Below, piece by piece: positions 1 to 64,000 of a stretch of 64,000 nt of DNA. Numbering within the stretch: position 1 is the first letter of the stretch; every line of letters begins with the position of its first letter. A program made the position numbers and the translations under genes. This DNA is from Comamonas aquatica NBRC 14918 (GTDB lineage Bacteria; Pseudomonadota; Gammaproteobacteria; Burkholderiales; Burkholderiaceae_C). The stretch is taken from positions 98,424 to 162,423 of the forward strand of contig NZ_BBJR01000025.1 of the NCBI RefSeq assembly GCF_000739875.1, read 5' to 3'. The notes below the pieces were generated by a model. That model saw only the letters and a program-made list of their open reading frames with translations, did no database searches and was not told the DNA's origin.

Positions 1-193
1 GGCCCGCCTGCAGGCCTATGTGCGCCTGATGCAGCAGTACCCGCTGGTGGCCATCGGCGGCATCGCGGCCGAGCAGTTCCCGGCCATCCTGGCCACCGGC
101 GTGGGTTCCATCGCCGTGGTGCGCGCCCTGGTGAATGCCCCCGACCCTGATGCGGCCGCGCAACAGTTGCTGGCTTTCATCCCCGCGTCATAA
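1..193 (+). CDS. thiE: Thiamine-phosphate synthase, C-terminal end (partial)
   Basis: The window opens inside this gene; 63 residues and a TAA stop are visible. They contain PLVAIGGI, then a Pro-Ala-Ile-Leu helix, then GVGSIAVVRAL and a final DPDAAAQQLL helix. This fits the last beta-alpha units of the ThiE TIM barrel, where the GGI and G-x-x-x-V loops hold the phosphate. ThiE joins HMP-PP and thiazole phosphate to make thiamine phosphate in the cytosol. A related phosphate-binding TIM barrel cannot be excluded from so short a fragment. Confidence 0.65.
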   Translation, partial: ARLQAYVRLMQQYPLVAIGGIAAEQFPAILATGVGSIAVVRALVNAPDPDAAAQQLLAFIPAS

Positions 194-352
194 GCCGTTC
201 ATCCAGCGCCGCCGCAGCGCCCCGCCCCACGTCCCGCACACTGGCACAGCTTGTGCTTTGTATACAAAAGCAGCACTTGGGTGCCGCCCGTGCACCTGAA
301 GTGGGCAATCGGCTGACCGCTTTTTAATTCGACCTTTTGAGGGAGTTCCTCC
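194..352 (+). promoter_or_regulatory. Porin leader and probable promoter region
   Basis: This is the 159-bp gap between the thiE-like stop and the porin start. A GTATAC-type -10-like stretch lies near 259-264, and a ribosome binding site GAGGGAG at 339-345 precedes the GTG start. No clear -35 box or operator was recognised. Confidence 0.3.
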
Positions 353-1402
353 GTGAAAAAATCTCTGATCGCTTTTGGTGCCGCTCTGGCCTGCATGGGT
401 GCTGCCCAGGCACAAAGCAATGTGCAACTGTCCGGCCTGGTGGACATGTACGCCGGCTCCATGAAAACCGCAGGTTCTGATCGCACCAGCCAAGTTGGCT
501 CGGGCGGCATGACCACCTCTTGGTGGGGCATGAACGGCACGGAAGACCTGGGCAACGGCCTGAAGGTGGGCTTTGCACTGGGCGCCTTCTTCCGCGCGGA
601 CACCGGCACCCCTGGCCGCACCGACGTCGACAACTTCTTCGCCCGTGACGCCAACGTGTCGCTGTCCGGCGGCTTCGGTTCGGTGAAGCTGGGCCGCTCC
701 ATGGCCCCCAACTTCCTGCCCACCATCCTGTTCAACCCCTTCGGCGACTCCTTCACGATCTCGCCTCTGGTGCTGCACGCCAACATGAGCTTTGTCCCTT
801 CCGCCAATTCCACAGCTGTGGATACCGGCTGGAGCAATCAGATCACTTATTCGACCCCCTCCGTGGCTGGTTTCCAAGCCAACGTGCACTACCAGTTTGG
901 TGAACAAGCTGGCAAGTCGGGCGCTAACAATGTCGGCGCCAACCTGACCTACCGCAGCGGCCCTCTCGCATTGACCGCGTTCTACGAGCAAGCCGACATC
1001 CTGGGAACTCCATCCACTCCCACTTATACAGCTGGCAATAAGAATGAAAACTGGATGCTGGGCGGCACTTACGATTTTGGCGCTGCCAAGTTGTACGCCA
1101 CATACGGTCAATCCGAGAAGGAAGTGGCCTCTATCCAGACCCTGGACCAAAAAACCTACAGCCTGGGCTTGGATGTTCCGGTTACCAAGGCCGGTACGCT
1201 GAAGCTGGCCGCCGCTTACTCTGACCGCGATTACAGCGCCCAGACTGACAACAAGCGCACCACCGTGACGCTGGGTTACGACCACTTCCTGTCCAAGCGC
1301 ACCGATGTCTACACTGCCGTGATGTATGACAAGCTGAGCTTTGATGGTGCCAAGAACGAAACAGGCACCAGCGCTGTCATTGGTATTCGCCACCGCTTCT
1401 AA
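353..1402 (+). CDS. Gram-negative general porin (Omp32 type)
   Basis: This is a 349-residue outer-membrane trimeric porin for passive diffusion of small solutes. The N terminus MKKSLIAFGAALACMGAAQA is a typical Sec signal peptide ending in an AxA cleavage site. The mature part alternates short beta strands and glycine/aromatic turns, for example SSVQLSGLVDMY-like and FGSVKLGRS blocks. The protein ends in RHRF, the terminal phenylalanine recognised by the BAM complex. The length matches 16-stranded betaproteobacterial porins such as Omp32 of Delftia/Comamonas. The GTG start is chosen because a GAGGGAG ribosome site sits 7 bases upstream and the signal peptide begins there. A strong terminator follows, so it is probably monocistronic. 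Confidence 0.93.
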   Translation: MKKSLIAFGAALACMGAAQAQSNVQLSGLVDMYAGSMKTAGSDRTSQVGSGGMTTSWWGMNGTEDLGNGLKVGFALGAFFRADTGTPGRTDVDNFFARDANVSLSGGFGSVKLGRSMAPNFLPTILFNPFGDSFTISPLVLHANMSFVPSANSTAVDTGWSNQITYSTPSVAGFQANVHYQFGEQAGKSGANNVGANLTYRSGPLALTAFYEQADILGTPSTPTYTAGNKNENWMLGGTYDFGAAKLYATYGQSEKEVASIQTLDQKTYSLGLDVPVTKAGTLKLAAAYSDRDYSAQTDNKRTTVTLGYDHFLSKRTDVYTAVMYDKLSFDGAKNETGTSAVIGIRHRF

Positions 1403-1420
1403 GCGCAGCAAGCCCCCCCA

Positions 1421-1450
1421 AAAAAAGCGCCCACTCGGGCGCTTTTTTTT
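1421..1450 (+). terminator. Rho-independent terminator of the porin gene
   Basis: The hairpin AGCGCCC-ACTC-GGGCGCT is flanked by A-rich sequence on the left and eight T on the right, 19 bp after the porin stop. The A/T flanks let it work in both directions, but no minus-strand gene ends here. Confidence 0.9.
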
Positions 1451-1677
1451 CATGGTGATTATTCTGAAAAGTGAGCGCATACCGCTCGACTTGAAAGGCT
1501 TTCAGAACCCAACACCATCAAGAAGCTTGCTCGGCGCGCGCGAGCCGCTCACTTCTTTGAAAACCCCAAGCACCGATTGCAGCCCAGCGGTGGCAAGCGA
1601 GCCGACCACCACAACCCTGCCGCCAATGCCCTCAGACCCGCACACGCGGTGCCTGTGCTCCAACCGTCGCTCCACGC
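1451..1677. other. Intergenic stretch without a recognisable gene
   Basis: This is the gap between the porin terminator and the 3' end of the minus-strand lipoprotein gene. I saw no RNA, promoter or coding signal that I would defend. Confidence 0.5.
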
Positions 1678-2358
1678 TCAGCGTCCGTCTTCCTGCAACA
1701 CCTGCAGCCGCAACTGCAAGGCCTGCACCTGGGCGGCATCGCCGGCCTGCTCGGCCAGCCGCTGCTGCACCAGCAGCCACGCCAGGGCGGCCTTGCGCCA
1801 GCCCTGGGCAGAAGCCAACGCGGCCACCTGCGGCACAGCAGCGGGCGCCAGCCGCCCGGCGCGCAAGGCCACGCCGGCCGCAGTCAATGCGGACAAAGGG
1901 TCCTGGGTTGCGGGCAGCTGCACCACCGGTGCGCTGGCCAGCAAGGCCTGGGCCGTGGCCTGCTGGGCGGCAGGCAGCAGGCCCACATCGTCCGGCGTGT
2001 GCCGGGCCTGCAGGTAGCGGGCATAGGCCTGCTCCGCCGGCGCCGCACCGGCCGCATACCGCTCGTAGCGCGGACAGTCGGCCGGCGCCACTACCGCTGC
2101 CTGGACGGCACACTGCAGCAGCGCCACCCGGGCCATGGCCGCCGGCTCCCCGGTGGTCGCCACTTCGGCAAAGGCCTTGCGCCACTCCACCTCGGCCACG
2201 CGGCGCTGGCCCTGCAGATCGGCCTGCACGGCGCGTTGTGCGGCCGACTGCGCCTCCAGCGCCCAGCTGGGCGTCGGCGGTTGGCTGCTGCACCCTAGCA
2301 ACCCTCCCAGACCCAGCATGCCGGCCCACACCCACCATCCTGCACGTTCCGCGTTCAT
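1678..2358 (-). CDS. ABC-type transport auxiliary lipoprotein
   Basis: This is a 226-residue predicted lipoprotein. The start at 2358 (MNAERAGWWVW) gives a hydrophobic signal and a lipobox LGGLLGC, with Cys as the first mature residue followed by SS. The rest is an alanine/glutamine-rich helical domain with no catalytic motif. It overlaps the stop of the MCE gene by 4 bp (ATGA), which marks translational coupling. Auxiliary lipoproteins of this kind usually sit in the outer membrane and complete MCE lipid-transport systems, as PqiC does for PqiAB. That role is inferred from position, since the sequence itself is poorly diagnostic. Confidence 0.7.
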   Translation of the reverse strand: MNAERAGWWVWAGMLGLGGLLGCSSQPPTPSWALEAQSAAQRAVQADLQGQRRVAEVEWRKAFAEVATTGEPAAMARVALLQCAVQAAVVAPADCPRYERYAAGAAPAEQAYARYLQARHTPDDVGLLPAAQQATAQALLASAPVVQLPATQDPLSALTAAGVALRAGRLAPAAVPQVAALASAQGWRKAALAWLLVQQRLAEQAGDAAQVQALQLRLQVLQEDGR

Positions 2359-3347
2359 GGCAGCTCCACCTTTCCATCCTTGGCAAACGGCCACTTGCGC
2401 TGCAGCTCCGTCAGCAGGTCTTCCACTTTGCGCAAATTGCTCTCCACTTCGTTGCGCAGTTGGCCAATGTCAGTGCTCGCCTCCTGCACATTCGCACTGA
2501 TGCCCTCGGCATTCGCCAGCACCGCATCCAGCTTGCGCAGGCTGGTGCGGGTGTCGGCCAGCACCAGGTTCAGGGTCTGCACCGTGGTGCGCAGCTGCGG
2601 CATCAGGCCGTCCGCATCGAACACCTGCTGATCAGTGCGCTGCACCACCCGGTCCATGCGCGCCAGCAACTGGTTGGCGCGGTCCAGCATTTCCACCGTC
2701 TTGCGCGCATTCTCGGGCGTGCCCAGCAGCACCTCCATGGCGCCGCTGTCACCGTTGAGCTTCTGCCCGAGCAGGCGCACCTGCTCCAGCGACTGCCCCA
2801 GTGGCGAGTCGCGGGCCGTCATCAGGCTGAGGTTGTTGAGCAGCTCCTTGGCCATGGCCACCATCTGGGGGATTTCCGCCGTGGCATCGCCACGCAGCAC
2901 GGGGCGCTCCGCCCCGTCGTGCAGCGGCGGATCCTGCAGCATGCCGCTGTAGGCCTTGATGGTGGTGCCGCCCACCAGGCCCTTGACCAGGGTGAAGACG
3001 CTGGATTCACGCAGCCAGTGCGCATCCTTGCGGGGCACGGCCACCAGAATACGCACGTTGCCGTCCGGGGCCAGCTCCAGCTTGCTGACCCGCCCGATCG
3101 GGAAGCCAGAAAACGTCATGTCCATGCCGACCGTCACACCCTCCGAATCGTCCGAGGTCAGCACCAGGCTCTGGGTCGGTTCGAACGCACCGCGCGCATA
3201 CAGCAGGTACAGCGCCGCCCCGACGATCAGAGCCAGCGTCAGCAGCAGCAAAGCAGCGGCCTTGCGCTCCAGGTGGCTGACGGCGCGCAAGGCGGCGGTG
3301 TCCGCCGCCCCGGGACGTTCGGAAGTAGGCATGCGTGGCTCAGACAA
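2355..3347 (-). CDS. MCE-family lipid transport protein (MlaD-like)
   Basis: This 330-residue protein has one N-terminal membrane segment (AAALLLLTLALIVGAALYLLYA, about residues 30-51). An MCE domain follows (about 60-140), with the typical SEGVTVGMDMTFSGFPIGRVSKLEL core. The long C-terminal helical region (about 160-325) carries many heptad-like Leu/Val residues. MCE proteins form periplasmic rings or tubes that shuttle phospholipids between the membranes. The start is a TTG with AAGGGA 8 bases upstream. The later ATG at 3332 lacks a ribosome site. The gene lies 16 bp behind the permease gene and overlaps the lipoprotein gene, so the three form one operon. Confidence 0.85.
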   Translation of the reverse strand: MSEPRMPTSERPGAADTAALRAVSHLERKAAALLLLTLALIVGAALYLLYARGAFEPTQSLVLTSDDSEGVTVGMDMTFSGFPIGRVSKLELAPDGNVRILVAVPRKDAHWLRESSVFTLVKGLVGGTTIKAYSGMLQDPPLHDGAERPVLRGDATAEIPQMVAMAKELLNNLSLMTARDSPLGQSLEQVRLLGQKLNGDSGAMEVLLGTPENARKTVEMLDRANQLLARMDRVVQRTDQQVFDADGLMPQLRTTVQTLNLVLADTRTSLRKLDAVLANAEGISANVQEASTDIGQLRNEVESNLRKVEDLLTELQRKWPFAKDGKVELP

Positions 3348-3363
3348 AATGGTCCCTTCGGAT

Positions 3364-4173
3364 TCAGTAGTAATTGCCCATGAGCGAAGTCAGCTCGATC
3401 AGCAGCAGCACGGCAAACATGCGCGCCAGGCCCGAAAGCTCGCCCCCGGGGCGGATGTCGTGGTGTGTGGGCCGGGCATACAGTCCCGTCGATACCGGGA
3501 TGATGGCCACGGCCAGGCCAAACAGCCAGGTCTTCAGCACAAACAGCAGGGTCACCGAAGGGTTGAACACCTGGCCAAACATGCGCGTGTAGCCCGGCAG
3601 GCCGGCCCAGGTGAAACCGTACACACCCAGGTAGGCCGTGACCAGGGCCACCACGCAGGACAGCGCAGCCAGGGTCACGCTGGCGTACAGGCCCGCAACC
3701 ACGCGCGGCAGCACTTCCGCCCGGATGAGGGCCTCGCCGCGCTGCTCGCGCGCCGCCCACTCGCCCGATTGGCGCATCAACGCCAGCTCCGTGGCATTCG
3801 GAATGGTGCAGCGCATCGCCACGAACAAGGCCGCCGTCAGCGGAATCAACTCCAGCACCAGCACGCGGATCACCATCTCCAGCGCATAGCGCGACAGGCC
3901 GTAGCTCAGCGCCGTGACCACCACGATGCGGGTGATCACCAGGCAGATCAGCGCGGCCAGCAGCGTGAAACCCAGCAAGATCGGTGCGGTATCCCGGTAC
4001 ATGCGCCGCAAGATCGGGCGAAGGGCATGCCCGCGGTAGGTCGACGGTGACAGCAGCAGCACCCCCACCACGGCGCCCAGATAGCCAATGCGGCCCCAGG
4101 CCACCACCATGTCGCGCGCGGCCCGCCAGATGCGCAAGGAAAAGGACGAAGACTGGGAACCCATGCCCTGCAT
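3364..4173 (-). CDS. MlaE/YrbE-type ABC transporter permease
   Basis: This permease of about 270 residues has five or six hydrophobic segments and the family signatures GYLGAVVGVLLLSPSTYRGHALRP near the N terminus and ITRIVVVTALSYGLSRYALEMVIRVLVLE. In MlaE systems the permease dimer binds an MlaF-type ATPase and an MCE hexamer in the inner membrane. The start is placed at 4173 (MQGMGSQ); 4164 is equally possible, and in-frame ATGs further upstream lack support. No ATPase gene lies next to it, which is unusual for this family. The partner must be encoded elsewhere or shared. Confidence 0.8.
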   Translation of the reverse strand: MQGMGSQSSSFSLRIWRAARDMVVAWGRIGYLGAVVGVLLLSPSTYRGHALRPILRRMYRDTAPILLGFTLLAALICLVITRIVVVTALSYGLSRYALEMVIRVLVLELIPLTAALFVAMRCTIPNATELALMRQSGEWAAREQRGEALIRAEVLPRVVAGLYASVTLAALSCVVALVTAYLGVYGFTWAGLPGYTRMFGQVFNPSVTLLFVLKTWLFGLAVAIIPVSTGLYARPTHHDIRPGGELSGLARMFAVLLLIELTSLMGNYY

Positions 4174-4260
4174 GATAGGCAAAGCCCGCCCATTCACCAA
4201 TCCAGGCCATGGTCTGCCAAGGCGCCGGATGACTTGACCCCACCGCATGCACAGGCAACA

Positions 4261-4292
4261 AAAAAGCCTGCATCTTGCGATGCAGGCTTTTT
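4261..4292 (-). terminator. Terminator behind the second tRNA-His gene
   Basis: The stem AAGCCTGCATC-TTGC-GATGCAGGCTT has A and T runs on both sides, so it reads as a terminator on either strand. It lies 3 bp past the encoded CCA end of tRNA-His at 4296-4372. Confidence 0.88.
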
Positions 4293-4295
4293 ATT

Positions 4296-4372
4296 TGGGG
4301 TGGCTGATGGGGCTCGAACCCACGACAACAGGAATCACAATCCTGGACTCTACCAACTGAGCTACAGCCACC
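4296..4372 (-). tRNA. tRNA-His (GTG), copy 2
   Basis: The reverse strand reads GGTGGCTGTAGCTCAGTTGG at its 5' end, with anticodon GTG in a TTGTGAT loop, a GGTTCGAGCCC T-arm and an encoded CCA. The length of 77 includes the extra 5' G(-1) typical of tRNA-His. It is identical in its body to the copy at 4427-4503. Confidence 0.97.
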
Positions 4373-4384
4373 GTAGAGGGATGA

Positions 4385-4414
4385 AAAAACCCGCCTCTCG
4401 CAAAGCGGGTTTTC
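4385..4414 (-). terminator. Terminator between the two tRNA-His genes
   Basis: The hairpin AAAACCCGC-loop-GCGGGTTTT lies directly downstream of tRNA-His copy 1 on the minus strand. Transcription of copy 2 must then come from read-through or its own promoter. Confidence 0.8.
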
Positions 4415-4426
4415 ACTGTCAAATTT

Positions 4427-4503
4427 TGGGGTGGCTGATGGGGCTCGAACCCACGACAACAGGAATCACAATCCTGGACTCTACCAACTGAGCTACAGCC
4501 ACC
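4427..4503 (-). tRNA. tRNA-His (GTG), copy 1
   Basis: This is the same 77-nt tRNA as at 4296-4372, with anticodon GTG, G(-1) and encoded CCA. A TACAAT -10 box lies about 14 bp upstream of the mature 5' end, so this copy is probably the promoter-proximal gene of the pair. Confidence 0.97.
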
Positions 4504-4516
4504 GGAAGAGATTTGT

Positions 4517-4522
4517 ATTGTA
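4517..4522 (-). promoter_or_regulatory. Probable -10 box of the tRNA-His genes
   Basis: The minus strand reads TACAAT 14 bp upstream of tRNA-His copy 1. The -35 region is only weakly matched (TTTTGA with 16-bp spacing). Confidence 0.45.
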
Positions 4523-4567
4523 GCTTGTTTCCAAGCCCTCAAAAGGAAAGCAAGATGTTTTTCTTAC

Positions 4568-6469
4568 TCAGGGCCGTGCAACCTTGATTTGCACATCGAA
4601 CTTCTTCTTCAGCAGTTCGTAATACGCCGCGCCTTCTGCAGTACCAAACAATTGTACATACTGCATGGAGGCCTGCTGATTAAAGTCGGCAGTTCTTTCT
4701 GCCTGACCCACGATCCGGTTCACCTTGACGATGGCGTAGCCGGCATCGCCCAGGCTGACACCTTCCCAAGCCGGCAAGCTGTCGGTCTTGGCCTGCAGCG
4801 CCGCATCCAGCACCTGGCGGGGCATGCCGACCGGGTTGTCGCGCGACACCACCACCGCGGGCAGCAAGCCCTGCGCCTGGGACGCATCGGCCTTCCACGC
4901 CTGAAGCTTGGCCTCACCCGCTTCGCGGGCCAGCACGGCAGATTGCTGCTGCACGTACAGGGTCTTGACGCGATCGGTCACGTCCTCCAACGCCAATTGC
5001 TTGGCAGGCTGGTAGTTCACCACCCGGCCGGACACCATCTGGTTCGAGCCCAGATCGATGGCATCGGTATTGCGCTTGTGGTCGATGCTGTCCGCCGCAA
5101 ACAGGGCTTGCAGGAAGACGGGATTGGCCAGCGGACCTTCGACACCTGAACGGGGTTCGCGTGTCACGCCATCGGCCATTTGCAGCTTCAGACCCAGCTT
5201 GTCGACCACGGGCTGCAGGCTGTCCGACTGCTCGTACACCGTATTGGCAAATAACTCGGCCACTTCCGCGTACTTGCGCTGCGCCTGCTGGTCCTTGAGG
5301 TCGTTGACGATTTTCTCGCGCACTGCGGCAAAGCTGGGCACGGCCGGCAATTTGACATCCGTCACCTGGATCACGTGAAAGCCGAACTCGGACTCCACCA
5401 CATCGCTGATCGCACCCTTGGCCATGCTGAACGCGGCTTGCTCAAACTCGGGCACCATGGCACCGCGCCCAAAGAAGCCCAGGTCGCCACCTTGGGGGGC
5501 TGAGCCTGTGTCCTGCGACTCGGCCTTGGCCACGGCGGCGAAGCTGGAAGGATTGGCCTTGACCTTGTCGGCAATCGCCTGCGCCTTGGCCTTGGCGGCA
5601 TCGCGCTCGGCAGCCGACATGGTCTTGGGCGCATTCACCAGAATGTGGCTGGCACGTCGCTCTTCCTGACCACCTGCCAGACGGGCCGCATTTTCCTTGT
5701 AATAGGTCTGCAGATCCGCCTCGTTGAGCTCGATGCTGTCACGGACCGACTTCAGATCCAGCACCACATACTCCACACGGGCCTGCTCGGACTGCTGGAA
5801 CTTGGCGGTATGCGCGGCATAGAACGACTTCAGTGCCTCATCGCTCACCTGCACCTTCGCCACATAGTCTTGGGGCTTGAATTGCGCCACCTGGATTTCG
5901 CGGCGCTGCAGGAATGCATCCATCGCGGCATTCGCCACCACCGGTGTGGCCAGTGCCGTATTCATGACATTGCCCACCACCTGCCCCACCGACATGTCGC
6001 GGCGCAGCGAGGCCTCATAGGCCTCGGGGGTCATCCCTTGCGCTGCCAGCAAGGCCCGGTAGCCTTCGGCATCCAGGCTGCCGTCCGGCTTGCGCAGATT
6101 GGCGATCGCGGGAATGCCCTGCAGGGTGCGCGCCAATGCGGCATCGCTGGTCACCAGGTGCATTTTTTGTGCAGCGGCCTGGAACACACGGTCACGCACC
6201 ATGCGCTCGAGGGTGGCGTAACGCGCCTCGGGCGAGTCCAGCAACTTGGCATCGATGCCGGGATTTTCTGCCCGCAGACGATCACTCTCAACGCGGTGCG
6301 TGTTGTCCCAGTCGTTCTGGGTGATGTCCTGCCCGGCCACCCGTGCCACTGTCGGGCTGGCACCCGAAAAGTAGCTCTGATCGATACCGACAAAAATGAA
6401 CGAGGGAATGATCAGCAAGAACAACAAGATCATGACGAACTTGGAATGCTTGCGGATTGATTCGAGCAT
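4568..6469 (-). CDS. ppiD: Periplasmic folding factor PpiD (SurA N-domain plus parvulin domain)
   Basis: This is a 633-residue membrane-anchored chaperone/prolyl isomerase of the periplasm. The start at 6469 gives MLESIRKHSKF and then one membrane helix (VMILLFLLIIPSFIFVGI, residues about 12-29), the PpiD topology with an N-terminal anchor. A SurA-like N domain with GQDITQNDW follows. One parvulin domain lies at about residues 265-365 (RRASHILVNA through GGDLGFFGRGAMVPEFEQAAF to FGFHVIQV). The family helps outer-membrane proteins leave the SecYEG translocon. Longer in-frame starts run into the tRNA-Val side and lack signals. A terminator-like hairpin lies only 27 bp upstream, so expression may be attenuated or driven by a close promoter. 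Confidence 0.92.
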   Translation of the reverse strand: MLESIRKHSKFVMILLFLLIIPSFIFVGIDQSYFSGASPTVARVAGQDITQNDWDNTHRVESDRLRAENPGIDAKLLDSPEARYATLERMVRDRVFQAAAQKMHLVTSDAALARTLQGIPAIANLRKPDGSLDAEGYRALLAAQGMTPEAYEASLRRDMSVGQVVGNVMNTALATPVVANAAMDAFLQRREIQVAQFKPQDYVAKVQVSDEALKSFYAAHTAKFQQSEQARVEYVVLDLKSVRDSIELNEADLQTYYKENAARLAGGQEERRASHILVNAPKTMSAAERDAAKAKAQAIADKVKANPSSFAAVAKAESQDTGSAPQGGDLGFFGRGAMVPEFEQAAFSMAKGAISDVVESEFGFHVIQVTDVKLPAVPSFAAVREKIVNDLKDQQAQRKYAEVAELFANTVYEQSDSLQPVVDKLGLKLQMADGVTREPRSGVEGPLANPVFLQALFAADSIDHKRNTDAIDLGSNQMVSGRVVNYQPAKQLALEDVTDRVKTLYVQQQSAVLAREAGEAKLQAWKADASQAQGLLPAVVVSRDNPVGMPRQVLDAALQAKTDSLPAWEGVSLGDAGYAIVKVNRIVGQAERTADFNQQASMQYVQLFGTAEGAAYYELLKKKFDVQIKVARP

Positions 6470-6489
6470 AGTCAATCTTTCTGAGGATG

Positions 6490-6613
6490 CATAAAAAAGG
6501 CGAACTTGCGCTCGCCTTTTACGAATGATGCGTGCCCCGCTCCAAGCACTGGACGGGCATCCTGTGAGGACGCATTGATTCACTGCTGCACACACCACTC
6601 GCCATAAGGAAAC
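6490..6613 (-). ncRNA. Candidate small RNA or ppiD leader RNA ending in a terminator hairpin
   Basis: Read on the minus strand, a TAGAAT -10-like box (6620-6625) is followed by a segment with complementary arms at 6588-6602 and 6521-6535. All 15 positions pair, four of them as G-U. An inner hairpin GCCCGUCCA/UUGGAGCGGGGC lies between them. A terminator AAGGCGA-loop-UCGCCTT with a T run (6496-6520, T to about 6490) follows at once. No ORF with a ribosome site fits. The -35 region is weak. It could be an independent small RNA of about 120 nt or an attenuating leader of ppiD. I could not match it to a known family, and it does not resemble 6S RNA. Confidence 0.42.
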
Positions 6614-6742
6614 CCGAAGATTCTACCCTTTGATTGACACGCGCCTTCCGCGATTGCACCGTATCGGTCACGGACAATCGCGCCACAGATTCCCGTGGCG
6701 CTGCACTGCATTGATCCGCGCCAACCCCAGAGCCACCAACAA

Positions 6743-6775
6743 AAAAAGCACCGGGATTGCTCCTGGTGCTTTTTG
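6743..6775 (-). terminator. Terminator behind the distal tRNA-Val gene
   Basis: The hairpin AAAAGCACCGGG-ATTG-CTCCTGGTGCTTTT is symmetric with A/T flanks. It lies 11 bp past the CCA end of tRNA-Val at 6787-6862. Confidence 0.85.
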
Positions 6776-6786
6776 CCACGATGAAG

Positions 6787-6862
6787 TGGTGGGTGCTAAC
6801 GGGGTCGAACCGCTGACCTACGCCTTGTAAGGGCGCCGCTCTACCAACTGAGCTAAGCACCC
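6787..6862 (-). tRNA. tRNA-Val (TAC), distal copy
   Basis: This is a 76-nt tRNA on the minus strand: 5' GGGTGCTTAGCTCAGTTGG, anticodon loop CTTACAA (anticodon TAC), T-arm GGTTCGACCCC, discriminator A and encoded CCA. It is the same as the copy at 6922-6997. Confidence 0.97.
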
Positions 6863-6877
6863 CACTGATCTTGAAAT

Positions 6878-6912
6878 AAAAAAGCATTTAGAAAAATCTA
6901 AATGCTTTTTTA
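6878..6912 (-). terminator. Terminator between the two tRNA-Val genes
   Basis: The AT-rich perfect hairpin AAAAAGCATTTAG-loop-CTAAATGCTTTTT lies 9 bp past the CCA end of tRNA-Val at 6922-6997. Confidence 0.88.
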
Positions 6913-6921
6913 TACAGTGGG

Positions 6922-6997
6922 TGGTGGGTGCTAACGGGGTCGAACCGCTGACCTACGCCTTGTAAGGGCGCCGCTCTACCAACTGAGCTAAGCACCC
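6922..6997 (-). tRNA. tRNA-Val (TAC), copy directly behind hupB
   Basis: This 76-nt tRNA with anticodon TAC and encoded CCA starts only 18 bp after the hupB stop on the same strand. No terminator or clear promoter lies between, so it is probably released by RNase processing from a mixed hupB-tRNA transcript. The next terminator is at 6878-6912. Confidence 0.97.
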
Positions 6998-7015
6998 CAC
7001 TGCCGAAAACCTGGA

Positions 7016-7288
7016 TTAGTTCAAAGCGTCCTTGAGGGCCTTGCCGGGACGGAACTTAGGCACCTTGGCGGCCTTGATCTTGATGGTATCGCCCGTACGG
7101 GGATTGCGACCTGTACGTGCAGCACGCGTGCCAACGGCGAAAGTACCAAAACCCACCAAGGAAACTGTGCCACCCTTCTTCAGGGTTTTCTTCACTGCGT
7201 CGATTGTGGATTCCAGGGCGCGGGCAGCCGCAGCCTTGGAAATATCGGCGTTGTTAGCAATGTGCTCAATCAGTTCAGTCTTATTCAC
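7016..7288 (-). CDS. hupB: DNA-binding protein HU
   Basis: This 90-residue histone-like protein starts [11 protein letters not shown] and carries the HU dimer helices ([17 protein letters not shown]). It also has the [27 protein letters not shown] segment with the DNA-binding arm and its Pro, then [23 protein letters not shown] bends and compacts DNA in the nucleoid. The GTG start at 7288 is preferred over longer in-frame starts because AGAGG lies 7 bases upstream and the canonical N terminus begins there. A tRNA-Val gene follows 18 bp downstream with no terminator between. Confidence 0.95.
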
Positions 7289-7341
7289 AAGATGCCTCTC
7301 GAGAAATGGTTGTTGGAGCGCCTTTGCGACCAAGCCTTTCC

Positions 7342-7394
7342 AAAAAAAGGCTCGGCACCCATAGGGGTGCCTGTCAGCGTTAGGCGAGATTCTA
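7342..7394 (-). promoter_or_regulatory. hupB promoter and leader hairpin (candidate)
   Basis: On the minus strand a TAGAAT -10 box (7389-7394) is followed by the perfect hairpin GGCACCC-loop-GGGTGCC (7354-7371), then GAGCC and seven T (7342-7348). This looks like a weak terminator inside the hupB leader, about 55 bp before the start codon. No convincing -35 box was found. Confidence 0.35.
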
Positions 7395-7538
7395 GACAGG
7401 TTTGCCTAGCATTTTGGCGAAACAAACGTTTTTTTTCATGCACGCAGGCGGGGTGACTTTCCGCATTGACAAGCACTGCCATGTAACGAAGCAAACAGCC
7501 ACTTTTGTACACCGCCGCAGGGGCCGGGGCAAGCCACC

Positions 7539-7564
7539 AAGCGCCGAGGTGTGCCTTCGGCGCT
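7539..7564 (-). terminator. Hairpin downstream of pgsA (weak terminator candidate)
   Basis: AAGCGCCGA and TCGGCGCTT form a 9-bp stem 21 bp past the pgsA stop. No T run follows, so it may act in mRNA 3'-end stability rather than termination. Confidence 0.35.
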
Positions 7565-7585
7565 TCAGTGGATGTATGCCTGCAT

Positions 7586-8155
7586 TCAGTGCTTGACCCG
7601 GCGGCGGATTTCCGGAATGGCTTTCTGCAGGTAGTACACCATGGACCAGACAGTCAGCACTGCCGCACCCCAGATCAAAATCTGCCCCCACAAGCGCGTA
7701 TCCAGCACGCCCAGCAAGCGGCCGTCAAACAGCAGAAACGGAATGGCCACCATCTGCACCGTGGTCTTGACCTTGCCGATCATGTGCACAGCGACGCTCT
7801 TGCTGGCACCGATCTGCGCCATCCATTCGCGCAAGGCCGAAATGGCGATCTCCCGGCCGATGATGATCAGCGCCACGAACACATCGGCCCGCTGCAGGTG
7901 AACCAGCACCAGCAGGGAGGCGCAGACCAGGAACTTGTCGGCCACCGGGTCCAGAAAGGCGCCGAACGAGGACGTCTGGTTCAGCTTGCGCGCCAGGAAA
8001 CCATCGAGCCAGTCGGTGGCGGCAAACACGATGAACATCAGCGCCGCAACCAGGTTGCGGGTCTCTGGCGCCAACGGCGCATAGAACACCCCGACGATCA
8101 GCGGGATCGCGACGATGCGCGTCCAGGTCATCAGGGTGGGAATGGTGAAGAACAT
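7586..8155 (-). CDS. pgsA: CDP-diacylglycerol-glycerol-3-phosphate 3-phosphatidyltransferase
   Basis: This 189-residue inner-membrane enzyme makes phosphatidylglycerol phosphate from CDP-diacylglycerol and glycerol 3-phosphate. It carries the CDP-alcohol phosphotransferase signature D-G-x2-A-R-x8-G-x3-D-x3-D, here DWLDGFLARKLNQTSSFGAF then LDPVADK, which holds the catalytic metals. Several hydrophobic helices follow (LVCASLLVLVHL, VFVALIIIGREIAISAL, LIWGAAVLTVWSMVYYL). The start at 8155 gives MFFTIPTLMTWTRIVAIPLI, the usual N terminus. It lies 65 bp downstream of uvrC, a gene pair conserved in many proteobacteria. Confidence 0.95.
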   Translation of the reverse strand: MFFTIPTLMTWTRIVAIPLIVGVFYAPLAPETRNLVAALMFIVFAATDWLDGFLARKLNQTSSFGAFLDPVADKFLVCASLLVLVHLQRADVFVALIIIGREIAISALREWMAQIGASKSVAVHMIGKVKTTVQMVAIPFLLFDGRLLGVLDTRLWGQILIWGAAVLTVWSMVYYLQKAIPEIRRRVKH

Positions 8156-8220
8156 GGCCGCGATTGTGTCACGGCTGGCATGGCTTGCATGCAAGCCATG
8201 TGCGGCGGCAGCCGCCGCGT

Positions 8221-10170
8221 CTAGCGCAGCGCACGGTAAATGTCTTCGGCCAGGCTGGCGGAAATCCCCTCCACCGTCATCAGGTCCTCGACGCTGGCAT
8301 TGGCCACGCCGCGCACGCCGCCAAAGCGCTGCAGCAGGCGGGCACGCCGCTTGGGGCCGATCCCAGGAATGTCCTCCAGCTTGCTCTGCCCCACGCGCAC
8401 CTTGGCACGCTGCGCGCGCATGCCGGTGATGGCAAAGCGATGGGCCTCGTCGCGGATCTGCGCCACCAGCATCAGCGCAGCGGAGTCGTGCCCCAGGTAG
8501 ACCTTGGCCCGGCCATCGGCAAACACCAGTTCCTCCAACCCCACCTTGCGGCCCTCGCCCTTTTCCACGCCAACGATGCGCGACACATCCAGCCCCAGCT
8601 CGGCAAACACTTCGCGCGCCATGCTGACCTGCCCCTTGCCGCCATCGACCAACACCAGATCGGGCAGGCGCGGTGCGTCGGGCTCGGGCTCGGGCTCGGC
8701 CCCGCCCGCGGCCTGCAGGGCCTGGGCCACCGGCGCATAGCGGCGGTGCAGCACCTGGCGCATGGCGGCATAGTCGTCGCCCGGCGTGATGCCCTGGATA
8801 TTGAAACGGCGGTACTCGCTGTTTTGCATCTTGTGGTGGTGGAACACCACGCACGAGGCCTGCGTGCTCTCGCCCGCCGTGTGCGAGATGTCGAAGCATT
8901 CGATGGACAGGGCCTCCAGGTTGTCCTGCGGCAAATCCAGCGCCTCGGCCAGCGCCCGGGTGCGCGCGTGCTGCGAGCCTTCCTCGGCCAGCAGACGCGC
9001 CAGCTGGATGGCGGCATTCTGCTCGGCCATCTCCAGCCAGATGCGGCGCCGCTCGCGCGGCTGCTGCACGGCCGTGACCTTGTGGCCGGCCTGCACCGAC
9101 AAGGCCTGCAGCAACTGCACGTCCACCGCCTCGCTGACCACCAGCACCGGCGGCGTAGGCACGTCGATGTAGTGCTGCGCCAGGAAGGCCTCCAGCACCC
9201 GCGCCTCCACCGTGCGCGGCTGCACCTCGTCCTCCGAGGCATAGACGCCCATGGCTTCGTCCAGCTGCGAAGGGAAGTACGCGCGGTCCCCCAGGTGCCG
9301 CCCGCCACGCACCATGGCCAGGTTCACGCAGGCACGCCCCCCCTGCACCTTGACCGCCAGGATGTCCACATCCTTGTCGTCCGTGGTCTCGATGGCCTGC
9401 TGGTGCAGCACCGTGGACAGGGCGCTCATCTGGTTGCGGATCTCGGCGGCCTTTTCATATTCCAGCCGGTCGGCGTGGGCCATCATGCGCGCCTCCAGCT
9501 GCTGCAGCAGTTCCTGGGTTTCACCGCGCAGCATGGCCTCGGCGTTGCGCACGTCGGCCGCGTAGTCCTCGGGGCTGATGTGGCCCACGCAAGGGGCGGT
9601 GCAGCGCTTGATCTGGAACAGCAGGCAGGGCCGAGAGCGGTTGGCGAACACCGTGTCCTCGCAGGTGCGCAACCGGAAGACTTTCTGCAGCAGCTGGATG
9701 CTTTCCTTCACCGCCCAGGCGCTGGGGTAGGGCCCGAAGTAGCGGTGCTTCTTGTCGGTGCTGCCGCGGTAGTAGGCGATGCGCGGAAAGCACTGACCCG
9801 CATAGCGGCTGGTGTCGCCGTCGTGCGCCGCCACACCGGTGAGCTTGAGGTAGGGGTAGCTCTTGTCGTCCCGAAACAGGATGTTGTACTTCGGGTGCTG
9901 GGTCTTGATGAGGTTGTTTTCCAGCAGCAGCGCCTCGGCCTCGGAGCGCACCACCGTGGTCTCCAGCCTGGCGATCTTGCTGACCATGTGGCCGATGCGC
10001 GTGCCGCCATGGTCCTTCTGGAAATAGCTGCTCACCCGGCGCTTGAGGTTGCGCGCCTTGCCCACATACAGCAGTTGGTCCGCCGCATCGAAATAGCGGT
10101 ACACGCCCGGCAGGGCCGGCAAGGCTGCCACCTGGGCCAGGATTTCGGGAGAGTGCTCGACACTAGACAT
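8221..10170 (-). CDS. uvrC: Excinuclease ABC subunit C
   Basis: This is a 649-residue nucleotide excision repair nuclease that cuts on both sides of the lesion in the UvrB-DNA complex. Domains in order: GIY-YIG nuclease ([20 protein letters not shown], residues about 18-95, for the 3' cut); UVR/UvrB-binding motif (about 207-242); RNase H-like 5' nuclease (from about 400, with [18 protein letters not shown] and [10 protein letters not shown]); and a C-terminal double helix-hairpin-helix ([18 protein letters not shown]). The length is slightly above the E. coli form because of a glutamate/proline-rich insert (EPEPEPD). ATG 10170 is chosen because [11 protein letters not shown] is the family-like start. 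pgsA follows. Confidence 0.96.
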
Positions 10171-10209
10171 GGCGTGATTGTGGCGCCTGCCGCGCACCGG
10201 CACAGCGCA

Positions 10210-10250
10210 CTTGCAAATAAATAGCTGTGAGCGCGCACTGCACAAGGGCC
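10210..10250. repeat. Half copy of a family-type palindromic intergenic repeat (weak)
   Basis: ATAAATAGCTGTGAGCGC resembles one arm of the inverted repeats at 12260-12337 and 27880-27912. It lies in the 187-bp divergent gap between uvrC and earP. No second arm is clear. Confidence 0.25.
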
Positions 10251-10357
10251 GGATGCCAATTTCACTGCAAACTTGCCACACACTCTGCACGCACTGCGGG
10301 CAAGGGCCCGCTGGCTGGGCTAGCATCGCCCCTCTTTGCCGCGCCTTGTCCTTGCCT

Positions 10358-11458
10358 ATGCCTGTCCCCCCCTCTTCCGCCGCCCCACAGCCCCTGCACT
10401 GGGACATCTTCTGCCGGGTCATCGACAACTATGGCGACATCGGCGTGTGCTGGCGCCTGGCGGCCGAGCTGGGCGCGCGCGGCGTGCCGGTGCGCCTGCG
10501 CATCGACGATGCCTCGGCCCTGGCGTGGATGGCACCGCAGGGTGCCCCGGGCGTGCAGGTGCTGGCGTATGACGCCGCTTATGCGGAGCACCCCGCGGTG
10601 GTGATCGAGGCCTTTGGCTGCGAAGCCCCCGCGCCCTACCTGGCCGCGCTGTCGCGGCGCCATGCGCACTGCCACAGCCACCACCAGCCGCGCCCCGTGC
10701 TGGTGAACCTGGAGTACCTGTCGGCCGAAGACTATGTGGAACGCTGCCACCGCCTGCCCTCGCTGATCATGTCGGGCGAAGGCCGGGGGCTGACGCGCTG
10801 GTTCTTCTACCCCGGCTTCACCACACGCACCGGTGGGCTGCTGCGTGAAGCCGACCTGCTGCTGCGCCAGGCGCAGTTCGACCGCCCAGCCTGGCGCCAG
10901 GCCCACGGCCTGGGCGATGGCGACTGCGCCATCTCGCTGTTCTGCTATGAGCCACCGGCGTTGCCGCAACTGCTGGGCCAACTCGCCCACCCGGTCGCAG
11001 GCTGGCAGCCGCGCCTGCTGGTCACCCCCGGCCGCGCCACGCAGGCGGTGCAGGCACAGGCGGGCGCACAGGCCTTGCAGCCGCGCTACCTTCCGCCGCG
11101 CACACAGGCCGAGTTCGATGCCATGCTGTGGGCCTGCGATCTGAACCTGGTGCGCGGCGAAGACTCCCTGGTGCGGGCGCTGTGGGCGGGCCAGCCCTTC
11201 GTCTGGCACATCTACCCGCAGGACGACCAGGCCCACCACGCCAAGCTCGATGCCTTCTTGGACTGGCTGCAGGCCCCTGCCAGTCTGCGGGCTTTTCACC
11301 ACGCATGGAACGGCATGCGCGACGCGGCCAGCCTGCCCACCCTGACCCCGGATTTGCTGCGGGAATGGCGGCACTGCGCCCAGCAGGCACGCGCAAATTT
11401 GCTGCAACAAGCCGATCTGATCACACAGCTGCAACCGTTTGCAGCGGAAAAAAGCTAA
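10358..11458 (+). CDS. earP: EF-P arginine rhamnosyltransferase EarP
   Basis: This 366-residue glycosyltransferase transfers rhamnose from dTDP-rhamnose to Arg32 of elongation factor P, so that ribosomes pass polyproline stretches. The N-terminal Rossmann part has [21 protein letters not shown] with the conserved Asp-x-x-Asp-Ile-Gly block. The middle has EAFGCE and [16 protein letters not shown]. The C-terminal donor domain has [25 protein letters not shown]. The inverting GT-B fold lies in the cytosol. ATG 10358 is preferred over longer in-frame starts that run into the promoter region. The efp gene follows 162 bp downstream and encodes the matching Arg32 substrate. Confidence 0.93.
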
Positions 11459-11620
11459 AATCTCGCCTTTGCCTCCTCAGAGCGGTTGTGCAGCCTTGCG
11501 CAACCCCGACCTTTTGGACGGCTCCCGCCGCGGAACATGCGGCAGGCCTTATCGCTTTTTTCAGAAGCGCCTTGCTTGCCTGCCGTGTTGAGCGGCTCCA
11601 CCCAACCAGCTAAGCAAGCT

Positions 11621-12175
11621 ATGAAAATCGCTCAAGAAATCCGCGCCGGCAATGTGATCATGTTCGGTAAGGATCCCATGATCGTTCTGAAGACCGAATA
11701 CGCCCGTGGTGGCCGTGGTGCAGCCACCGTGCGCATGAAGCTGAAGTCGCTGATCGGCAACTTCGGCACCGAAAACGTGTTCAAGGCCGACGACAAGATC
11801 GACAACGTCATCCTGGACAAGAAGGAGTGCACCTACTCCTACTTCGCCGACCCCATGTACGTGTGGATGGACGATGAATTCAACCAGTACGAAGTCGAAG
11901 CCGAAAACATGGGCGACGCACTGAACTACCTGGAAGACGGCATGGTGGCTGAAGTCGTGTTCTACGACGGCAAGGCCATCTCCTGCGAACTGCCCACCAC
12001 CATCGTGCGCGAAATCACCTGGACCGAACCCGCCGTGAAGGGCGACACATCGGGCAAGGTGCTCAAGCCCGCCAAGATCGCCACCGGCTTCGAAGTGGCT
12101 GTTCCCCTGTTCGTGTCGCAAGAAGACAAGATCGAAATCGACACCCGCACCGGCGAATACCGCAAGCGCGTGTAA
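11621..12175 (+). CDS. efp: Elongation factor P (Arg32 type)
   Basis: This 184-residue protein is shaped like a tRNA and binds between the ribosomal P and E sites, promoting peptide bond formation at proline runs. Three beta-barrel domains are visible: the KOW-like N domain ([20 protein letters not shown]), the OB domain ([31 protein letters not shown]) and the C-terminal domain ending in [14 protein letters not shown]. The loop [10 protein letters not shown] places Arg at position 32 instead of Lys34, which is the EarP-modified form and agrees with the neighbouring earP. A strong terminator follows. Confidence 0.97.
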
Positions 12176-12207
12176 GGCTGGCGCCGCCCCACGGCGGCCC
12201 ACCCTGC

Positions 12208-12238
12208 CCAAAAGGCTTCCTGCGGGAAGCCTTTTTTA
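12208..12238 (+). terminator. Rho-independent terminator of efp
   Basis: The hairpin AAAGGCTTCC-TGC-GGGAAGCCTTT is followed by a T run, 35 bp after the efp stop. Confidence 0.9.
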
Positions 12239-12259
12239 TGGATGAACTATCAAAAACAA

Positions 12260-12337
12260 GAGCTGCTAGCGCTTGTAAATCAAGCACTTCAGCCATAAAA
12301 CCATCTAAAAACCTTCAATCATCAACGCTAGCAGCTC
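12260..12337. repeat. Intergenic inverted repeat (REP-like)
   Basis: GAGCTGCTAGCG (12260-12271) and its exact reverse complement CGCTAGCAGCTC (12326-12337) flank 54 AT-richer bases, followed by a T run. A related shorter palindrome lies between proW and proX at 27880-27912. From memory, similar AGCTGCTAGCGCTT elements are common between genes of Comamonadaceae. No protein is encoded. Confidence 0.6.
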
Positions 12338-12408
12338 CTCTTTTTAAAAGGCCTCCTGTACCAGTACCACCTGGCACGCTTCCTGCAGTTAACCCTCTCA
12401 AGTGATTC

Positions 12409-12460
12409 GGTTGCACCAAAACAGAGACAGGTAAACCCCAATATCTGACTTGGTTGCACC
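12409..12460 (+). promoter_or_regulatory. Two putative PutA autoregulatory operators
   Basis: The 9-bp sequence GGTTGCACC occurs at 12409-12417 and again at 12452-12460. Its core GTTGCA is the site known to be bound by the ribbon-helix-helix domain of E. coli PutA, and this window's PutA carries that domain. A TAGAAT -10-like box lies just downstream (12465-12470). Confidence 0.6.
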
Positions 12461-12522
12461 TTTCTAGAATCGCGCCACTTCACAAACAACGTGCACAGGT
12501 TCTTCCAGGGAGCAACACGGAT

Positions 12523-15500
12523 ATGGCCACCACCACCATCGGCATCAAAGTTGACGAATTGATGCGAGAACGGCTCAAAGCGGCAGCCCAGCAATTGGGT
12601 TGCACCCCACATTGGCTGCACAAGCAGGCGCTGCACAGCTACCTGGAGGCCATCGAGCTGGGCAAGCCCCTGCCGGAGTTGCAATACCTGGGTAGCACCC
12701 AGCCCGGCGGCGAGTTGCTGGAGCCCGAGGCCCTGGCCGATGCCAGCCAGCCCTATGCGCCGTTCTATGCCCTGGCCCAGGACGTCCAACCCCAAAGCGT
12801 GCTGCGCGCGGCCATCACCGCCGCCTACCGCCGCCCCGAGACAGAGTGCATCCCCCTGCTGCTGGCCCCCGCCACCAGCACCAACCCCACGGGCGTGGCC
12901 CAGCTGGCCACCCGCCTGGTGCAGGTCCTGCGCGACAAGCGCCTGAAGAAGACCAGCGGCGTCGAGGCCCTGGTGCAGGAATACTCGCTGTCCAGCCAGG
13001 AAGGCGTGGCACTGATGTGCCTGGCCGAGGCCTTGCTGCGCATCCCCGACCGCGCCACGCGCGATGCCCTGATCCGCGACAAGGTCAGCAAGGGCGACTG
13101 GAAGTCGCACACCGACTCGCCCTCCGTGTTCGTCAATGCCGCCACCTGGGGGCTGATGATCACCGGCAAGCTGGTGGCCGTGCACAGCGAGCAAAAGCTC
13201 AGCTCGGCCCTGACCCGCCTGATCGCACGCGGTGGCGAGCCGCTGATCCGCCAGGGCGTGAACACTGCCATGCGCATGATGGGCGAGCAGTTCGTCACCG
13301 GCCAGACCATCGCCGCCGCGCTGGCCAACAGCCGCAAGCTGGAGGACAAGGGCTTCCGCTACTCCTACGACATGCTGGGCGAAGCGGCCACCACCGAGGA
13401 AGACGCGCTGCGCTACCTGCAGTCGTACGAGCAGGCCATCCACGCCATCGGCCAGGCCTCGCAAGGGCGCGGCATCTACGAAGGCCCGGGCATCTCCATC
13501 AAGCTGTCGGCCCTGCACCCCCGCTACAGCCGCGCCCAGCGCGAGCGCGTGATGCAGGAGCTGTACCCGCGCCTGCTGAAGCTGGCCGAACTGGCCCGCC
13601 AGTACGACATCGGCCTGAACATCGACGCCGAGGAAGCCGACCGCCTGGAAATCTCGCTGGATCTACTGGAGCAGCTGTGCTTCGCGCCCTCGCTGGCCGG
13701 CTGGAACGGCATCGGTTTCGTGGTCCAGGCCTACCAGCGCCGCGCCTTCTTCGTGCTGGACTGGATCATTGACCTGGCCCGCCGCAGCAAGCACCGTCTG
13801 ATGGTGCGCCTGGTCAAGGGCGCCTACTGGGACAGCGAAATCAAGCGCGCCCAGGTGGACGGACTGGAAGACTACCCCGTCTACACCCGCAAGCTGCACA
13901 CCGATGTGTCCTACCTGGCCTGCGCGCGCAAGCTGCTGGGCGCCCCCGAAGCCATCTTTCCGCAGTTCGCCACGCACAACGCCCAAACCCTGGCCAGCAT
14001 CTACCACATGGCGGGCAACAACTACTACCGCGGCCAGTATGAATTCCAGTGCCTGCACGGCATGGGCGAAGGGCTGTACGAGGAAGTGGTTGGCGACATC
14101 GCCCAGGGCAAGCTGGCCCGCCCCTGCCGCATCTACGCCCCCGTGGGCACGCACGAGACACTGCTGGCCTACCTGGTGCGCCGCCTGCTGGAAAACGGCG
14201 CCAACAGCTCCTTCGTGCATCAGATCGGGGATGAGACGGTGGACATCGCCCAACTGGTGACCGACCCCGTGGCAGCCGCCCAGGCCCTGTCGCCCCTGGG
14301 CCGCCCGCACGACCGCATTCCCGCCCCGGCCCAGCTGTATGCAGCCCAGGGCCGCAGCAACTCCGCCGGCCTGGACCTGAGCAACGAACAGCGCCTGGCC
14401 TCCCTGTCGGCCGCCCTGCTCAGCAGCAGTGCGCCCTGGCGGGCGGAACCCGCCCATGCGGCCCATCTACCGGCGCAGCCCGTCAGCAACCCGGCCCACG
14501 CCGGCGATGTCCTGGGCGAAGTGCGCATGGCGGGCGCTGCGGAAGTGGCCCACACCATGGCCCAGGCCCAGCATGCGGCCCCCATCTGGCAGGCCACCCC
14601 GGTGCAGGCCCGCGCCGAGGCCCTGCTGCGTGCGGCGGACCTGATGCAGTCCCAGCTGCAGCCGCTGATGGGCCTGCTGTGCCGCGAAGCCGGCAAGACC
14701 TTGCCCAACGCCATCTCCGAGGTGCGCGAAGCCATCGACTTCCTGCGCTACTACGCCCAGCAGGCCACGCAGCACCTGAACAATGGCAGCCACCGCCCCC
14801 TGGGCGTGGTGGTCTGCATCAGTCCCTGGAATTTCCCGCTGGCCATCTTTGCCGGGCAGATTGCCGCGGCCCTGGCCGCCGGCAACGTGGTGATCGCCAA
14901 GCCGGCCGAGCAGACCAACCTGATCGCCGCCCAGGCAGTGGCCCTGCTGCACCAGGCCGGCATTCCCGAGCATGCACTGCAGTTGCTGCCCGGTGACGGC
15001 GAAACCGTGGGCGAAGCTCTGGTCGCCCACCCGTGCACCGATGCCGTGGTGTTCACCGGCTCGCACCCTGTGGCGCAACACATCCACCGCCGCCTGTCGC
15101 AGCGCCTGGGCAGCCACGGCAAGCCCGTGCCGCTGATCGCGGAAACAGGGGGCATCAACGCCATGGTGGTGGATTCCTCGGCCCTGTCCGAGCAGGTGGT
15201 GGGCGATGTGCTGATGTCGGCCTACGACTCGGCCGGCCAGCGCTGCTCCGCCCTGCGCCTGCTGTGCCTGCAGGAAGACAGCGCCGACCACGTGCTGCGC
15301 ATGCTGCGCGGCGCCATGCAGGAATTGCGCGTGGGCAACCCCGACCAGCTGGCCACCGACGTCGGCCCGGTGATCGATGCCCAGGCCCGGGCGGACATCG
15401 AGGCCTACATCGAACAGATGCGCGGCCAGGGCCACACCGTCACGCGCCTGGAGCTGCCTGCCGAGTGCCGCCACGGCCACTTCGTGGCGCCCACGCTGAT

Positions 15501-16353
15501 CGAAGTCAGCCGCGTACAGGACCTGAGCCGCGAAGTATTCGGCCCGGTGCTGCACGTGCTGCGCTATGCCCGCAAGGACATGGATGCCCTGCTGCAGGAC
15601 ATCAACAGCCTGGGCTTTGGCCTGACCTTTGGCGTGCACACGCGCCTGGATGAAACCGTAGCCCATGTGTCCGAGCGCATCCATGCCGGCAACATCTACG
15701 TCAACCGCAACATCGTGGGCGCCGTCGTGGGCGTGCAGCCCTTCGGCGGCGAGGGCCTGTCGGGCACCGGCCCCAAGGCGGGCGGCCCGCTCTACCTGTT
15801 CCGCCTGCTGGCCCAGGCCCCTGCGCTGGAACAGCTGCCAGTGCTGACCGCACGCGGCCCCCAAACCCTGAACGTGGCGGCCGGCCAGCAGGTACTGCTG
15901 GATGGCCCCACGGGCGAGACCGACCAGTACCTGCTGCAAGCACGTGGCGCCATCTGGTGCCTGCCGCAGACCGTCGATGGGCTGCAGGCCCAATGGCAGG
16001 CCTGCCAGGCCACGGGCAACACCCTGCTGCTGCAGGACACACCCGCCCTGCGCGCCCTGGTCGCCCAATGGCAGCAGGCCCAGCCGGCGGCACAAGCCGC
16101 GGCCCTGCACTGGGCGGATGCAGCACAGATTGCACAATCGCCCCTGCAGGCGGCGCTGGCCGAAAGCGACACCGATGCGCTGCAGCAGCAACTCAGCGCC
16201 CGCAGCGGTCCGCTGCTGCTGGTGCAGGGCCTGACCACCGAAGAGATCCGCAGCGGTGAACGCTACCGCCAGGAACGCTTATTGCGTGAGATCAGCATCA
16301 GCACCAACACCACAGCCGCTGGCGGCAACGCCAGTTTGATGATGGTGGGTTAA
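12523..16353 (+). CDS. putA: Trifunctional PutA: regulator, proline dehydrogenase, P5C dehydrogenase
   Basis: This 1276-residue protein oxidises proline to glutamate in two steps. Residues 1-45 (MATTTIGIKVDELMRERLKA onward) form a ribbon-helix-helix DNA-binding domain, so it is probably also a repressor of its own gene. The FAD proline dehydrogenase barrel covers about 180-540 (GPGISIKLSALHPRYSR, VRLVKGAYWDSEIKRAQ). The NAD P5C dehydrogenase covers about 580-1090, with catalytic Glu874 (AETGGINAM) and Cys908 (AGQRCSAL), 34 residues apart as in other aldehyde dehydrogenases. A C-terminal extension with a second Rossmann-like region closes the protein. Electrons pass from FAD to membrane quinone. 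ATG 12523 gives the canonical N terminus. Two GTTGCA sites lie upstream. Confidence 0.96.
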   Translation: MATTTIGIKVDELMRERLKAAAQQLGCTPHWLHKQALHSYLEAIELGKPLPELQYLGSTQPGGELLEPEALADASQPYAPFYALAQDVQPQSVLRAAITAAYRRPETECIPLLLAPATSTNPTGVAQLATRLVQVLRDKRLKKTSGVEALVQEYSLSSQEGVALMCLAEALLRIPDRATRDALIRDKVSKGDWKSHTDSPSVFVNAATWGLMITGKLVAVHSEQKLSSALTRLIARGGEPLIRQGVNTAMRMMGEQFVTGQTIAAALANSRKLEDKGFRYSYDMLGEAATTEEDALRYLQSYEQAIHAIGQASQGRGIYEGPGISIKLSALHPRYSRAQRERVMQELYPRLLKLAELARQYDIGLNIDAEEADRLEISLDLLEQLCFAPSLAGWNGIGFVVQAYQRRAFFVLDWIIDLARRSKHRLMVRLVKGAYWDSEIKRAQVDGLEDYPVYTRKLHTDVSYLACARKLLGAPEAIFPQFATHNAQTLASIYHMAGNNYYRGQYEFQCLHGMGEGLYEEVVGDIAQGKLARPCRIYAPVGTHETLLAYLVRRLLENGANSSFVHQIGDETVDIAQLVTDPVAAAQALSPLGRPHDRIPAPAQLYAAQGRSNSAGLDLSNEQRLASLSAALLSSSAPWRAEPAHAAHLPAQPVSNPAHAGDVLGEVRMAGAAEVAHTMAQAQHAAPIWQATPVQARAEALLRAADLMQSQLQPLMGLLCREAGKTLPNAISEVREAIDFLRYYAQQATQHLNNGSHRPLGVVVCISPWNFPLAIFAGQIAAALAAGNVVIAKPAEQTNLIAAQAVALLHQAGIPEHALQLLPGDGETVGEALVAHPCTDAVVFTGSHPVAQHIHRRLSQRLGSHGKPVPLIAETGGINAMVVDSSALSEQVVGDVLMSAYDSAGQRCSALRLLCLQEDSADHVLRMLRGAMQELRVGNPDQLATDVGPVIDAQARADIEAYIEQMRGQGHTVTRLELPAECRHGHFVAPTLIEVSRVQDLSREVFGPVLHVLRYARKDMDALLQDINSLGFGLTFGVHTRLDETVAHVSERIHAGNIYVNRNIVGAVVGVQPFGGEGLSGTGPKAGGPLYLFRLLAQAPALEQLPVLTARGPQTLNVAAGQQVLLDGPTGETDQYLLQARGAIWCLPQTVDGLQAQWQACQATGNTLLLQDTPALRALVAQWQQAQPAAQAAALHWADAAQIAQSPLQAALAESDTDALQQQLSARSGPLLLVQGLTTEEIRSGERYRQERLLREISISTNTTAAGGNASLMMVG

Positions 16354-16421
16354 GCCCGCATTCCCCTGGGCCCACAGCCTTCCTACAGTCCTCTTTTTCA
16401 CCCACCAAGGAGCAACGCAGC

Positions 16422-17582
16422 ATGACATCTTCTCCATCCTTCAAGACCGTGGCCAGCACCATGGCACTGGCCTGCGCTTTCGGCGGCTTGATGAGCGCCG
16501 CCCACGCAGACACCACCGTGCGACTGGGCTTCGCCGCCCCGCTGACCGGCCCCCAGGCCCATTACGGCGAAGACATGCGCAACGGCCTGTTGCTGGCGCT
16601 GGAAGAAGCCAACGCCAAGGGCATCAAGCTGGACGGCGACAAGGCCAAGTTCGTGCTGGTCTCCAAGGACGACCAGGCCGACCCGCGCACCGCCGTGCAG
16701 GTGGCGCAGCAGATTGCCGACGACAAGGTGCAAGGCATGCTGGGCCACTTCAACTCGGGCACGACCATCCCCGCATCCCGCGTGTACAACGAGGCTGGCA
16801 TCCCCCAGATCGCCATGGCCACGTCGCCTGAGTACACCCTGCAGGGCTATGACAACACCTTCCGCATGATGACCAGCGACACCCAGCAAGGTGCAGCCGT
16901 GGGCGTCTTCATGGTGAAGGACCTGAACGCCAAGAAAGTGGCGATCATCGACGACCGTACCGCCTACGGCCAAGGCCTGGCCGACCAGGTGATCCAGGCC
17001 GTCAAGCGCGCCGGCGGCACCGTGGTGGCGCGTGAGTACACCACCGACAAGGCCAGCGACTTCACCGCCATCCTGACCAGCATCAAGGCCAAGGGCGCCG
17101 ACGCCATCTTCTTCGGCGGCCAGGACGCACAGTCGGGCCCGATGCGCCGCCAGATGGCAACCCTGGGGCTGAAGCAGCCCCTGGTGTCTGGCGAAATGAC
17201 CCGCAGCGACACCTTCCTGAAGCTGGCCGGTGAAGCCGGCAATGGCACCTACGCCTCGCTGGCCGGCGTGCCCCTGAAGACCATGGCCCAGGGCGAGAAG
17301 TTTGCCGCGGCCTACAAGGCCCGCTTCAAGGCCGACCCCGGCGTCTATGCCCCCTATGCGTACGACGGTGCCTGGAACATGATCACCGCGATGGAACAGG
17401 CTGGCTCCGCCAAGGCAGCCAAGTACCTGCCCAAGCTGGCAAGCCTGAAGCGCAGCGGCGCCACCAGCGCCAACATCGCCTACGACAAGAATGGCGACCT
17501 GAACGAAGTGGCCGTGACCATCTACACCGTCAAGGGCGGTAAGTGGGAAGAAGTGAAGACCATCGTTGATTCGGCCAAGTAA
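16422..17582 (+). CDS. Branched-chain amino acid ABC transporter, periplasmic binding protein
   Basis: This 386-residue type I periplasmic binding protein (LivJ/LivK class) has a signal peptide ending AAHA/D at about residue 30. Mature hallmarks are VRLGFAAPLTGPQAHYGEDM, KFVLVSKDDQADPRTAVQVAQ, VQGMLGHFNSGTTIPAS and IDDRTAYGQGLADQV. It captures Leu/Ile/Val or a related amino acid and delivers it to LivHM. A GGAG ribosome site lies 8 bp upstream. A 128-bp gap separates it from livH, as usual for binding proteins made in excess. The exact substrate cannot be read from the sequence. Confidence 0.92.
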   Translation: MTSSPSFKTVASTMALACAFGGLMSAAHADTTVRLGFAAPLTGPQAHYGEDMRNGLLLALEEANAKGIKLDGDKAKFVLVSKDDQADPRTAVQVAQQIADDKVQGMLGHFNSGTTIPASRVYNEAGIPQIAMATSPEYTLQGYDNTFRMMTSDTQQGAAVGVFMVKDLNAKKVAIIDDRTAYGQGLADQVIQAVKRAGGTVVAREYTTDKASDFTAILTSIKAKGADAIFFGGQDAQSGPMRRQMATLGLKQPLVSGEMTRSDTFLKLAGEAGNGTYASLAGVPLKTMAQGEKFAAAYKARFKADPGVYAPYAYDGAWNMITAMEQAGSAKAAKYLPKLASLKRSGATSANIAYDKNGDLNEVAVTIYTVKGGKWEEVKTIVDSAK

Positions 17583-17710
17583 GCGCCAAGGGCGCTGCAA
17601 CCCACTCGGGGTGACAACGCCCTCCCCCCAAGCAGCCCCGCTGCTGACCTCGGTCTTGCCCCGCGGCAAGGCCATTTTTTCCGACTGACCACGCCCAAGG
17701 CGCGCCTGTC

Positions 17711-18640
17711 ATGGATATTTTTCTGCAACAAATCATCAACGGCCTGACGGCGGGCAGCGTGTATGCGCTGGTCGCGTTGGGCTACACCATGGTCTACGGC
17801 ATCATCGGCCTGATCAACTTCGCCCATGGCGACGTGGTCATGGTCGGCGCCATGATCGCCACCAGCGTCGTGCTGGCACTGGTCGGCCACTATGGTGACG
17901 TCTCTGTGTTCGTGGCCGTGGGCGCTGCCCTGGTGGTGTCCATTCCCGTGTGCATGGCCCTGGGCTGGACGGCCGAGCGCATCGCCTACCGCCCACTGCG
18001 CCGCGCACCCCGCCTGGCAGCACTGATCACGGCGATCGGCGTGTCCATCATCATCCAGAACGTGGCCATGATGTTCTGGGGCCGCAACTATCTGAACTTC
18101 CCACACATCATCGAGCCCAGCGTGCTGCAGCTCGGCGATGCGCGACTGAGCATGCTGCAGATCGCCATCATGCTGGGCTCGGCCCTGATCATGGTGGCCT
18201 TGCTGCTGCTGGTGCACAAGACCCGCCTGGGCATGGCCATGCGCGCCACGGCACAGAACCGTGAAGTCGCAGGCCTGATGGGCGTGAACATCAACACCGT
18301 CATCTCGGCCGCCTTCCTGATCGGCTCGGCCCTGGCCGCCGTCGCCGGCGTGATGATCACCAGCTATTACGGCGTGGCACAGTACACCATGGGCTTCATG
18401 CTGGGCCTCAAGGCCTTCACGGCCGCGGTGCTGGGCGGCATTGGCAACCTGGGCGGCGCCATGCTGGGCGGCCTGCTGCTGGGCCTGATCGAGGCCCTGG
18501 GCTCCGGCTATGTCGGCAGCCTGACCAATGGCGTCTTCGGCAGTCACTACCAGGACGTCTTCAGCTTCATCGTGCTGGTCGTGGTGCTGATCTTCCGTCC
18601 CTCGGGCCTGCTGGGCGAACGTTCGGGAGACCGCGCATGA
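17711..18640 (+). CDS. livH: Branched-chain amino acid ABC permease LivH
   Basis: This 309-residue inner-membrane permease begins FLQQIINGLTAGSVYALVALGYTMVYGIIGLINFAHGDVVMVG, the LivH signature. It has about eight membrane segments and the ATPase-coupling loop near LMGVNINTVISAAFLIGSALA. It forms the channel together with LivM. Its stop overlaps the livM start (ATGA), so the two are translationally coupled. Confidence 0.94.
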   Translation: MDIFLQQIINGLTAGSVYALVALGYTMVYGIIGLINFAHGDVVMVGAMIATSVVLALVGHYGDVSVFVAVGAALVVSIPVCMALGWTAERIAYRPLRRAPRLAALITAIGVSIIIQNVAMMFWGRNYLNFPHIIEPSVLQLGDARLSMLQIAIMLGSALIMVALLLLVHKTRLGMAMRATAQNREVAGLMGVNINTVISAAFLIGSALAAVAGVMITSYYGVAQYTMGFMLGLKAFTAAVLGGIGNLGGAMLGGLLLGLIEALGSGYVGSLTNGVFGSHYQDVFSFIVLVVVLIFRPSGLLGERSGDRA

Positions 18641-19728
18641 ACCACACACTTGCTTCCAAAGACCGCACGCCGGTCAAAGTCTGGTTGGGGGCCTTCGCCA
18701 TCGGTGCCGTGCTGCTGATCCTGCCCTTCTTGCTGGGCGCGACCGCCGGCCAGGGCTGGATCCGCATCCTGAACTTTGCCCTGCTGTATGTGATGCTGGC
18801 CCTGGGCCTGAACATCGTGGTGGGTTTTGCCGGCCTGCTCGACCTGGGCTACATCGCCTTCTACGCCGTGGGTGCCTATGCCTGGGCCCTGCTGGCCTCC
18901 CCCCACTTCGATTTGCACCTGCCCTTCTGGGTGGTCCTGCCGATCGGTGTGGCGCTGGCTGCGATGGCGGGCATCGCGCTGGGCTTTCCCGTGCTCAAGC
19001 TGCGCGGGGATTACCTGGCCATCGTGACGCTGGGGTTCGGTGAAAACATCCGCATCTTCATGAACAACCTGGATGCGCCGGTCAACATCACCAACGGCCC
19101 GCAAGGCATCAACCGCATCGACACCATCAAGGTGGGTGAATGGGCACTGGGCCGCCCGGAGACCATCCTCGGGTTCCGCATCACCGGCCCCGAGAAGTAC
19201 TACTACCTGCTGATGGCGCTGGTGATTCTGATCATCTTCGTGTGCATACGCCTGCAGAACTCGCGCGTTGGCCGCGCCTGGGAAGCCGTGCGCGAAGACG
19301 AAATCGCCGCCAAGGCGATGGGCATCAACACCCGCAACATCAAGCTCATGGCGTTTGGCATGGGTGCCAGCTTTGGTGGTGTGGCCGGCTGCCTGTTTGC
19401 CTCGATGCAGGGCTTTGTCAGTCCCGAGAGCTTCGGCCTGAGCGAATCCATCGCCATCCTGTGCATGGTGGTGCTGGGCGGAATGGGCCATGTGCCTGGC
19501 GTGGTCGCCGGCACCCTGCTGCTGTCGATCTTTCCCGAAATCCTGCGCAATGTGGTGGTGCCGATTCAGCAAACCCTGTTTGGCGATGTGCTCGTGGATC
19601 CCGATGCCATCCGCATGCTGCTGTTCGGTATCGCGCTGGTGGCCGTGATGATTTTCCGCCCCGAAGGTCTGTGGCCCTCGCAGGTGCGCAAACGTGAACT
19701 CAACCGTGGCAAGGAGCAGAAAGCATGA
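18637..19728 (+). CDS. livM: Branched-chain amino acid ABC permease LivM
   Basis: This 363-residue second permease has the LivM motif GLNIVVGFAGLLDLGYIAFYAVGAY and the coupling loop RVGRAWEAVREDEIAAKAMGIN. About ten hydrophobic segments are visible. Both ends overlap neighbours by the ATGA pattern (livH before, livG after), showing one coupled operon. Confidence 0.94.
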   Translation: MNHTLASKDRTPVKVWLGAFAIGAVLLILPFLLGATAGQGWIRILNFALLYVMLALGLNIVVGFAGLLDLGYIAFYAVGAYAWALLASPHFDLHLPFWVVLPIGVALAAMAGIALGFPVLKLRGDYLAIVTLGFGENIRIFMNNLDAPVNITNGPQGINRIDTIKVGEWALGRPETILGFRITGPEKYYYLLMALVILIIFVCIRLQNSRVGRAWEAVREDEIAAKAMGINTRNIKLMAFGMGASFGGVAGCLFASMQGFVSPESFGLSESIAILCMVVLGGMGHVPGVVAGTLLLSIFPEILRNVVVPIQQTLFGDVLVDPDAIRMLLFGIALVAVMIFRPEGLWPSQVRKRELNRGKEQKA

Positions 19729-20582
19729 GTGCAGTGCCACCCACTTCCAGCACAACCCCGCGAGAGCCCTTGCTCGTCGCCAAGGGGCTGAGCAAACGCT
19801 TTGGCGGCCTGCAGGCCCTCAAGGACGTGAGCTTCGAGATCCGCAAGGGTGAAATCTTCGGCCTGATCGGCCCGAACGGTGCCGGCAAGACCACGCTGTT
19901 CAACGTGATGACGGCGCTCTACATCCCGGAGTCGGGCAGTTGCCTGTTCAACGGCGTCGAGCTCACCCGCCTCAAGCCTTACCAGATTGCCGCGCAAGGC
20001 ATGGCTCGGACCTTCCAGAACATCCGTCTGTTCGCCTCGCTCACGGCGCTGGAGAACGTGATGATCGGCCAGCACCTGCGCACCAAGGCCGGCCTGTGGG
20101 GCGCGGTCACGCGCAACCAGGCCACCCGCGCCGAAGAGGCACGCACGGAAGCGCGCGCCCTGGAGCTGCTGAACTACGTGGGAATTGGCCATGTGGCCAA
20201 CGAAGTGGCGTCTTCGCTGTCGTACGGCGACCAACGCCGCCTGGAAATTGCCCGCGCACTGGCCACCGGCCCCTCGCTGCTGGCACTGGACGAGCCTGCC
20301 GCCGGCATGAACCCGTCAGAAACCGTGGTGCTGCGCGCGCTGATCGAAAAGATCCGTGATGACGGCATCACCGTGCTGCTGATCGAGCACGACATGAAGC
20401 TGGTCATGAACATGTGCGACCGCGTGCTGGTGCTGGAATACGGCCAGGTCCTGTCCTATGGACAGCCCCACGACGTGCAGCACGATCCGCGCGTAATCGA
20501 AGCCTACCTGGGCAAGGGCGCCGCACAGGATCTGCTGCTGCATCCCCCAGCCACCCCACAGAACCCGTCCACCCATGACTGA
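19725..20582 (+). CDS. livG: Branched-chain amino acid ABC ATPase LivG
   Basis: This 285-residue cytosolic ATPase has Walker A GPNGAGKTT, the LivG-type TFQNIRLFASLTALENVMIG Q-loop region, signature SLSYGDQRRLEIARAL (Leu-Ser-Tyr-Gly variant typical of LivG) and Walker B LLALDEPAAGMNP. It powers LivHM as a heterodimer with LivF. It overlaps livM by 4 bp and livF by 8 bp. Confidence 0.95.
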   Translation: MSAVPPTSSTTPREPLLVAKGLSKRFGGLQALKDVSFEIRKGEIFGLIGPNGAGKTTLFNVMTALYIPESGSCLFNGVELTRLKPYQIAAQGMARTFQNIRLFASLTALENVMIGQHLRTKAGLWGAVTRNQATRAEEARTEARALELLNYVGIGHVANEVASSLSYGDQRRLEIARALATGPSLLALDEPAAGMNPSETVVLRALIEKIRDDGITVLLIEHDMKLVMNMCDRVLVLEYGQVLSYGQPHDVQHDPRVIEAYLGKGAAQDLLLHPPATPQNPSTHD

Positions 20583-21306
20583 AGCCACATCCTCGACCCC
20601 TTTGCTGGATGTGCGCGGCATTGATGTTGCCTACGGCGGCATCCGCGCCGTGCGCCAGCTGAATCTGCATGTCCACCCTGGCGAGCTGGTGGCCCTGATC
20701 GGCGCCAACGGCGCCGGCAAAAGCACCACGCTGCGCGCCATCTGCGGGCTGGTCCCGCTGGCGGCTGGCAGCATCCATTACCAGGGCCAAAGCCTGGCGG
20801 GCCAGCCCGTGCAAAGCATGGTGCGCCAAGGCCTGGTCATGGTGCCCGAAGGGCGCGGCATCTTCCCGCAGCTGACGATCGAAGAAAACCTGTACATGGG
20901 GGCCTACACCCGCACGGACAAGGACGGTGTGGCCCAGGACCTGGAAGGCGTCTTCACACGCTTTCCGCGCCTGGCCGAACGCCGCAAGCAAACTGCGGGC
21001 ACCCTCTCGGGCGGCGAGCAGCAGATGCTGGCGATGGGCCGGGCCATCCTGTCCCAACCCAAGCTGCTGTTGCTGGACGAGCCGACCATGGGCCTGGCAC
21101 CGATCATGGTAGACAAGATCTTCGAGGTGATTGCCGACATTTCGCAACGCGGCGTGACCATCTTGCTGATTGAGCAGAACGCCCGCCTGGCGCTGGAAGT
21201 GAGCCAGCGCGGCTATGTGCTGGAGTCGGGGGAACTCACCCTGCAGGGCCCGGCGCACGATCTGCTGCACGACCCCAAGGTGCGCGCCGCCTACCTGGGC
21301 GAATAA
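20575..21306 (+). CDS. livF: Branched-chain amino acid ABC ATPase LivF
   Basis: This 243-residue second ATPase has Walker A GANGAGKST, the family phrase VMVPEGRGIFPQLTIEENL, signature TLSGGEQQMLAMGRAL-like LSGGEQQ and Walker B LLLLDEPTMGLAP. It starts inside the end of livG (8-bp overlap). A terminator 20 bp past the stop ends the operon. Confidence 0.95.
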   Translation: MTEATSSTPLLDVRGIDVAYGGIRAVRQLNLHVHPGELVALIGANGAGKSTTLRAICGLVPLAAGSIHYQGQSLAGQPVQSMVRQGLVMVPEGRGIFPQLTIEENLYMGAYTRTDKDGVAQDLEGVFTRFPRLAERRKQTAGTLSGGEQQMLAMGRAILSQPKLLLLDEPTMGLAPIMVDKIFEVIADISQRGVTILLIEQNARLALEVSQRGYVLESGELTLQGPAHDLLHDPKVRAAYLGE

Positions 21307-21326
21307 ACGCCCTCCACGGCACGACC

Positions 21327-21356
21327 ACAGGCTTCCCGACGGAAGCCTGTTTTTCA
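21327..21356 (+). terminator. Rho-independent terminator of the liv operon
   Basis: The hairpin ACAGGCTTCC-CGAC-GGAAGCCTGT is followed by TTTTTC, 20 bp after the livF stop. Confidence 0.9.
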
Positions 21357-21413
21357 TTCACGATCTTGTTGGTGGGGTCTTGGTCCGTCGCTCCAACCGC
21401 CACTGCCCCAGAT

Positions 21414-21896
21414 TCAAAGCCTGGGCGCTTGCGGCGCGGGCGCAGTTGCCGTGTGGCGCAACTGCTGTTCCAGTTGGCCCACGTAGGCCGCCGTGCTGTT
21501 GTCGCTTTCCTGCGCACGGGCCTGCAAGTGGGCCTCCAGCGTGTCCATGCGGTCCATCAAGCGCCGCTCTTCCTCCTGGTGCAGGCTCTCTATCGCCGCC
21601 CGCAGCTCGGTGAACCGTGAGGCTTCCGCCTTGTCGGCCAGCTCACGCTGGGCGTGCATTTCCTTGGCGTGCGCGCGTGCTTCCAACAGCCATGCCCCCT
21701 GCATTGCGATCACATAGGCAATGAAGACGATGGTCATCAGGGCTGTTAATCCCATCAGGATCAAGCCCAGCGGGAGGTCCACCGTGGTGAAGCCCAGGGA
21801 TGTGGGCACCGTTTGTGCCAGGTACGGAAAGTTGAAGAAGCCCAGAAAGCCGATGATCAGAATGATCAAGGTCAGCAGTGCAATGCGAGATTTCAT
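21414..21896 (-). CDS. LapA-like membrane protein with C-terminal coiled coil
   Basis: This 160-residue protein has two membrane helices (IALLTLIILIIGFLGFFNF at about 4-22 and GLILMGLTALMTIVFIAYVIAMQ at about 44-66). A charged helical tail (about 70-150) follows, rich in Glu/Arg/Gln (RELADKAEASRFTELRAAIE), which probably forms a coiled coil in the cytosol. The two-helix plus tail layout resembles LapA/DUF1049 proteins. I do not recognise a precise function. It lies alone between the liv operon and acetyl-CoA synthetase. Confidence 0.6.
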   Translation of the reverse strand: MKSRIALLTLIILIIGFLGFFNFPYLAQTVPTSLGFTTVDLPLGLILMGLTALMTIVFIAYVIAMQGAWLLEARAHAKEMHAQRELADKAEASRFTELRAAIESLHQEEERRLMDRMDTLEAHLQARAQESDNSTAAYVGQLEQQLRHTATAPAPQAPRL

Positions 21897-22002
21897 GAGT
21901 GTTACCTTTGCGCTGTTTTACCTGTGTTTGTACCGCAACTGGCCGCACCCATTCGCCAGCGTGCGGCACATTCAGGCTCAGCCCTGCTCCTACACGCCGG
22001 CA

Positions 22003-22028
22003 TAAAAAAAGCCACCCGAAGGTGGCTG
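22003..22028 (-). terminator. Rho-independent terminator of acetyl-CoA synthetase
   Basis: On the minus strand the stem AGCCACC-TTCG-GGTGGCT is followed by seven T, about 40 bp past the acs stop. Confidence 0.9.
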
Positions 22029-22069
22029 GCAGGCGCGCAGCGCCCACCGGGCAACAAGCCCACTCCATC

Positions 22070-24064
22070 TCAGTTGGTCTTGGCCAACTGCTCCAGGATG
22101 GCGGGATTTTCCAGCGTGCTGGTGTCCTGGGTGATCGACTCGCCCTTGGCGATCGAGCGCAACAGTCGGCGCATGATCTTGCCGCTGCGGGTCTTGGGCA
22201 GGTTCTCGCCAAAGCGGATGTCCTTGGGCTTGGCGATAGGACCGATTTCCTTGGCCACCCAGTTGCGCAGCTCGTTGGCCAGGGCCTTGGCTTCTTCGCC
22301 GGTGGGCACGGGGCGCTTGAGCACCACGAAGGCGCAGATGGCTTCCCCGGTCAAATCATCGGGACGCCCCACCACTGCGGCTTCGGCCACCAGATCGGTC
22401 TTGGCCACCAGAGCAGATTCGATCTCCATGGTCCCCATGCGGTGGCCAGAGACGTTCAACACGTCGTCGATACGGCCGGTGATGCGGAAGTAGCCTCGGT
22501 CTTCGCTGCGTACCGCGCCATCGCCGGCCAGGTAATAGCCCTTGAGTTCTTCAGGGAAGTAGCTCTTCTTGAAGCGCTCGGGGTCGCCCCAGATGTTGCG
22601 GATCATTGACGGCCAAGGCTTCTTCACCACCAGGATACCGCCGGCACCGTTGGGCATGTCGTTGCCAGATTCATCAACGATGGCAGCGGTGATGCCGGGC
22701 AGCGGCAGCGTGCACGAGCCAGGCACCAGCGGCGTGGCACCGGGCAGTGGCGTGATCATGTGTCCGCCGTTTTCGGTCTGCCAGAAAGTGTCCACGATCG
22801 GGCAGCGCTCGCCGCCGATGTTCTTGTAGTACCACATCCAGGCTTCGGGGTTGATGGGCTCGCCCACGCTACCCAGGATGCGCAGCGACGACAGGTTCCA
22901 GTTCTTGGGGTGCACCTTCTCGTCGGACTCGGCGGCCTTGATCAGCGAACGGATGGCCGTAGGCGCGGTGTAGAACACCGTGCAGCCGTGGCGCTCGATC
23001 ATCTGCCAGAAGCGGCCGGCGTTCGGGAAGGTGGGCACGCCTTCGAACACGATCTGCGTGGCACCTGCCGCCAGCGGTCCATAGGCCACATAGGTATGTC
23101 CAGTGATCCAGCCGATGTCGGCCGTGCACCAGAACACATCGCTGTCCTTCATGTCGAAGGTCCAGTTCACCGTCTGGCGTGCCCACAACATGTAGCCACC
23201 CGTGGAGTGCTGCACGCCCTTGGGCTTGCCGGTGGAGCCGCTGGTGTAGAGGATGAACAGCGGGTGCTCGGCCCCCACGGCCACAGGGGGACACTCGGTG
23301 CTTTGGCCATTCAGCAAGGCCGCGAAGGTGATGTCACGGCCCGCCACCATCTTGCAGGCCGTCGCCGTGCGCTCATACACCAGCACATGCTTGACGGCTT
23401 CGCAGCCGCCCATGGCCAGGGCTTCGTCCACAATCGCCTTGAGCGGCAGCTCCTTGCCACCACGCATCTGGGAGTTGGAGGTGATCACGGCCGACGCACC
23501 GACGTCCACAATCCGTTCCTGGACGGCCTTGGCCGAGAAGCCGCCGAACACCACGCTGTGCGTCGCACCGATGCGGGCACAGGCCTGCATGGCCACCACG
23601 CCCTCAATCGTCATGGGCATGTAGATCAGGACGCGGTCGCCCTTCTGGATGCCCAGGGACTTCAGTCCATTGGCGAATTGCGCCACGCGCTGCAGCAGTT
23701 CGCGGTAGGTGACCTTGGTGACCTGGCCGTCATCCGCCTCGAAAATGATGGCGGTCTTGTGCTCGACCGCAGTGCCCATGTGCTTGTCCAGGCAGTTCGC
23801 GCTGGCATTCAGTTCGCCATCGGCAAACCAGCGATAGAACGGTGGGTTGCTTTCGTCGAGCACCTGGGTGAAAGGCTTGCTCCACACCACGTTCTCGCGC
23901 GCCAGGCGGGCCCAGTAGCCCTCGTAATCCTTCTGAGCCTCGGCGCACAAGGCCTCATAGGCCGGCATGCCGGAGATACGGGCATTCTTTTGGACCGCCT
24001 CCGAAGGAGGAAACACGCGGTTTTCCACCAATACGGACTCGATCGCAGAGCTGGGTGCATTCAT
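22070..24064 (-). CDS. acs: Acetyl-CoA synthetase (AMP-forming)
   Basis: This 664-residue enzyme activates acetate with ATP and CoA. The AMP-binding core has [20 protein letters not shown] (P-loop-like A3 motif), [29 protein letters not shown] (A5) and [16 protein letters not shown] (A7). The C-terminal A10 motif [12 protein letters not shown] contains Lys629, which is needed for adenylation and is the usual acetylation switch. Length and ends match the Acs family. The start at 24064 follows GGAG at a normal spacing. Divergent gene 24262-24888 shares the upstream gap, and a terminator follows. Confidence 0.96.
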
Positions 24065-24261
24065 GGTTTTGTCTCCTTGCTATCTGGTGATTGTTGGGGC
24101 AAATGTCGGTTTCAGCACTTACATACCACTGACGTCCCCCAGTCGATTAGTCAAGCAAAAATAATGGCTTAGCTAGGGTTTCCCCTTGGAGGCAGCGCAT
24201 ACAATGCCTGCCCGGCGCCTTGGCGCCTTTTTTGCGTCTTTTCCTTCAACCACCCACCATC
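24065..24261. promoter_or_regulatory. Divergent promoter region acs / UPF0114 gene
   Basis: This 197-bp gap between divergent starts must hold both promoters. AT-richer sequence around 24110-24170 is the likely place. I did not find boxes that I would assign with confidence. Confidence 0.3.
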
Positions 24262-24888
24262 ATGGCCTCCTTAGACCCTCATTCTGAGTCGCCTGTCTCC
24301 ACCTCACCCAACTCGCCCATGCGCCCCCTGCCCAGTCTGATTTTTGCCAGCCGCTGGCTGCAATTGCCCCTGTACCTTGGACTGATCGCAGCCCAAGGCG
24401 TGTATGTCTGGCACTTCCTGGTGGAGTTGTGGCACCTGATTGAGGCCGCCTTTGGCAGCCAGACGGCGCTGCAGGCCCTGATCCACAACATCGGCTACAA
24501 GCCCGAGGCCCCCATGACGGGCCTGAACGAAACCATCATCATGCTGGTGGTCCTGGCCCTGATTGATGTGGTCATGATCTCCAACCTGCTGATCATGGTG
24601 ATCGTCGGCGGCTACGAAACCTTTGTGAGCCGGCTGGGCCTGGACAGCCACCCGGACCAGCCGGAATGGCTGGACCACGTGAATGCCTCCGTGCTGAAGG
24701 TCAAACTGGCCCTGTCCATCATCGGTATCAGCTCCATCCACCTGCTCAAGACCTTCATCAACGCCGGCAACTACGATGTCAAGGTGCTGATGTGGCAGAC
24801 CATCATCCATGCGGTGTTCCTGCTCAGCGCTTTGGCGATTGCCTACACCGACAAGCTGATCCACAGCAACCACCACCCCAGCCACTGA
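24262..24888 (+). CDS. UPF0114 (YqhA/TIGR00645) membrane protein
   Basis: This 208-residue protein has an Arg/Trp-rich start [22 protein letters not shown] and four membrane segments (about 38-58, 91-120, 143-163, 175-195). The conserved middle [25 protein letters not shown] and the [10 protein letters not shown] segment are typical of the UPF0114 family. The biochemical role of the family is unknown to me. ATG 24262 is chosen over an upstream in-frame ATG because the family N terminus begins nearby. It is monocistronic, with a terminator downstream. Confidence 0.85.
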
Positions 24889-24910
24889 GGCATTTCCGCC
24901 TCGATCCCGC

Positions 24911-24947
24911 CAAGCCCGGAGCCTCCACTCCGGGCTTTTTGCTTTTA
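24911..24947 (+). terminator. Rho-independent terminator of the UPF0114 gene
   Basis: The hairpin AGCCCGGAG-CCTC-CACTCCGGGCT is followed by TTTTGCTTTT, 24 bp past the stop. Confidence 0.9.
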
Positions 24948-25032
24948 TCGGCTTTTGACACCGGCTCGCAGCCGCTTGCCACCAATTGCCAGCGGATATC
25001 GCCAAGGCTTTCGCCAAGGCATGTGGAAACTC

Positions 25033-25061
25033 TTGACATCCATATGCCGAATAGTTAGAAT
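25033..25061 (+). promoter_or_regulatory. Strong sigma-70 promoter of proVWX
   Basis: TTGACA (25033-25038), exactly 17 bp, then TAGAAT (25056-25061) is the best promoter match in the chromosomal part of the window. A transcript from about 25068 would carry a leader of about 365 nt before proV. The AT palindrome AATAAGCAGCTTATT overlaps the -10 side and could be a regulator site. Confidence 0.7.
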
Positions 25062-25067
25062 AAGCAG

Positions 25068-25432
25068 CTTATTAACAACCTGCCATGCAGGTAATCCGAA
25101 TCTTGATGGCTCGGATTAACCCGGCAGTTGCCTGTTTCCGCAACGGTGCAACTGCCACAGCGCCGAACTTTCGGCCCTGATGCACGGACATGTTTGGATC
25201 ATGTGGCGCGCCTGTCGGTGCGCGGCCTCTGCCCTCTCTTGCGGCCCTTGCGCACCTTTCAGCGTGCCATTCGGGCCCAGTCTAAAACCCTTCATGACGG
25301 CCAGGTTGCTGCAACCCGGCCCGTGCATCGGTCGGCATGACTTTCGGCTTCGCGTGTAGGCCGTCCAAGCCTCGCTTGTGACGCGGCTGCACTGTGTGTA
25401 ACCCCCAAGAACAAATCAAGGGAGGACAACCA
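25068..25432 (+). promoter_or_regulatory. Long folded 5' leader of proV (candidate cis-regulatory RNA)
   Basis: Several stems can form: TAATCCGA/TCGGATTA (25092-25118), GGCAGTTGC/GCAACTGCC (25123-25156, with CCG/CGG inside), GGTGCGC/GCGCACC (25217-25256) and GGCC-GGTTG-CTG-CAACC-GGCC (25299-25321). CTGCC at 25080-25084 can pair with GGCAG at 25123-25127, which would break the second stem, so alternative folds exist. No credible ORF or T-run terminator is present. I cannot assign it to a known riboswitch class. Confidence 0.45.
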
Positions 25433-26767
25433 GTGGCCAAACAAATTCGCATCGAAAACGTCTTCAAGGTCTTTGGCGATCAGCCAAAACAGGCCTTGGA
25501 CCTGGTGCGCCAAGGGCTTTCCAAGCAACAAATCCTCGAACGTACCGGTCAATCGATCGGCGTGTTCGACGCCGACTTCACCATCGAAGCCGGGGAGATC
25601 TTCGTCGTCATGGGCCTGTCCGGCTCCGGCAAGTCGACCCTGGTGCGCATGCTCAACCGTTTGATTGAGCCCACCAGCGGCCGCATCGTGGTGGACGGAC
25701 AGGACATCAATGGGCTGAACGACAAGGACCTGCGCGCGCTGCGCCGCAAGGACATCTCTATGGTGTTCCAGTCCTTCGCCCTGATGCCGCACATGAGCGT
25801 GCTGGACAACACGGCCTTCGGCCTGGAGATGGCCGGCGTCGACAAGGGCACGCGCCAGAAGGCCGCCCAGGAAGCCCTGGAGCAGGTCGGCCTGGGCGCC
25901 TGGGGCACCAGCTACCCGGACGAGCTGTCCGGCGGCATGCAACAGCGCGTGGGCCTGGCCCGCGCCCTGGCCTCCGACCCCAGCATCCTGCTGATGGACG
26001 AGGCGTTCTCCGCCCTGGACCCCATCATCCGCACCGAGATGCAGTCCGAGCTGCTGCGCCTGCAGGAATCCAAGCGCCGCACCATCGTCTTCATCTCGCA
26101 CGATCTGGACGAGGCGATGCGCATCGGTGACCGCATTGCCATCATGAAGGACGGCCAAGTCATCCAGGTCGGCACGCCCGACGAGATCCTGCGCAGCCCG
26201 GCCAACGACTACGTGCGCAGCTTCATCAAGGGCGTGGATGCCGCCGCCGTGTTCAAGGCGTCGGACATTGCGCGCCAAGCGTTGACCATCGTGTCCGAAC
26301 ACAACGATCGCGGGTGCCGCGCGGCGTTGCGCCTGATTGAGGACTCGGACCGCGACCACGCCTACGTGCTCAACGCGCGCCGGCGCCTGCTGGGGGTGGT
26401 CTCCGCCCAGTCGCTGCGCGACGCCCTGCATGGCCGCGAGGGCATGCTGGGCCTGCAGCACGCCTTCATCGACAACGTGGTGCCGATCGATGCCGCCACG
26501 CCGGTGGCGGACCTGTTCGGCCCCATGGCCTCCGCGCCCTGCCCGCTGCCGGTGCTGGGCGAGGACCGCAAATTCCTGGGCGTCATCAGCCGCACCACCA
26601 TGATGCGCTTCCTGGACCGCGACACCCCGCCGGTGCCACCGCCACAACCGGTGCAGCCGCCCGTCACGCTCAACCCCATGTTCCCCACGGGAGAGGCGGA
26701 CACCCCCGCGATGCTGCACGAGCATTCGGACGCGCCCGCCACCGACAAGGAGAACAAGCATGAGTGA
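25433..26767 (+). CDS. proV: Glycine betaine/L-proline ABC transporter ATPase ProV
   Basis: This 444-residue ATPase belongs to an osmoprotectant importer. The ProV-specific N terminus ([20 protein letters not shown]) precedes Walker [10 protein letters not shown] (61-69), the Q loop [11 protein letters not shown], signature [15 protein letters not shown] and Walker [14 protein letters not shown]. The C-terminal part (about 290-400) holds two CBS motifs that sense ionic strength in related transporters, followed by a proline-rich tail. The GTG start at 25433 has GGGAGG 8 bases upstream. It overlaps proW by 8 bp. Confidence 0.95.
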
Positions 26768-27872
26768 AGTGAACCCAAACACCGCCGCCACCCAGGACCC
26801 CTGGAGCACCAGCGCCGCACCCGCCGCCGATCCCTGGTCGGCCGCCAGCACCCCGGCCGCCGCCACCGATCCCTGGGGCGCCGCAGCCGCTGCGCCCGAT
26901 GCTGCTGTGCCCGCCACCGACTGGCTGACCAGCCCGGCCAGCGCCACGCCTGATGCACCGCTGTCCCTGTGGGATCAACTGCAGACCGATGGGCTGCCGA
27001 TCGAGGCCTGGATCAACCAGGGCCTGGGCTGGGTGGTGGACAACTTCCGCCCCTTCTTCCAGGCCGTGCGCGCCCCGATCGATGCCACCCTGTCGGGGGT
27101 GGAACAACTGATGCTGGCCCTGCCCTGGCCGCTGCTGACCCTGTTCGTGGCCCTGGTGGCCTGGCAGTTTGCCGGGCGCGGCCTGGCGATCGGCACCGCG
27201 CTGTCGCTGATTGCGATTGCAGCCCTGGGCATCTGGCCCGAGGCCATGGTCACCCTGTCGCTGGTGCTGACCTCGCTGGCCTTCTGCATCGTGATTGGCC
27301 TGCCGCTGGGCGTGCTGATTGCCGCCAGCGACCGCGCCCAGCGCTGGACGCGCCCGGTGCTGGACGCCATGCAGACCACACCCGCCTTCGTCTACCTGGT
27401 GCCGGTGGTGATGCTGTTTGGCATCGGCAACGTGCCCGGGGTCATCGTGACCATCATCTTCGCGCTGCCGCCGCTGGTGCGCCTGACCAACCTGGGCATC
27501 CGCCAGGTCCGCCCCGACCTGATCGAGGCCAGTCGCGCCTACGGTGCCTCGCCCTGGCAGTTGCTGTGGAAGGTGCAACTGCCGCTGGCCATGCCCAACA
27601 TCATGGCCGGCATCAACCAGGCGCTGATGCTGTCGCTGTCGATGGTGGTGATCGCTTCCATGATCGCCGTCGGCGGTCTGGGCCAGATGGTGCTGCGCGG
27701 CATCGGCCGCCTGGACATGGGCCTGGCCACCGTCGGCGGCCTGGGCATCGTGCTGCTGGCCATCGTGCTGGACCGCATCACCCAGGCCATGGGCGAACCC
27801 CAACGTGGCGGCCTGCGCTGGTGGCACCGCGGCCCGCTGGGCTGGTTGCTCAAGCCCCGCAAAAATTCCTAA
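26760..27872 (+). CDS. proW: Glycine betaine/L-proline ABC permease ProW
   Basis: This 370-residue permease has a long Ala/Pro/Trp-rich N-terminal extension with repeated DPW units (residues about 10-50). The conserved start of the family follows ([26 protein letters not shown]). Membrane helices and the BPD coupling motif [27 protein letters not shown] complete the protein. It forms the channel with ProV in the inner membrane. The DPW-rich extension is longer than in E. coli ProW and its role is unknown. Confidence 0.95.
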
Positions 27873-27879
27873 AACGATA

Positions 27880-27912
27880 GCTGCCTGCGCTTATTCCATG
27901 AGCGCAAGCAGC
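27880..27912. repeat. Palindromic repeat between proW and proX
   Basis: GCTGCCTGCGCT and AGCGCAAGCAGC form a nearly perfect hairpin (one C/A mismatch) in the 76-bp gap between proW and proX. It resembles the inverted repeat at 12260-12337. There is no T run, so it is not a terminator. It may act as a 3'-end stabiliser. Confidence 0.55.
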
Positions 27913-27948
27913 ACTTTTGACCTATTTTTCAACCAGGAGGACGAGACC

Positions 27949-28965
27949 ATGACATCCATCACCCACGCCACGCGCACCCTGACTGCTGTCGCTGCCAGCA
28001 CCTTGGCCCTGAGCTGCCTGAGCGTCCAGGCCAATGAACGGCCGGGCCAAGGCGTCAAGGTGCAGCCCCTGAAGAGCTCCATCGCCGAAGAAACCTTCCA
28101 GACCCTGCTGGTCGTGAAAGCCCTGGAACAGCTGGGCTACGACGTGCAGCCGATCAAGGAAGTTGAATACCCCACGGCCCACCTGGCCATCGGCAATGGT
28201 GACGCCACCTTCATCGCCTCGCACTGGAACCCCCTGCACGCGGATTACTACAAGAACGCCGGCGGCGATGCCAAGCTGTACCGCAAGGGCGTGTACTCCG
28301 ACAATGCCGCCCAGGGCTACCTGATCGACAAGAAGACTGCCGACGCCTACAAGATCACCAACGTAGAACAGCTCAAGGATCCCAAGATCGCCAAGCTGTT
28401 CGATGCCGACGGTGACGGCAAGGCCGACCTGACCGGCTGCAACCCTGGTTGGGGCTGCGAAGCCATGATTGAGCACCACCTCGACGCCTACAAGCTGCGC
28501 GACACGGTCACGCACCAGCAGGGCACCTACTCGGCCCTGATCGCCAACACCATCACGCGCTACAAGGCCGGCCACCCCATCCTGTACTACGCCTGGACCC
28601 CGTACTGGGTCAGCAACGTGCTGCAACCTGGCAAGGACGTGGTCTGGCTGGAGGTGCCCTTCTCCTCGGCCCCGGGCGCACAAAAGGGCGTGGACACCAA
28701 GCTGCCCAACGGCAAGAACTACGGCTTCGTGGTGAACAAGCAGCACATCGTGGCCAACAAGGCCTGGGCCGAGCAGAATCCTGCCGCGGCCAAGCTGTTC
28801 GAGGTCATGCAAGTGCCCGTGGGCGACATCAATGCCCAGAACCACATGATGAACCAGGGCCAGAAAAAGCCCGCGGACATCGAGCGCCATGTCAACGGCT
28901 GGATCAAGGCCCACCAGTCCACCTTCGACGGCTGGCTGCAACAGGCCCGTGCCGCAGCACGCTGA
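27949..28965 (+). CDS. proX: Glycine betaine/L-proline binding protein ProX
   Basis: This 338-residue periplasmic binding protein has a signal peptide ending SVQANE at about residue 25. Family features are [42 protein letters not shown] (ligand-cage aromatic), [16 protein letters not shown] (disulfide and Trp) and [17 protein letters not shown]. It binds betaines or proline for ProVW. AGGAGG lies 8 bases upstream of the ATG, stronger than for proV or proW, which fits a need for excess binding protein. Confidence 0.95.
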
Positions 28966-28969
28966 TTTC

Positions 28970-28992
28970 AGGAGGCTTCGGCCTCCTTTTTT
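28970..28992 (+). terminator. Rho-independent terminator of proVWX
   Basis: The stem GGAGGC-TTCG-GCCTCC with a UUCG tetraloop is followed by six T, starting 5 bp after the proX stop. Confidence 0.93.
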
Positions 28993-29089
28993 GATGCACC
29001 CCACCTGCGTCGTCCGCTGGTGTGGGCAGCCGGGAAGAATGCGCCCATAATCGGTCACCCTCTGTTACCCAGCCTCCCTTCACATCCCC

Positions 29090-29779
29090 ATGAGCGACAC
29101 CCCTTCCCTGGTGCAAGGCACTGACGAACTTCTGGTCAGCCTGTGCAACTCCGTCACACGCGTCCTGAACGTCGCCACCACCTGCCACATCCAGTATTCC
29201 GGCATGGTGCAACGCATCAAGAAAACCTACCTCAAGCCCGATATCGGTTGCTTCGTGCTGTTTGACGGGGGGTTCTCCGGCCTGGTGATCATCAACTTCT
29301 CGGCCGCAGCCGCCATGGAGCTGTACCGCAGCTACCTGCTGAACATGGGCATGTCGGAAAGTGATCTGGCCAGCTCCCACACCTCGGATGAAGTCAGCAA
29401 TGTGATGGGCGAACTGATGAACCAGGTGGTGGGCGACTTCACGGGCAAGGTGCGCCGCGAACTGCAGACCCACATCACGCAGAACCAGCCCAAGATGCTG
29501 GTGCTCAACAAACAGGTGCAACTGAGCGTGGATGCCAATCTGGACAACCCGGAAGCCCGCCGCGTCACCTTCTACACCGCCAGCAACAACATCTTCTATC
29601 TGGAACTGGCCGTGGACAGCACGGAATTCATCAAGCTGCACGACTTTGATGCCGCAGAGGTGGTCGATCCCGACGCCATCATTGCCCAGGCCGCACAGCC
29701 CAGCCGCGATGCCAGCAGCGCCGCCGCCGATACCGCCGACGTGGAAACCGAGGCCTTGCTCAAATCCCTGGGCATGTAA
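29090..29779 (+). CDS. DUF3334-type protein with CheX/CheC-like fold
   Basis: This 229-residue soluble protein has a middle part DEVSNVMGELMNQVVGDFTGKVRR (about residues 98-122) that matches the E-x2-N-x2-G helix of CheC/CheX phosphatases. A glycine-rich strand FDGGFSGLVIINFS lies before it and VDSTEFIKLHDFD after it. The Asp-rich tail ends DVETEALLKSLGM. In CheX/CheC this helix removes phosphate from CheY-like receivers. Activity here is an inference, since the family is mostly uncharacterised. The gene is monocistronic with its own terminator and precedes a c-di-GMP enzyme gene. Confidence 0.7.
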   Translation: MSDTPSLVQGTDELLVSLCNSVTRVLNVATTCHIQYSGMVQRIKKTYLKPDIGCFVLFDGGFSGLVIINFSAAAAMELYRSYLLNMGMSESDLASSHTSDEVSNVMGELMNQVVGDFTGKVRRELQTHITQNQPKMLVLNKQVQLSVDANLDNPEARRVTFYTASNNIFYLELAVDSTEFIKLHDFDAAEVVDPDAIIAQAAQPSRDASSAAADTADVETEALLKSLGM

Positions 29780-29801
29780 GCTGCCATCTGGCCCCGTGCC
29801 C

Positions 29802-29826
29802 AGCCCCGCCATGCGGGGCTTTTTTG
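29802..29826 (+). terminator. Rho-independent terminator of the DUF3334 gene
   Basis: The hairpin AGCCCCGC-CAT-GCGGGGCT is followed by six T. Confidence 0.92.
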
Positions 29827-29946
29827 ATGCGTGGGCCGTGAACAACCACGCTGCAGGCCCCAGGTTTGCATTTGCGCAAACACCACACACGGCCAATTTG
29901 CAATAATTTGTGTCGGTTCTTTTTCCATCTCCTCTCTGCGTCTGCC

Positions 29947-32205
29947 ATGTCACTGACCTTGGATGCGGTCCAGCAAAGCTCCAGACTTGCGACCGCACAT
30001 GCCGATCTCGAGCGCTTATTGCGCGAGCAGCAGACCTTGCTGGACAGCGCGGGTGTTGGCATTGCCTTCATCAAGCACCGCGTGGTGGCCCGTTGCAACC
30101 ACCATTTCGCCAAGATTTTTGGCTTTGCGCACTCGCAGCAGGCGATCGGCATCAGCAGCACCACCCTGCATGCCTCACGGGAAGATTTCAAAGCCCTGGG
30201 GCGTGCCGCCGTAGACAGCCTCATCGATGGAAAAACCTTCAAGACCGAACGCCGGCTGCGACGCCGCAGCGGTCACCTGTTCTGGGCCAGCCTGACCGGC
30301 CACCTCATCAACCCGACGGCCCCACAGGAAGGTTCCATCTGGATCATTGACGACATCGATGAAGAATGCCGTCGCAAGGCCCTGCTGACCGCCACCCTGC
30401 GCGAGAAGCAGTTGCTGTTCGAGACCGCGGCCGTCGGCATCGTGTACTGGCGTCGCGGTACCCCCAGCCGCTGCAACCCGCACCTGGCCAGCATGCTGGG
30501 CTACGAGGCCGAAGAGCTGATCCAGCTCGCGAATGTGCCGGCGACCCTGCGCCATGCCACCTCGCCCCTGGAAGTCTTGAGCGAGGTGGCCGCCAGCAGC
30601 CACGGCAACTTCGAAGGGGAAATCACCCTGCGCCACAAGCAGGGGCAGCTCATCGAATGCGAGGCACGCAGCCGCTGGGTGGACCCGTTGGACCACAGCC
30701 AGGGCGAAGTCTGGATCCTGGTGGACATCACCGAACGCAAGCACATCCAGGCCATCCTCACACAGACGCAGGCCGAGCTGGAAAGCCTGGTGCACGAACG
30801 CACCAACGAGCTCAGCGTCACCATCCAGACCTTGCACCAGGAGGTGGAGGACCGCAAGCGTGTGCAGGAGCGCATCCACTGGATGGCGCACTATGACCCG
30901 CTGACCGGCCTGCCCAACCGGGCACTGCTGGCAGAGCGCAGCAAGGCCGCAATCGCCACGGCCCAGGCCAACAGCAGCCCCCTGGCAGTGATCTTTCTGG
31001 ACCTGGACCGCTTCAAGCACGTCAATGACTCGCTGGGCCACAAGGTGGGCGACGCCCTGCTCGAGCAGATCGCCAAGCGCCTGCGGGCCGTGGTGCGCGA
31101 AAAAGACACCGTGGCCCGCCTGGGCGGCGATGAGTTCGTGCTGCTGCTGCCCGGCGCCAACGCCCAGGGGGCAGCCCGCGTGGCTGGGAAGTTGCAGGAA
31201 GCCTCGCGCCAGCCCTACCAGATCGGCCACCACGAACTCAGCATGGCCCCCTCCATGGGCATCGCGCTGTTTCCGCAGGATGGGCAGGACATCGACAGCC
31301 TGACGCAATCTGCCGATGTCGCGATGTACCACGCAAAACTAGAGGGGCGCAACACCTACCGCTTCTTCACGCCGCAGATGCATGCCAAATCGGTGCGCGC
31401 CCTGCAACTGGAAAACGCCATGCGCCGGGCGCTGGAGCGCAATGAGTTCACCCTGCACTACCAGCCGCAAATCTGCCTGCACACCGGGGAGATACGCAGC
31501 GTCGAAGCCCTGCTGCGCTGGCAACAGGCCGAGCTGGGCGCCATTTCTCCGGCCGAATTCATTCCGGTGGCCGAAGACAGTGGCCAGATTCTGCAGATCG
31601 GGGAATGGGTCCTCAAGAATGCGATTGCGCAATTGCAAGCCTGGCACCAGGCAGGCTTCCCGCACCTGAAAGTGGCGGTCAACCTGTCGGCCATCCAGTT
31701 CCACCAGCCCCAGTTGCCAGAGCTGGTGGGGCGCATCCTGCAGGAGTCCGACATTCCCGCCACCGCCCTGGAGCTGGAACTAACCGAGGGCGTTGCCGTG
31801 CACGACCCCCAGGCGGCCACCCAGACCATGGACGCCCTGCGGGAGCGCGGCGTCTGGCTGTCGATGGACGACTTCGGTACCGGTTATTCATCACTGAGCC
31901 AGCTCAAACGCTTCCAGATCTACAAGCTCAAGATCGACCAGTCGTTCGTGCACGACCTGGACCATGACAGCAACGATCGCGCCATCGTGAGCGCCATCAT
32001 CCGCATGGCACAGGCACTGGGCATGCAGACCACAGCGGAAGGCGTGGAAACCGCGGCCCAGTTGGAGTTCCTGCGCGAACAAGGCTGTGATGAGGCCCAG
32101 GGCTACCTGTTCAGCCGCCCCCTGCCAGCGTCGCAGATTCACGCGCTGCTGAGCTCCTACCAGCCCTGGATCACACCCCAAGCGTCGAACACACAGGCGC
32201 GTTGA
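29947..32205 (+). CDS. PAS-PAS-GGDEF-EAL cyclic di-GMP enzyme
   Basis: This 752-residue cytosolic signalling protein has two PAS domains (about 28-140 and 150-265), a helical linker (265-305), a GGDEF cyclase domain (about 312-475) and an EAL phosphodiesterase domain (about 485-740). GGDEF is intact at 393-397. An RxxD inhibitory site (REKD, 384-387) sits five residues before it. EAL is intact at 520-522 (VEALLRW), together with DDFGTGYSSL and AEGVET. No membrane segment is visible, so the PAS domains probably sense an internal signal. Both catalytic halves look competent. Which one dominates cannot be read from the sequence. Confidence 0.95.
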   Translation: MSLTLDAVQQSSRLATAHADLERLLREQQTLLDSAGVGIAFIKHRVVARCNHHFAKIFGFAHSQQAIGISSTTLHASREDFKALGRAAVDSLIDGKTFKTERRLRRRSGHLFWASLTGHLINPTAPQEGSIWIIDDIDEECRRKALLTATLREKQLLFETAAVGIVYWRRGTPSRCNPHLASMLGYEAEELIQLANVPATLRHATSPLEVLSEVAASSHGNFEGEITLRHKQGQLIECEARSRWVDPLDHSQGEVWILVDITERKHIQAILTQTQAELESLVHERTNELSVTIQTLHQEVEDRKRVQERIHWMAHYDPLTGLPNRALLAERSKAAIATAQANSSPLAVIFLDLDRFKHVNDSLGHKVGDALLEQIAKRLRAVVREKDTVARLGGDEFVLLLPGANAQGAARVAGKLQEASRQPYQIGHHELSMAPSMGIALFPQDGQDIDSLTQSADVAMYHAKLEGRNTYRFFTPQMHAKSVRALQLENAMRRALERNEFTLHYQPQICLHTGEIRSVEALLRWQQAELGAISPAEFIPVAEDSGQILQIGEWVLKNAIAQLQAWHQAGFPHLKVAVNLSAIQFHQPQLPELVGRILQESDIPATALELELTEGVAVHDPQAATQTMDALRERGVWLSMDDFGTGYSSLSQLKRFQIYKLKIDQSFVHDLDHDSNDRAIVSAIIRMAQALGMQTTAEGVETAAQLEFLREQGCDEAQGYLFSRPLPASQIHALLSSYQPWITPQASNTQAR

Positions 32206-32277
32206 ACGCCGTTTGCCCCTAACAGCACAGGCACCCCATGCCCTTGCAGGCCGGACTGGCAGCGACGGACAGAGCGG

Positions 32278-32811
32278 TCAGGGGCTGGCTTCCAGCGGCG
32301 CCCATAGACGCGGACCGCCGGCATCCAGGTGCGTCAGGTACACCCGCACCTCAAATTCCAGCTGGTGGTACTCAGGCTCCAGGTGGCAGCACAAGGCATA
32401 AAAATTCTTGTCGTGATCCGGCTCGCGCAAATGCGCCAGCTCATGGGCCACGATCATTTTGAGGAACGGCTCGGGCATCTGCTTGAACAGCGATGCGATC
32501 CGGATCTCGTGCCGCGCATTCAAGCGCCCGCCCTGCACCACCGCCTTGCGGGTGTGCAGGCCCAAGGCATTGCGCATCACGTGCAGCTTGTTGTCATACG
32601 CCACACTGTGCAGCACGCCCGCCTTGCGCAGGCGGGAGGTCTTGAGCGCATCGACATAGGCATACAGTGCCTTGTCCGAGCGCAACGCATGGGCCTGCGG
32701 ATGGCGCCGCAGCAGCCACTGCTCAATGCCCTGCGGCACAGCCAGCAACTGGGCCACCTGTTGCTGCAGCCCCACAGGGTAGGCCTGCAGATAGGTCAAT
32801 GAAGATGCCAC
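32278..32811 (-). CDS. YgjP-like metallopeptidase domain protein
   Basis: This protein of about 177 residues has the zinc motif HELAHLREPDHDKNFYALCC (H-E-x2-H, with a further His about 5 residues on and a CxH-like end), typical of YgjP/WLM-type minimal metallopeptidases. The N-terminal part is helical, and a strand block (HSVAYDNKLHVMRNAL, RHEIRIASLF) precedes the motif. It is probably a cytosolic zinc peptidase. The substrate is unknown. The GTG at 32811 is preferred because GAGG lies 7 bases upstream; TTG 32814 is an alternative. Confidence 0.8.
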   Translation of the reverse strand: MASSLTYLQAYPVGLQQQVAQLLAVPQGIEQWLLRRHPQAHALRSDKALYAYVDALKTSRLRKAGVLHSVAYDNKLHVMRNALGLHTRKAVVQGGRLNARHEIRIASLFKQMPEPFLKMIVAHELAHLREPDHDKNFYALCCHLEPEYHQLEFEVRVYLTHLDAGGPRLWAPLEASP

Positions 32812-32823
32812 CAAAGTGCCTCA

Positions 32824-32848
32824 AGAAAAAACCCGGCTCAGCCGGGTT
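32824..32848 (-). terminator. Rho-independent terminator of the DUF6806-type gene
   Basis: On the minus strand AACCCGGC-TGA-GCCGGGTT is followed by a T run, 20 bp past the stop at 32868. Confidence 0.9.
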
Positions 32849-32867
32849 GGATGTGTCAGGGGATGGA

Positions 32868-33503
32868 TCAATGCAAGTGGCGCGGACGACGACCACCGCT
32901 GCCCCCGCCATTGCGAGGACCGTTGTTGCCACCGCGGGGGGGCAGCTTGCCGATTTCCAGCGAGCTGATCAGGTTGTCGAAGCGCTGCATGAACAGCTTG
33001 TCGATTTCGGCCACAACACCCACCAGCTCGGAGGCATCGAAGTGACGCTCCATGGTGTGAATCACGTCCTGCACCAGCATGTCACGCTGGACTTTCATGA
33101 TGGCAGCAGGATTGGGTCCCACAAACAGCATCACGAAGTCATCGCGGGCCTCGTCGGAGCGGTCGCCGTCCTCCTCGTCGAACTCGGCATCGTAGAAGGT
33201 CACTTCAATCGCCGCCCCCGTTTCGGCCAACTCGTTCAGCCCCATGCACATATCGTCCAGAGACTGTCGGAAGTCCTCGTCGCCAGACACCGTCCAGCAG
33301 ATTTGCAAGAGCGCATCCTTGATGTTGAACTGGATGCCCGGCTCTTCTTCATACGCACTGGCCGCGCCAGCCGCCAAAGAGCGTGCCCCGGCATACGACC
33401 ACAGCGGCTTGAGCGCTTCCTGCAACTGGTCAAACGTCACATCTGCACGCAGTTGCACCTGTCCATGCACATGGATTTCAAAGGGCGCGTTATAGCTTGG
33501 CAT
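32868..33503 (-). CDS. Conserved acidic protein of unknown function (DUF6806-like)
   Basis: This 211-residue protein starts MPSYNAPFEIHVHGQVQLRADVTF. It has an Asp/Glu-rich middle (FDEEDGDRSDEARDDF) and a Gly/Arg/Asn-rich tail ending GGSGGRRPRHLH. No membrane segment or catalytic motif is visible. The tail could bind nucleic acid or metal through its Arg and His residues. The overall pattern recalls a betaproteobacterial DUF family, but no function is known to me. ATG 33503 is chosen because the longer frame lacks a ribosome site. Confidence 0.7.
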   Translation of the reverse strand: MPSYNAPFEIHVHGQVQLRADVTFDQLQEALKPLWSYAGARSLAAGAASAYEEEPGIQFNIKDALLQICWTVSGDEDFRQSLDDMCMGLNELAETGAAIEVTFYDAEFDEEDGDRSDEARDDFVMLFVGPNPAAIMKVQRDMLVQDVIHTMERHFDASELVGVVAEIDKLFMQRFDNLISSLEIGKLPPRGGNNGPRNGGGSGGRRPRHLH

Positions 33504-33924
33504 TGTTTTCTTCACACGAGCGTGCGCCTGCAAGACGCGGACGCACAAAATAATCTGTGGAGGATTGTCGCACGCCTACCCACCCTCACCGAGCGATCTG
33601 CAGATTGCCCGCAATTTCCACCTGCACACCACGAGCCACCACATGGTCAAGATGCCGTGACACGCAAAACGCTCCCATCTCGCATGGAAGCAGCAAGGCC
33701 TCATGGCGATGCGGCCAGCGTGTCGGCACCACTCGGTGAGCGCCACCTCCTTCAAATACACCAGTTTCTCGCCACCATTTGTTAAGGCAGCCCTAAATTG
33801 AGAAGGTCAAATGGGAAATGGGGACGCACACCAGCGTCTGCAGCGACCGTTGACGCAAAAAAAGGCCCCTACTGGGGCCTTGGCTGGTTTGGCTTGTGCA
33901 AATTGCCGCACAGCTTTGCATGTG
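33504..33924. other. Gene-free chromosomal stretch left of the prophage
   Basis: This stretch of about 420 bp runs from the start of the DUF6806-like gene to attL. It contains a minus-strand terminator at 33853-33881 and otherwise no supported gene. A promoter for the DUF6806-like gene should lie just upstream of its start, near 33510-33560. Confidence 0.5.
33853..33881 (-). terminator. Displaced terminator, probably the original end of the tRNA-Leu operon
   Basis: The hairpin AAGGCCCC-TACT-GGGGCCTT has seven A on its left, which is a T run on the minus strand. No minus-strand gene precedes it here. Without the prophage it would lie about 45 bp past the 3' end of tRNA-Leu. Confidence 0.75.
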
Positions 33925-33942
33925 CGTGGTGCCCCGGGCCGG
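33925..33942. other. attL core repeat
   Basis: CGTGGTGCCCCGGGCCGG is identical to 63630-63647. After one mismatch (G for A) the match continues for three more bases (ATC). This is the remnant of the tRNA 3' end left by integration. Confidence 0.88.
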
Positions 33943-33981
33943 GATCTACACACAAATAAAATCAATATCTTGACATCAATA

Positions 33982-33999
33982 TGCGTAATAAATGCGTAA
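33982..33999 (+). promoter_or_regulatory. Integrase arm-type sites, left arm (candidate)
   Basis: TGCGTAA occurs at 33982-33988 and 33993-33999, 11 bp apart (one helical turn), about 40 bp inside attL. Three further copies lie near the integrase gene at the right end. Confidence 0.6.
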
Positions 34000-34209
34000 C
34001 CGGAATCAGCAATTCAAACAATACCGAAGCATGCTGATTAATACCGAATATCACCGCTGATTATATTCATCTCGTGGAAGCTATTAATTAGATATAAATC
34101 CGTCGAATCCCGTCGGTTGCTAGATCCCAAAACTTGCGCGGCAAGTACTGATGGGCTTGGTTGTAGGAACTGCCGACAGTGCCGTCGAAAGCGACACACG
34201 AAGCGGGCG

Positions 34210-34221
34210 GGCGAGGCGGGG
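34210..34221 (+). other. Candidate cos site of the phage
   Basis: GGCGAGGCGGGG matches, as I remember it, the start of the cohesive end of P2-family phages. Its position left of the portal gene Q is where P2 keeps cos. Arg-rich short dyads flank it (CGACAGTGCCGTCG to the left, CTCGAGCGCGCGCTGAG to the right). Confidence 0.55.
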
Positions 34222-34266
34222 TCTCGAGCGCGCGCTGAGGGGGCTGAGCAGGTGCCGCGATATGTC

Positions 34267-34313
34267 TTGCACACAGTGTGTTACAGGGCATATACTGTAT
34301 GCGCATACAGTAT
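34267..34313 (+). promoter_or_regulatory. SOS promoter with a near-consensus LexA box
   Basis: A -35 TTGCAC (34267-34272), 18 bp and a -10 TATACT (34291-34296) are followed by the palindrome TACTGTATGCGCATACAGTA (34293-34312). That palindrome fits CTGT-N8-ACAG perfectly. The box overlaps the -10, so LexA would block the promoter of the 34327-34527 gene until DNA damage. Confidence 0.8.
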
Positions 34314-34326
34314 TGAGCAGGTGACC

Positions 34327-34527
34327 ATGCCTACAGAGAGCAAGCACAAGATCCAGAAAGAGATTGATCAGGCCAGTGAGCGCGTTGGCGCGTTGTGCGA
34401 GCTTCTAGAAGCAGCGCAGCACAACAAGGTGAGTGCGTCCTGTATCCACTCCATCCTTAAACCGATCGCGCGACAGCTGGACCACGCTGCAGGCGCGATT
34501 GCCGACGCATCGCTGAACCACCAGTAG
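34327..34527 (+). CDS. Small LexA-controlled phage protein of unknown function
   Basis: This 66-residue helical protein (MPTESKHKIQKEIDQASERV start, two Cys, ending SLNHQ) has no recognised domain. GCAGG lies 5 bases before the ATG. It sits alone between cos and the portal gene, has its own SOS promoter and is followed by a terminator. In phage 186 a LexA-controlled gene (tum) at the comparable genome end encodes an antirepressor. A similar job is possible here but rests only on regulation and position. Confidence 0.65.
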   Translation: MPTESKHKIQKEIDQASERVGALCELLEAAQHNKVSASCIHSILKPIARQLDHAAGAIADASLNHQ

Positions 34528-34543
34528 CCGGGCCCATACAAAA

Positions 34544-34568
34544 AAAAGCCCCGCACTGCGGGGCTTTT
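34544..34568. terminator. Bidirectional terminator between the SOS gene and portal gene
   Basis: AAAAGCCCCGC-ACT-GCGGGGCTTTT is symmetric with A/T runs on both sides. It serves the plus-strand SOS gene and the convergent minus-strand Q gene. Confidence 0.88.
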
Positions 34569-34588
34569 GTTTTGGCGGGGGCTGCTGC

Positions 34589-35620
34589 TTACTTCAACTC
34601 TTGCGCCTGGGGTTCGTCCACTCCGGGCAACCTGTAGGTGTCAAACCGGCAGATCTCTTCCCCCGCAAAATCGTTGATCGCTGCGGCAAGGTGGGTCTGC
34701 AGGGGCTGGATCTCGTTGCGGGCAAACACCCGCGCCGCGTTGACCACGTTGCCAAAGCCCGCAGCATTGCCGGGCACCACACCGATCAACTCCGGCGGTA
34801 CCCGGTGCGCGGCCAGTTGGTCATCGCGGCTGACGTTCTTGATGTTCAGGAATTCGTCTTTGGCCGTCGCCTCTCCGATGGGGATCAGTTTGATGCCGTC
34901 CTTCTCCCCTTTCGGGCTGTGAAAAAACAGGTTGCGGAAGTTGCCGATCCCCTTGCTGCTTTTGAGGGCGGCGCGCAGGCTGTCCACGTCGGCCTGGTTG
35001 GGGCTGGGGTCCGTCATGTACAGGATGAAACCCGCGTGGCTGCCGTTGGTGTAATAGCGCCGGCGGAACAGCGTGGCCGATTCGTTGAGCAGGCTGGACT
35101 GCAGCGAGGCCAGATACTGCGGCACCCCATAGACTTCCTGGTCCACGTCCGGATCCATGATGTGGCAGATGCTGCCGCGGCGGAAGGTGTGCACCTCGTT
35201 CCACTTGGGCATGAAGCCAAAGCGCTGCAGATCCCGGTGCCGCCGCGTGTACTTGGCCAGGCTATGTGTCAGCTGCATGCCGCTGCCCAGCACGTTGCGC
35301 GGCTGCTCCAGGTAGGCGTTGGCAAACACCAGGTAGTCTTTGCACACCTTCAGCATGGTGCTGCGGCTGAGCATGGGGTGCGGCTTGAAGGTGCTGGCCA
35401 GCACCTGGGCCTTGAACTGGATGGCACTGGCGTGGTGGACTCCCGCCCGCAGCATGCGCGACAGGCCGTCAGCGCTGATGGGCATCTCGTACCACTCGTT
35501 GTGGATCAGGTTGCATTCGAAGTAATCGAACAGCTCCCGGCGGTCCAGCACGGCCTCCGGATCGCCAAAAGTGAATGCCTCGATCGCCTGGGGCGTTGCT
35601 ACGGTCGCCGAATCGGTCAT
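34589..35620 (-). CDS. Q: Phage portal protein (P2 gpQ family)
   Basis: This 343-residue portal forms the ring at the capsid vertex through which DNA enters. P2 gpQ features are AFTFGDPEAVLDRRELFDYFEC near the start, EWYEMPISADGLSRMLRAGVHH, YLFANAYLE-like LVFANAYLE, RRYYTNGSHAGFILYMTDP and VPPELIGVVPGNAAGFGN. The length equals P2 gpQ. Its ATG overlaps the terminase stop by one base (TGATG), so Q and P are coupled on the minus strand as in P2. Confidence 0.94.
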   Translation of the reverse strand: MTDSATVATPQAIEAFTFGDPEAVLDRRELFDYFECNLIHNEWYEMPISADGLSRMLRAGVHHASAIQFKAQVLASTFKPHPMLSRSTMLKVCKDYLVFANAYLEQPRNVLGSGMQLTHSLAKYTRRHRDLQRFGFMPKWNEVHTFRRGSICHIMDPDVDQEVYGVPQYLASLQSSLLNESATLFRRRYYTNGSHAGFILYMTDPSPNQADVDSLRAALKSSKGIGNFRNLFFHSPKGEKDGIKLIPIGEATAKDEFLNIKNVSRDDQLAAHRVPPELIGVVPGNAAGFGNVVNAARVFARNEIQPLQTHLAAAINDFAGEEICRFDTYRLPGVDEPQAQELK

Positions 35621-37503
35621 CAGAAAATCTCCAAAATCACGCCGCCATCGGTCATGCCGCCCACTGCGGCCGCCTCCAGGGGCTCGTTGTCCAGTGCATT
35701 CATGCAGGCCCAGGCCAGGTCGGCGTGGCCGGTCTCGTCGCTGCGGCCGCTGGCGTAGGTCACGCTGCGCCCGCTGGCGGTCATCTCGCGCTTGATGGCC
35801 ATGAAGCTGCGTTGCAGGTCCACATCGCCCGCATCAAACTGCAGCCGCCCGCCGCGGATCACGCTTTGCGCCTTCAGCACCAAGCGGGTCTTGACCTCCA
35901 CGCTGTACTGCAGCGCCCGTGCCGCGGGGAAGAACTTCTGCACGATCTGGAACACCCCGGTGCCCAGGCCCGTGGTGTCGATCGTGATGTGCTCCACGTG
36001 GTACTTCTCGGTCAGCTTGCGGATCACCTCCGCCTGGGCCTCAAAGTCCGCGCCCTTGAACTGCATGCGCTCCAGCACCCGGAACGCGCCGCCGGGTTTG
36101 TCGGGCGGTGCCAGCACCACCAGGCCGGCCGCATCGCCCGTGTGGCTGGGGTCGTAGCCGATCCACACCCGCTTGAACGCGAACGGCCGCAGCGAAAACG
36201 GTTTCCAGTCGGCCGCCCAGGCCTCCCAGCTGTCCACATGGCAGCGCATCAGCTCGGTCAGCGGGAAGACGGCGAACGATTCGTCCACAAACCCGCACAT
36301 CAGCAGGTTGTCCCATTCGTCGTCGCTGTACTCAAACCGCAGTTCGTCCAGGTCAAACAGGTCGCACCCGCCGGCGGCCGCGTCCAGCACCGTCACGATC
36401 TGGCGCCAGATCTTGTCTTCGCCCGTGAAGCCGCCCGCCAGGCGGTCGTGGCTCAGGTCCAGCTCAATGCGGTCGGCCTTGGCCCGCTTCTTGTTGATGC
36501 GACTGCCGCTCCAGAAGGCATAGGCTTGGTGCTGCAGGCTGCTGGGCGTGCTGAAGTAGGTCTTGCGCCACTTCTTGTGCATGGCCATGCCGCTGGCCAC
36601 CTTGTTGAGCTGGTCGAACGACTGCGTCCAGAAGAATTCGTCGAAGTAGAAATTGCCGTGGTAGCCCTGCGCAGTGCGGGCATTGGTCCCCAAAAAGTAC
36701 AGCGTCGCCCCGTTGGGCAGCACGATGGGGTCGCCTTTGAGCTCAATGCCCAGCACCTCTTTGACAAAGGCCAGGATGTAGCCGCGAAAGATGTGCGCCT
36801 GCGCTTTGGAAGCCGACAGGAAGATCTGGTTGCGCCCGGTTTCCAGCGCATCAATCAGCGCCTCGCGGGCAAAGTACCAGGTCGCACCGATCTGGCGGCT
36901 TTTGAGGATGGCGCGGGTTCGCTCCTGGCTGTTGCGCCACCAGGTCAGCTGGTACTGGAACAGGCTGTCGATGAAGGCCGTCTTCAGTTTCTCCAGCCCC
37001 TCTTCGCCGCCCAGCTGGTTGCTGCGGTCCGGTTGCCGCTTCGGACCGGCGTTGCGGGCGTTGATGTTGGGGTTCAGGTCGCTTTCCTTGCCCGTCTCCG
37101 CGTACTTGTGCACCCGGGCCAAGCGCTCCATCTGGCGGCCCAGCAGGTCAATTTCCTTGAAGTCGCCGCCGGTCTTGTTCTCCTTGTTGATCAAGGTGCA
37201 CAGCCGCATCTCCAGCGTGCCCTCCACCCGCTCCACCGCCTTGGCTTTGTCCCAGCCATCGGCCTGCTTCCACTCGTGCACCGTGGTGCGCGGCACGTCG
37301 ATGTGTTCGGCAATGTGCGTCACCCGCCAGCCCATCCAGTACAGCGCCCGGGCTTTGCGGCGCTTGTCCTGGGTGGGGTCGGTCAGCGCGTGCAGAACAT
37401 CCAGCTGCGCCGTTTCCGGGGCTGCAGCTTCGGTGGTGGGGAAGGGAAAAGGGTTGTGCTGGCCTTGGCGCAAACGCGCCTTGCGGCCTTCAGTGGCTGG
37501 CAT
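35620..37503 (-). CDS. P: Terminase large subunit, ATPase/nuclease (P2 gpP family)
   Basis: This protein of about 627 residues is the packaging motor and cuts cos DNA. An N-terminal HTH (KARALYWMGWRVTHIAEHIDVPRTTVHEWK) precedes the ATPase (QYQLTWWRNSQERTRAILKSRQIGATWYFA as Walker A region, NFYFDEFFW as Walker B). The RNase H-like nuclease has WIGYDPSHTGDAAGLVVL and the late Asp in GHADLAWACMNAL. Starts at 37503, 37521 and GTG 37539 are all in frame. The shortest is preferred because the late promoter dyad at 37551-37569 leaves little room. Confidence 0.92.
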   Translation of the reverse strand: MPATEGRKARLRQGQHNPFPFPTTEAAAPETAQLDVLHALTDPTQDKRRKARALYWMGWRVTHIAEHIDVPRTTVHEWKQADGWDKAKAVERVEGTLEMRLCTLINKENKTGGDFKEIDLLGRQMERLARVHKYAETGKESDLNPNINARNAGPKRQPDRSNQLGGEEGLEKLKTAFIDSLFQYQLTWWRNSQERTRAILKSRQIGATWYFAREALIDALETGRNQIFLSASKAQAHIFRGYILAFVKEVLGIELKGDPIVLPNGATLYFLGTNARTAQGYHGNFYFDEFFWTQSFDQLNKVASGMAMHKKWRKTYFSTPSSLQHQAYAFWSGSRINKKRAKADRIELDLSHDRLAGGFTGEDKIWRQIVTVLDAAAGGCDLFDLDELRFEYSDDEWDNLLMCGFVDESFAVFPLTELMRCHVDSWEAWAADWKPFSLRPFAFKRVWIGYDPSHTGDAAGLVVLAPPDKPGGAFRVLERMQFKGADFEAQAEVIRKLTEKYHVEHITIDTTGLGTGVFQIVQKFFPAARALQYSVEVKTRLVLKAQSVIRGGRLQFDAGDVDLQRSFMAIKREMTASGRSVTYASGRSDETGHADLAWACMNALDNEPLEAAAVGGMTDGGVILEIF

Positions 37504-37550
37504 ACCCGCCAGTTTGGGCATGCATTCGCGCGCGTGCACCTACGCGTTTA

Positions 37551-37569
37551 TGTAGCACGCGGCGCTACA
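37551..37569. promoter_or_regulatory. Ogr-type late promoter dyad between P and O
   Basis: TGTAGCACGCGGCGCTACA fits TGTAGC-N7-GCTACA. It lies in the divergent gap between terminase (minus) and scaffold (plus), the place of the P2 PP and PO late promoters. Two more copies precede V and FI. Confidence 0.7.
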
Positions 37570-37655
37570 TGGCAAAGCGTTTGCCGCTGACAGGGGGTCG
37601 GTCAGACCATAGAGGCTACCGCTGCAAAGCCCCCTGCAACCAACCCCGAACGAAC

Positions 37656-38513
37656 ATGCCCCAAAAGTCCAAATGGTTCCGCGTGGCCACCGAAGGCGCC
37701 ACCACCGACGGCCGCGCCATCGAGCGCAGCTGGATCGAGCAAATGGCCAAAAACTTCAGCCAGGCCAAGTACGGTGCCCGTGTGTGGATCGAACACATGC
37801 GCGGTCTGCTGCCCGACAGCGCCTTCGCGGCCCAGGGCGATGTGGTCGCCGTCAAGGCCGAAGCGGTCGAAGACGGCAAGCTGGCCTTGTTTGCCCAGAT
37901 CAAGCCCCTGGAATCGCTGATCGCCATGAACAAGGCCGGTCAAAAGCTCTACACCTCCATCGAGGTGGACCCTAACTTTGCCGGCACTGGCGAAGCCTAC
38001 CTGGTCGGCCTGGCCGTCACCGACAGTCCCGCCAGCCTGGGCACCGAGCTGCTGCAGTTTGCCCAGCAGCATCCCGCCGCCAGCCCGCTGGCCCACCGCA
38101 AGACCAATGCCAACACCCTCTTCACGGCGGGCCAGGAATTCACGCTGGAGCTGGAGGACGCCACGGCCCCCACCTCCGTCCCGGCGGACCCCAGTGTGTT
38201 CAACACCGTCGTGGCCGCGTTTGCCAAGGCGCTGGGCTTGTCTGCAGCCCCTGCAGCGTCCACACCCGCCGCGCCGACCGCAACGACTCCTGCGGCTTTC
38301 ACGGCCGAGCAGCAGGCGGCCATCGCCCAGGCACTGGAAGGGCTCAAAGCCTTCGGCCAGCAGCAGATCGCCGCCATGGATGCGCTTCGAGGCGATTTCA
38401 GCGCCCTCAGTGCCAAGCACTCCGAGCTGGTCACCAAGCTCAGCCAGCAGCCCGCAGACCCCGCGCGCCCTCCTGCCTCCGGTGGCCACGGTCAACAGCT
38501 GGCCGAGTTCTAA
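37656..38513 (+). CDS. O: Capsid scaffold and protease (P2 gpO family)
   Basis: This 285-residue protein guides capsid assembly and cleaves itself and the capsid protein. The serine protease domain has Asp18 (TTDGR), His47 (WIEHMRG) and Ser101 (YTSIEVDPNF), matching the P2 triad spacing. GLAVTDSPASLGTE follows. The C-terminal part is an Ala/Gln-rich helical scaffold (LKAFGQQQIAAMDALRGDF). It is the first gene of the plus-strand head operon. Confidence 0.92.
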   Translation: MPQKSKWFRVATEGATTDGRAIERSWIEQMAKNFSQAKYGARVWIEHMRGLLPDSAFAAQGDVVAVKAEAVEDGKLALFAQIKPLESLIAMNKAGQKLYTSIEVDPNFAGTGEAYLVGLAVTDSPASLGTELLQFAQQHPAASPLAHRKTNANTLFTAGQEFTLELEDATAPTSVPADPSVFNTVVAAFAKALGLSAAPAASTPAAPTATTPAAFTAEQQAAIAQALEGLKAFGQQQIAAMDALRGDFSALSAKHSELVTKLSQQPADPARPPASGGHGQQLAEF

Positions 38514-38561
38514 GCCAACGCCCCACCCACACACGCAACCTATTTTTTGAAGGAACGCACC

Positions 38562-39587
38562 ATGCGTAACGAAACCCGCAAAGCCTTCAACGGCTACCTG
38601 GGCCAGATTGCTGCCCTCAACGGCATCGCGGTCAGCGATGTCTGCAACAAATTCAACGTCACCCCCACCGCCCAGCAAAAGCTGGAAGTCAAGCTGCAGC
38701 AGTCCAGCGCCTTCCTGGGCCGCATCAACATCATCGGCGTGACCGAGCAACTGGGCGAAGCCCTGGGCCTGGTGGCATCGAGCACCATCGCAGGCCGCAC
38801 CAACACCAGCGGCAACGGCCGCCGCTCTGGCCGTGATGTGACCGGCCTGGAGAAGAACGAGTACGTCTGCAAGCAGACCGACTACGACACCTACATGCCC
38901 TATGCCAAGCTGGACGCCTGGGCCAAGTTCCCCGACTTCCAGACCCGCATCAGCAAGGTCATCGTGGACCGCTGCGCGCTGGACCGCATCATGATCGGCT
39001 GGAACGGCACCCACGCTGCAGCAGACACCGACCGTGAAGCCTACCCACTGCTGCAGGACGTGAACATCGGCTGGCTGGAAAAGATCCGCACCAAGGCGCC
39101 CGATCGTGTCATGGCCGAAGGCGAAGTCGCCGGCAAGATCACCTTTGGCCATGCCGATGCCGACTACAAGAACCTGGACGCCCTGGTCTACGACGCCCGC
39201 ATGACGCTGGTGGGTGAGGCGCACCGCGAAGACCCCGACATGGTGGTCATCGTGGGCAGCGACCTGATGCACGACAAGCTGTTCCCCCTGGTGGACAACA
39301 ACGACGCCCCCACGGAACAGCTGGCGGCCGACATCGTCATCAGCCAGCGCCGCCTGGGCGGCATGCAGGCCATGGTGGTGCCCTACTTCCCGGCCGGCAA
39401 GGTGCTGATCACCAGCCTGGACAACCTGTCCATCTACTACCAGGAAGGCGCCCGCCGCCGTGCCGTGCTGGAGCGCCCCGAGCGCAATGGCGTCGAAACC
39501 TTCGAGTCCAGCAATGACGCCTTCGTGATCGAGGACTACGACCGCTGCGCACTGGTGGAAAACGTCCAGGAATTCACCGCCCCCTGA
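38562..39587 (+). CDS. N: Major capsid protein (P2 gpN family)
   Basis: This 341-residue HK97-fold capsid subunit starts MRNETRKAFNGYLGQIAALNGI. It has SSAFLGRINIIGVTEQLGEALG, GLEKNEYVCKQTDYDTYMPYAKLDAWAKF, MIGWNGTHAA and GGMQAMVVPYFPAGKVLITSLDNLSIYYQ. The N-terminal about 30 residues are probably removed by gpO. AAGGA lies upstream of ATG 38562. Confidence 0.95.
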   Translation: MRNETRKAFNGYLGQIAALNGIAVSDVCNKFNVTPTAQQKLEVKLQQSSAFLGRINIIGVTEQLGEALGLVASSTIAGRTNTSGNGRRSGRDVTGLEKNEYVCKQTDYDTYMPYAKLDAWAKFPDFQTRISKVIVDRCALDRIMIGWNGTHAAADTDREAYPLLQDVNIGWLEKIRTKAPDRVMAEGEVAGKITFGHADADYKNLDALVYDARMTLVGEAHREDPDMVVIVGSDLMHDKLFPLVDNNDAPTEQLAADIVISQRRLGGMQAMVVPYFPAGKVLITSLDNLSIYYQEGARRRAVLERPERNGVETFESSNDAFVIEDYDRCALVENVQEFTAP

Positions 39588-39651
39588 CCGTGGCTGAACC
39601 CGGCCGCCGCTGCCTGCGGCCGGCATCCCCAACCTACAGCGAGCACCCGCT

Positions 39652-40395
39652 ATGCCCATGACCCCGGCCCAACGCCATCGCGCACGCATTCTGGCGGCGC
39701 AAGAAGCCACCCGCGCCGCAGCGCAAGACCCGTTTGGTGGAGCCTCCGGCAGCCAGCATGAGCTGATGCTGGCCCAGCTGCACGCCCACATGCGCCGGCT
39801 CAAGGACATCCAGGCCACGGAAAAGAAGATCGAGGCCAAGCGCAAGCTGCTGCCCGAGTACTTCGAGTACCTGGATGGCGTGCTGGAGGCTGACGCCGGC
39901 GTGCAAGACCCCGTGGTGACCACCTTGCTGGTCTGGCTGCTGGATGTGGGCGAGTGGGTGCAGGCCCTGCAGGTGAGCGAGTACTGCCTGCGCCATGGCC
40001 TGGTGCTGCCCGACCGCTTCAACCGCAACGTGCCCACCTTGCTGCTGGACGAGGTCAGCGAAGCCGCCATCAAGGGCCAGCTGGCTGGGGTGGACGCCCT
40101 GACCGTGCTGGCCAAGGTGGACGAGCTCACCAAAGACCACGACGCCCACGACCAGGCACGCGCCAAGCTGCACAAGGCCATCGGCTGGGCTGCCATGGGC
40201 AAGCACGCCACGCACGATCTGAATGCCGAAGAAATCAAGGCCCTGCAGCTGGACCGGGTGCGCATCGCCCTGCCCCACCTGCAGCGCGCCATCGAACTGC
40301 ACGCCCAAGTGGGTGTGAAAAAAGACGTGGAACGCCTGGAGCGCCGCTTGAAAGAGCTGCAGCCGCAAGACAGCGGCAACCAGGCTCCCAACTGA
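39652..40395 (+). CDS. M: Terminase small (endonuclease) subunit (P2 gpM family)
   Basis: This 247-residue protein starts MPMTPAQRHRARILAAQEA. The conserved body has LKDIQATEKKIEAKRKLLPEYFEYLDGVLE, VTTLLVWLLDVGEWVQALQVSEYCL and LPDRFNRNVPTLLLDE. It works with gpP to recognise and cut cos. The C terminus is a charged helix. Confidence 0.92.
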   Translation: MPMTPAQRHRARILAAQEATRAAAQDPFGGASGSQHELMLAQLHAHMRRLKDIQATEKKIEAKRKLLPEYFEYLDGVLEADAGVQDPVVTTLLVWLLDVGEWVQALQVSEYCLRHGLVLPDRFNRNVPTLLLDEVSEAAIKGQLAGVDALTVLAKVDELTKDHDAHDQARAKLHKAIGWAAMGKHATHDLNAEEIKALQLDRVRIALPHLQRAIELHAQVGVKKDVERLERRLKELQPQDSGNQAPN

Positions 40396-40500
40396 GCGTA
40401 CCCCGCACCCGGACGGCTCAGGGGCTGCGGCCCGCCAGTTTCACTGCGCACCGGCCAACGCCCCTGACCACCGTCCCCTTATTCACAAAGCCAGCCCGCC

Positions 40501-40986
40501 ATGTCTTTCATCGTCACCGCCAACCCGCCAGCCGCCCCGCAAGAAGGCACTGTCAGCAATGACGGCTTCTTCCCCGACATGAGCCCCCAGGCCGTACGCG
40601 ATGCCTGCCGCCTGGACGGCACCGTGACCAAGGAACGCTTGCTGCCAGCCCTGCAGGACGCGATGCTGAGCGTCAATGCCGAGTTGCAGGCATGGGCCGA
40701 CGAGCAGCGCAGCCGCTGGGGCTATGCCACCTTGGACGAAGTGCCCGCGCCCCAGGTCGGCGGCACCAGCGCCAAGGTCCTGTACTACCAGCGCGCCGTG
40801 CACTACTGCCTGATGGCCGACTTGGCCGAGATGTACCGCAACATTTCCAGCACCCCATCGGGCAGCGGCAAGGCCGATCGCGTGATGGAAGAACTGGTCG
40901 TCCAGCTGGGGGATCACCGGCGCAAGCAGCGCTGGGCCATCTCGGATCTGCTGGGTGTTGCCCGCTGCACCGTCGAGCTGCTGTAA
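40501..40986 (+). CDS. L: Head completion/stabilisation protein (P2 gpL family)
   Basis: This 161-residue neck protein carries FFPDMSPQAVRDACRLDGTVT, ALQDAMLSVNAELQAW and a middle YYQRAVHYCLMADLAEMYR, as in P2 gpL. It seals the filled head. tail gene X follows after 3 bp. Confidence 0.9.
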   Translation: MSFIVTANPPAAPQEGTVSNDGFFPDMSPQAVRDACRLDGTVTKERLLPALQDAMLSVNAELQAWADEQRSRWGYATLDEVPAPQVGGTSAKVLYYQRAVHYCLMADLAEMYRNISSTPSGSGKADRVMEELVVQLGDHRRKQRWAISDLLGVARCTVELL

Positions 40987-40989
40987 GCC

Positions 40990-41199
40990 ATGGCCACCCA
41001 GATCCGCACCCAGCAAGGCGAAACCGTCGATGCCCTGTGCTGGCGCCACTACGGCCGCACCCTGGGTGCCGTGGAAGCCGTGCTGCAAGCCAACCCCGGC
41101 CTCGCCCGCCATGGGCTGGTGCTGCCCCAGGGGCTGCTGGTGCTGATGCCGGATCTGGTGGCCGCCCCCACCAAAACCACCGTCACGCTCTGGGAGTGA
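40990..41199 (+). CDS. X: Tail protein X (LysM-like)
   Basis: This 69-residue protein has the P2 gpX pattern TQQGETVDALCWRHYG...VLQANPGLA...GLVLPQGLLVLMPDL, which is a LysM-like fold. It is needed for tail assembly. The first gene of the lysis cluster begins 2 bp later. Confidence 0.92.
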   Translation: MATQIRTQQGETVDALCWRHYGRTLGAVEAVLQANPGLARHGLVLPQGLLVLMPDLVAAPTKTTVTLWE

Positions 41200-41201
41200 G
41201 C

Positions 41202-41408
41202 ATGAGTAAGCAAGAACTACTGCAGTCGGCGGCCGTCGAAGCCGCCAAGGGCACACCACCCGTCATCGTTGCCACCACGGCGCAAAGCCAGGCGTGGTCC
41301 AGCGCCGACACCATCACCATGCTGACCATCGTGTATCTGGTCCTGCAGATCCTGTGGCTGCTGTGGCGTTGGTGGAAGTCCGCCAAGACCGGGCAGGTGC
41401 AGCCATGA
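41202..41408 (+). CDS. Putative holin
   Basis: This 68-residue protein has one clear membrane helix (ITMLTIVYLVLQILWLLWRWW, about 40-60) and a short basic tail KSAKTGQVQP. It sits between X and the lysozyme gene, the holin position (gene Y) in P2. With one helix it could be a pinholin or HP1-type holin that frees the SAR lysozyme rather than a large-pore holin. It overlaps the lysozyme start by ATGA. Confidence 0.72.
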   Translation: MSKQELLQSAAVEAAKGTPPVIVATTAQSQAWSSADTITMLTIVYLVLQILWLLWRWWKSAKTGQVQP

Positions 41409-41953
41409 AGCAGTACTTCCCGCACCTGGGTGGCACCCTGGTCCTGGCCAGCGCTGCGCTGCTGGGCTTCCTGGGTACCTGGGAAGGCAAGACCCAGTAC
41501 ACCGTGTACGCCGACAAGCTGGCCGGTGGCCTGCCCACCGTGTGCAAGGGGCTGACCCGCCATGTCACCACCACCCCCATCATCGTGGGCCAGCGCTGGA
41601 GCCCCGAGCAGTGCGAGCGCGAAGAAACTGCCGCCCTGCAGCGCGTGCAGACCGCGCTGGCCCAGTGCTTCAAGGTGCTGCCGCCGCAGTACGTGTTCGA
41701 CGGGGCCAGCAGCCATGCCTGGAATTTTGGGCACCCCAGCACCTGCACCAGCCAGGCCATGGCCAGCTTCAACCGGGGCGACTGGGCCACCGGTTGCCGT
41801 CGCCTGTCCATGTCCGATGCAGGCCGCCCGGTCTGGAGCTTCGTCAGCCACATCGATCCCGCCACGGGCGCCAAGGTTTTCACCTTCGTCCAGGGCCTGG
41901 CCAACCGCCGCCAGGCCGAAACCAGCTTTTGCCGCCAGGGGGTGCCCATATGA
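41405..41953 (+). CDS. Phage lysozyme, GH24, probably SAR endolysin
   Basis: This 182-residue muramidase has a weakly hydrophobic, Gly/Ala-rich N-terminal helix (LGGTLVLASAALLGFLGTW), as in signal-anchor-release endolysins. The catalytic area is WEGKTQYTVYADKLAGGLPT (Glu, Asp and Thr of the GH24 triad), followed by VCKGLTRHVTT. The Asp and Thr are spaced slightly wider than in T4 lysozyme. It degrades peptidoglycan after release from the membrane. It overlaps Rz by ATGA. Confidence 0.85.
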   Translation: MKQYFPHLGGTLVLASAALLGFLGTWEGKTQYTVYADKLAGGLPTVCKGLTRHVTTTPIIVGQRWSPEQCEREETAALQRVQTALAQCFKVLPPQYVFDGASSHAWNFGHPSTCTSQAMASFNRGDWATGCRRLSMSDAGRPVWSFVSHIDPATGAKVFTFVQGLANRRQAETSFCRQGVPI

Positions 41954-42510
41954 AAACCCAAGCCAAGGAACTGCTGGCCGATGCACTGCTGTACACCGTG
42001 CTGCTGGCCGCCGGTGGCTTTACCGGCATCTTCTACGAATCTCGCAACGCCGCGGCGGCTGCCCAGCAAGAGCTGCAAGACCTGCAGCGGCGCACCGCCA
42101 TCACCACCGCCTGGCTGCGCGGCGAGCGCACCGCCAGCGAAACCAGCATGCAGGCGCAGATCAGCGCGCTGCAATCCCAGTTGAGCCAAGAGCAAGGCCA
42201 AGCCAATGAAAAACACCACACCCATGTCGCTGGCGTGCGTGCTGGCACTGTCAGCGTGCGCGTCCCCATCGTGCCCGCCAGCTGTCAGCCCAGCGGACTA
42301 CCAGGCACCGGCGTTTCCAGCGCTGAACCTGCAGCCGCGCACGCCCAACTTGACCCAGCGGCAGCAGCAGATCTTGCAACCATCCCCCACGAAGGTGATG
42401 CCTCCATCCGTGACCTCAACTACTGCATCGCCCAGTACAACGCCGTCAAAGACACCCACGACGCCTGGCGGCTGAAGCTGGAGGGCATGGCCCATGCGCA
42501 AACCCCCTAG
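41950..42510 (+). CDS. Rz-like inner-membrane spanin
   Basis: This 186-residue protein has an N-terminal anchor (ALLYTVLLAAGGFTGIFY) and a periplasmic coiled coil (AAAAAQQELQDLQRRTAITT and ETSMQAQISALQSQLSQEQG). It forms the inner half of the spanin that fuses both membranes at lysis. The Rz1 gene is nested inside it in the +1 frame. Confidence 0.82.
   Translation: MKTQAKELLADALLYTVLLAAGGFTGIFYESRNAAAAAQQELQDLQRRTAITTAWLRGERTASETSMQAQISALQSQLSQEQGQANEKHHTHVAGVRAGTVSVRVPIVPASCQPSGLPGTGVSSAEPAAAHAQLDPAAAADLATIPHEGDASIRDLNYCIAQYNAVKDTHDAWRLKLEGMAHAQTP
42206..42475 (+). CDS. Rz1-like outer-membrane lipoprotein spanin, nested in Rz
   Basis: This 89-residue protein has a signal and lipobox LALSAC (Cys at about residue 18). 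The proline-rich remainder (many Pro, Thr and Ser) is the hallmark of Rz1. It lies wholly inside the Rz gene in another frame, as in lambda-like and P2-like lysis clusters. Confidence 0.8.
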   Translation: MKNTTPMSLACVLALSACASPSCPPAVSPADYQAPAFPALNLQPRTPNLTQRQQQILQPSPTKVMPPSVTSTTASPSTTPSKTPTTPGG

Positions 42511-42997
42511 CCTGCGTGACCACCTGACCGCCGCCCTGCCCGAGTACCGGCGCAACCCGGAAAACCTGCTGATGTTTGTGACCGGCGGGCATGTGGCCAC
42601 CACCGGCACCGCCGCCTTGGGCTGGCAGTGGCAATACCAGCTGCGCCTGGTGTTCTGCGACTTCACCGGCCACCCGGATGCGGTGATCGGCCCCACGCTG
42701 GTGTGGCTGCGCGCCCACCAGCCAGACCTTCTGCACCACCCCGAGCGGCGGAAACAGGCCATCCAGATCCAGGCCGAATACCTCAACACCCAGGCCATGG
42801 ATCTGGTGCTGGACCTGCAGCTGTCCGAAAGCGTCAGCGCCCGCCCCGTGCCACAAGGGCCGGCCGGTGCCTTTGAGCTGGTGCACCGGCTGGAGCCGCC
42901 CTCCCTGGATGGCTCACCGCACGATGCCGTGACCGCTCTGTACCTCAACGGCCAGCAGCTGGCCGCGTGGCCGCCCGTGAACGTAGTGGGCCAGTAA
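42494..42997 (+). CDS. R: Tail completion protein (P2 gpR family)
   Basis: This 167-residue protein starts MRKPPSLRDHLTAALPEYRRNPENLLMFV. It carries QLRLVFCDFTGHPDAVIGPTLVWLRAHQPDLL, typical of gpR. It overlaps the end of Rz by 17 bp and is followed closely by S. Confidence 0.88.
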   Translation: MRKPPSLRDHLTAALPEYRRNPENLLMFVTGGHVATTGTAALGWQWQYQLRLVFCDFTGHPDAVIGPTLVWLRAHQPDLLHHPERRKQAIQIQAEYLNTQAMDLVLDLQLSESVSARPVPQGPAGAFELVHRLEPPSLDGSPHDAVTALYLNGQQLAAWPPVNVVGQ

Positions 42998-43000
42998 GCC

Positions 43001-43453
43001 ATGGATGATCTGACCCGGCTGGAATCCTGGCTGTCCCCGCTGCTGGCCAAGCTGCAGCCCGGAGAGCAGCGCAAGCTGGCCCGCGAAGTGGCACGCCATG
43101 CCCGCGCGGCCAACCAAAAGCACATGGCCGCCCAGCAAAGCCCGGACGGCCAGGCCTGGGAGCCCCGCAAGCACCGCAGCCGCGACGCCAGGGGCCGGCT
43201 GCGCCAAGGCCCTATGTTCCGCAAGCTGCGTCTGGCCCGCCACCTGCGCCTGGCGGCCACGCCCAGCGAAGCCGTGGTGGAGTTTGTGGGCCGCGCCGCC
43301 CGCATTGCCCGTGTGCACCACTATGGCCTGCGGGACCGGGTGACCGAGACAGGCGCCGAATACCAATACCCCGTGCGCGAGCTGCTGGGCATCAACGACC
43401 AGCAGATGGATGCGCTGTGTGACCTGATCTTGCAGCGCCTGACCGACTTCTAG
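43001..43453 (+). CDS. S: Tail completion/virion morphogenesis protein (P2 gpS family)
   Basis: This 150-residue basic protein has an N-terminal Leu-rich helix, QQSPDGQAWEPRK, FRKLRLARHL and the ending RELLGINDQQMDALCDLILQRL. These are features of gpS, which completes the tail-head joint. Confidence 0.88.
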   Translation: MDDLTRLESWLSPLLAKLQPGEQRKLAREVARHARAANQKHMAAQQSPDGQAWEPRKHRSRDARGRLRQGPMFRKLRLARHLRLAATPSEAVVEFVGRAARIARVHHYGLRDRVTETGAEYQYPVRELLGINDQQMDALCDLILQRLTDF

Positions 43454-43463
43454 CATCAGTTTG

Positions 43464-43482
43464 TGTAGCACGCGCCGCTACA
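43464..43482 (+). promoter_or_regulatory. Ogr-type late promoter dyad before V
   Basis: TGTAGCACGCGCCGCTACA, 10 bp past the S stop and 48 bp before the V start. Similarity to the FI promoter continues downstream (ACATG-GCGCGCGCTGGCG, then CTTGGG/CTTGG-CACC). Confidence 0.78.
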
Positions 43483-43529
43483 TGCGCGCGCGCTGGCGCG
43501 TGTGTGAGCGCTTGGGCACCATCCCTGGC

Positions 43530-44222
43530 ATGTTCACGCCCCCCGAACTCAGCCCGGTTGAGCTGTACCGCCTGATTGCCAACATGATCCGCACCGGCCG
43601 CGTGCAAGACGTGCGTGCCGGAAGCCCCGCGCGCTGCACCGTGCGGCTGGGCGAAGAGCTGGTCACCACCTGGGTGCCCTGGTACGCACTGGCCGCGGGC
43701 GGCGCCGGACAGACACGGCACTGGCGCACCCCAGCCCAGGGCGAACCCTGCGTACTGTTCTCTCCCGAAGGCGACCTCAACCAGGCCATCGCCTTCCCTG
43801 GCCTGTTCAGCATCGACATGCCCCAGGGCGCCGCCAGTACTGACGTGGAACGCCACGACTTCAGCAGCACCGACTTCTGGGAACACCACCGCCCCACGGG
43901 CACCCTGCGGTTTGAAATCACCTCCGCGATCGAGCTGCAAGTGGGTGCCTCAATGCTGCGCATCACCCCCGAAGGCACCACGCTGACCACCTCAGACTAC
44001 AAGGTGGACAGCCCAAACACCGAGTTCACCGGCGCAGTGACTATTCAAAAGCTGCTCAGCTTCAACGGCGGCATCGCCGGTAAAGCCGGCGCCGGCGGCA
44101 GCAATGTCGTTCAGGGTGGCATGCAGTTCGAGGACGGCCAGATCACGCACAACGGCAAGCGCATCGACGATGGTCACACCCATCCCGACCCGCATGGCGG
44201 CAATACGGGAGTGCCCAACTGA
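43530..44222 (+). CDS. V: Baseplate assembly/spike protein (P2 gpV family)
   Basis: This 230-residue protein starts MFTPPELSPVELYRLIANMI and has the OB domain typical of gpV. The C-terminal part has beta-helix-like repeats and ends GKRIDDGHTHPDPHGGNTGVPN. The HTHPDPHGG stretch is the metal-binding tip motif of contractile spike proteins. It punctures the outer membrane. Its stop overlaps the W start. Confidence 0.93.
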   Translation: MFTPPELSPVELYRLIANMIRTGRVQDVRAGSPARCTVRLGEELVTTWVPWYALAAGGAGQTRHWRTPAQGEPCVLFSPEGDLNQAIAFPGLFSIDMPQGAASTDVERHDFSSTDFWEHHRPTGTLRFEITSAIELQVGASMLRITPEGTTLTTSDYKVDSPNTEFTGAVTIQKLLSFNGGIAGKAGAGGSNVVQGGMQFEDGQITHNGKRIDDGHTHPDPHGGNTGVPN

Positions 44223-44560
44223 TGGACCGCACCACTGGCCGGCGCATCTCCGGGATTGACCATGTCCGGCAATCCGTGGCCGACATCCTGACCACCCCGC
44301 TGGGCAGCCGGCTGGAGCGGCGCAACTACGGCAGCCTGCTGCCCAGCCTGATCGACCAGCCTGACAACGCCCACACCCGCTTGCGCTGCTATGCCGCCAT
44401 CGCCAGCGCACTGATGAAGTGGGAGCCCCGCCTGCGCGTCACCCGCGTGGGCATGACCGCCGGCGACCGACCCGGCCAGGCCACCGTGGATCTGCAAGGC
44501 GACTACCTGGGCCAGGCCGTGAGCCTGTCCGCGGCATTACAGATGCGGGGTTCGGCATGA
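44222..44560 (+). CDS. W: Baseplate wedge protein (P2 gpW, GPW/gp25 family)
   Basis: This 112-residue protein has GIDHVRQSVADILTTPLGSR and RNYGSLLPSLIDQP, the gp25 hallmark containing the conserved pattern that mimics tail lysozyme relatives. It belongs to the baseplate wedge. It is coupled to V (TGATG) and J (ATGA). Confidence 0.94.
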   Translation: MDRTTGRRISGIDHVRQSVADILTTPLGSRLERRNYGSLLPSLIDQPDNAHTRLRCYAAIASALMKWEPRLRVTRVGMTAGDRPGQATVDLQGDYLGQAVSLSAALQMRGSA

Positions 44561-45405
44561 GTGTGGACTTCTCGCAGCTGCCCGCCCCCAACGTCGTCCA
44601 GCCCCTGGACTTTGAGGCCGAGTTTGGCCGCCTCAAGGCCCTGGTGGTGCAAGACATGCCAGAGCTGGCCGAAGTCCTGGAGCTGGAATCCGAGCCCGCC
44701 ACCAAGCTGCTGCAACGCTGGGCTTATGAGAACGTCGCCATGCAGGCCCGCATCAACGACAGTGCCCAAGCCTGCATGCTGGCCTATGCCGTGGAGGAAG
44801 ACCTGGACAACGCCGCGGCCAACAACGGCGTGCAGCGCCTGGCGGGCGAGACCGATGCCCAGCTGCGCCGCCGCGCCCAGATGGCTTTTGAGGGGCTGAC
44901 AGTCGCCGGCAGCAAGGGCAGCTACATTTTTCACGCGCTGAGCGCCGATGCCCGTGTGCTGGACGCCATGCCACTGACACCCACCGCGGGCACCGTGCGG
45001 GTGGTGGTGCTCAGCACCGAGGGCGATGGCACCGCCCCGCAAGATCTGCTGGACACCGTCAAGGCCGTCCTGAGCCCCGACGACATGCGCCCGATGAACG
45101 ACACCGTGGAGGTGGCCTCTGCCGAGGTGCTGCCGTTTGCGGTGGATGCGGTGCTCTACCCCTACCCGGGGCCTGTGGTGGCCACCGTGCTGGAGCGTGC
45201 GCAGATGGCCCTGGCCGAGTACCTGGCCCGCTGCCGCCGTCTGGGCTATGACGTCACGCGCAGCGGCATCACGGCCGCGCTGCATGTCCAGGGTGTGCAA
45301 CGGGTGGAGATCGCCACCCCCGCCGCCGACATTGCCGTGGCGCCGCACCAGGTGGCCCACTGCACCGCCATGAATGTGACCCTGGCCGAAGGCACCTATG
45401 TCTGA
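44557..45405 (+). CDS. J: Baseplate assembly protein (P2 gpJ family)
   Basis: This 282-residue wedge protein has VQPLDFEAEFGRLKALVVQDMP, LLQRWAYENVAMQARINDSA and LRRRAQMAFEGLTVAGSKGSYIFHAL, all typical of gpJ. It overlaps gene I by 8 bp. Confidence 0.93.
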   Translation: MSVDFSQLPAPNVVQPLDFEAEFGRLKALVVQDMPELAEVLELESEPATKLLQRWAYENVAMQARINDSAQACMLAYAVEEDLDNAAANNGVQRLAGETDAQLRRRAQMAFEGLTVAGSKGSYIFHALSADARVLDAMPLTPTAGTVRVVVLSTEGDGTAPQDLLDTVKAVLSPDDMRPMNDTVEVASAEVLPFAVDAVLYPYPGPVVATVLERAQMALAEYLARCRRLGYDVTRSGITAALHVQGVQRVEIATPAADIAVAPHQVAHCTAMNVTLAEGTYV

Positions 45406-46018
45406 GGCTCACCTGCTGCCCCCCAACGCCACGCCGCTGGAACGCGCCATGGCCAAGGCTGCCCACCTGCCGCACCGCCCGGAAGTCATCCGCCAGCTGT
45501 GGAACCCCACCACCTGCCCCCTGCCTTTGCTGCCGTGGCTGGCTTGGGCCTGGAGCATGGACGAGTGGGACCCCGCCTGGACCGAACGCCAGCAGCGCGC
45601 CATGGTGGCCGATGCCCGGCGCCTGCACCGCAAGAAGGGCACCGCCTGGGCCGTGCGCAATGCACTGCTGCGCAGCGGCCTGGAAAACGTGCGCGTGATC
45701 GAGCGCCCCGCCGGCGCCGGCCACTGGGCCGAGTTCGATGTGGACGTGGCCGTGGTGGACCGGCCCTTGACGCAATCGGCCATGGATCGTGCCGCGGCCT
45801 TGATTGAAGAGAACAAGCCTGTACGCAGCGTGATGCGCACCCTGCGCACTTCGCTGCAAAGCCGAGGCGCTCTGCACATCGGTATCCAGCTGCTGGCCGG
45901 CGACACCACCACCGTTTACCCGCTGCAGCCCCAGGACATCCAGCCCCCGGCTGCGGCCACCGCCTGGGCATTCGCGGCCCATGACGCCATCACCACCACC
46001 GTTTACCCCATGCCATGA
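45398..46018 (+). CDS. I: Tail protein I (P2 gpI family)
   Basis: This 206-residue baseplate protein has LPHRPEVIRQLWNPTTCPLPLLPWLAWAWSMDEWDPAW and RRLHRKKGTAWAVRNALLRSGL, the gpI signature. It links baseplate and fibre. It overlaps the tail fibre gene by 4 bp. Confidence 0.92.
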   Translation: MSEAHLLPPNATPLERAMAKAAHLPHRPEVIRQLWNPTTCPLPLLPWLAWAWSMDEWDPAWTERQQRAMVADARRLHRKKGTAWAVRNALLRSGLENVRVIERPAGAGHWAEFDVDVAVVDRPLTQSAMDRAAALIEENKPVRSVMRTLRTSLQSRGALHIGIQLLAGDTTTVYPLQPQDIQPPAAATAWAFAAHDAITTTVYPMP

Positions 46019-47205
46019 GTAACTTCTACACCATCCTCACCAACATTGGCGCCGCGCTGCACGCCAACGCCCAGGTGCAGCAAACCACTGTCGCCTGGAC
46101 CCACATGGCCCTGGGGGACGGCAACGGCAATCCCGTGGTGCCCCAGCAAACGCAAGCCGGCCTGGTGCGTGAAGTCCACCGCCTGCCCATCACCAGCCTG
46201 GAGCAGCACCCGGACAACCCCAACTGGATCGTGGTGGAAGCCGTGGTGCCCAGCGATGTCGGCGGCTGGACCGTGCGCGAAACGGCGCTGTACGGCGGCG
46301 CCGGTGGCGGCAGCTGCATCGCCGTGGGCAACTACCCGGCCACCTACAAGCCTGTGCTGGCCGAAGGTGCCGCCCGTGAAATGGTCATGCGCATGGTGAT
46401 CGAGGTCAGCAGCGTGGCCACGGTCAAGCTGGTGATCGACCCCGCCGTGGCCATTGCCAGCCGCAAGTGGGTGGAAAGCCTGGTGGCCACCCCGGCCAAG
46501 GCGGGCCTGGTCAAGCTGGCCACCGTGGATGAAGCCAAGGAAGGCCTGCGCGGTGATGTGGCCGTGACGCCTGAAGGACTGGATGCGGCATTGGACGGGA
46601 TTGGCGATCGAGTTTCCGTTTTGGAGGGCGGCTTCGGTCAGTTGGTCTTCTCAGGGAACGCAACACTGACCGCCACAGATAACAAAATTGTGATGACGGG
46701 GGTCGTCCCGGCGATTGCACTGGAAAAAGGCGACGTAATTCAAATCGAAGGCGCAGGAGCACAAAATGCCAAGCTACGAACGATTGAAAGCCTGCACACA
46801 AACGGCAATGAAGTGCAGGTGAATTACGAGCACTGCGGAGCGCGCGGTAATGGCTCGCTAAAGCTGGAAGACTTCACAGGCCCTGTGACGATTAAGAGAA
46901 TTGCAAAGTGGTACAACGCCCCTTTGGGGCTTGGGCAGGATTGGGTAAAAGTAAAAGCGTTCCGTGCGCTGAGCACGCTGCACCCGAACACCACCCAAAG
47001 ATGTATTGGTGTCGCAGTGCTTGGCTATGCCACGGCTGCAGAAGCGGATGTTTTGCTGGAGGTGGGCGGGATAGACGTCGCCGGATACTTTACAGGGCCT
47101 GCATTCTCGGGCGCTGGTGCGAGTTCGATGGTGGCTAACGGCAGCTCCTACAAGATCGTGGCGACGGGATCGAGCGCCATCGAAACTATTTCTGAGATGA
47201 GATAA
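46015..47205 (+). CDS. H: Tail fibre protein (P2 gpH-like)
   Basis: This 396-residue fibre has a conserved N-terminal phage-collar-like domain (TVAWTHMALGDGNGNPVVPQ, GGWTVRETALYG, about 1-150). A short linker follows (PAKAGLVKLATVDEAKEGLRGDVAVTPEGLDAAL). The distal part (about 205-396) is different in style. From about 46600 the codons become less GC-rich and the glycine-rich beta segments suggest receptor binding. This sharp change fits exchange of the host-range module. Confidence 0.87.
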   Translation: MSNFYTILTNIGAALHANAQVQQTTVAWTHMALGDGNGNPVVPQQTQAGLVREVHRLPITSLEQHPDNPNWIVVEAVVPSDVGGWTVRETALYGGAGGGSCIAVGNYPATYKPVLAEGAAREMVMRMVIEVSSVATVKLVIDPAVAIASRKWVESLVATPAKAGLVKLATVDEAKEGLRGDVAVTPEGLDAALDGIGDRVSVLEGGFGQLVFSGNATLTATDNKIVMTGVVPAIALEKGDVIQIEGAGAQNAKLRTIESLHTNGNEVQVNYEHCGARGNGSLKLEDFTGPVTIKRIAKWYNAPLGLGQDWVKVKAFRALSTLHPNTTQRCIGVAVLGYATAAEADVLLEVGGIDVAGYFTGPAFSGAGASSMVANGSSYKIVATGSSAIETISEMR

Positions 47206-47218
47206 CTGGGAATAAAAG

Positions 47219-47770
47219 ATGCAAAACAGATACTTTCACCATCTCGGTAGTGTGGTTGCGTTTAACCCGCTGCAAATCGCAGAGGGTTTTGCAGAGGGAT
47301 TGCAAGAGCTAACCGAAGCAGAAAAGCAAGCGCTTTTAAATCCGCCAAAGACCCTGCAAGAGCTTGCAATCGAAGCAATGGCGCAAGTGAATGCCGAGTA
47401 CACAAAGCGCATGGGTGCGATTGCCGAGGTGTACCCGCTGCATGAGCGCGAAAGCTGGCCGGTACAGCTCCAAGAGGCAAACCTGCTGCTTTCGTATGCT
47501 GATGTGGCGCCTATTCCAGAGACAGTCAAGACCCCATGGATCGATCAGTGCGCGCACCAGCGCGGGATGGATCGCATGGAGCTGGCAGCACGCATCGTTG
47601 CCAAGGACGAAGGCTACCGCACAGCTTCTGGTTTCCTGAGTGGGGTGCGCCAGTGGCATGAGGACTGCATTGACCTGCTGCTGACGCGGGGCGAAGAGGC
47701 GCGCGACGAGCTGCAAGCCTACGACCACCTGCAGGGATGGGAGCGGACTGAAGAGCAACTGGCCACCTAA
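47219..47770 (+). CDS. Putative tail fibre assembly chaperone
   Basis: This 183-residue soluble protein of low GC content lies 13 bp after the fibre gene. It has LQELTEAEKQALLNPPKTLQELAIEAMAQV, ERESWPVQLQEANLLL and a helical C-terminal half. The position and the PP-x-T-x2-E pattern resemble fibre chaperones (gpG role), but similarity is too weak for certainty. It shares the atypical base use of the distal fibre, so both probably moved together. Confidence 0.6.
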   Translation: MQNRYFHHLGSVVAFNPLQIAEGFAEGLQELTEAEKQALLNPPKTLQELAIEAMAQVNAEYTKRMGAIAEVYPLHERESWPVQLQEANLLLSYADVAPIPETVKTPWIDQCAHQRGMDRMELAARIVAKDEGYRTASGFLSGVRQWHEDCIDLLLTRGEEARDELQAYDHLQGWERTEEQLAT

Positions 47771-47786
47771 CCCGGTCACATGGTCG

Positions 47787-47816
47787 GCCCAAGCGCGCCT
47801 CGCGCGGGCTTTTTGC
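47787..47816 (+). terminator. Terminator after the fibre chaperone gene
   Basis: GCCC-AA-GCGCG-CCT-CGCGC-GGGC with TTTTT, 17 bp past the stop. It ends the V operon just before the FI promoter. Confidence 0.72.
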
Positions 47817-47835
47817 TGTAGCCACCGCCGCTACA
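47817..47835 (+). promoter_or_regulatory. Ogr-type late promoter dyad before FI
   Basis: TGTAGCCACCGCCGCTACA fits TGTAGC-N7-GCTACA, 73 bp before the FI start. It marks the start of the tail operon FI-FII-E-T-U-D. Confidence 0.78.
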
Positions 47836-47908
47836 TGTGCGCGCGCTGGCGTGCGCGAGGGGGGCTTGGCACCCTTGAGGGGTCGCCAACTTCACCCACC
47901 CAGCGCCC

Positions 47909-49102
47909 ATGTCTACCGAATACCACCATGGTGTGCGCGTCCTCGAATTGACCGAGGGCATGCGCACCATCCGCACCGTCTCCACGGCGATCATCGGCTT
48001 GGTTGCCACCGCATCTGACGCCGATGCGGCCACCTTCCCGCTGAACAAGCCCGTGCTGATCACCCATGCCCGCAATGCCATCGCCAAGGCGGGCAAGCTG
48101 GGCACCCTGGCCACCTCGCTGGACGCGATTGCCGAGCAATGCCTGCCCATCTGCGTGGTGGTCCGGGTGCCCGATGGCGAAGGCGCCACCAACGAAGAAA
48201 AAGCCGCCAGCCTGACCAGCCATGTGATCGGCGGTGTGGCCGAGGACGGCAGCTACACCGGCATGAAGGCCCTGCTGGCAGCCCAGGGCAAGCTGGGCGT
48301 CAAGCCCCGCATCCTGGGTGCCCCCGGCCTGTCCACCCAACCTGTGGCCACCGCCCTGGCCACGCTGGGCGAGCAACTGCGCGCCATGGCCTACTGCGGC
48401 ACCTACAAGGACACCGTGGGCGATGCCATCCTGTACCGCGGCGAGTTCGGCAAGCGTGAGTTGATGCTGATCCACGGCGACTTCCGGCGCTGGGACACCG
48501 TGGCCAACGCCACCGTGGACGCCTGGTCCGAGGCCTATGCCCTGGGCCTGCGCGCCAAGATCGACCTGGACCAAGGCTGGCACAAGACCCTGTCCAACGT
48601 GGCCGTCAACGGCGTGACCGGCATCAACAAGGACATCTACTGGGATCTGCAGAACCCCGCCACCGATGCCGGCCTGCTCAACGCGGCCGACGTCACCACC
48701 CTGATCAACAAGGACGGCTACCGCTTCTGGGGCAGCCGCACCTGCAGCGACGAGCCCCTGTTCAGCTTTGAATCGGCCGTGCGCACCGCCCATGTGCTGG
48801 CCGACAGCATTGCCGATGCCCACATGTGGGCCGTCGACAAGCCCCTGCACCCCAGCCTGATCAAGGACATCCTGGAAGGCGTCAACGCCAAGATGCGCGA
48901 GCTGACCGCTGGCGGCTACCTGCTGGGCGGCCAGGCCTGGTTCGATGCAGCAGCCAACGAAGCGGCCACGCTCAAGGAAGGCCAGTCCTTCATCGACTAC
49001 GACTACACCCCCGTGCCCCCGCTGGAAAACATCAATTTCCGCCAGCGCATCACCGACCGCTACTTCGCAGACTTCGCCACCCGCGTGCAAAGCGGCGGCT
49101 AA
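47909..49102 (+). CDS. FI: Tail sheath protein (P2 gpFI family)
   Basis: This 397-residue contractile sheath subunit has YHHGVRVLELTEGMRTIRTVSTAIIGLVATA at the start. The C-terminal end has PLENINFRQRITDRYFADFATRVQSGG, which interlocks with neighbouring subunits. It is the first gene of the third late operon. Confidence 0.95.
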   Translation: MSTEYHHGVRVLELTEGMRTIRTVSTAIIGLVATASDADAATFPLNKPVLITHARNAIAKAGKLGTLATSLDAIAEQCLPICVVVRVPDGEGATNEEKAASLTSHVIGGVAEDGSYTGMKALLAAQGKLGVKPRILGAPGLSTQPVATALATLGEQLRAMAYCGTYKDTVGDAILYRGEFGKRELMLIHGDFRRWDTVANATVDAWSEAYALGLRAKIDLDQGWHKTLSNVAVNGVTGINKDIYWDLQNPATDAGLLNAADVTTLINKDGYRFWGSRTCSDEPLFSFESAVRTAHVLADSIADAHMWAVDKPLHPSLIKDILEGVNAKMRELTAGGYLLGGQAWFDAAANEAATLKEGQSFIDYDYTPVPPLENINFRQRITDRYFADFATRVQSGG

Positions 49103-49132
49103 GCCCTGGCATTCAATCTCAGGAGCAACCAC

Positions 49133-49642
49133 ATGGGTATGCCATCCAAACTCAAAAACTTTGCCGTCTTCGTCGACGGCGTCAGCTGGGCCGGTGAAGT
49201 GCCCGAGCTCACACCGCCCAAGCTCACCCGCAAGATGGAGGAATTCCGCGCCGGCGGCATGCGCACCCCGGTCAAGGTGGATCTGGGCACCGAAGCCCTG
49301 GAACTGGAGGTCACCGCCGGCGGCTGGATGAAAGACGCCCTCAAGCAGTGGGGGGCCAACGGTATCGGCGCCGTGCCCTTGCGCTTTGCCGGCGCTGTGC
49401 AGAACGACGACACCGGCGAATGGAGCAAGGTCGAGATCTTCATGCGTGGCCGCTGGGAAGAGCTGGACATGGGCTCCGCCAAGGCTGGCGACGACACCGA
49501 GTTCAAAGCCAAGGCCACGCTGAGCTACTACCGCCTGGTCTGGGACGACGAAGACCTGATTGAGATCGACGCGACCGGCCTGATTGAAAAGATTGGCGGC
49601 GTCGACCTGACTGAGAAGGTGCGCCAGATCCTGGGCATCTAA
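49133..49642 (+). CDS. FII: Tail tube protein (P2 gpFII family)
   Basis: This 169-residue tube subunit has PSKLKNFAVFVDGVSWAGEVPELTPPKLTRKMEEFRAGGM, FKAKATLSYYRL and ends EKVRQILGI. It forms the inner tube of the contractile tail. AGGAG lies 9 bases upstream of the ATG. Confidence 0.94.
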   Translation: MGMPSKLKNFAVFVDGVSWAGEVPELTPPKLTRKMEEFRAGGMRTPVKVDLGTEALELEVTAGGWMKDALKQWGANGIGAVPLRFAGAVQNDDTGEWSKVEIFMRGRWEELDMGSAKAGDDTEFKAKATLSYYRLVWDDEDLIEIDATGLIEKIGGVDLTEKVRQILGI

Positions 49643-49717
49643 GCGCCCGCCCTCCGACCGCCCAGGGGCTGGCGCCCCTGGCCCTCCCATCCATTCACCT
49701 CAACCCCCCTTCCCGCT

Positions 49718-50053
49718 ATGCAAACACCCGACACCGAACACACCACCACCGACAAGCCCACCGGCGACATCGTCACCGTCACACTGGATACCCCCATCGC
49801 CCGCGCTGGCGGCAAGCAGATCACCGAAGTCACCCTGCGCAAACCCCTGGCCGGCGCCCTGCGCGGCGTGGCCATGGGTGACCTGGTGGCCTGCAAGTAC
49901 GACGCCGTCGCCCAGGTGCTGCCCCGCGTGTCCACCCCCACGCTGTTCAAGCAGGACATCGAGAGCATGGACCCGGCAGATCTGTTCAAGCTGGGCGGCG
50001 AGGTGGTGGGTTTTTTGTTGACCAAGGAACAAAAGGCCTTCATCCCTCAGTAG
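49718..50053 (+). CDS. E: Tail assembly protein E (P2 gpE family), zero-frame product
   Basis: This 111-residue tail chaperone has TVTLDTPIARAGGKQITEVTLRKPLAGALRGV. It ends DLFKLGGEVVGFLLTKEQKAFIPQ. Near the end the mRNA passes a T TTT TTG heptamer that allows a -1 shift into E'. E and E+E' probably coat the tape measure during tail assembly. Confidence 0.9.
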   Translation: MQTPDTEHTTTDKPTGDIVTVTLDTPIARAGGKQITEVTLRKPLAGALRGVAMGDLVACKYDAVAQVLPRVSTPTLFKQDIESMDPADLFKLGGEVVGFLLTKEQKAFIPQ

Positions 50054-50196
50054 ACATCACCCAGGTGATGGCAGAGGTGGCCTATTTCTTCCACTGGTCC
50101 CTCTGCAGCATGGATGCCATGCCCCTGGAAGAACTGCTGGACTGGCGCGAACGTGCCGTAGGCATCCACAACCGCATCAACGCCCCGGAAAGCTGA
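49718..50196 (+). CDS. Tail assembly protein E+E' by programmed -1 frameshift
   Basis: A slip on T TTT TTG (50011-50017) continues in the -1 frame without stop to TGA at 50194-50196. The extension has the P2 E' style VAYFFHWSLCSMDAMPLEEL and LDWRERAVGIHNRINAPES. The same E-E' frameshift is known in P2 and many other tailed phages. An internal ATG at 50068 would give the E' part alone. Confidence 0.8.
50011..50017 (+). other. Slippery heptamer for the E/E' frameshift
   Basis: TTTTTTG with zero-frame codons TTT-TTG preceded by the T of GGT (T TTT TTG), near the 3' end of gene E. Confidence 0.82.
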
Positions 50197-50202
50197 TCCC
50201 CC

Positions 50203-52905
50203 ATGGCTGATAAAAACTTGCGCTTGCGCGTCATGCTGGAGTTGGCAGACAAGGCGCTGGGCCCGCTCAAGCGCATCAGCCAGGGCAGCAACGAAACCGT
50301 CAACACCCTCAAGGCCGCCCGTGACCAGCTCAAGCAGCTGCAGGCGGTCCAGGGGGATGTGGCTTCGTTTCGCACCATGCACACCCAGCTGGGCGAAACC
50401 GAGGCCAAGCTCAAGTCGGCCCGCGACAGCGTGCGCCAACTGGCGGCCAGCCATGCCCAAGCAGGCCCACCCACCAAACAAATGGCTGCGGCCATGGCTG
50501 CCGCCCGCAATGAAGCGGCGCAGCTGGGTGCCAAGTTCAACGGCCAACAGCAAAGCCTGCAGCGCATGCGCGACAAGCTCAGCGCCGCCGGCATCAGCAC
50601 CAGCAACCTGGCGACCCACGACAAGCAACTGCGCGCCAGCATTGCCGCCACCACCCTGGACATCGTCCAGCAAACCCAGGCCCTCAAAGCCCAGGGCGAC
50701 ATGCAGCGCCGAGCGTCCAGCCTGAAGGCCGCCCAAAACACCAACGTGGGCAACCGTGCCCAAGCCCGCGGCGCCTTGCTGGATGGCGTGGCCCTGGCCG
50801 CCACCCTGGGCGCCCCCATCAAGATGGCCATGGACTGGGAACAGCGCATGGCCGAGCTGAACAAGGTGGCCAACAAAACCCCGCATGAGCTGAACGCGAT
50901 TGCGGCCGCCGCCCAGCAGCTGGCCGTGGAAACTGGTGTGGCCCGCGAGGAAATCATTGGCGCCTACATCGCCGCCAGCCAGGCTGGTTTTGCCGAAAGC
51001 GAGTGGGCGCAGTTTGCCGAGGTCTCCGCCAAGATGGGCGTGGCCTTTGACACCACGGGCGAGAAGGCGGGCGAGATGCTCAAGGCCTGGCGCAGTGGCA
51101 TGGGGCTGAGCATGGACCAGGCCGCCGCCTTGGCCGGCACGGTCAACCACATCGCCAACAGCATGAACGCCACCGCCCTGGACATTGGCGGCGTGCTGCA
51201 GCGCCAGGGCGCCTACCTGTCCGCCATGGGGCTGACGCAAACCCAGTCCGCCGCCCTGGCCGCCACCATGCTGTCCGGTGGCGCCACCGAAGAGATCGCC
51301 GCCACGGCCAGCAAGAACTTCATGAAGGCCCTGACCGTGGGCTTTGCCGCCAGCAAAAGCCAGCTGGAAGTGTTTGACATGCTCAAGCTCAACCCCGAAA
51401 AGCTGGCCAAGCAAATGCAAAAGGCACCGGAGCAGGCCATCGTGGACGTGATGCAGCGCCTGCAAAAGCTGGCGCCCGACCAACTGGCCCCGGCCATGAA
51501 GATGCTGTTTGGTGATGAATCCATCGGCCCGGCCGCGCAGATCGTCAAGAGCGTGGACGGCCTGGTGGCCGCGTTTGAGATGGCCGGCGACACCGCCAAG
51601 ACCATGGGTAGCCTGCAGGCCGAGTTCGACAGCATGGGCAACACCACCCAGCAGCAGATGAAGAAAGCGGGCGAAGGCGTCAAGGTGGTCACCACCGCCC
51701 TGGGCGCCGGCCTGCTGCCCTCCATCAATGCCAGCCTGGCCGCGTTCGCGCCCATGGCGCTGGGCGTGGGCCAGTGGATGCAAGCCAACCAGGGGCTGGT
51801 CACCACCGTGGTGGCCATCATTGCCGCCATCATGGCATTCAAGATTGCAGCGATTGCCGGGGCCTATGCCTTCACTTTCTTGAAGGGGGCCTGGTTGTCC
51901 GGCCAGGCCGTGCTGCTGACCCTGCGCACCGCCTGGATGCTGCACACAGGCACCCTGGTGGCGGGCACGGCCGCCAGCCGCACCGCCGTGGTGGTCAGCA
52001 AAGCGCTAACCGCGGCGCAGTGGCTGTTCAACGCCGCCATCGGCGCCAACCCTATTGGCCTGCTGATCCTGGGCATCGTCGCGCTGACGACCGCTGGCTA
52101 CATGCTCTGGCGCAACTGGGAGAACATCGCAGCGGGTGGCAAGCTGCTGTGGCAAGACCTGTCCACCTTCCTGTCCGGGGTGTGGACCGGTATCACCAAC
52201 GCGGCACTCAGCGCCTGGAACGGCATCACCAGCACCGTGGGCGGCGCCATCCGCACCTTTGTGGACAGCGTGCGCAGCGTCCTGGAAGGCGGCGTGGGCA
52301 CATGGATCACGGCCTTGCTCAACTTCTCGCCCTTCGGCGTGCTGTGGAACGCCATCACCGCGGCGCTGGGTGCGCTGGGCATCCAGGTGCCCGAGCAATT
52401 CCGCAACTTTGGCAGCTTCATCATGGATGGGCTGATCGGCGGCATCACCGGCAAGCTGGCCGCCCTCAAGGACGCCGTGGTGGGGGCCGCCACGTCGGCC
52501 GCCAGCTGGTTCAAAGAAAAGCTGGGCATCGCCAGCCCCTCCAAGGTCTTCACCCAGTTTGGCGGCTGGATCAGCGAAGGCGCGGCCGTGGGCATCGAGG
52601 CCGGCCAGGCCGGCGTGCGCGCCGCGGCGCTGGCCATGGCCGGGGCGGCACTGGCCCCAGTGGCATCGGCCGGTACCGGCACGGCGGCAGGCCCTGCGCA
52701 GGTGGTGGCACCTGGCGCGGCCATCGCCCCCAGCGCATCGGCCGCAGGGGCTGCGCCCGCCGGCGGCGGTGGCATCAGCATCACCATCCACGCGGCCCCG
52801 GGAATGGACGCCCAGGCCGTGGCCCGCGCCGTGGCGGCCGAGCTGGACAAGCGCGAGCGCCAAAAGTCCAGCCGCTCCCACAGTGGCATGTACGACCGCA
52901 GCTAA
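50203..52905 (+). CDS. T: Tail tape measure protein (P2 gpT family)
   Basis: This 900-residue protein sets tail length. The N-terminal 220 residues are helical coiled coil (LADKALGPLKRISQGS start). The TMP core follows (MDWEQRMAELNKVANKTPHELNAIAAAAQQLAVETGV). Hydrophobic segments at about 545-570 and 620-640 (NPIGLLILGIVALTTAGYML) may insert in the host membrane. The tail has FKEKLGIASPSKVFTQFGGW, typical of phage tape measures, and an Ala/Pro/Gly-rich stretch. Confidence 0.94.
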   Translation: MADKNLRLRVMLELADKALGPLKRISQGSNETVNTLKAARDQLKQLQAVQGDVASFRTMHTQLGETEAKLKSARDSVRQLAASHAQAGPPTKQMAAAMAAARNEAAQLGAKFNGQQQSLQRMRDKLSAAGISTSNLATHDKQLRASIAATTLDIVQQTQALKAQGDMQRRASSLKAAQNTNVGNRAQARGALLDGVALAATLGAPIKMAMDWEQRMAELNKVANKTPHELNAIAAAAQQLAVETGVAREEIIGAYIAASQAGFAESEWAQFAEVSAKMGVAFDTTGEKAGEMLKAWRSGMGLSMDQAAALAGTVNHIANSMNATALDIGGVLQRQGAYLSAMGLTQTQSAALAATMLSGGATEEIAATASKNFMKALTVGFAASKSQLEVFDMLKLNPEKLAKQMQKAPEQAIVDVMQRLQKLAPDQLAPAMKMLFGDESIGPAAQIVKSVDGLVAAFEMAGDTAKTMGSLQAEFDSMGNTTQQQMKKAGEGVKVVTTALGAGLLPSINASLAAFAPMALGVGQWMQANQGLVTTVVAIIAAIMAFKIAAIAGAYAFTFLKGAWLSGQAVLLTLRTAWMLHTGTLVAGTAASRTAVVVSKALTAAQWLFNAAIGANPIGLLILGIVALTTAGYMLWRNWENIAAGGKLLWQDLSTFLSGVWTGITNAALSAWNGITSTVGGAIRTFVDSVRSVLEGGVGTWITALLNFSPFGVLWNAITAALGALGIQVPEQFRNFGSFIMDGLIGGITGKLAALKDAVVGAATSAASWFKEKLGIASPSKVFTQFGGWISEGAAVGIEAGQAGVRAAALAMAGAALAPVASAGTGTAAGPAQVVAPGAAIAPSASAAGAAPAGGGGISITIHAAPGMDAQAVARAVAAELDKRERQKSSRSHSGMYDRS

Positions 52906-52925
52906 CAGACAGAGGCAGCACCGCA

Positions 52926-53378
52926 ATGCAAGGCTCCATGCTCATGGCCCTTGGGCAATTCATCTTCTCGCTGGACACCCTGGCGTTCCAGGAACTCAAG
53001 CGCAGCAACAGCTGGCGCCACCCCAGCACCAGCCGGGTGGGCGCCCGCCCTGCCCGCCAGTTTGTGGGCGTGGGTGATGAAACCTTCTCGCTCAACGGCT
53101 GGATTGCCCCCGGCCAGATCGGCGAATACACCAGCCTGGCCGAGCTGCGCGCCATGGGCGACAGCGGCCAGGCCTTCGCCCTGGTCAGTGGCAACGGGGA
53201 AGTGTTTGGCCAGTACGCGATCGAGCGGCTGGAAGAAACCGGCACCCTGCACGACCGCTGGGGCAACCCCACGCGGGTCAGCTTTGACATCCAGCTGGTG
53301 CGCACCGACGACGACGCCGGCGGCCAGCAAGTCCACGTCAACGAACAAGGCCAGTTTGTGGCCCCCGGGGAAGAGTGA
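52926..53378 (+). CDS. U: Tail protein U (P2 gpU family)
   Basis: This 150-residue protein has MLMALGQFIFSLDTLAFQEL and SWRHPSTSRVGARPARQFVG, then LNGWIAPGQIGEYTSLAELR, all gpU features. It belongs to the baseplate/tail tip. It is not the longest frame start: ATG 52926 with AGAGGCAG upstream is chosen. Confidence 0.92.
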   Translation: MQGSMLMALGQFIFSLDTLAFQELKRSNSWRHPSTSRVGARPARQFVGVGDETFSLNGWIAPGQIGEYTSLAELRAMGDSGQAFALVSGNGEVFGQYAIERLEETGTLHDRWGNPTRVSFDIQLVRTDDDAGGQQVHVNEQGQFVAPGEE

Positions 53379-53382
53379 GCAC

Positions 53383-54414
53383 ATGGACACCGCACGCACC
53401 CACCCTGCCCCCACCTACGCACTGAAAGTGGCCGGCCAGGACATTGCCCCCAAGATCGCGCCGCGCCTGGTCAGCCTGACCCTGACCGAAGGCCGCGAGA
53501 ACACCGCCGACCAGCTGGACATCGAGCTGAGCGACCATGACGGCCGCCTGGAGCTGCCCCGCAAAGAAGCCGATATTGAGCTGCACATCGGCTGGGTGGG
53601 CCAGCCCCTGATCGACAAAGGCCTGTTCGTGGTGGACGAGGTGGAACACACCGGCGCCCCGGACAAAGTCACCATTCGCGCCCGGGCCGCTGACCTGGGC
53701 GGCCAGATCCGCACCCGGGCCGAGAAAAGCTGGCGCACCACCACCCTGGGCGCCATCATTGCCGACCTGGCCCGGCGCAGCCAGCTGACCCACAAGGTGG
53801 ACGAGCGCCTGGCCCAGATCGCCATCGACCACCTGACCCAGACCAACGAAAGCGACATGCACCTGCTGACCCGGCTGGCCCGCAAGCACGACGCCGTGGC
53901 CACGGTCAAGAAAAAGCACCTGCTGTTCATGCCCATCAACGGCACCCGCAACAGCAAGGGGCAAAGCCTGCCGGCCATCCATATCACCCGCCAGGACGGC
54001 GACCAGCACCGCTGGAGCAGCAGCACCCGCGATGCGTTTGATGGTGTGAAGGCCTATTGGTCCGACAGCGTGAACGGCAAGCGCAGCGGCGTGGTGGCCG
54101 GCAAGAAAACCGGCAACGTCAAAACTTTGAAGGAAACCTATGCCAGCGAGCAGGACGCCCTGGCCGCTGCCCGGGCCGAGCGCCAGCGCCTGGAGCGCGG
54201 CCTGGCCACGTTTGAGCTGACGCTGGCGGTGGGCCGCCCAGAGGTCACGCCCCAGTCACCTGTGACCGTGAGCGGCTGGAAAGAAGACATCGACGGCCAG
54301 GGCTGGCTGGTCAAGGAAGTAATGCACAGCCTGAACGAAGGCAGTGGCTGGACCAGCAAGGTGCAGATGGAGAGAGGCGGCGACGCGGCCGACGCCGCTG
54401 AAGATGTGGGCTGA
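53383..54414 (+). CDS. D: Late control/baseplate hub protein D (P2 gpD family)
   Basis: This 343-residue hub protein has PRLVSLTLTEGRENTADQLDIELSDHDGRLELP, ADLGGQIRTRAEKSWRTTTLGAI and HLTQTNESDMHLLTRLARKHDA. It forms the base of the tail tube and holds the spike. It is the last late gene and ends 7 bp from the stop of the convergent cargo gene. Confidence 0.93.
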   Translation: MDTARTHPAPTYALKVAGQDIAPKIAPRLVSLTLTEGRENTADQLDIELSDHDGRLELPRKEADIELHIGWVGQPLIDKGLFVVDEVEHTGAPDKVTIRARAADLGGQIRTRAEKSWRTTTLGAIIADLARRSQLTHKVDERLAQIAIDHLTQTNESDMHLLTRLARKHDAVATVKKKHLLFMPINGTRNSKGQSLPAIHITRQDGDQHRWSSSTRDAFDGVKAYWSDSVNGKRSGVVAGKKTGNVKTLKETYASEQDALAAARAERQRLERGLATFELTLAVGRPEVTPQSPVTVSGWKEDIDGQGWLVKEVMHSLNEGSGWTSKVQMERGGDAADAAEDVG

Positions 54415-54421
54415 CTGCGGG

Positions 54422-55369
54422 CTACCTTGGTGGCGAACCTGCTTGCTGCCGCTGATGGTGTCGTTCTGGGCGTTGCTCAGTAATTGCCTCAAACACGTAT
54501 TCATCAATCACCTCAACCCCTAGCCCCTCTGCCTTGGTCACTTTCGCTGGCCCAGCCTTGGGGCCACAAACTAAATAGTCCAAAGACTTGCTGACGGTGG
54601 AGCGCACTTCCAAGCCTGCAGCTTCTGCGGCAGCTTCCAGTTCTGCCTTGCGTGCTTTGGCAAAGCCGGTGAAAAGAACGGTGATCGGCGGTTCTTCGGC
54701 GTCAAACTCTTCCCCGGTTTCTGGCGATGAGAAATCAGGCTTGGCAGGGGTGTAATCCATGTGCCGACGTTTGTCGGTCCCAGCCAGCAACCGATAAACA
54801 TTGACCAGCTCACCGGTTTCAGCATCGGTCATCTCACCCTGGATGCGATCGACTCGAAACGTGCGCATGGCATTTCTGTCCAGGCAGTAACCATCGAGGT
54901 ACTGCCGACCATCGTTGCTGGCAATCCCCATCACACGCACCCGGCGGCGTGAGGATTGCCCTTCATGGTCGGTATACGAAAACAAGAACTCGCGGGGCAA
55001 TAGCGGTACCTCTGAGGTACTGCCAATCGATTGAGGCACTGGCGCTACTTGGTCGTCTGGACGCTGAGCAACGGCTGTTGTGTTTGCGATCTGTTTCGCT
55101 GGTCGAGAAGCTCGCCAAAGTGCAAAAACCAAGGATGCAGACAGCAAAACGCCAAGTCCTGCTACAGCTGGCCCCCCATTTGTCGGATCGGGAAGTAGCA
55201 AGCCTCCGCTGATGCAAAAGGCTGAGAAGCTAGCCAAACACCCCGTCGCCGTGCACGCGGCTTTACGAGCAAACGCACCCCAGCTCTTCAGCCTGGCAAG
55301 CCTTGCCATGGTGCGCCATGCCAACCACCAAGCACCAGCCATGCTGAGAAGAACAAGCAACGCATCCAT
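54422..55369 (-). CDS. Membrane protein with WYL-like and BRCT domains, possible cargo gene
   Basis: This 315-residue protein has three hydrophobic segments near the N terminus (about 1-20, 42-61, 70-86). A WYL-like domain follows (about 127-185: FLFSYTDHEGQSSRRRVRVM, YLDGYCLDRNAMRTFRVDRI). A C-terminal BRCT domain (about 229-296) has VLFTGFAKARKAELEAAAEA and VSKSLDYLVCGPKAGPAKVTKAEGLGVEVI. WYL domains sense nucleic acid or nucleotide ligands in defence and DNA-damage regulators, and BRCT domains bind nicked DNA or phosphopeptides. Joining both to a membrane anchor is odd. Lower GC than neighbours and a place between D and the repressor fit an acquired cargo gene. Start 55369 is preferred; 55393 is possible. 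Confidence 0.7.
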   Translation of the reverse strand: MDALLVLLSMAGAWWLAWRTMARLARLKSWGAFARKAACTATGCLASFSAFCISGGLLLPDPTNGGPAVAGLGVLLSASLVFALWRASRPAKQIANTTAVAQRPDDQVAPVPQSIGSTSEVPLLPREFLFSYTDHEGQSSRRRVRVMGIASNDGRQYLDGYCLDRNAMRTFRVDRIQGEMTDAETGELVNVYRLLAGTDKRRHMDYTPAKPDFSSPETGEEFDAEEPPITVLFTGFAKARKAELEAAAEAAGLEVRSTVSKSLDYLVCGPKAGPAKVTKAEGLGVEVIDEYVFEAITEQRPERHHQRQQAGSPPR

Positions 55370-55428
55370 TAAAAGCCCCCCCCAACACGGCATCTATGCG
55401 CCGTCAGTTGTCATCAATCACCGGTGAC

Positions 55429-55764
55429 TTACTCCGGCTTCAAAACTTCGGCAGCGGCTGACAGCAGGGCTCTGCCCTTGTCGCCACTTTCACGCCATGC
55501 CTGCAACAGTGCGCGCTCAGCAGGCGCCAGCGTTGCCTCGGACTCGTTAGATCGCTTGCCGGTCACAACGAACAGGACATCAATGCCTTGCTCAGCCATG
55601 GCGAAAAGAATTTGAGCTGATGCGCCTTGCTCGCCCTTCTCCCATGTAGCCAACGTGCCACGGTTTACACCACAGGCATCAGCCAAGGCGACCTGAGAGA
55701 GGCCAACGCGTGCGCGCTCAGATTTCAGTCTTTCGCCTATTTGTTGTAAATTTCCAGCAGACAT
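55429..55764 (-). CDS. XRE-family phage repressor
   Basis: This 111-residue DNA-binding protein has an HTH at about 20-40 (VGLSQVALADACGVNRGTLATWEKG). A short helical C-terminal part lacks a LexA-type peptidase domain. It is probably the lysogeny repressor (C/CI role). It has no self-cleavage site, so SOS induction would need a separate antirepressor. Two 18-bp operators lie at its start and in the divergent promoter. Confidence 0.88.
   Translation of the reverse strand: MSAGNLQQIGERLKSERARVGLSQVALADACGVNRGTLATWEKGEQGASAQILFAMAEQGIDVLFVVTGKRSNESEATLAPAERALLQAWRESGDKGRALLSAAAEVLKPE
55742..55759. promoter_or_regulatory. Operator O1 at the repressor start (imperfect copy)
   Basis: TGTTGTAAATTTCCAGCA shares its right half with O2. 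It overlaps the first codons of the repressor gene, which suggests autoregulation. It starts 32 bp (about three helical turns) from O2. Confidence 0.7.
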
Positions 55765-55767
55765 TTA

Positions 55768-55796
55768 TTGACATGCTGGAAATTTCCAGCAATGAT
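55768..55796 (+). promoter_or_regulatory. Early lytic promoter with operator O2 in the spacer
   Basis: TTGACA (55768-55773), 17 bp, AATGAT (55791-55796). The perfect palindrome TGCTGGAAATTTCCAGCA (55774-55791) fills the spacer, so repressor binding would exclude RNA polymerase. Confidence 0.8.
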
Positions 55797-55831
55797 GCGA
55801 GTACGTTGTAACAATCTATGCCCAATAGTAC

Positions 55832-56071
55832 ATGACTACCTCTGCGCAACTCACACGCAAGCACTCCGGTTCGGTCGAACGCCTGGTGCATGAAAAACCC
55901 ATCCCCCTGCGCCTGGCCAAGAACGAGCTGGCCGAGGCCCACGACAAGGCCCGGGCAGAGGGCCGCAGCTCCAGCAACTTCTGCCGGCTGATCCACCTGA
56001 TGGGCATGGCCCGCTACCGTGAACTGGGCCGCGTGGAGCTGGGCGCCGCCGACATTGCCGGCCAGGGCTGA
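55832..56071 (+). CDS. First early gene, small basic protein of unknown function
   Basis: This 79-residue protein has LTRKHSGSVERLVHEKPIPL and a helical NFCRLIHLMGMARYRELG part. It lies directly behind the early promoter, where P2 keeps cox. I do not see a clear HTH. It could be a small regulator, but similarity is lacking. Confidence 0.6.
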   Translation: MTTSAQLTRKHSGSVERLVHEKPIPLRLAKNELAEAHDKARAEGRSSSNFCRLIHLMGMARYRELGRVELGAADIAGQG

Positions 56072-56084
56072 GCAGGAGCAGGCC

Positions 56085-56585
56085 ATGGGCGGGCGCATCA
56101 ACTTCATTGACAGCAATTCTCAGCGGGCCAAGGCCGCGCTGGTTGCCAGCAGGCACCTGAACGAGGCCGCCGACAAGGCGCGTGCCCTTGAAGGCCGGGG
56201 CGTGCATGGCTGTAACCAAACAGCACAGGCCAAGCACCAATTCAAGGGGATCAACAAGGAAGCCATGCGCCTGCCTTGCCCGCATTGCAGGCACCCCAGC
56301 GTGATCCGCACCAGCGAGCAGATGACGGCCCTGATGCGCCAGTACGTGTTTTGCTGCGTGAACCCAGAGTGCGGCCACACCTTTGTGGGCACGCTGGAAA
56401 TTTCCCGCACCCTGTCCCCCTCTGCCACGCCAGACCCCAGCGTGAACCTGCCCCTGTCCAGCCACGTGCGCCGCGACATGCTGCGCGCCCAGCTGGACCA
56501 TGCAGGCACCTCTGAGCATGTGACCCGCAGCACCGCCCCGGTGACGGGCGACCTGTTCATGCAGGGCGCGCCGCCCGCTGACTGA
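56085..56585 (+). CDS. Ogr/Delta-type zinc-finger late activator with N-terminal extension
   Basis: The 166-residue frame holds an Ogr domain from residue 61: MRLPCPHCRHPSVIRTSEQM, then CCVNPECGHTFVGTLEISRT and a proline-containing end. Four Cys (CPHC and CxNPEC) bind zinc, as in P2 Ogr and P4 Delta, which activate late promoters through the RNA polymerase alpha subunit. P2 Ogr has only 72 residues. Here about 60 residues precede the domain. An internal ATG at 56265 with AAGGA at good spacing could give the short form. The C-terminal part (about 115-166) is also longer than in Ogr. Confidence 0.82.
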   Translation: MGGRINFIDSNSQRAKAALVASRHLNEAADKARALEGRGVHGCNQTAQAKHQFKGINKEAMRLPCPHCRHPSVIRTSEQMTALMRQYVFCCVNPECGHTFVGTLEISRTLSPSATPDPSVNLPLSSHVRRDMLRAQLDHAGTSEHVTRSTAPVTGDLFMQGAPPAD

Positions 56586-56699
56586 CCCCACCAGCGCCTA
56601 GCGCGCTGACCTCTCCCTTTTTCACACCCCCACCGACAGAGCCTGTTTGCAGGCCCTGCGGGATTGCTTACGCCATTTTTTGCCCACGGAGGTTTGACC

Positions 56700-57095
56700 A
56701 TGACGCTTGCCACCCACCACAAAGAGCCGCTGCAGGTGCTTTGCGAGTTCTTCAATCTGGCCTGGTGCCACAGCCACGGCGGTGCACGCGTGGCGGCCCG
56801 CTTACTGCTGAGCCTGTACAACTCGCGCCGCTTTCCCTTTGAGCTGGACGAGCTGCGGTGCCTCGATAGCCAGCACCTGGCCGACGCCCTGGTGCTGCTG
56901 GAGTTCGACGCCAACCTGCAAAAGGAGGTGCATGACTGGTTGAACCACCTGTTCGGGCGCAACGACTTCGGTATGCGCTTTGAGCACCTGGCACACATGT
57001 GGGCGCGCAAGGCCAAGTGGGACAAGTGCAAGAAGGAATTCCTGCACCCCGTGGAGCCGCTGAAGCTGGTGTGGAAGGCTGGGGGTGCAGCATGA
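56700..57095 (+). CDS. Early protein of unknown function (DUF7673-like)
   Basis: This 131-residue helical protein has LCEFFNLAWCHSHGGARVAARLLLSLYNSRRFPFELDELRCLD and HALVLLEFDANLQKEVHDWL-like segments. GGAGG lies 7 bases upstream of ATG 56700. It is coupled by ATGA to the next gene. Proteins of this pattern occur in phage and plasmid early regions, but the function is unknown to me. Confidence 0.7.
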   Translation: MTLATHHKEPLQVLCEFFNLAWCHSHGGARVAARLLLSLYNSRRFPFELDELRCLDSQHLADALVLLEFDANLQKEVHDWLNHLFGRNDFGMRFEHLAHMWARKAKWDKCKKEFLHPVEPLKLVWKAGGAA

Positions 57096-57310
57096 GCAAG
57101 AAGATGATCGCCGTGCAAAAGAAAGCCATCCGCTTGGCTGATGCCTTGGATAAGGCTTGCGATGCGTTGAATGCCTACAGCTGCGCCTGCCGTGATGCAG
57201 GACTGCCATTCAAAGGCGCTGATGACAGCCGCGTCCTGCTTTTGGAAAACATGGTCGAGTACGCCGGTTACCTGCGCGCGGTGTACGACAAGCAAGGCGG
57301 TGCAGCATGA
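57092..57310 (+). CDS. Small early protein of unknown function
   Basis: This 72-residue protein starts MSKKMIAVQKKAIRLADALD and has three Cys in YSCACRDAG plus an earlier KACDAL. It overlaps both neighbours by ATGA, which supports real translation. Confidence 0.62.
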   Translation: MSKKMIAVQKKAIRLADALDKACDALNAYSCACRDAGLPFKGADDSRVLLLENMVEYAGYLRAVYDKQGGAA

Positions 57311-57465
57311 GCCTGTACCGCATTACCCACATCGACGCCGGGCGTCGCCTCCGCCGCATGCGCGTGCTGGCCACCAGCCGCGCCCAGGCGGTGGCCGAGG
57401 TGGAAACCGCCTTTGGTGCCGGCTGGTGCATGACCGTGGTGTGCATGGGGGTGGCCCATGGCTGA
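57307..57465 (+). CDS. Very small early protein (52 residues)
   Basis: It starts MSLYRITHIDAGRRLRRMRV and continues ATSRAQAVAEVETAFGAGW. It overlaps the preceding gene by ATGA and the following gene by 8 bp. The ASRAQAVAEVE pattern resembles small host-related DUF proteins, but no function is known. It is supported by the unbroken chain of coupled genes. Confidence 0.58.
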   Translation: MSLYRITHIDAGRRLRRMRVLATSRAQAVAEVETAFGAGWCMTVVCMGVAHG

Positions 57466-57880
57466 CAAGGCCCAGGCCGTCAACCCACAGGCCTCCCGCA
57501 TGGCTGCGCTGCGCCAAGCGGGCAAGGCGCTGAAAGCTGCCAAGCCGCCTGTGGCCTGCGCGGCCAAGCGCAACAAGCCAGCCATCGAACACACCGTGGA
57601 AGAAAACCGTGCCTACCTGGTGCAGTTGCGCAACGAGCTGCTGCGCAACGCCAGCGCAGGCCGCTGGCATGACGGTGAGGCCAAGGAATGGTCGCGCATT
57701 GCCCATGAGCAGCGCGTGATGCTGATGCTGTTGGCGGGCCTGGACGGTGATCTGCAGACCCTGGCCACCCGTGCCTGGCGCGAGTTCACGCCGCCCGAGC
57801 GCAGCGCCATCAAGTCGGAAATCCGCGCGGCCAAGCGCGCCTTTGTGGGCCTGGCTGCGCTGTGCAGCCGGGTGCAGTGA
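57458..57880 (+). CDS. Early protein of unknown function, helical and basic
   Basis: This 140-residue protein is rich in Ala, Arg and Lys, with VEENRAYLVQLRNELLRNASAG and MLMLLAGLDGDLQTLATRAW. It lies between tiny early genes and the replication gene (2-bp gap to gpA), the place of P2 gene B, but similarity to the helicase loader gpB was not seen. Confidence 0.62.
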   Translation: MADKAQAVNPQASRMAALRQAGKALKAAKPPVACAAKRNKPAIEHTVEENRAYLVQLRNELLRNASAGRWHDGEAKEWSRIAHEQRVMLMLLAGLDGDLQTLATRAWREFTPPERSAIKSEIRAAKRAFVGLAALCSRVQ

Positions 57881-57882
57881 CC

Positions 57883-59796
57883 ATGGCCCGCAAGCCCATC
57901 TCCCCAGCCCGCACGCTGCCCACGGCATCGCTCAAGGATTGGCAGCGCGCCAAGCCTGCGCCCTGGATGGTCAAGCGTGCCCTGGATGCGCTGATGCGCG
58001 CGGTGCCGCCACAGTGGTGCCAGCCGATCAAGTCGGCCGGCCTGGGCCGCCTGCTGGGCGATGCCCAAGACCCGCCACCGCTGTGGCTGCAGTCGTGGGA
58101 CGCCATCCAGGCCATCCGGGAGTTTGATGAACGCTTTGGCAAGGCCAGCAGCTGGAACCTGAGCGACTGGGAAATCTGCGCCATGGCCAAGCGCATGGTG
58201 CAGGAAGCGCAGGAGCTGGACGCCGCCGTGCAGGCGGAATCCGTGGAGGTGTCGGCCCGCCTGGATGTGGTGCGCCTGCTGCTGCGCATGCTGGGTGTGC
58301 GTGAGCCCCATGCGCTGAAGGGTGAGCCCGATGTGCTGCGCGCCCACGATGAAAGCTGGTGGCGGCGCCTGCTGCGCAAGCATGTGACCCGCGTGGTGGA
58401 AGCCGGGGCCGTGCGCCTGGGCGTGGTGAACCGCCAGCAAGGCGGCTACGCCAGTGACCACACGGTGCGCCGCCGCGAAGCGCAGATCGAGCGCAACGCC
58501 AATGCGTTGAAGCGCAGCCTGTTCAAGAACGAGGCGGGCCAGGTGTGGACCCTGTCCGAGCTGGCCGCCCTGTCGCCGTCCAACCCGGTGATTCGCGGCG
58601 GGGAGCTGATGACGCGCATCCGCGGCGCCGAAGAGTACGCCGATACGCGCAACCATGTGGGCCTGTTCCTGACGCTGACGGCGCCCAGCCGCTTCCACCC
58701 GGTGACGCTGGGCAGCGGTGGCCGCCCCCGCCCCAACCCGAAATATGACGGCGTGAGCACGCCGCGCGATGCGCAGATGTGGCTGCGCACGATGTGGGCG
58801 CGGGTGCGTTCGCACCTGAACACCCAGAAGGTGAACATGTACGGCATCCGCGTGGCCGAGCCCCACCACGATGCCACGCCGCACTGGCACGCCCTGGTGT
58901 GGGCCGAATCCGAGATGGAGGCCCAGTACATCGAAATGGCGATTCGCGCCTGGTGGCTGAGTGAGGACGGCGAGGAACGCGGCGCAGAAAAGAACCGCGT
59001 GAACATCAAGCGCATGGTGGGCGGCGGCGCTGCGGGCTATGTGGCCAAGTACATCGCCAAGAGCGTGGGCCATGCCGCCCTGGCCGACCACCTGGACGTG
59101 GTGCAGGGCCAGCTGTGGGATGTGGAGCAAAACGACATGCCCGGCCACCGCCGCGTGGACGCCTGGGCCGCGTGCTGGGGCATCCGCCAGTTCCAGGCCA
59201 TCGGCATGCCCAGCGTGTGCGTGTGGCGTGAGCTGCGCCGCGTGGGCCAGGACCAGATCGACGGCCTGCACCGTGACGGCGACCAGACCACGCAACGCGC
59301 CTGGGTGGCCTGCCACAAGCAAGGCAACGCACAGGCCAACTGGCGCGTGTACATGGAAGCCATGGGCGGGCACTGCCTGGGCCGTGGCCAGTGGCACCTG
59401 AAGATGGCGCACCGCCCGGTGGCCCCTGGCCAGGTGAACAAGTACGGCGAGGCCCTGACCGTGGGCCGCGTGGTGGGTCTGCAAACCCGCCGTGGCCAGT
59501 GGCTGGTGAGCCGCCGCATGGCATGGACGCCGGTGGCCGCAGAGACCGAGACATTCGACCCGGAAGCCTGCACCGATAGCGATGCGGGGCGTTCCCTCGC
59601 CATCGGCGAGGCACGCGCGGCCATGCCGCGCGCTTGGACTGGTTTCAATAACTGTAGAGCCCGTCTGACAGGCGAGCTGCGCAGGGCCGCTTTAGGCCGC
59701 GGCCGCCACGAGGCCGAGGACTGCATACCCGGTTTCCCTGGCCGAACAGACGCCGAATGGCGCTCCATCGGCCCCTCCCCCATCCCTTTTTATTGA
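57883..59796 (+). CDS. A: Replication initiation endonuclease (P2 gpA-like HUH protein)
   Basis: This 637-residue rolling-circle enzyme nicks the phage origin. The HUH motif is PHHDATPHWHALVWAESEME (His-hydrophobic-His, about residues 326-345). The catalytic tyrosine pair is GYVAKYIAKSVG (Tyr-x3-Tyr), as in P2 gpA. FLTLTAPSRFHP is the first HUH motif (FLTLT). In P2 the origin lies inside this gene, and the same may hold here. The C-terminal about 120 residues are variable. Confidence 0.93.
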   Translation: MARKPISPARTLPTASLKDWQRAKPAPWMVKRALDALMRAVPPQWCQPIKSAGLGRLLGDAQDPPPLWLQSWDAIQAIREFDERFGKASSWNLSDWEICAMAKRMVQEAQELDAAVQAESVEVSARLDVVRLLLRMLGVREPHALKGEPDVLRAHDESWWRRLLRKHVTRVVEAGAVRLGVVNRQQGGYASDHTVRRREAQIERNANALKRSLFKNEAGQVWTLSELAALSPSNPVIRGGELMTRIRGAEEYADTRNHVGLFLTLTAPSRFHPVTLGSGGRPRPNPKYDGVSTPRDAQMWLRTMWARVRSHLNTQKVNMYGIRVAEPHHDATPHWHALVWAESEMEAQYIEMAIRAWWLSEDGEERGAEKNRVNIKRMVGGGAAGYVAKYIAKSVGHAALADHLDVVQGQLWDVEQNDMPGHRRVDAWAACWGIRQFQAIGMPSVCVWRELRRVGQDQIDGLHRDGDQTTQRAWVACHKQGNAQANWRVYMEAMGGHCLGRGQWHLKMAHRPVAPGQVNKYGEALTVGRVVGLQTRRGQWLVSRRMAWTPVAAETETFDPEACTDSDAGRSLAIGEARAAMPRAWTGFNNCRARLTGELRRAALGRGRHEAEDCIPGFPGRTDAEWRSIGPSPIPFY

Positions 59797-59822
59797 CCTG
59801 AAGCCCCCAGGAGGACTGACCG

Positions 59823-60056
59823 ATGCCTGCAAAACGCACCGAACCCAGCCGAAGCGCACTCAATCCGGCGCACGGTTTCAAGTACACGCCGTCCAACAGC
59901 ACCAACTTGGCCAAGCGCTTTGCCGAGATCCGCCGCGCCCAGGCCAAAGCCGCACGCGACGCGGTCAAGGCGCAGGAAGCCGAAGCCCAGGCCCAGCTGG
60001 AGCTGGCACCAGCCGCCGTGGTGCTGCCCATCCACCGCAAGGCCTGCGCGCAATGA
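59823..60056 (+). CDS. Small basic early protein
   Basis: This 77-residue protein has SNSTNLAKRFAEIRRAQAKA and a long Ala/Gln/Glu helix. GGAGG stands 8 bases upstream of the ATG, and the stop overlaps the next start by ATGA. Function unknown. Confidence 0.6.
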   Translation: MPAKRTEPSRSALNPAHGFKYTPSNSTNLAKRFAEIRRAQAKAARDAVKAQEAEAQAQLELAPAAVVLPIHRKACAQ

Positions 60057-60310
60057 CCACCGCCATCGCCACCCCGGAGAAGGTCTGCAACGCCTGCGGC
60101 GAAGCCTGGCCAGCCGATACGGAATTTTTTCACCGTGAGCCCGGCAACAGCGACGGCCTGTCGTGCAGGTGCAAAGCCTGCCGCGCCGGCTACGAACGCC
60201 AGCGCAACGGAACGGCCAGACGCCGCCAGGGGCGACTGACGCAGGGATTGCAGGCGGTGTTCACCGGACTGATTCAGAAAACAGAGCAATCAGCGCACGC
60301 CACGCAATGA
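60053..60310 (+). CDS. Small zinc-finger-like early protein
   Basis: This 85-residue protein has CNACGEAW (C-x2-C) and CRCKACRAGYERQR (C-x-C-x2-C), with FFHREPGNSDGLS between. The F-x-R-E...G-L...C-x2-C pattern recalls HNH-associated and small phage zinc proteins. It lacks the CPxC-RTS pattern of Ogr. Coupled to both neighbours by ATGA. Confidence 0.62.
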   Translation: MTTAIATPEKVCNACGEAWPADTEFFHREPGNSDGLSCRCKACRAGYERQRNGTARRRQGRLTQGLQAVFTGLIQKTEQSAHATQ

Positions 60311-60582
60311 ATTCAATATCAAAAACTGTGAAACCCAAGAATATGCAAGCGACAACAGCTATCAAAACTGAATGCCAAGCACCCACGCTGCCCGCCGTCA
60401 TCCAGCGCCTGGCCGCTGAGCACGCACAGGTGACCGCCGAGCTGGCCACGATGCCGCCCGACGCCTGGCTGAACGTGCGCGGCCGCGCGCTGGCCAACCG
60501 CGAGCAGGAGCTGCACATCACCCTGGACGTGCTGCAGCGCCTGACGCAGCAGCCTGCCCAGATCACAGAGCCCACCCACTGA
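60307..60582 (+). CDS. Small early protein of unknown function
   Basis: This 91-residue protein starts MNSISKTVKPKNM and has VIQRLAAEHAQVTAELATMP plus LHITLDVLQRLTQQPAQITE. It is helical and overlaps the zinc protein gene by ATGA. Confidence 0.58.
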   Translation: MNSISKTVKPKNMQATTAIKTECQAPTLPAVIQRLAAEHAQVTAELATMPPDAWLNVRGRALANREQELHITLDVLQRLTQQPAQITEPTH

Positions 60583-60597
60583 CCCGGAGCGCCCGCC

Positions 60598-61185
60598 ATG
60601 TACATGATGATTTTTCGCGCGGTGCTGATGCCCGCCATGCTGTTCCTGAGCTTCTTCACCGGCTGGCGCATGGCCAAGCGCATGGTGGTGGACGAGTGCC
60701 AGCGCTTCGGCGGCTTTCTGGCCGGCGGCAAGGAATTCCGCTGCATCAGCACCATGCAGATGTGGCTGATGCACGAATGCGCGCACCAGCGCATCTACAT
60801 CGCCGGCCCCATGACCGGGCTGCCAGACAACAACCACGCTGCCTTCAACGACGCGGCCGAGCGCCTGCGCAACCGCGGCTGGCACGTAGAGAACCCGGCC
60901 GAGAACCCACCGCCCCACGTGGATGCCAGTTGCGCCTGGAACGCCTACATGCGCATGGGCGTCAGCCAGCTCATGACCTGCCACGCCATCTACCTGCTGC
61001 CCGGCTGGCAGCAATCCAAGGGCGCCAGCCTGGAATACCTGATCGCCCAGCGCCTGGGCCTGCAAGTGCATGAGCACGCCCGGCAAGAAGACGTACTGCA
61101 GGAGCAGCTGCAGCAGCTGGCGGCCGCACAGCCAGCGCTGCCACGCCGTGAAAAACTGGATGAAGAGTGCCTGAGCGCCTGCTGA
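60598..61185 (+). CDS. DUF4406 (nucleoside deoxyribosyltransferase-like) protein with membrane start
   Basis: This 195-residue protein has a DUF4406 core from about 66: RIYIAGPMTGLPDNNHAAFN, RLRNRGWHVENPAENPPP, WNAYMRMGVSQLMTCHAIYLLPGW and SKGASLEYLIAQRLG. This Rossmann-like fold resembles nucleoside 2-deoxyribosyltransferases, where YIAGPM binds the nucleoside. Unusually a hydrophobic N-terminal helix precedes it (FRAVLMPAMLFLSFFTGW), followed by an amphipathic link. Possible roles are nucleotide or NAD metabolism during infection. Confidence 0.72.
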   Translation: MYMMIFRAVLMPAMLFLSFFTGWRMAKRMVVDECQRFGGFLAGGKEFRCISTMQMWLMHECAHQRIYIAGPMTGLPDNNHAAFNDAAERLRNRGWHVENPAENPPPHVDASCAWNAYMRMGVSQLMTCHAIYLLPGWQQSKGASLEYLIAQRLGLQVHEHARQEDVLQEQLQQLAAAQPALPRREKLDEECLSAC

Positions 61186-61222
61186 TCAAGCGCTTAAAGC
61201 TATAAAGTTAGGAGTAAAAACA

Positions 61223-61447
61223 ATGAACTGCACCACCACACCCGCAACCACCACCCACAGCACCATGGCCAGCAGCGTGCCGCGCCTGGACACCGCGGGC
61301 ATTGCCGCGCTGCTGGGCTGCACACGCCAGCACGTCACCAGCCGCGTCACCAAGCGGGTGGACTTTCCCAGGCCCTATATCAACGTCAGCCGCCGCACGC
61401 GCTACTGGCGCACCAGTGATGTGCTGAAGTGGATGGGGGGTAAGTGA
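61223..61447 (+). CDS. AlpA/Cox-like small DNA-binding protein
   Basis: This 74-residue protein has a winged HTH of the AlpA/excisionase type (LDTAGIAALLGCTRQHVTSRVTKRVDFPRPYI, then RRTRYWRTSDVLKWMGGK). It lies just upstream of methyltransferase and integrase and may direct excision. AGGAG lies about 9 bases before the ATG. Confidence 0.72.
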   Translation: MNCTTTPATTTHSTMASSVPRLDTAGIAALLGCTRQHVTSRVTKRVDFPRPYINVSRRTRYWRTSDVLKWMGGK

Positions 61448-62367
61448 TGCGCTGTGTTGACCTTTTCGCCGGCGCCGGTGGTTTCAGTACCGGTGCCACC
61501 ATGGCTGGCGCCCAGGTGGTCTGGGCGGCAAATCACTGGCCTCTGGCAGTGAAGTACCACGCAGCCAATCACCCAGGGACTGACCACGCCTGTCAGGATC
61601 TGCAGCAAGCGGACTGGAGCCAGGTGCCAGCCCACGACCTGCTGCTGGCCAGCCCATGCTGTCAGGGACACAGCCCTGCGCGTGGCAAAGCCCATGGAAA
61701 TCCACAACACGACGCAAGCCGCAGCACGGCCTGGGCCGTGGTCAGTGCCGCAGAACAACATCGACCGGCAGGCGCAGTCATAGAGAATGTTCCAGAGTTC
61801 ATGGGCTGGGCCTTGTATCCGGCGTGGAAATCGGCCATGGAAGCGCTGGGCTACACGCTGGCCCCGCATGTGCTTGACGCTGCCGACCACGGTGTACCGC
61901 AGCACCGAGAGCGCCTGTTCATCGTGGCCACGCGCAGCAAGGCAGCGCTGCAGCTGCAGCTTCAACGGCGCGATCCGGTGCCTGCCAGCACCTTTGTGGA
62001 CTTTGGCGCAGGCCGCTGGAGCGTGATCGACAAGCCAGGAAGGTCGCCGCGCACCTTGGCCCGTGTAGCCGCTGGACGCGCAGCCCATGGACACCGCTTC
62101 CTAGCCCCCTATTACGGCAGTGGCAGCGGAGCCACCGGCCGCAGCTTGCAGCGTCCCATAGGAACCATAACTACCAAGGACCGATGGTCCGTTATTGATG
62201 GCGAGCGCATGCGAATGCTGACGGCCTGCGAGTGCCGAGCCGCCATGGGCTTTCCGGCCGACTACCAACTGCCACCGCAGCACCACCAAGCTGTGCATTT
62301 GCTGGGCAACGCTGTATGCCCCCCAGTGGCCAGAGATGTAATCAGTGCATTAATGGCCAAAATTTAG
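61447..62367 (+). CDS. Orphan DNA cytosine-5 methyltransferase
   Basis: This 306-residue enzyme has SAM motif I DLFAGAGGFSTG, motif IV ASPCCQGHSPAR, motif VI ENVPEF, motif VIII QHRERLFIVA and motifs IX-X RMLTACECRAAMGFPADYQL and LLGNAVCPPVARDV. Motif IV normally reads GPPCQGFS. Here the first Gly is Ser, the second Pro is Cys and Phe is His, but the catalytic Cys before Gln is kept. The target domain between VIII and IX is short. No restriction enzyme lies nearby. It probably protects phage DNA or tunes expression. GTG 61444 is an alternative start. Confidence 0.86.
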   Translation: MRCVDLFAGAGGFSTGATMAGAQVVWAANHWPLAVKYHAANHPGTDHACQDLQQADWSQVPAHDLLLASPCCQGHSPARGKAHGNPQHDASRSTAWAVVSAAEQHRPAGAVIENVPEFMGWALYPAWKSAMEALGYTLAPHVLDAADHGVPQHRERLFIVATRSKAALQLQLQRRDPVPASTFVDFGAGRWSVIDKPGRSPRTLARVAAGRAAHGHRFLAPYYGSGSGATGRSLQRPIGTITTKDRWSVIDGERMRMLTACECRAAMGFPADYQLPPQHHQAVHLLGNAVCPPVARDVISALMAKI

Positions 62368-62390
62368 ACGATCGAATAAGTGCAGCAGCA

Positions 62391-62410
62391 AAGCCCGCAA
62401 ACGCGGGCTT
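62391..62410. terminator. Hairpin between methyltransferase and integrase genes
   Basis: AAGCCCGC-AAAC-GCGGGCTT with a short T-rich tail on the plus side. It lies between convergent genes and may serve both. Confidence 0.6.
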
Positions 62411-62424
62411 TCTCTTGGACGCGA

Positions 62425-63441
62425 TTACAGTCGGGCAGCTATGTCCTCTTCAGTTTCCCGATAGTAGGTGTTGAAGAGTAGATTGATGTCCTTGTGCCCA
62501 CTGATCCGTGCCAAGGTCATCACGTCCACCCGTTTAGCAAGCCAAGTCAATGCCGTGGCACGCAGGTCGTGAAAGTGAAGGCCATCGATCATGACCCGAT
62601 CACGCAGCTTGCGATAAAGCACGTCCCTGCTGTCATCGCTGATCGTGAAATAGTTGTCACGGCCGGCTGCTGCTGCTGCCTGATCCAGCACGCGAAGCAG
62701 ACGTAAGCTACGTGTGGTCAACGGGACCTTGCGAGCGCCAACCACCCCTGCGGTCTTGTGCTCGGTAAGCGTGTAGATCTTTCGCTTCAAGTCGACTGTG
62801 CTGCGGCTCATGCGCAGAATTTCACCGCTGCGCAGGGCTGTGTGCAAGGAGACCCACATCGCCCATGCCGTTTCTTGTGTTGGCGCCAGTGGTGCAGTGT
62901 CACGCGTCACACCAGCAGAACGCAGCATCAAGCGGATCTCTGTCCATGCGCTGGTGCGTTTTCGGGCAAACCCCTTCGCCGGCAGCTTGATGGACTTCCA
63001 CGGGCTCTCTCCGGCCCACTTCCACTCTCGGATAGCAATCGTCCAGATAGGGCGGAAAAGCTGTGCCTCACGCAGCACGGTGTTGGGAAGCACCGTTTTC
63101 AAGCGGGTGTCACGCCACTTGGCCAAGTCGGCACCGCTGATTTCATGGAATGTTTTGCCTGTGAGCCAGGGAAAATCACGCACCAAAGCATCCAAACGCA
63201 GGTTATCTGCGCGCTGTCGATCAGCAGGTTTCTTGCTGACAACCTCTTGCCGGTACTTATCGATTGCTTCTTCCAGAGTGCGCTTGGGGTATTGACCGCG
63301 TGCACCTGCCAGGATGGCGGCTTCTTCGGCCACAGCCCAGGCCTGTGCCTCTGCCTTGGTAGGCCGCACGGCGGACTTGCGCACACCTTCGCGCACAACC
63401 TCTGCGCGCCAACCAGTCTTGAGCTTTCTGTAGTAGGCCAC
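62425..63441 (-). CDS. int: Tyrosine integrase of the prophage
   Basis: This 338-residue site-specific recombinase has an N-terminal AP2-like/arm-binding part (KLKTGWRAEVVREGVRKSAV). A core-binding helix domain follows (about 50-150), then the catalytic domain with Arg in ALRSGEILRM, His-x2-Arg in HFHDLRATALTWL, His in SGHKD and the nucleophile Tyr in FNTYYRETEE. It catalyses integration at tRNA-Leu. The GTG start at 63441 has a G-rich ribosome site. Three TGCGTAA sites lie just upstream (63466-63495), and attR is 190 bp away. Confidence 0.94.
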   Translation of the reverse strand: MAYYRKLKTGWRAEVVREGVRKSAVRPTKAEAQAWAVAEEAAILAGARGQYPKRTLEEAIDKYRQEVVSKKPADRQRADNLRLDALVRDFPWLTGKTFHEISGADLAKWRDTRLKTVLPNTVLREAQLFRPIWTIAIREWKWAGESPWKSIKLPAKGFARKRTSAWTEIRLMLRSAGVTRDTAPLAPTQETAWAMWVSLHTALRSGEILRMSRSTVDLKRKIYTLTEHKTAGVVGARKVPLTTRSLRLLRVLDQAAAAAGRDNYFTISDDSRDVLYRKLRDRVMIDGLHFHDLRATALTWLAKRVDVMTLARISGHKDINLLFNTYYRETEEDIAARL

Positions 63442-63465
63442 TGCCCCCCCTCTCCAAGAGCATCG

Positions 63466-63495
63466 TGCGTAATGCGATGCGTAAAACCTGCGTAA
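63466..63495 (+). promoter_or_regulatory. Integrase arm-type sites, right arm (candidate)
   Basis: Three TGCGTAA copies at 63466-63472, 63478-63484 and 63489-63495, spaced 12 and 11 bp, between int and attR. They match the two copies near attL. They overlap the probable int promoter region. Confidence 0.65.
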
Positions 63496-63560
63496 CGATT
63501 GGGTAATTTACGCCGTTTTTAGGTGCCGTTCGGTACGAACAGAGAGGACAGTTTAGGCAA

Positions 63561-63595
63561 GAAAAAAGCCCGCTTTCAGAGGAGAAAGCGGGCTT
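63561..63595 (-). terminator. Phage-borne terminator behind tRNA-Leu
   Basis: On the minus strand AAGCCCGCTTTC-loop-GAAAGCGGGCTT is followed by six T. It lies 37 bp inside attR. It ends tRNA-Leu transcripts and shields int from read-through. Confidence 0.88.
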
Positions 63596-63629
63596 GAGTG
63601 CTGTTCAGGCTTTTTCAGCCTTGATTGTT

Positions 63630-63647
63630 CGTGGTGCCCCGGGCCGG
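63630..63647. other. attR core repeat (3' end of tRNA-Leu)
   Basis: CGTGGTGCCCCGGGCCGG, identical to attL. It covers the acceptor end and encoded CCA of tRNA-Leu, so the tRNA stays intact after integration. Confidence 0.9.
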
Positions 63648-63721
63648 AATCGAACCGGCATGCCGTTTTAAGAGGCGGCGGATTTTAAGTCCGATGTGTC
63701 TACCAATTTCACCACCGGGGC
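63632..63721 (-). tRNA. tRNA-Leu (TAA), prophage target
   Basis: The minus strand reads GCCCCGGTGGTGAAATTGG at its 5' end, anticodon TAA in the ACTTAAAA loop, a long variable arm, T-arm GGTTCGATTCC and encoded CCA. Length 90. Its 3' end is the attachment site. Confidence 0.97.
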
Positions 63722-63781
63722 ACTGCTACAAGCCCGCGAGCATAACCGATCTTCCAGCCATGCTTCGGACTGCACACACAT

Positions 63782-63812
63782 GAAAAAAAGGGAAGCTACT
63801 GCTTCCCTTTTA
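63782..63812 (-). terminator. Terminator-like hairpin between tRNA-Gly and tRNA-Leu
   Basis: AAGGGAAGC-loop-GCTTCCCTT with T run on the minus strand. It lies about 5 bp past the CCA of tRNA-Gly, so tRNA-Leu may need read-through or its own promoter. Confidence 0.82.
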
Positions 63813-63816
63813 AAAT

Positions 63817-63892
63817 TGGAGCGGGAAATCGGGTTCGAACCGACGACCTATACCTTGGCAAGGTATCGCTCTACCAACTGAGCTATTCCCGC
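63817..63892 (-). tRNA. tRNA-Gly (GCC)
   Basis: The minus strand reads GCGGGAATAGCTCAGTTGG, anticodon GCC in CTTGCCAAG, T-arm GGTTCGAACCC and encoded CCA. Length 76. Only 4 bp separate it from tRNA-Cys. Confidence 0.97.
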
Positions 63893-63896
63893 ATTT

Positions 63897-63970
63897 TGGA
63901 GGCGCGATCCGGAGTCGAACCGGACTAGACGGATTTGCAATCCGTTGCATAACCGCTTTGCTATCGCGCC
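63897..63970 (-). tRNA. tRNA-Cys (GCA)
   Basis: The minus strand reads GGCGCGATAGCAAAGCGG, anticodon GCA in ATTGCAAAT, T-arm GGTTCGACTCC and encoded CCA. Length 74. It is the first gene of the Cys-Gly-Leu cluster inside the window. Confidence 0.97.
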
Positions 63971-64000
63971 TGACCTGGAAGCTTGTGACAGCCACCCAAA

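Follow-up and report, generated by a model that had tools for sequence, protein, structure and literature searches.

DNA damage does not induce phage P2, nor does it induce many P2-like phages, according to a passage in PMC10612066, which also reports a Tum homologue in Pseudoalteromonas phages. In the record of phage 186, tum is placed between gpA and the end of the genome, with a putative LexA site lying over the -10 element of promoter p95 in front of it, and a note in the same record states that Tum inhibits DNA binding by CI. The epsilon protein of satellite P4 is another small protein, annotated as derepressing its helper. Gifsy prophages, whose antirepressors are also small, are not P2-like. 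The group of repressors addressed by the Gifsy antirepressors includes DicA, as described in part of PMC3121763, and smORF antirepressors are introduced in a section of PMC10432266 as prophage-encoded proteins of very small size that inactivate cI by means other than proteolysis.

The locus described here lies in a 64-kb window (the whole stretch of DNA that was analyzed) carrying a prophage of ~30 kb, bounded by an 18-bp repeat at 33925 and 63630. A 66-aa gene follows closely on the left attachment site, on the prophage side, and is the first such ORF there; once the phage is circular, the integrase and portal genes would flank it. The features used below are as follows.
33925..33942, + strand: left attachment core, an 18-bp repeat of the tRNA-Leu end (exact repeat of 63630-63647)
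34210..34221, + strand: cos-like motif GGCGAGGCGGGG, upstream of the 66-aa gene (motif scan)
34268..34296, + strand: sigma-70-like promoter, with a weak -35 (TGCACA, 34268-34273) and a -10 (TATACT, 34291-34296)
34293-34312, no strand: LexA-type box TACTGTATGCGCATACAGTA, overlapping the -10 on the 5' side of the 66-aa ORF (motif searches)
34327 (ATG) to 34527 (stop), + strand: 66-aa ORF, candidate antirepressor (predicted helical hairpin; profile relatives)
34544..34568, no strand: G+C-rich stem-loop between the convergent 66-aa and portal genes (terminator score for the portal strand only)
34589..35620, - strand: P2-type portal gene (Q), convergent with the 66-aa gene (phrog_68, E 2.1e-141)
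55429..55764, - strand: 111-aa HTH repressor, the proposed target (HTH_3, E 5.5e-9)
55832..56071, + strand: Arc-like regulator, divergent from the repressor (phrog_3431, E 2.9e-10)
57862..59796, + strand: gpA replication protein (PF05840, E 9.5e-68)
62425..63441, - strand: integrase (PF00589, E 7.2e-14)
63630..63647, + strand: right attachment core at tRNA-Leu (repeat of 33925; tRNA-Leu at 63632-63721)

The stem-loop at 34544..34568 is near chance level (one found by the terminator scan, 0.5 expected). The motif GGCGAGGCGGGG at 34210, which we take to resemble the cos site of P2, had no match in the scanned stretches of 186 and PSP3. Depending on the relative, the small gene is found on either side of the cos-like motif (34210-34221 in the window); the motif lies between small gene and portal in G701, G705, G698, G729, and G740, for example. 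Directly downstream of the repressor, a protein with WYL and BRCT domains is encoded at 54422-55393 (- strand), with an N-terminus that appears hydrophobic by eye.

An earlier note on this DNA had claimed a palindrome over the -10 of a promoter ahead of the 66-residue gene, and we located the two elements at 34293-34312 and 34291-34296, respectively, as described. TGCACA/TATACT is the single promoter-like site within 34100-34700 (9/12 matches; shuffled sequences gave a mean of 0.0, sd 0.2). The exact pattern CTGTN8ACAG occurs once in the window, at TACTGTATGCGCATACAGTA; with one mismatch allowed it occurs at 18 sites where 24.3 are expected, and therefore only the exact site is informative. 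Five places in the 3.73-Mb genome resemble TACTGTATNNNNATACAGTA with up to three mismatches, the prophage site being the only one with zero mismatches, and the reversed pattern used as a control gave two places. One of the other four sites precedes a gene with an S24 match, read as UmuD-like, and host lexA is preceded by a similar box, CTGGTTAAAAATACAG. We concluded that the promoter of the 66-aa gene is almost certainly under LexA control, the predicted operator overlapping the promoter as judged from the sequence match.

Next, we examined how far the small protein and its box are kept among relatives. The first search gave 13 proteins with identity of at least 76%, the window's own cluster included, and a profile search of proteins raised the family to 19 members. 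Of 53 genomes of the same genus, 13 (the own genome among them) have matches to the family profile, at 15 loci in total. A LexA-type box stands 13-23 bp ahead of the start codon in 14 of these 15 loci (13 of 14 besides the window), and the -10 TATACT is present in 12 of the 14 boxed loci. The sole locus lacking a box, L138 in G743, is a remnant with an internal stop and was kept in the count as one miss of 15. Identity to the 66-aa query falls to 25% (L139, where the reported match crosses its own stop codon and the preceding ORF was used), and the recurrence of the box thus reaches far beyond general DNA similarity. Family loci taken from viral contigs carry the box in all five cases with upstream DNA, two of them being near-copies of the window. 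The LexA control put forward in the earlier note is well supported by these sequences, since the box also recurs before relatives that its author had not seen. In the regions examined in G738, G693v, G740, G697b, and G723, a second LexA-type box was observed elsewhere.

The same note had proposed a search for homologues at the same place in related prophages, and these were found: a convergent match to the window's portal adjoins the small gene in 12 of 15 same-genus loci, two of which (G733 and G700) have only part of the portal. P2-type phage genes lie near the small gene, within the stretch examined, in 14 of the 15 loci, the exception being G743. In G289 and G697a there is no match to the window's portal or capsid and other P2-type genes take their place, and both retain the box, the small gene, and homologues of the repressor, Arc-like, gpA, and integrase genes. 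These two prophages bear on the view that the small gene is a LexA-controlled moron that serves a late or accessory function, such as lysis or exclusion, and is dispensable for induction. A solitary gene with its own promoter at a prophage end would fit that view, and accessory genes gather at this end in P2-like phages; against it, small gene and box have been kept in G289 and G697a despite the unmatched portal and capsid, and we consider it very unlikely. At the viral locus L042 the portal is 99% identical to the window's and the boxed small protein 26% identical. Two contigs bearing one isolate number (2868169047), L003 and L042, match the window's portal at 98.5 and 99.4% identity; the small protein of L003 is exactly that of the window, and the L042 form is the one that is 26% alike.

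To place this genome end in a wider frame, we scanned the DNA on the two sides of 80 viral loci with a related P2-type portal (271 and 273 kb, nearly equal). A box scoring at least 15/20 was found beyond the 3' side of the portal in 44 of 80 loci and on the structural side in none. In 37 portal loci the gene behind the box was linked by blastp to 186 Tum, PSP3 TumA, or a Fels-2-type protein; nine of the 37 match 186 Tum directly and the others are linked via the Fels-2-type protein. This type has matches in two groups that themselves match Tum, and it occurs in Fels-2 and in 64 further phage records, the names of which are all enterobacterial. Like tum, the 66-aa gene has a LexA-type site in front of it and lies between gpA and the portal. 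The Tum-like place proposed for it in the earlier note is well supported, also by its relatives, and the 186 record shows the same layout. The expectation that its sequence would be unrelated to Tum was borne out as well: comparison of the family with 186 Tum, PSP3 TumA, and an alignment of ten Tum-like proteins gave an hhalign probability of 0.1 or less. Taken together, the boxes beyond portals, the Tum-linked genes, and the 186 layout indicate that damage control from this genome end is a repeated solution, for which a different protein is used here. Another gene family, encoding 102-103 aa, lies beyond the portal behind strong LexA-type boxes near P2-type portals (L106 and L093), and is possibly yet another damage-controlled regulator.

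Outside the genus the family is sparse. Searching 399 genomes of the order with the single sequence gave matches in the own genome only. With the profile, and apart from the own genome, at least two of 399 genomes were matched in the order and at least six of 399 in the family (one of them, G289, of the same genus), and none of 369 in the class among the best 15 or 16 candidates scored per genome, a number at which misses are possible. There are seven profile matches outside the genus, two of which (L189 and L190) were read as chance matches and dropped. L186, from another genus, has both the box and an adjoining portal, L188 has an adjoining portal, and L187 has neither box nor portal. Following the unboxed homologue at L187, the stretch 1719-2558 encodes a protein that by eye resembles a Bro-N type antirepressor. 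Two other families of the order are represented by L191 and L192, both placed tail-to-tail with a homologue of the window repressor (35-36% identity), separated from it by 44 bp at L191 and overlapping it at the stops at L192; further P2-type genes are found in both stretches. Their pairwise homology to the family was scored at E 2e-7 and 2.2e-5 (probability 94 and 76%), respectively. L187, L188, L191, and L192 have no LexA-type box. L191 has one identical locus in viral contigs and no relatives among proteins, and L192 has relatives in neither set. When the family profile was run on the ORFs of the 80 portal loci and of 80 viral loci around repressor relatives, only L042 was credible (L195, at E 0.75, was not), and the reversed-sequence control gave no match. 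No credible neighbour was thus found at the 80 repressor-relative loci, which indicates that a small gene abutting the repressor is a rare arrangement.

The repressor at 55429-55764 had been described as too short for a self-cleaving peptidase domain, and we found it to be a protein of 111 aa with an HTH only; its best NCBIfam match is DicA, far below the cut-off. Peptidase_S24 has three matches in the own genome and none on the prophage contig, so the window repressor lacks the peptidase of a RecA-cleaved CI-type switch. We compared 13 prophages, the window included; G733, G743, and G700 were left out because no repressor lies in the stretch analyzed (in G733 and G743 the 40 kb examined contain no homologue of it, and the G700 contig stretch ends before one), and G687v, a copy of the window's prophage, was not counted. 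All 13 have a homologue of the window repressor adjoining an Arc-like gene. The repressor is 110-115 aa long in 11 of them, and none of the 11 repressors scanned (the window's and 10 of the 12 others) has a peptidase match. In G697b and G723 (L177/L178 and L181/L182) the repressor is instead a single chain of 198-199 aa that carries two HTH units. These two prophages also have the most divergent small proteins, yet their portal identity to the window is 68-71%.

Small-protein and repressor distances were correlated across the 13 prophages (Mantel r 0.58, p 0.003), also in a partial test on the portal (0.54, p 0.02, n 10). Proteins shorter than 60% of the window's length were excluded, and the G729 portal has an early stop. 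Such correlations are inflated by related sequences, and distances of portal, capsid, and gpA also correlate with those of the small protein (r 0.42, 0.42, and 0.33). When the two tandem-HTH prophages were removed, the correlation with the repressor fell to r 0.125 (p 0.21), and strict one-to-one co-evolution of the two proteins is unsupported inside the single-HTH group. In the same 11 prophages the small protein correlates with the Arc-like regulator at r 0.617 (p 0.0002), as would be expected if its target were this divergently encoded protein or another early regulator. The value may be inflated by close sister pairs, however, and it is the repressor that has changed in the divergent subfamily, whose Arc-like proteins are 52 and 47% identical to the window's (others 29-56%). 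L191 and L192 also abut the repressor, and we regard an early regulator other than the repressor as quite unlikely to be the target.

Sister pairs give a hint of where a repressor might be contacted. In three pairs with small proteins 92-97% identical, the repressors are 67, 43, and 55% identical, with 58, 29, and 49% in the HTH half and 76, 57, and 61% in the C-terminal half. In a fourth pair, with small proteins 83% identical, the order is reversed (98% in the HTH half and 85% in the C-terminal half), and across the full set of 55 pairs among the 11 repressors the two halves are nearly level, at 53 (HTH) and 56% (C-terminal), the C-terminal half being the higher in 28 of 55. Because three of the four sister pairs differ in their HTH halves, contact is likelier in the C-terminal part than at the DNA-reading helix. 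The small protein, if an antirepressor, probably uses a C-terminal surface common to the repressors of such pairs, which we offer as a lead rather than a result, and its range may be broad. In G698, two such prophages have small proteins 92% identical and repressors 55% identical. A bolder version is that the family is a broad-range antirepressor that grips the C-terminal part of the repressor and serves as the trigger by which P2-like prophages of this betaproteobacterial branch respond to damage, the protein of one prophage waking heteroimmune neighbours in the cell; this is a tentative proposal that we think will more probably fail than hold.

The earlier note had also described the 66-residue protein as having no known domain. 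This stands for the query, for which no family of Pfam, PHROGs, or NCBIfam, DinI among them, was matched above its cut-off, and has to be qualified for the family, as eight of the 19 listed proteins carry a precomputed DUF1484 (PF07363) label from a later model version. Run against 13 relatives, the DUF1484 model matched two, the best at E 0.056, and left the query unmatched; by the curated cut-off the 66-aa protein is not a member of DUF1484. In 299 same-family genomes the model gave four matches that barely exceeded the cut-off, none boxed and none in the own genome, which were read as chance. DUF1484 is treated in parts of PMC5339254 and PMC554113, the former describing VioS, a negative regulator of 138 aa with a weak DUF1484 match. 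In the open-licence literature, by title and start of abstract, none of the matches listed besides these two papers dealt with the small-protein family. AlphaFold2 models the 66-aa protein as a hairpin of two helices, residues 2-29 and 37-64 (mean pLDDT 85.5). A search of the PDB with this model gave no match at E 0.001 or better, only generic helical hairpins; a plain hairpin as modelled fits a small binding protein and proves nothing.

The absence of a DinI match is relevant to the possibility that the small protein is SOS-controlled and has its target in the host (RecA, cell division, repair), like the DinI-like half of Tum. Such a part does stand behind a similar promoter in 186 and PSP3 (phage records; part of PMC3121763), and the 66-aa protein is tied to the repressor by context only. 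However, no DinI or other family was matched above cut-off, P2-type phage genes accompany nearly all same-genus loci, the two distant homologues abut a repressor gene, and a host target would deprive these prophages of any recognised damage switch. We consider a host target unlikely. The action of the small protein as an antirepressor, which the earlier note had put forward as possible, is the best explanation for the peptidase-free HTH repressors, the changed repressor that goes with the divergent subfamily, and the two homologues abutting the repressor gene. From this context, the 66-aa protein is probably the damage trigger of the P2-like prophage, directed against its resident 111-aa repressor.

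The proposed switch would work as follows. Host LexA would keep the small-gene promoter shut via the palindrome over the -10, and DNA damage would allow the 66-residue protein to be made. The protein would then bind and disable the 111-residue repressor, and the early genes (Arc-like regulator, gpA) would be released, as with Tum in phage 186 but through an unrelated protein. The sequences show the box, the promoter match, the gene, the lack of a peptidase, and the recurrence of box and place in relatives; that LexA binds, that the gene is expressed after damage, that its product contacts the repressor, and that the early genes are then released is our inference. If the proposal is true, P2-like relatives with peptidase-free repressors became inducible, independently of Tum, by placing a small antirepressor under the control of host LexA, and it can be predicted which prophages answer DNA-damaging drugs and whether co-resident ones are induced jointly. 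It also provides a testable function for proteins that are unnamed or labelled 'DUF1484'.

Among the known systems, Tum of 186 and TumA of PSP3 come closest, each being like the present case a small protein behind a LexA-type site over the -10 at the gpA-portal genome end. They differ in having a DinI-like part, which the 66-aa protein lacks; here gpA is separated from the small gene by the integrase and the attachment site, unlike in 186 and PSP3, and the repressor is 111 aa, compared with 192 aa in 186 (record coordinates). GfoA and GftA of the Gifsy prophages, likened by description, are small LexA-controlled antirepressors as proposed here. The smORF antirepressors are reported as SOS-independent in a section of PMC10432266, whereas the operator here is LexA-type, and P4 epsilon shows no sequence similarity to the 66-aa family. 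VioS of Chromobacterium, also likened by description, is joined to the family by its weak match to DUF1484, the label of eight of the 19 members, and is 138 aa against 66 aa here. On the best reading, the small proteins thus form a new, Tum-unrelated family of LexA-controlled antirepressors doing a known job, with LexA control well supported and the antirepressor step deduced from context.
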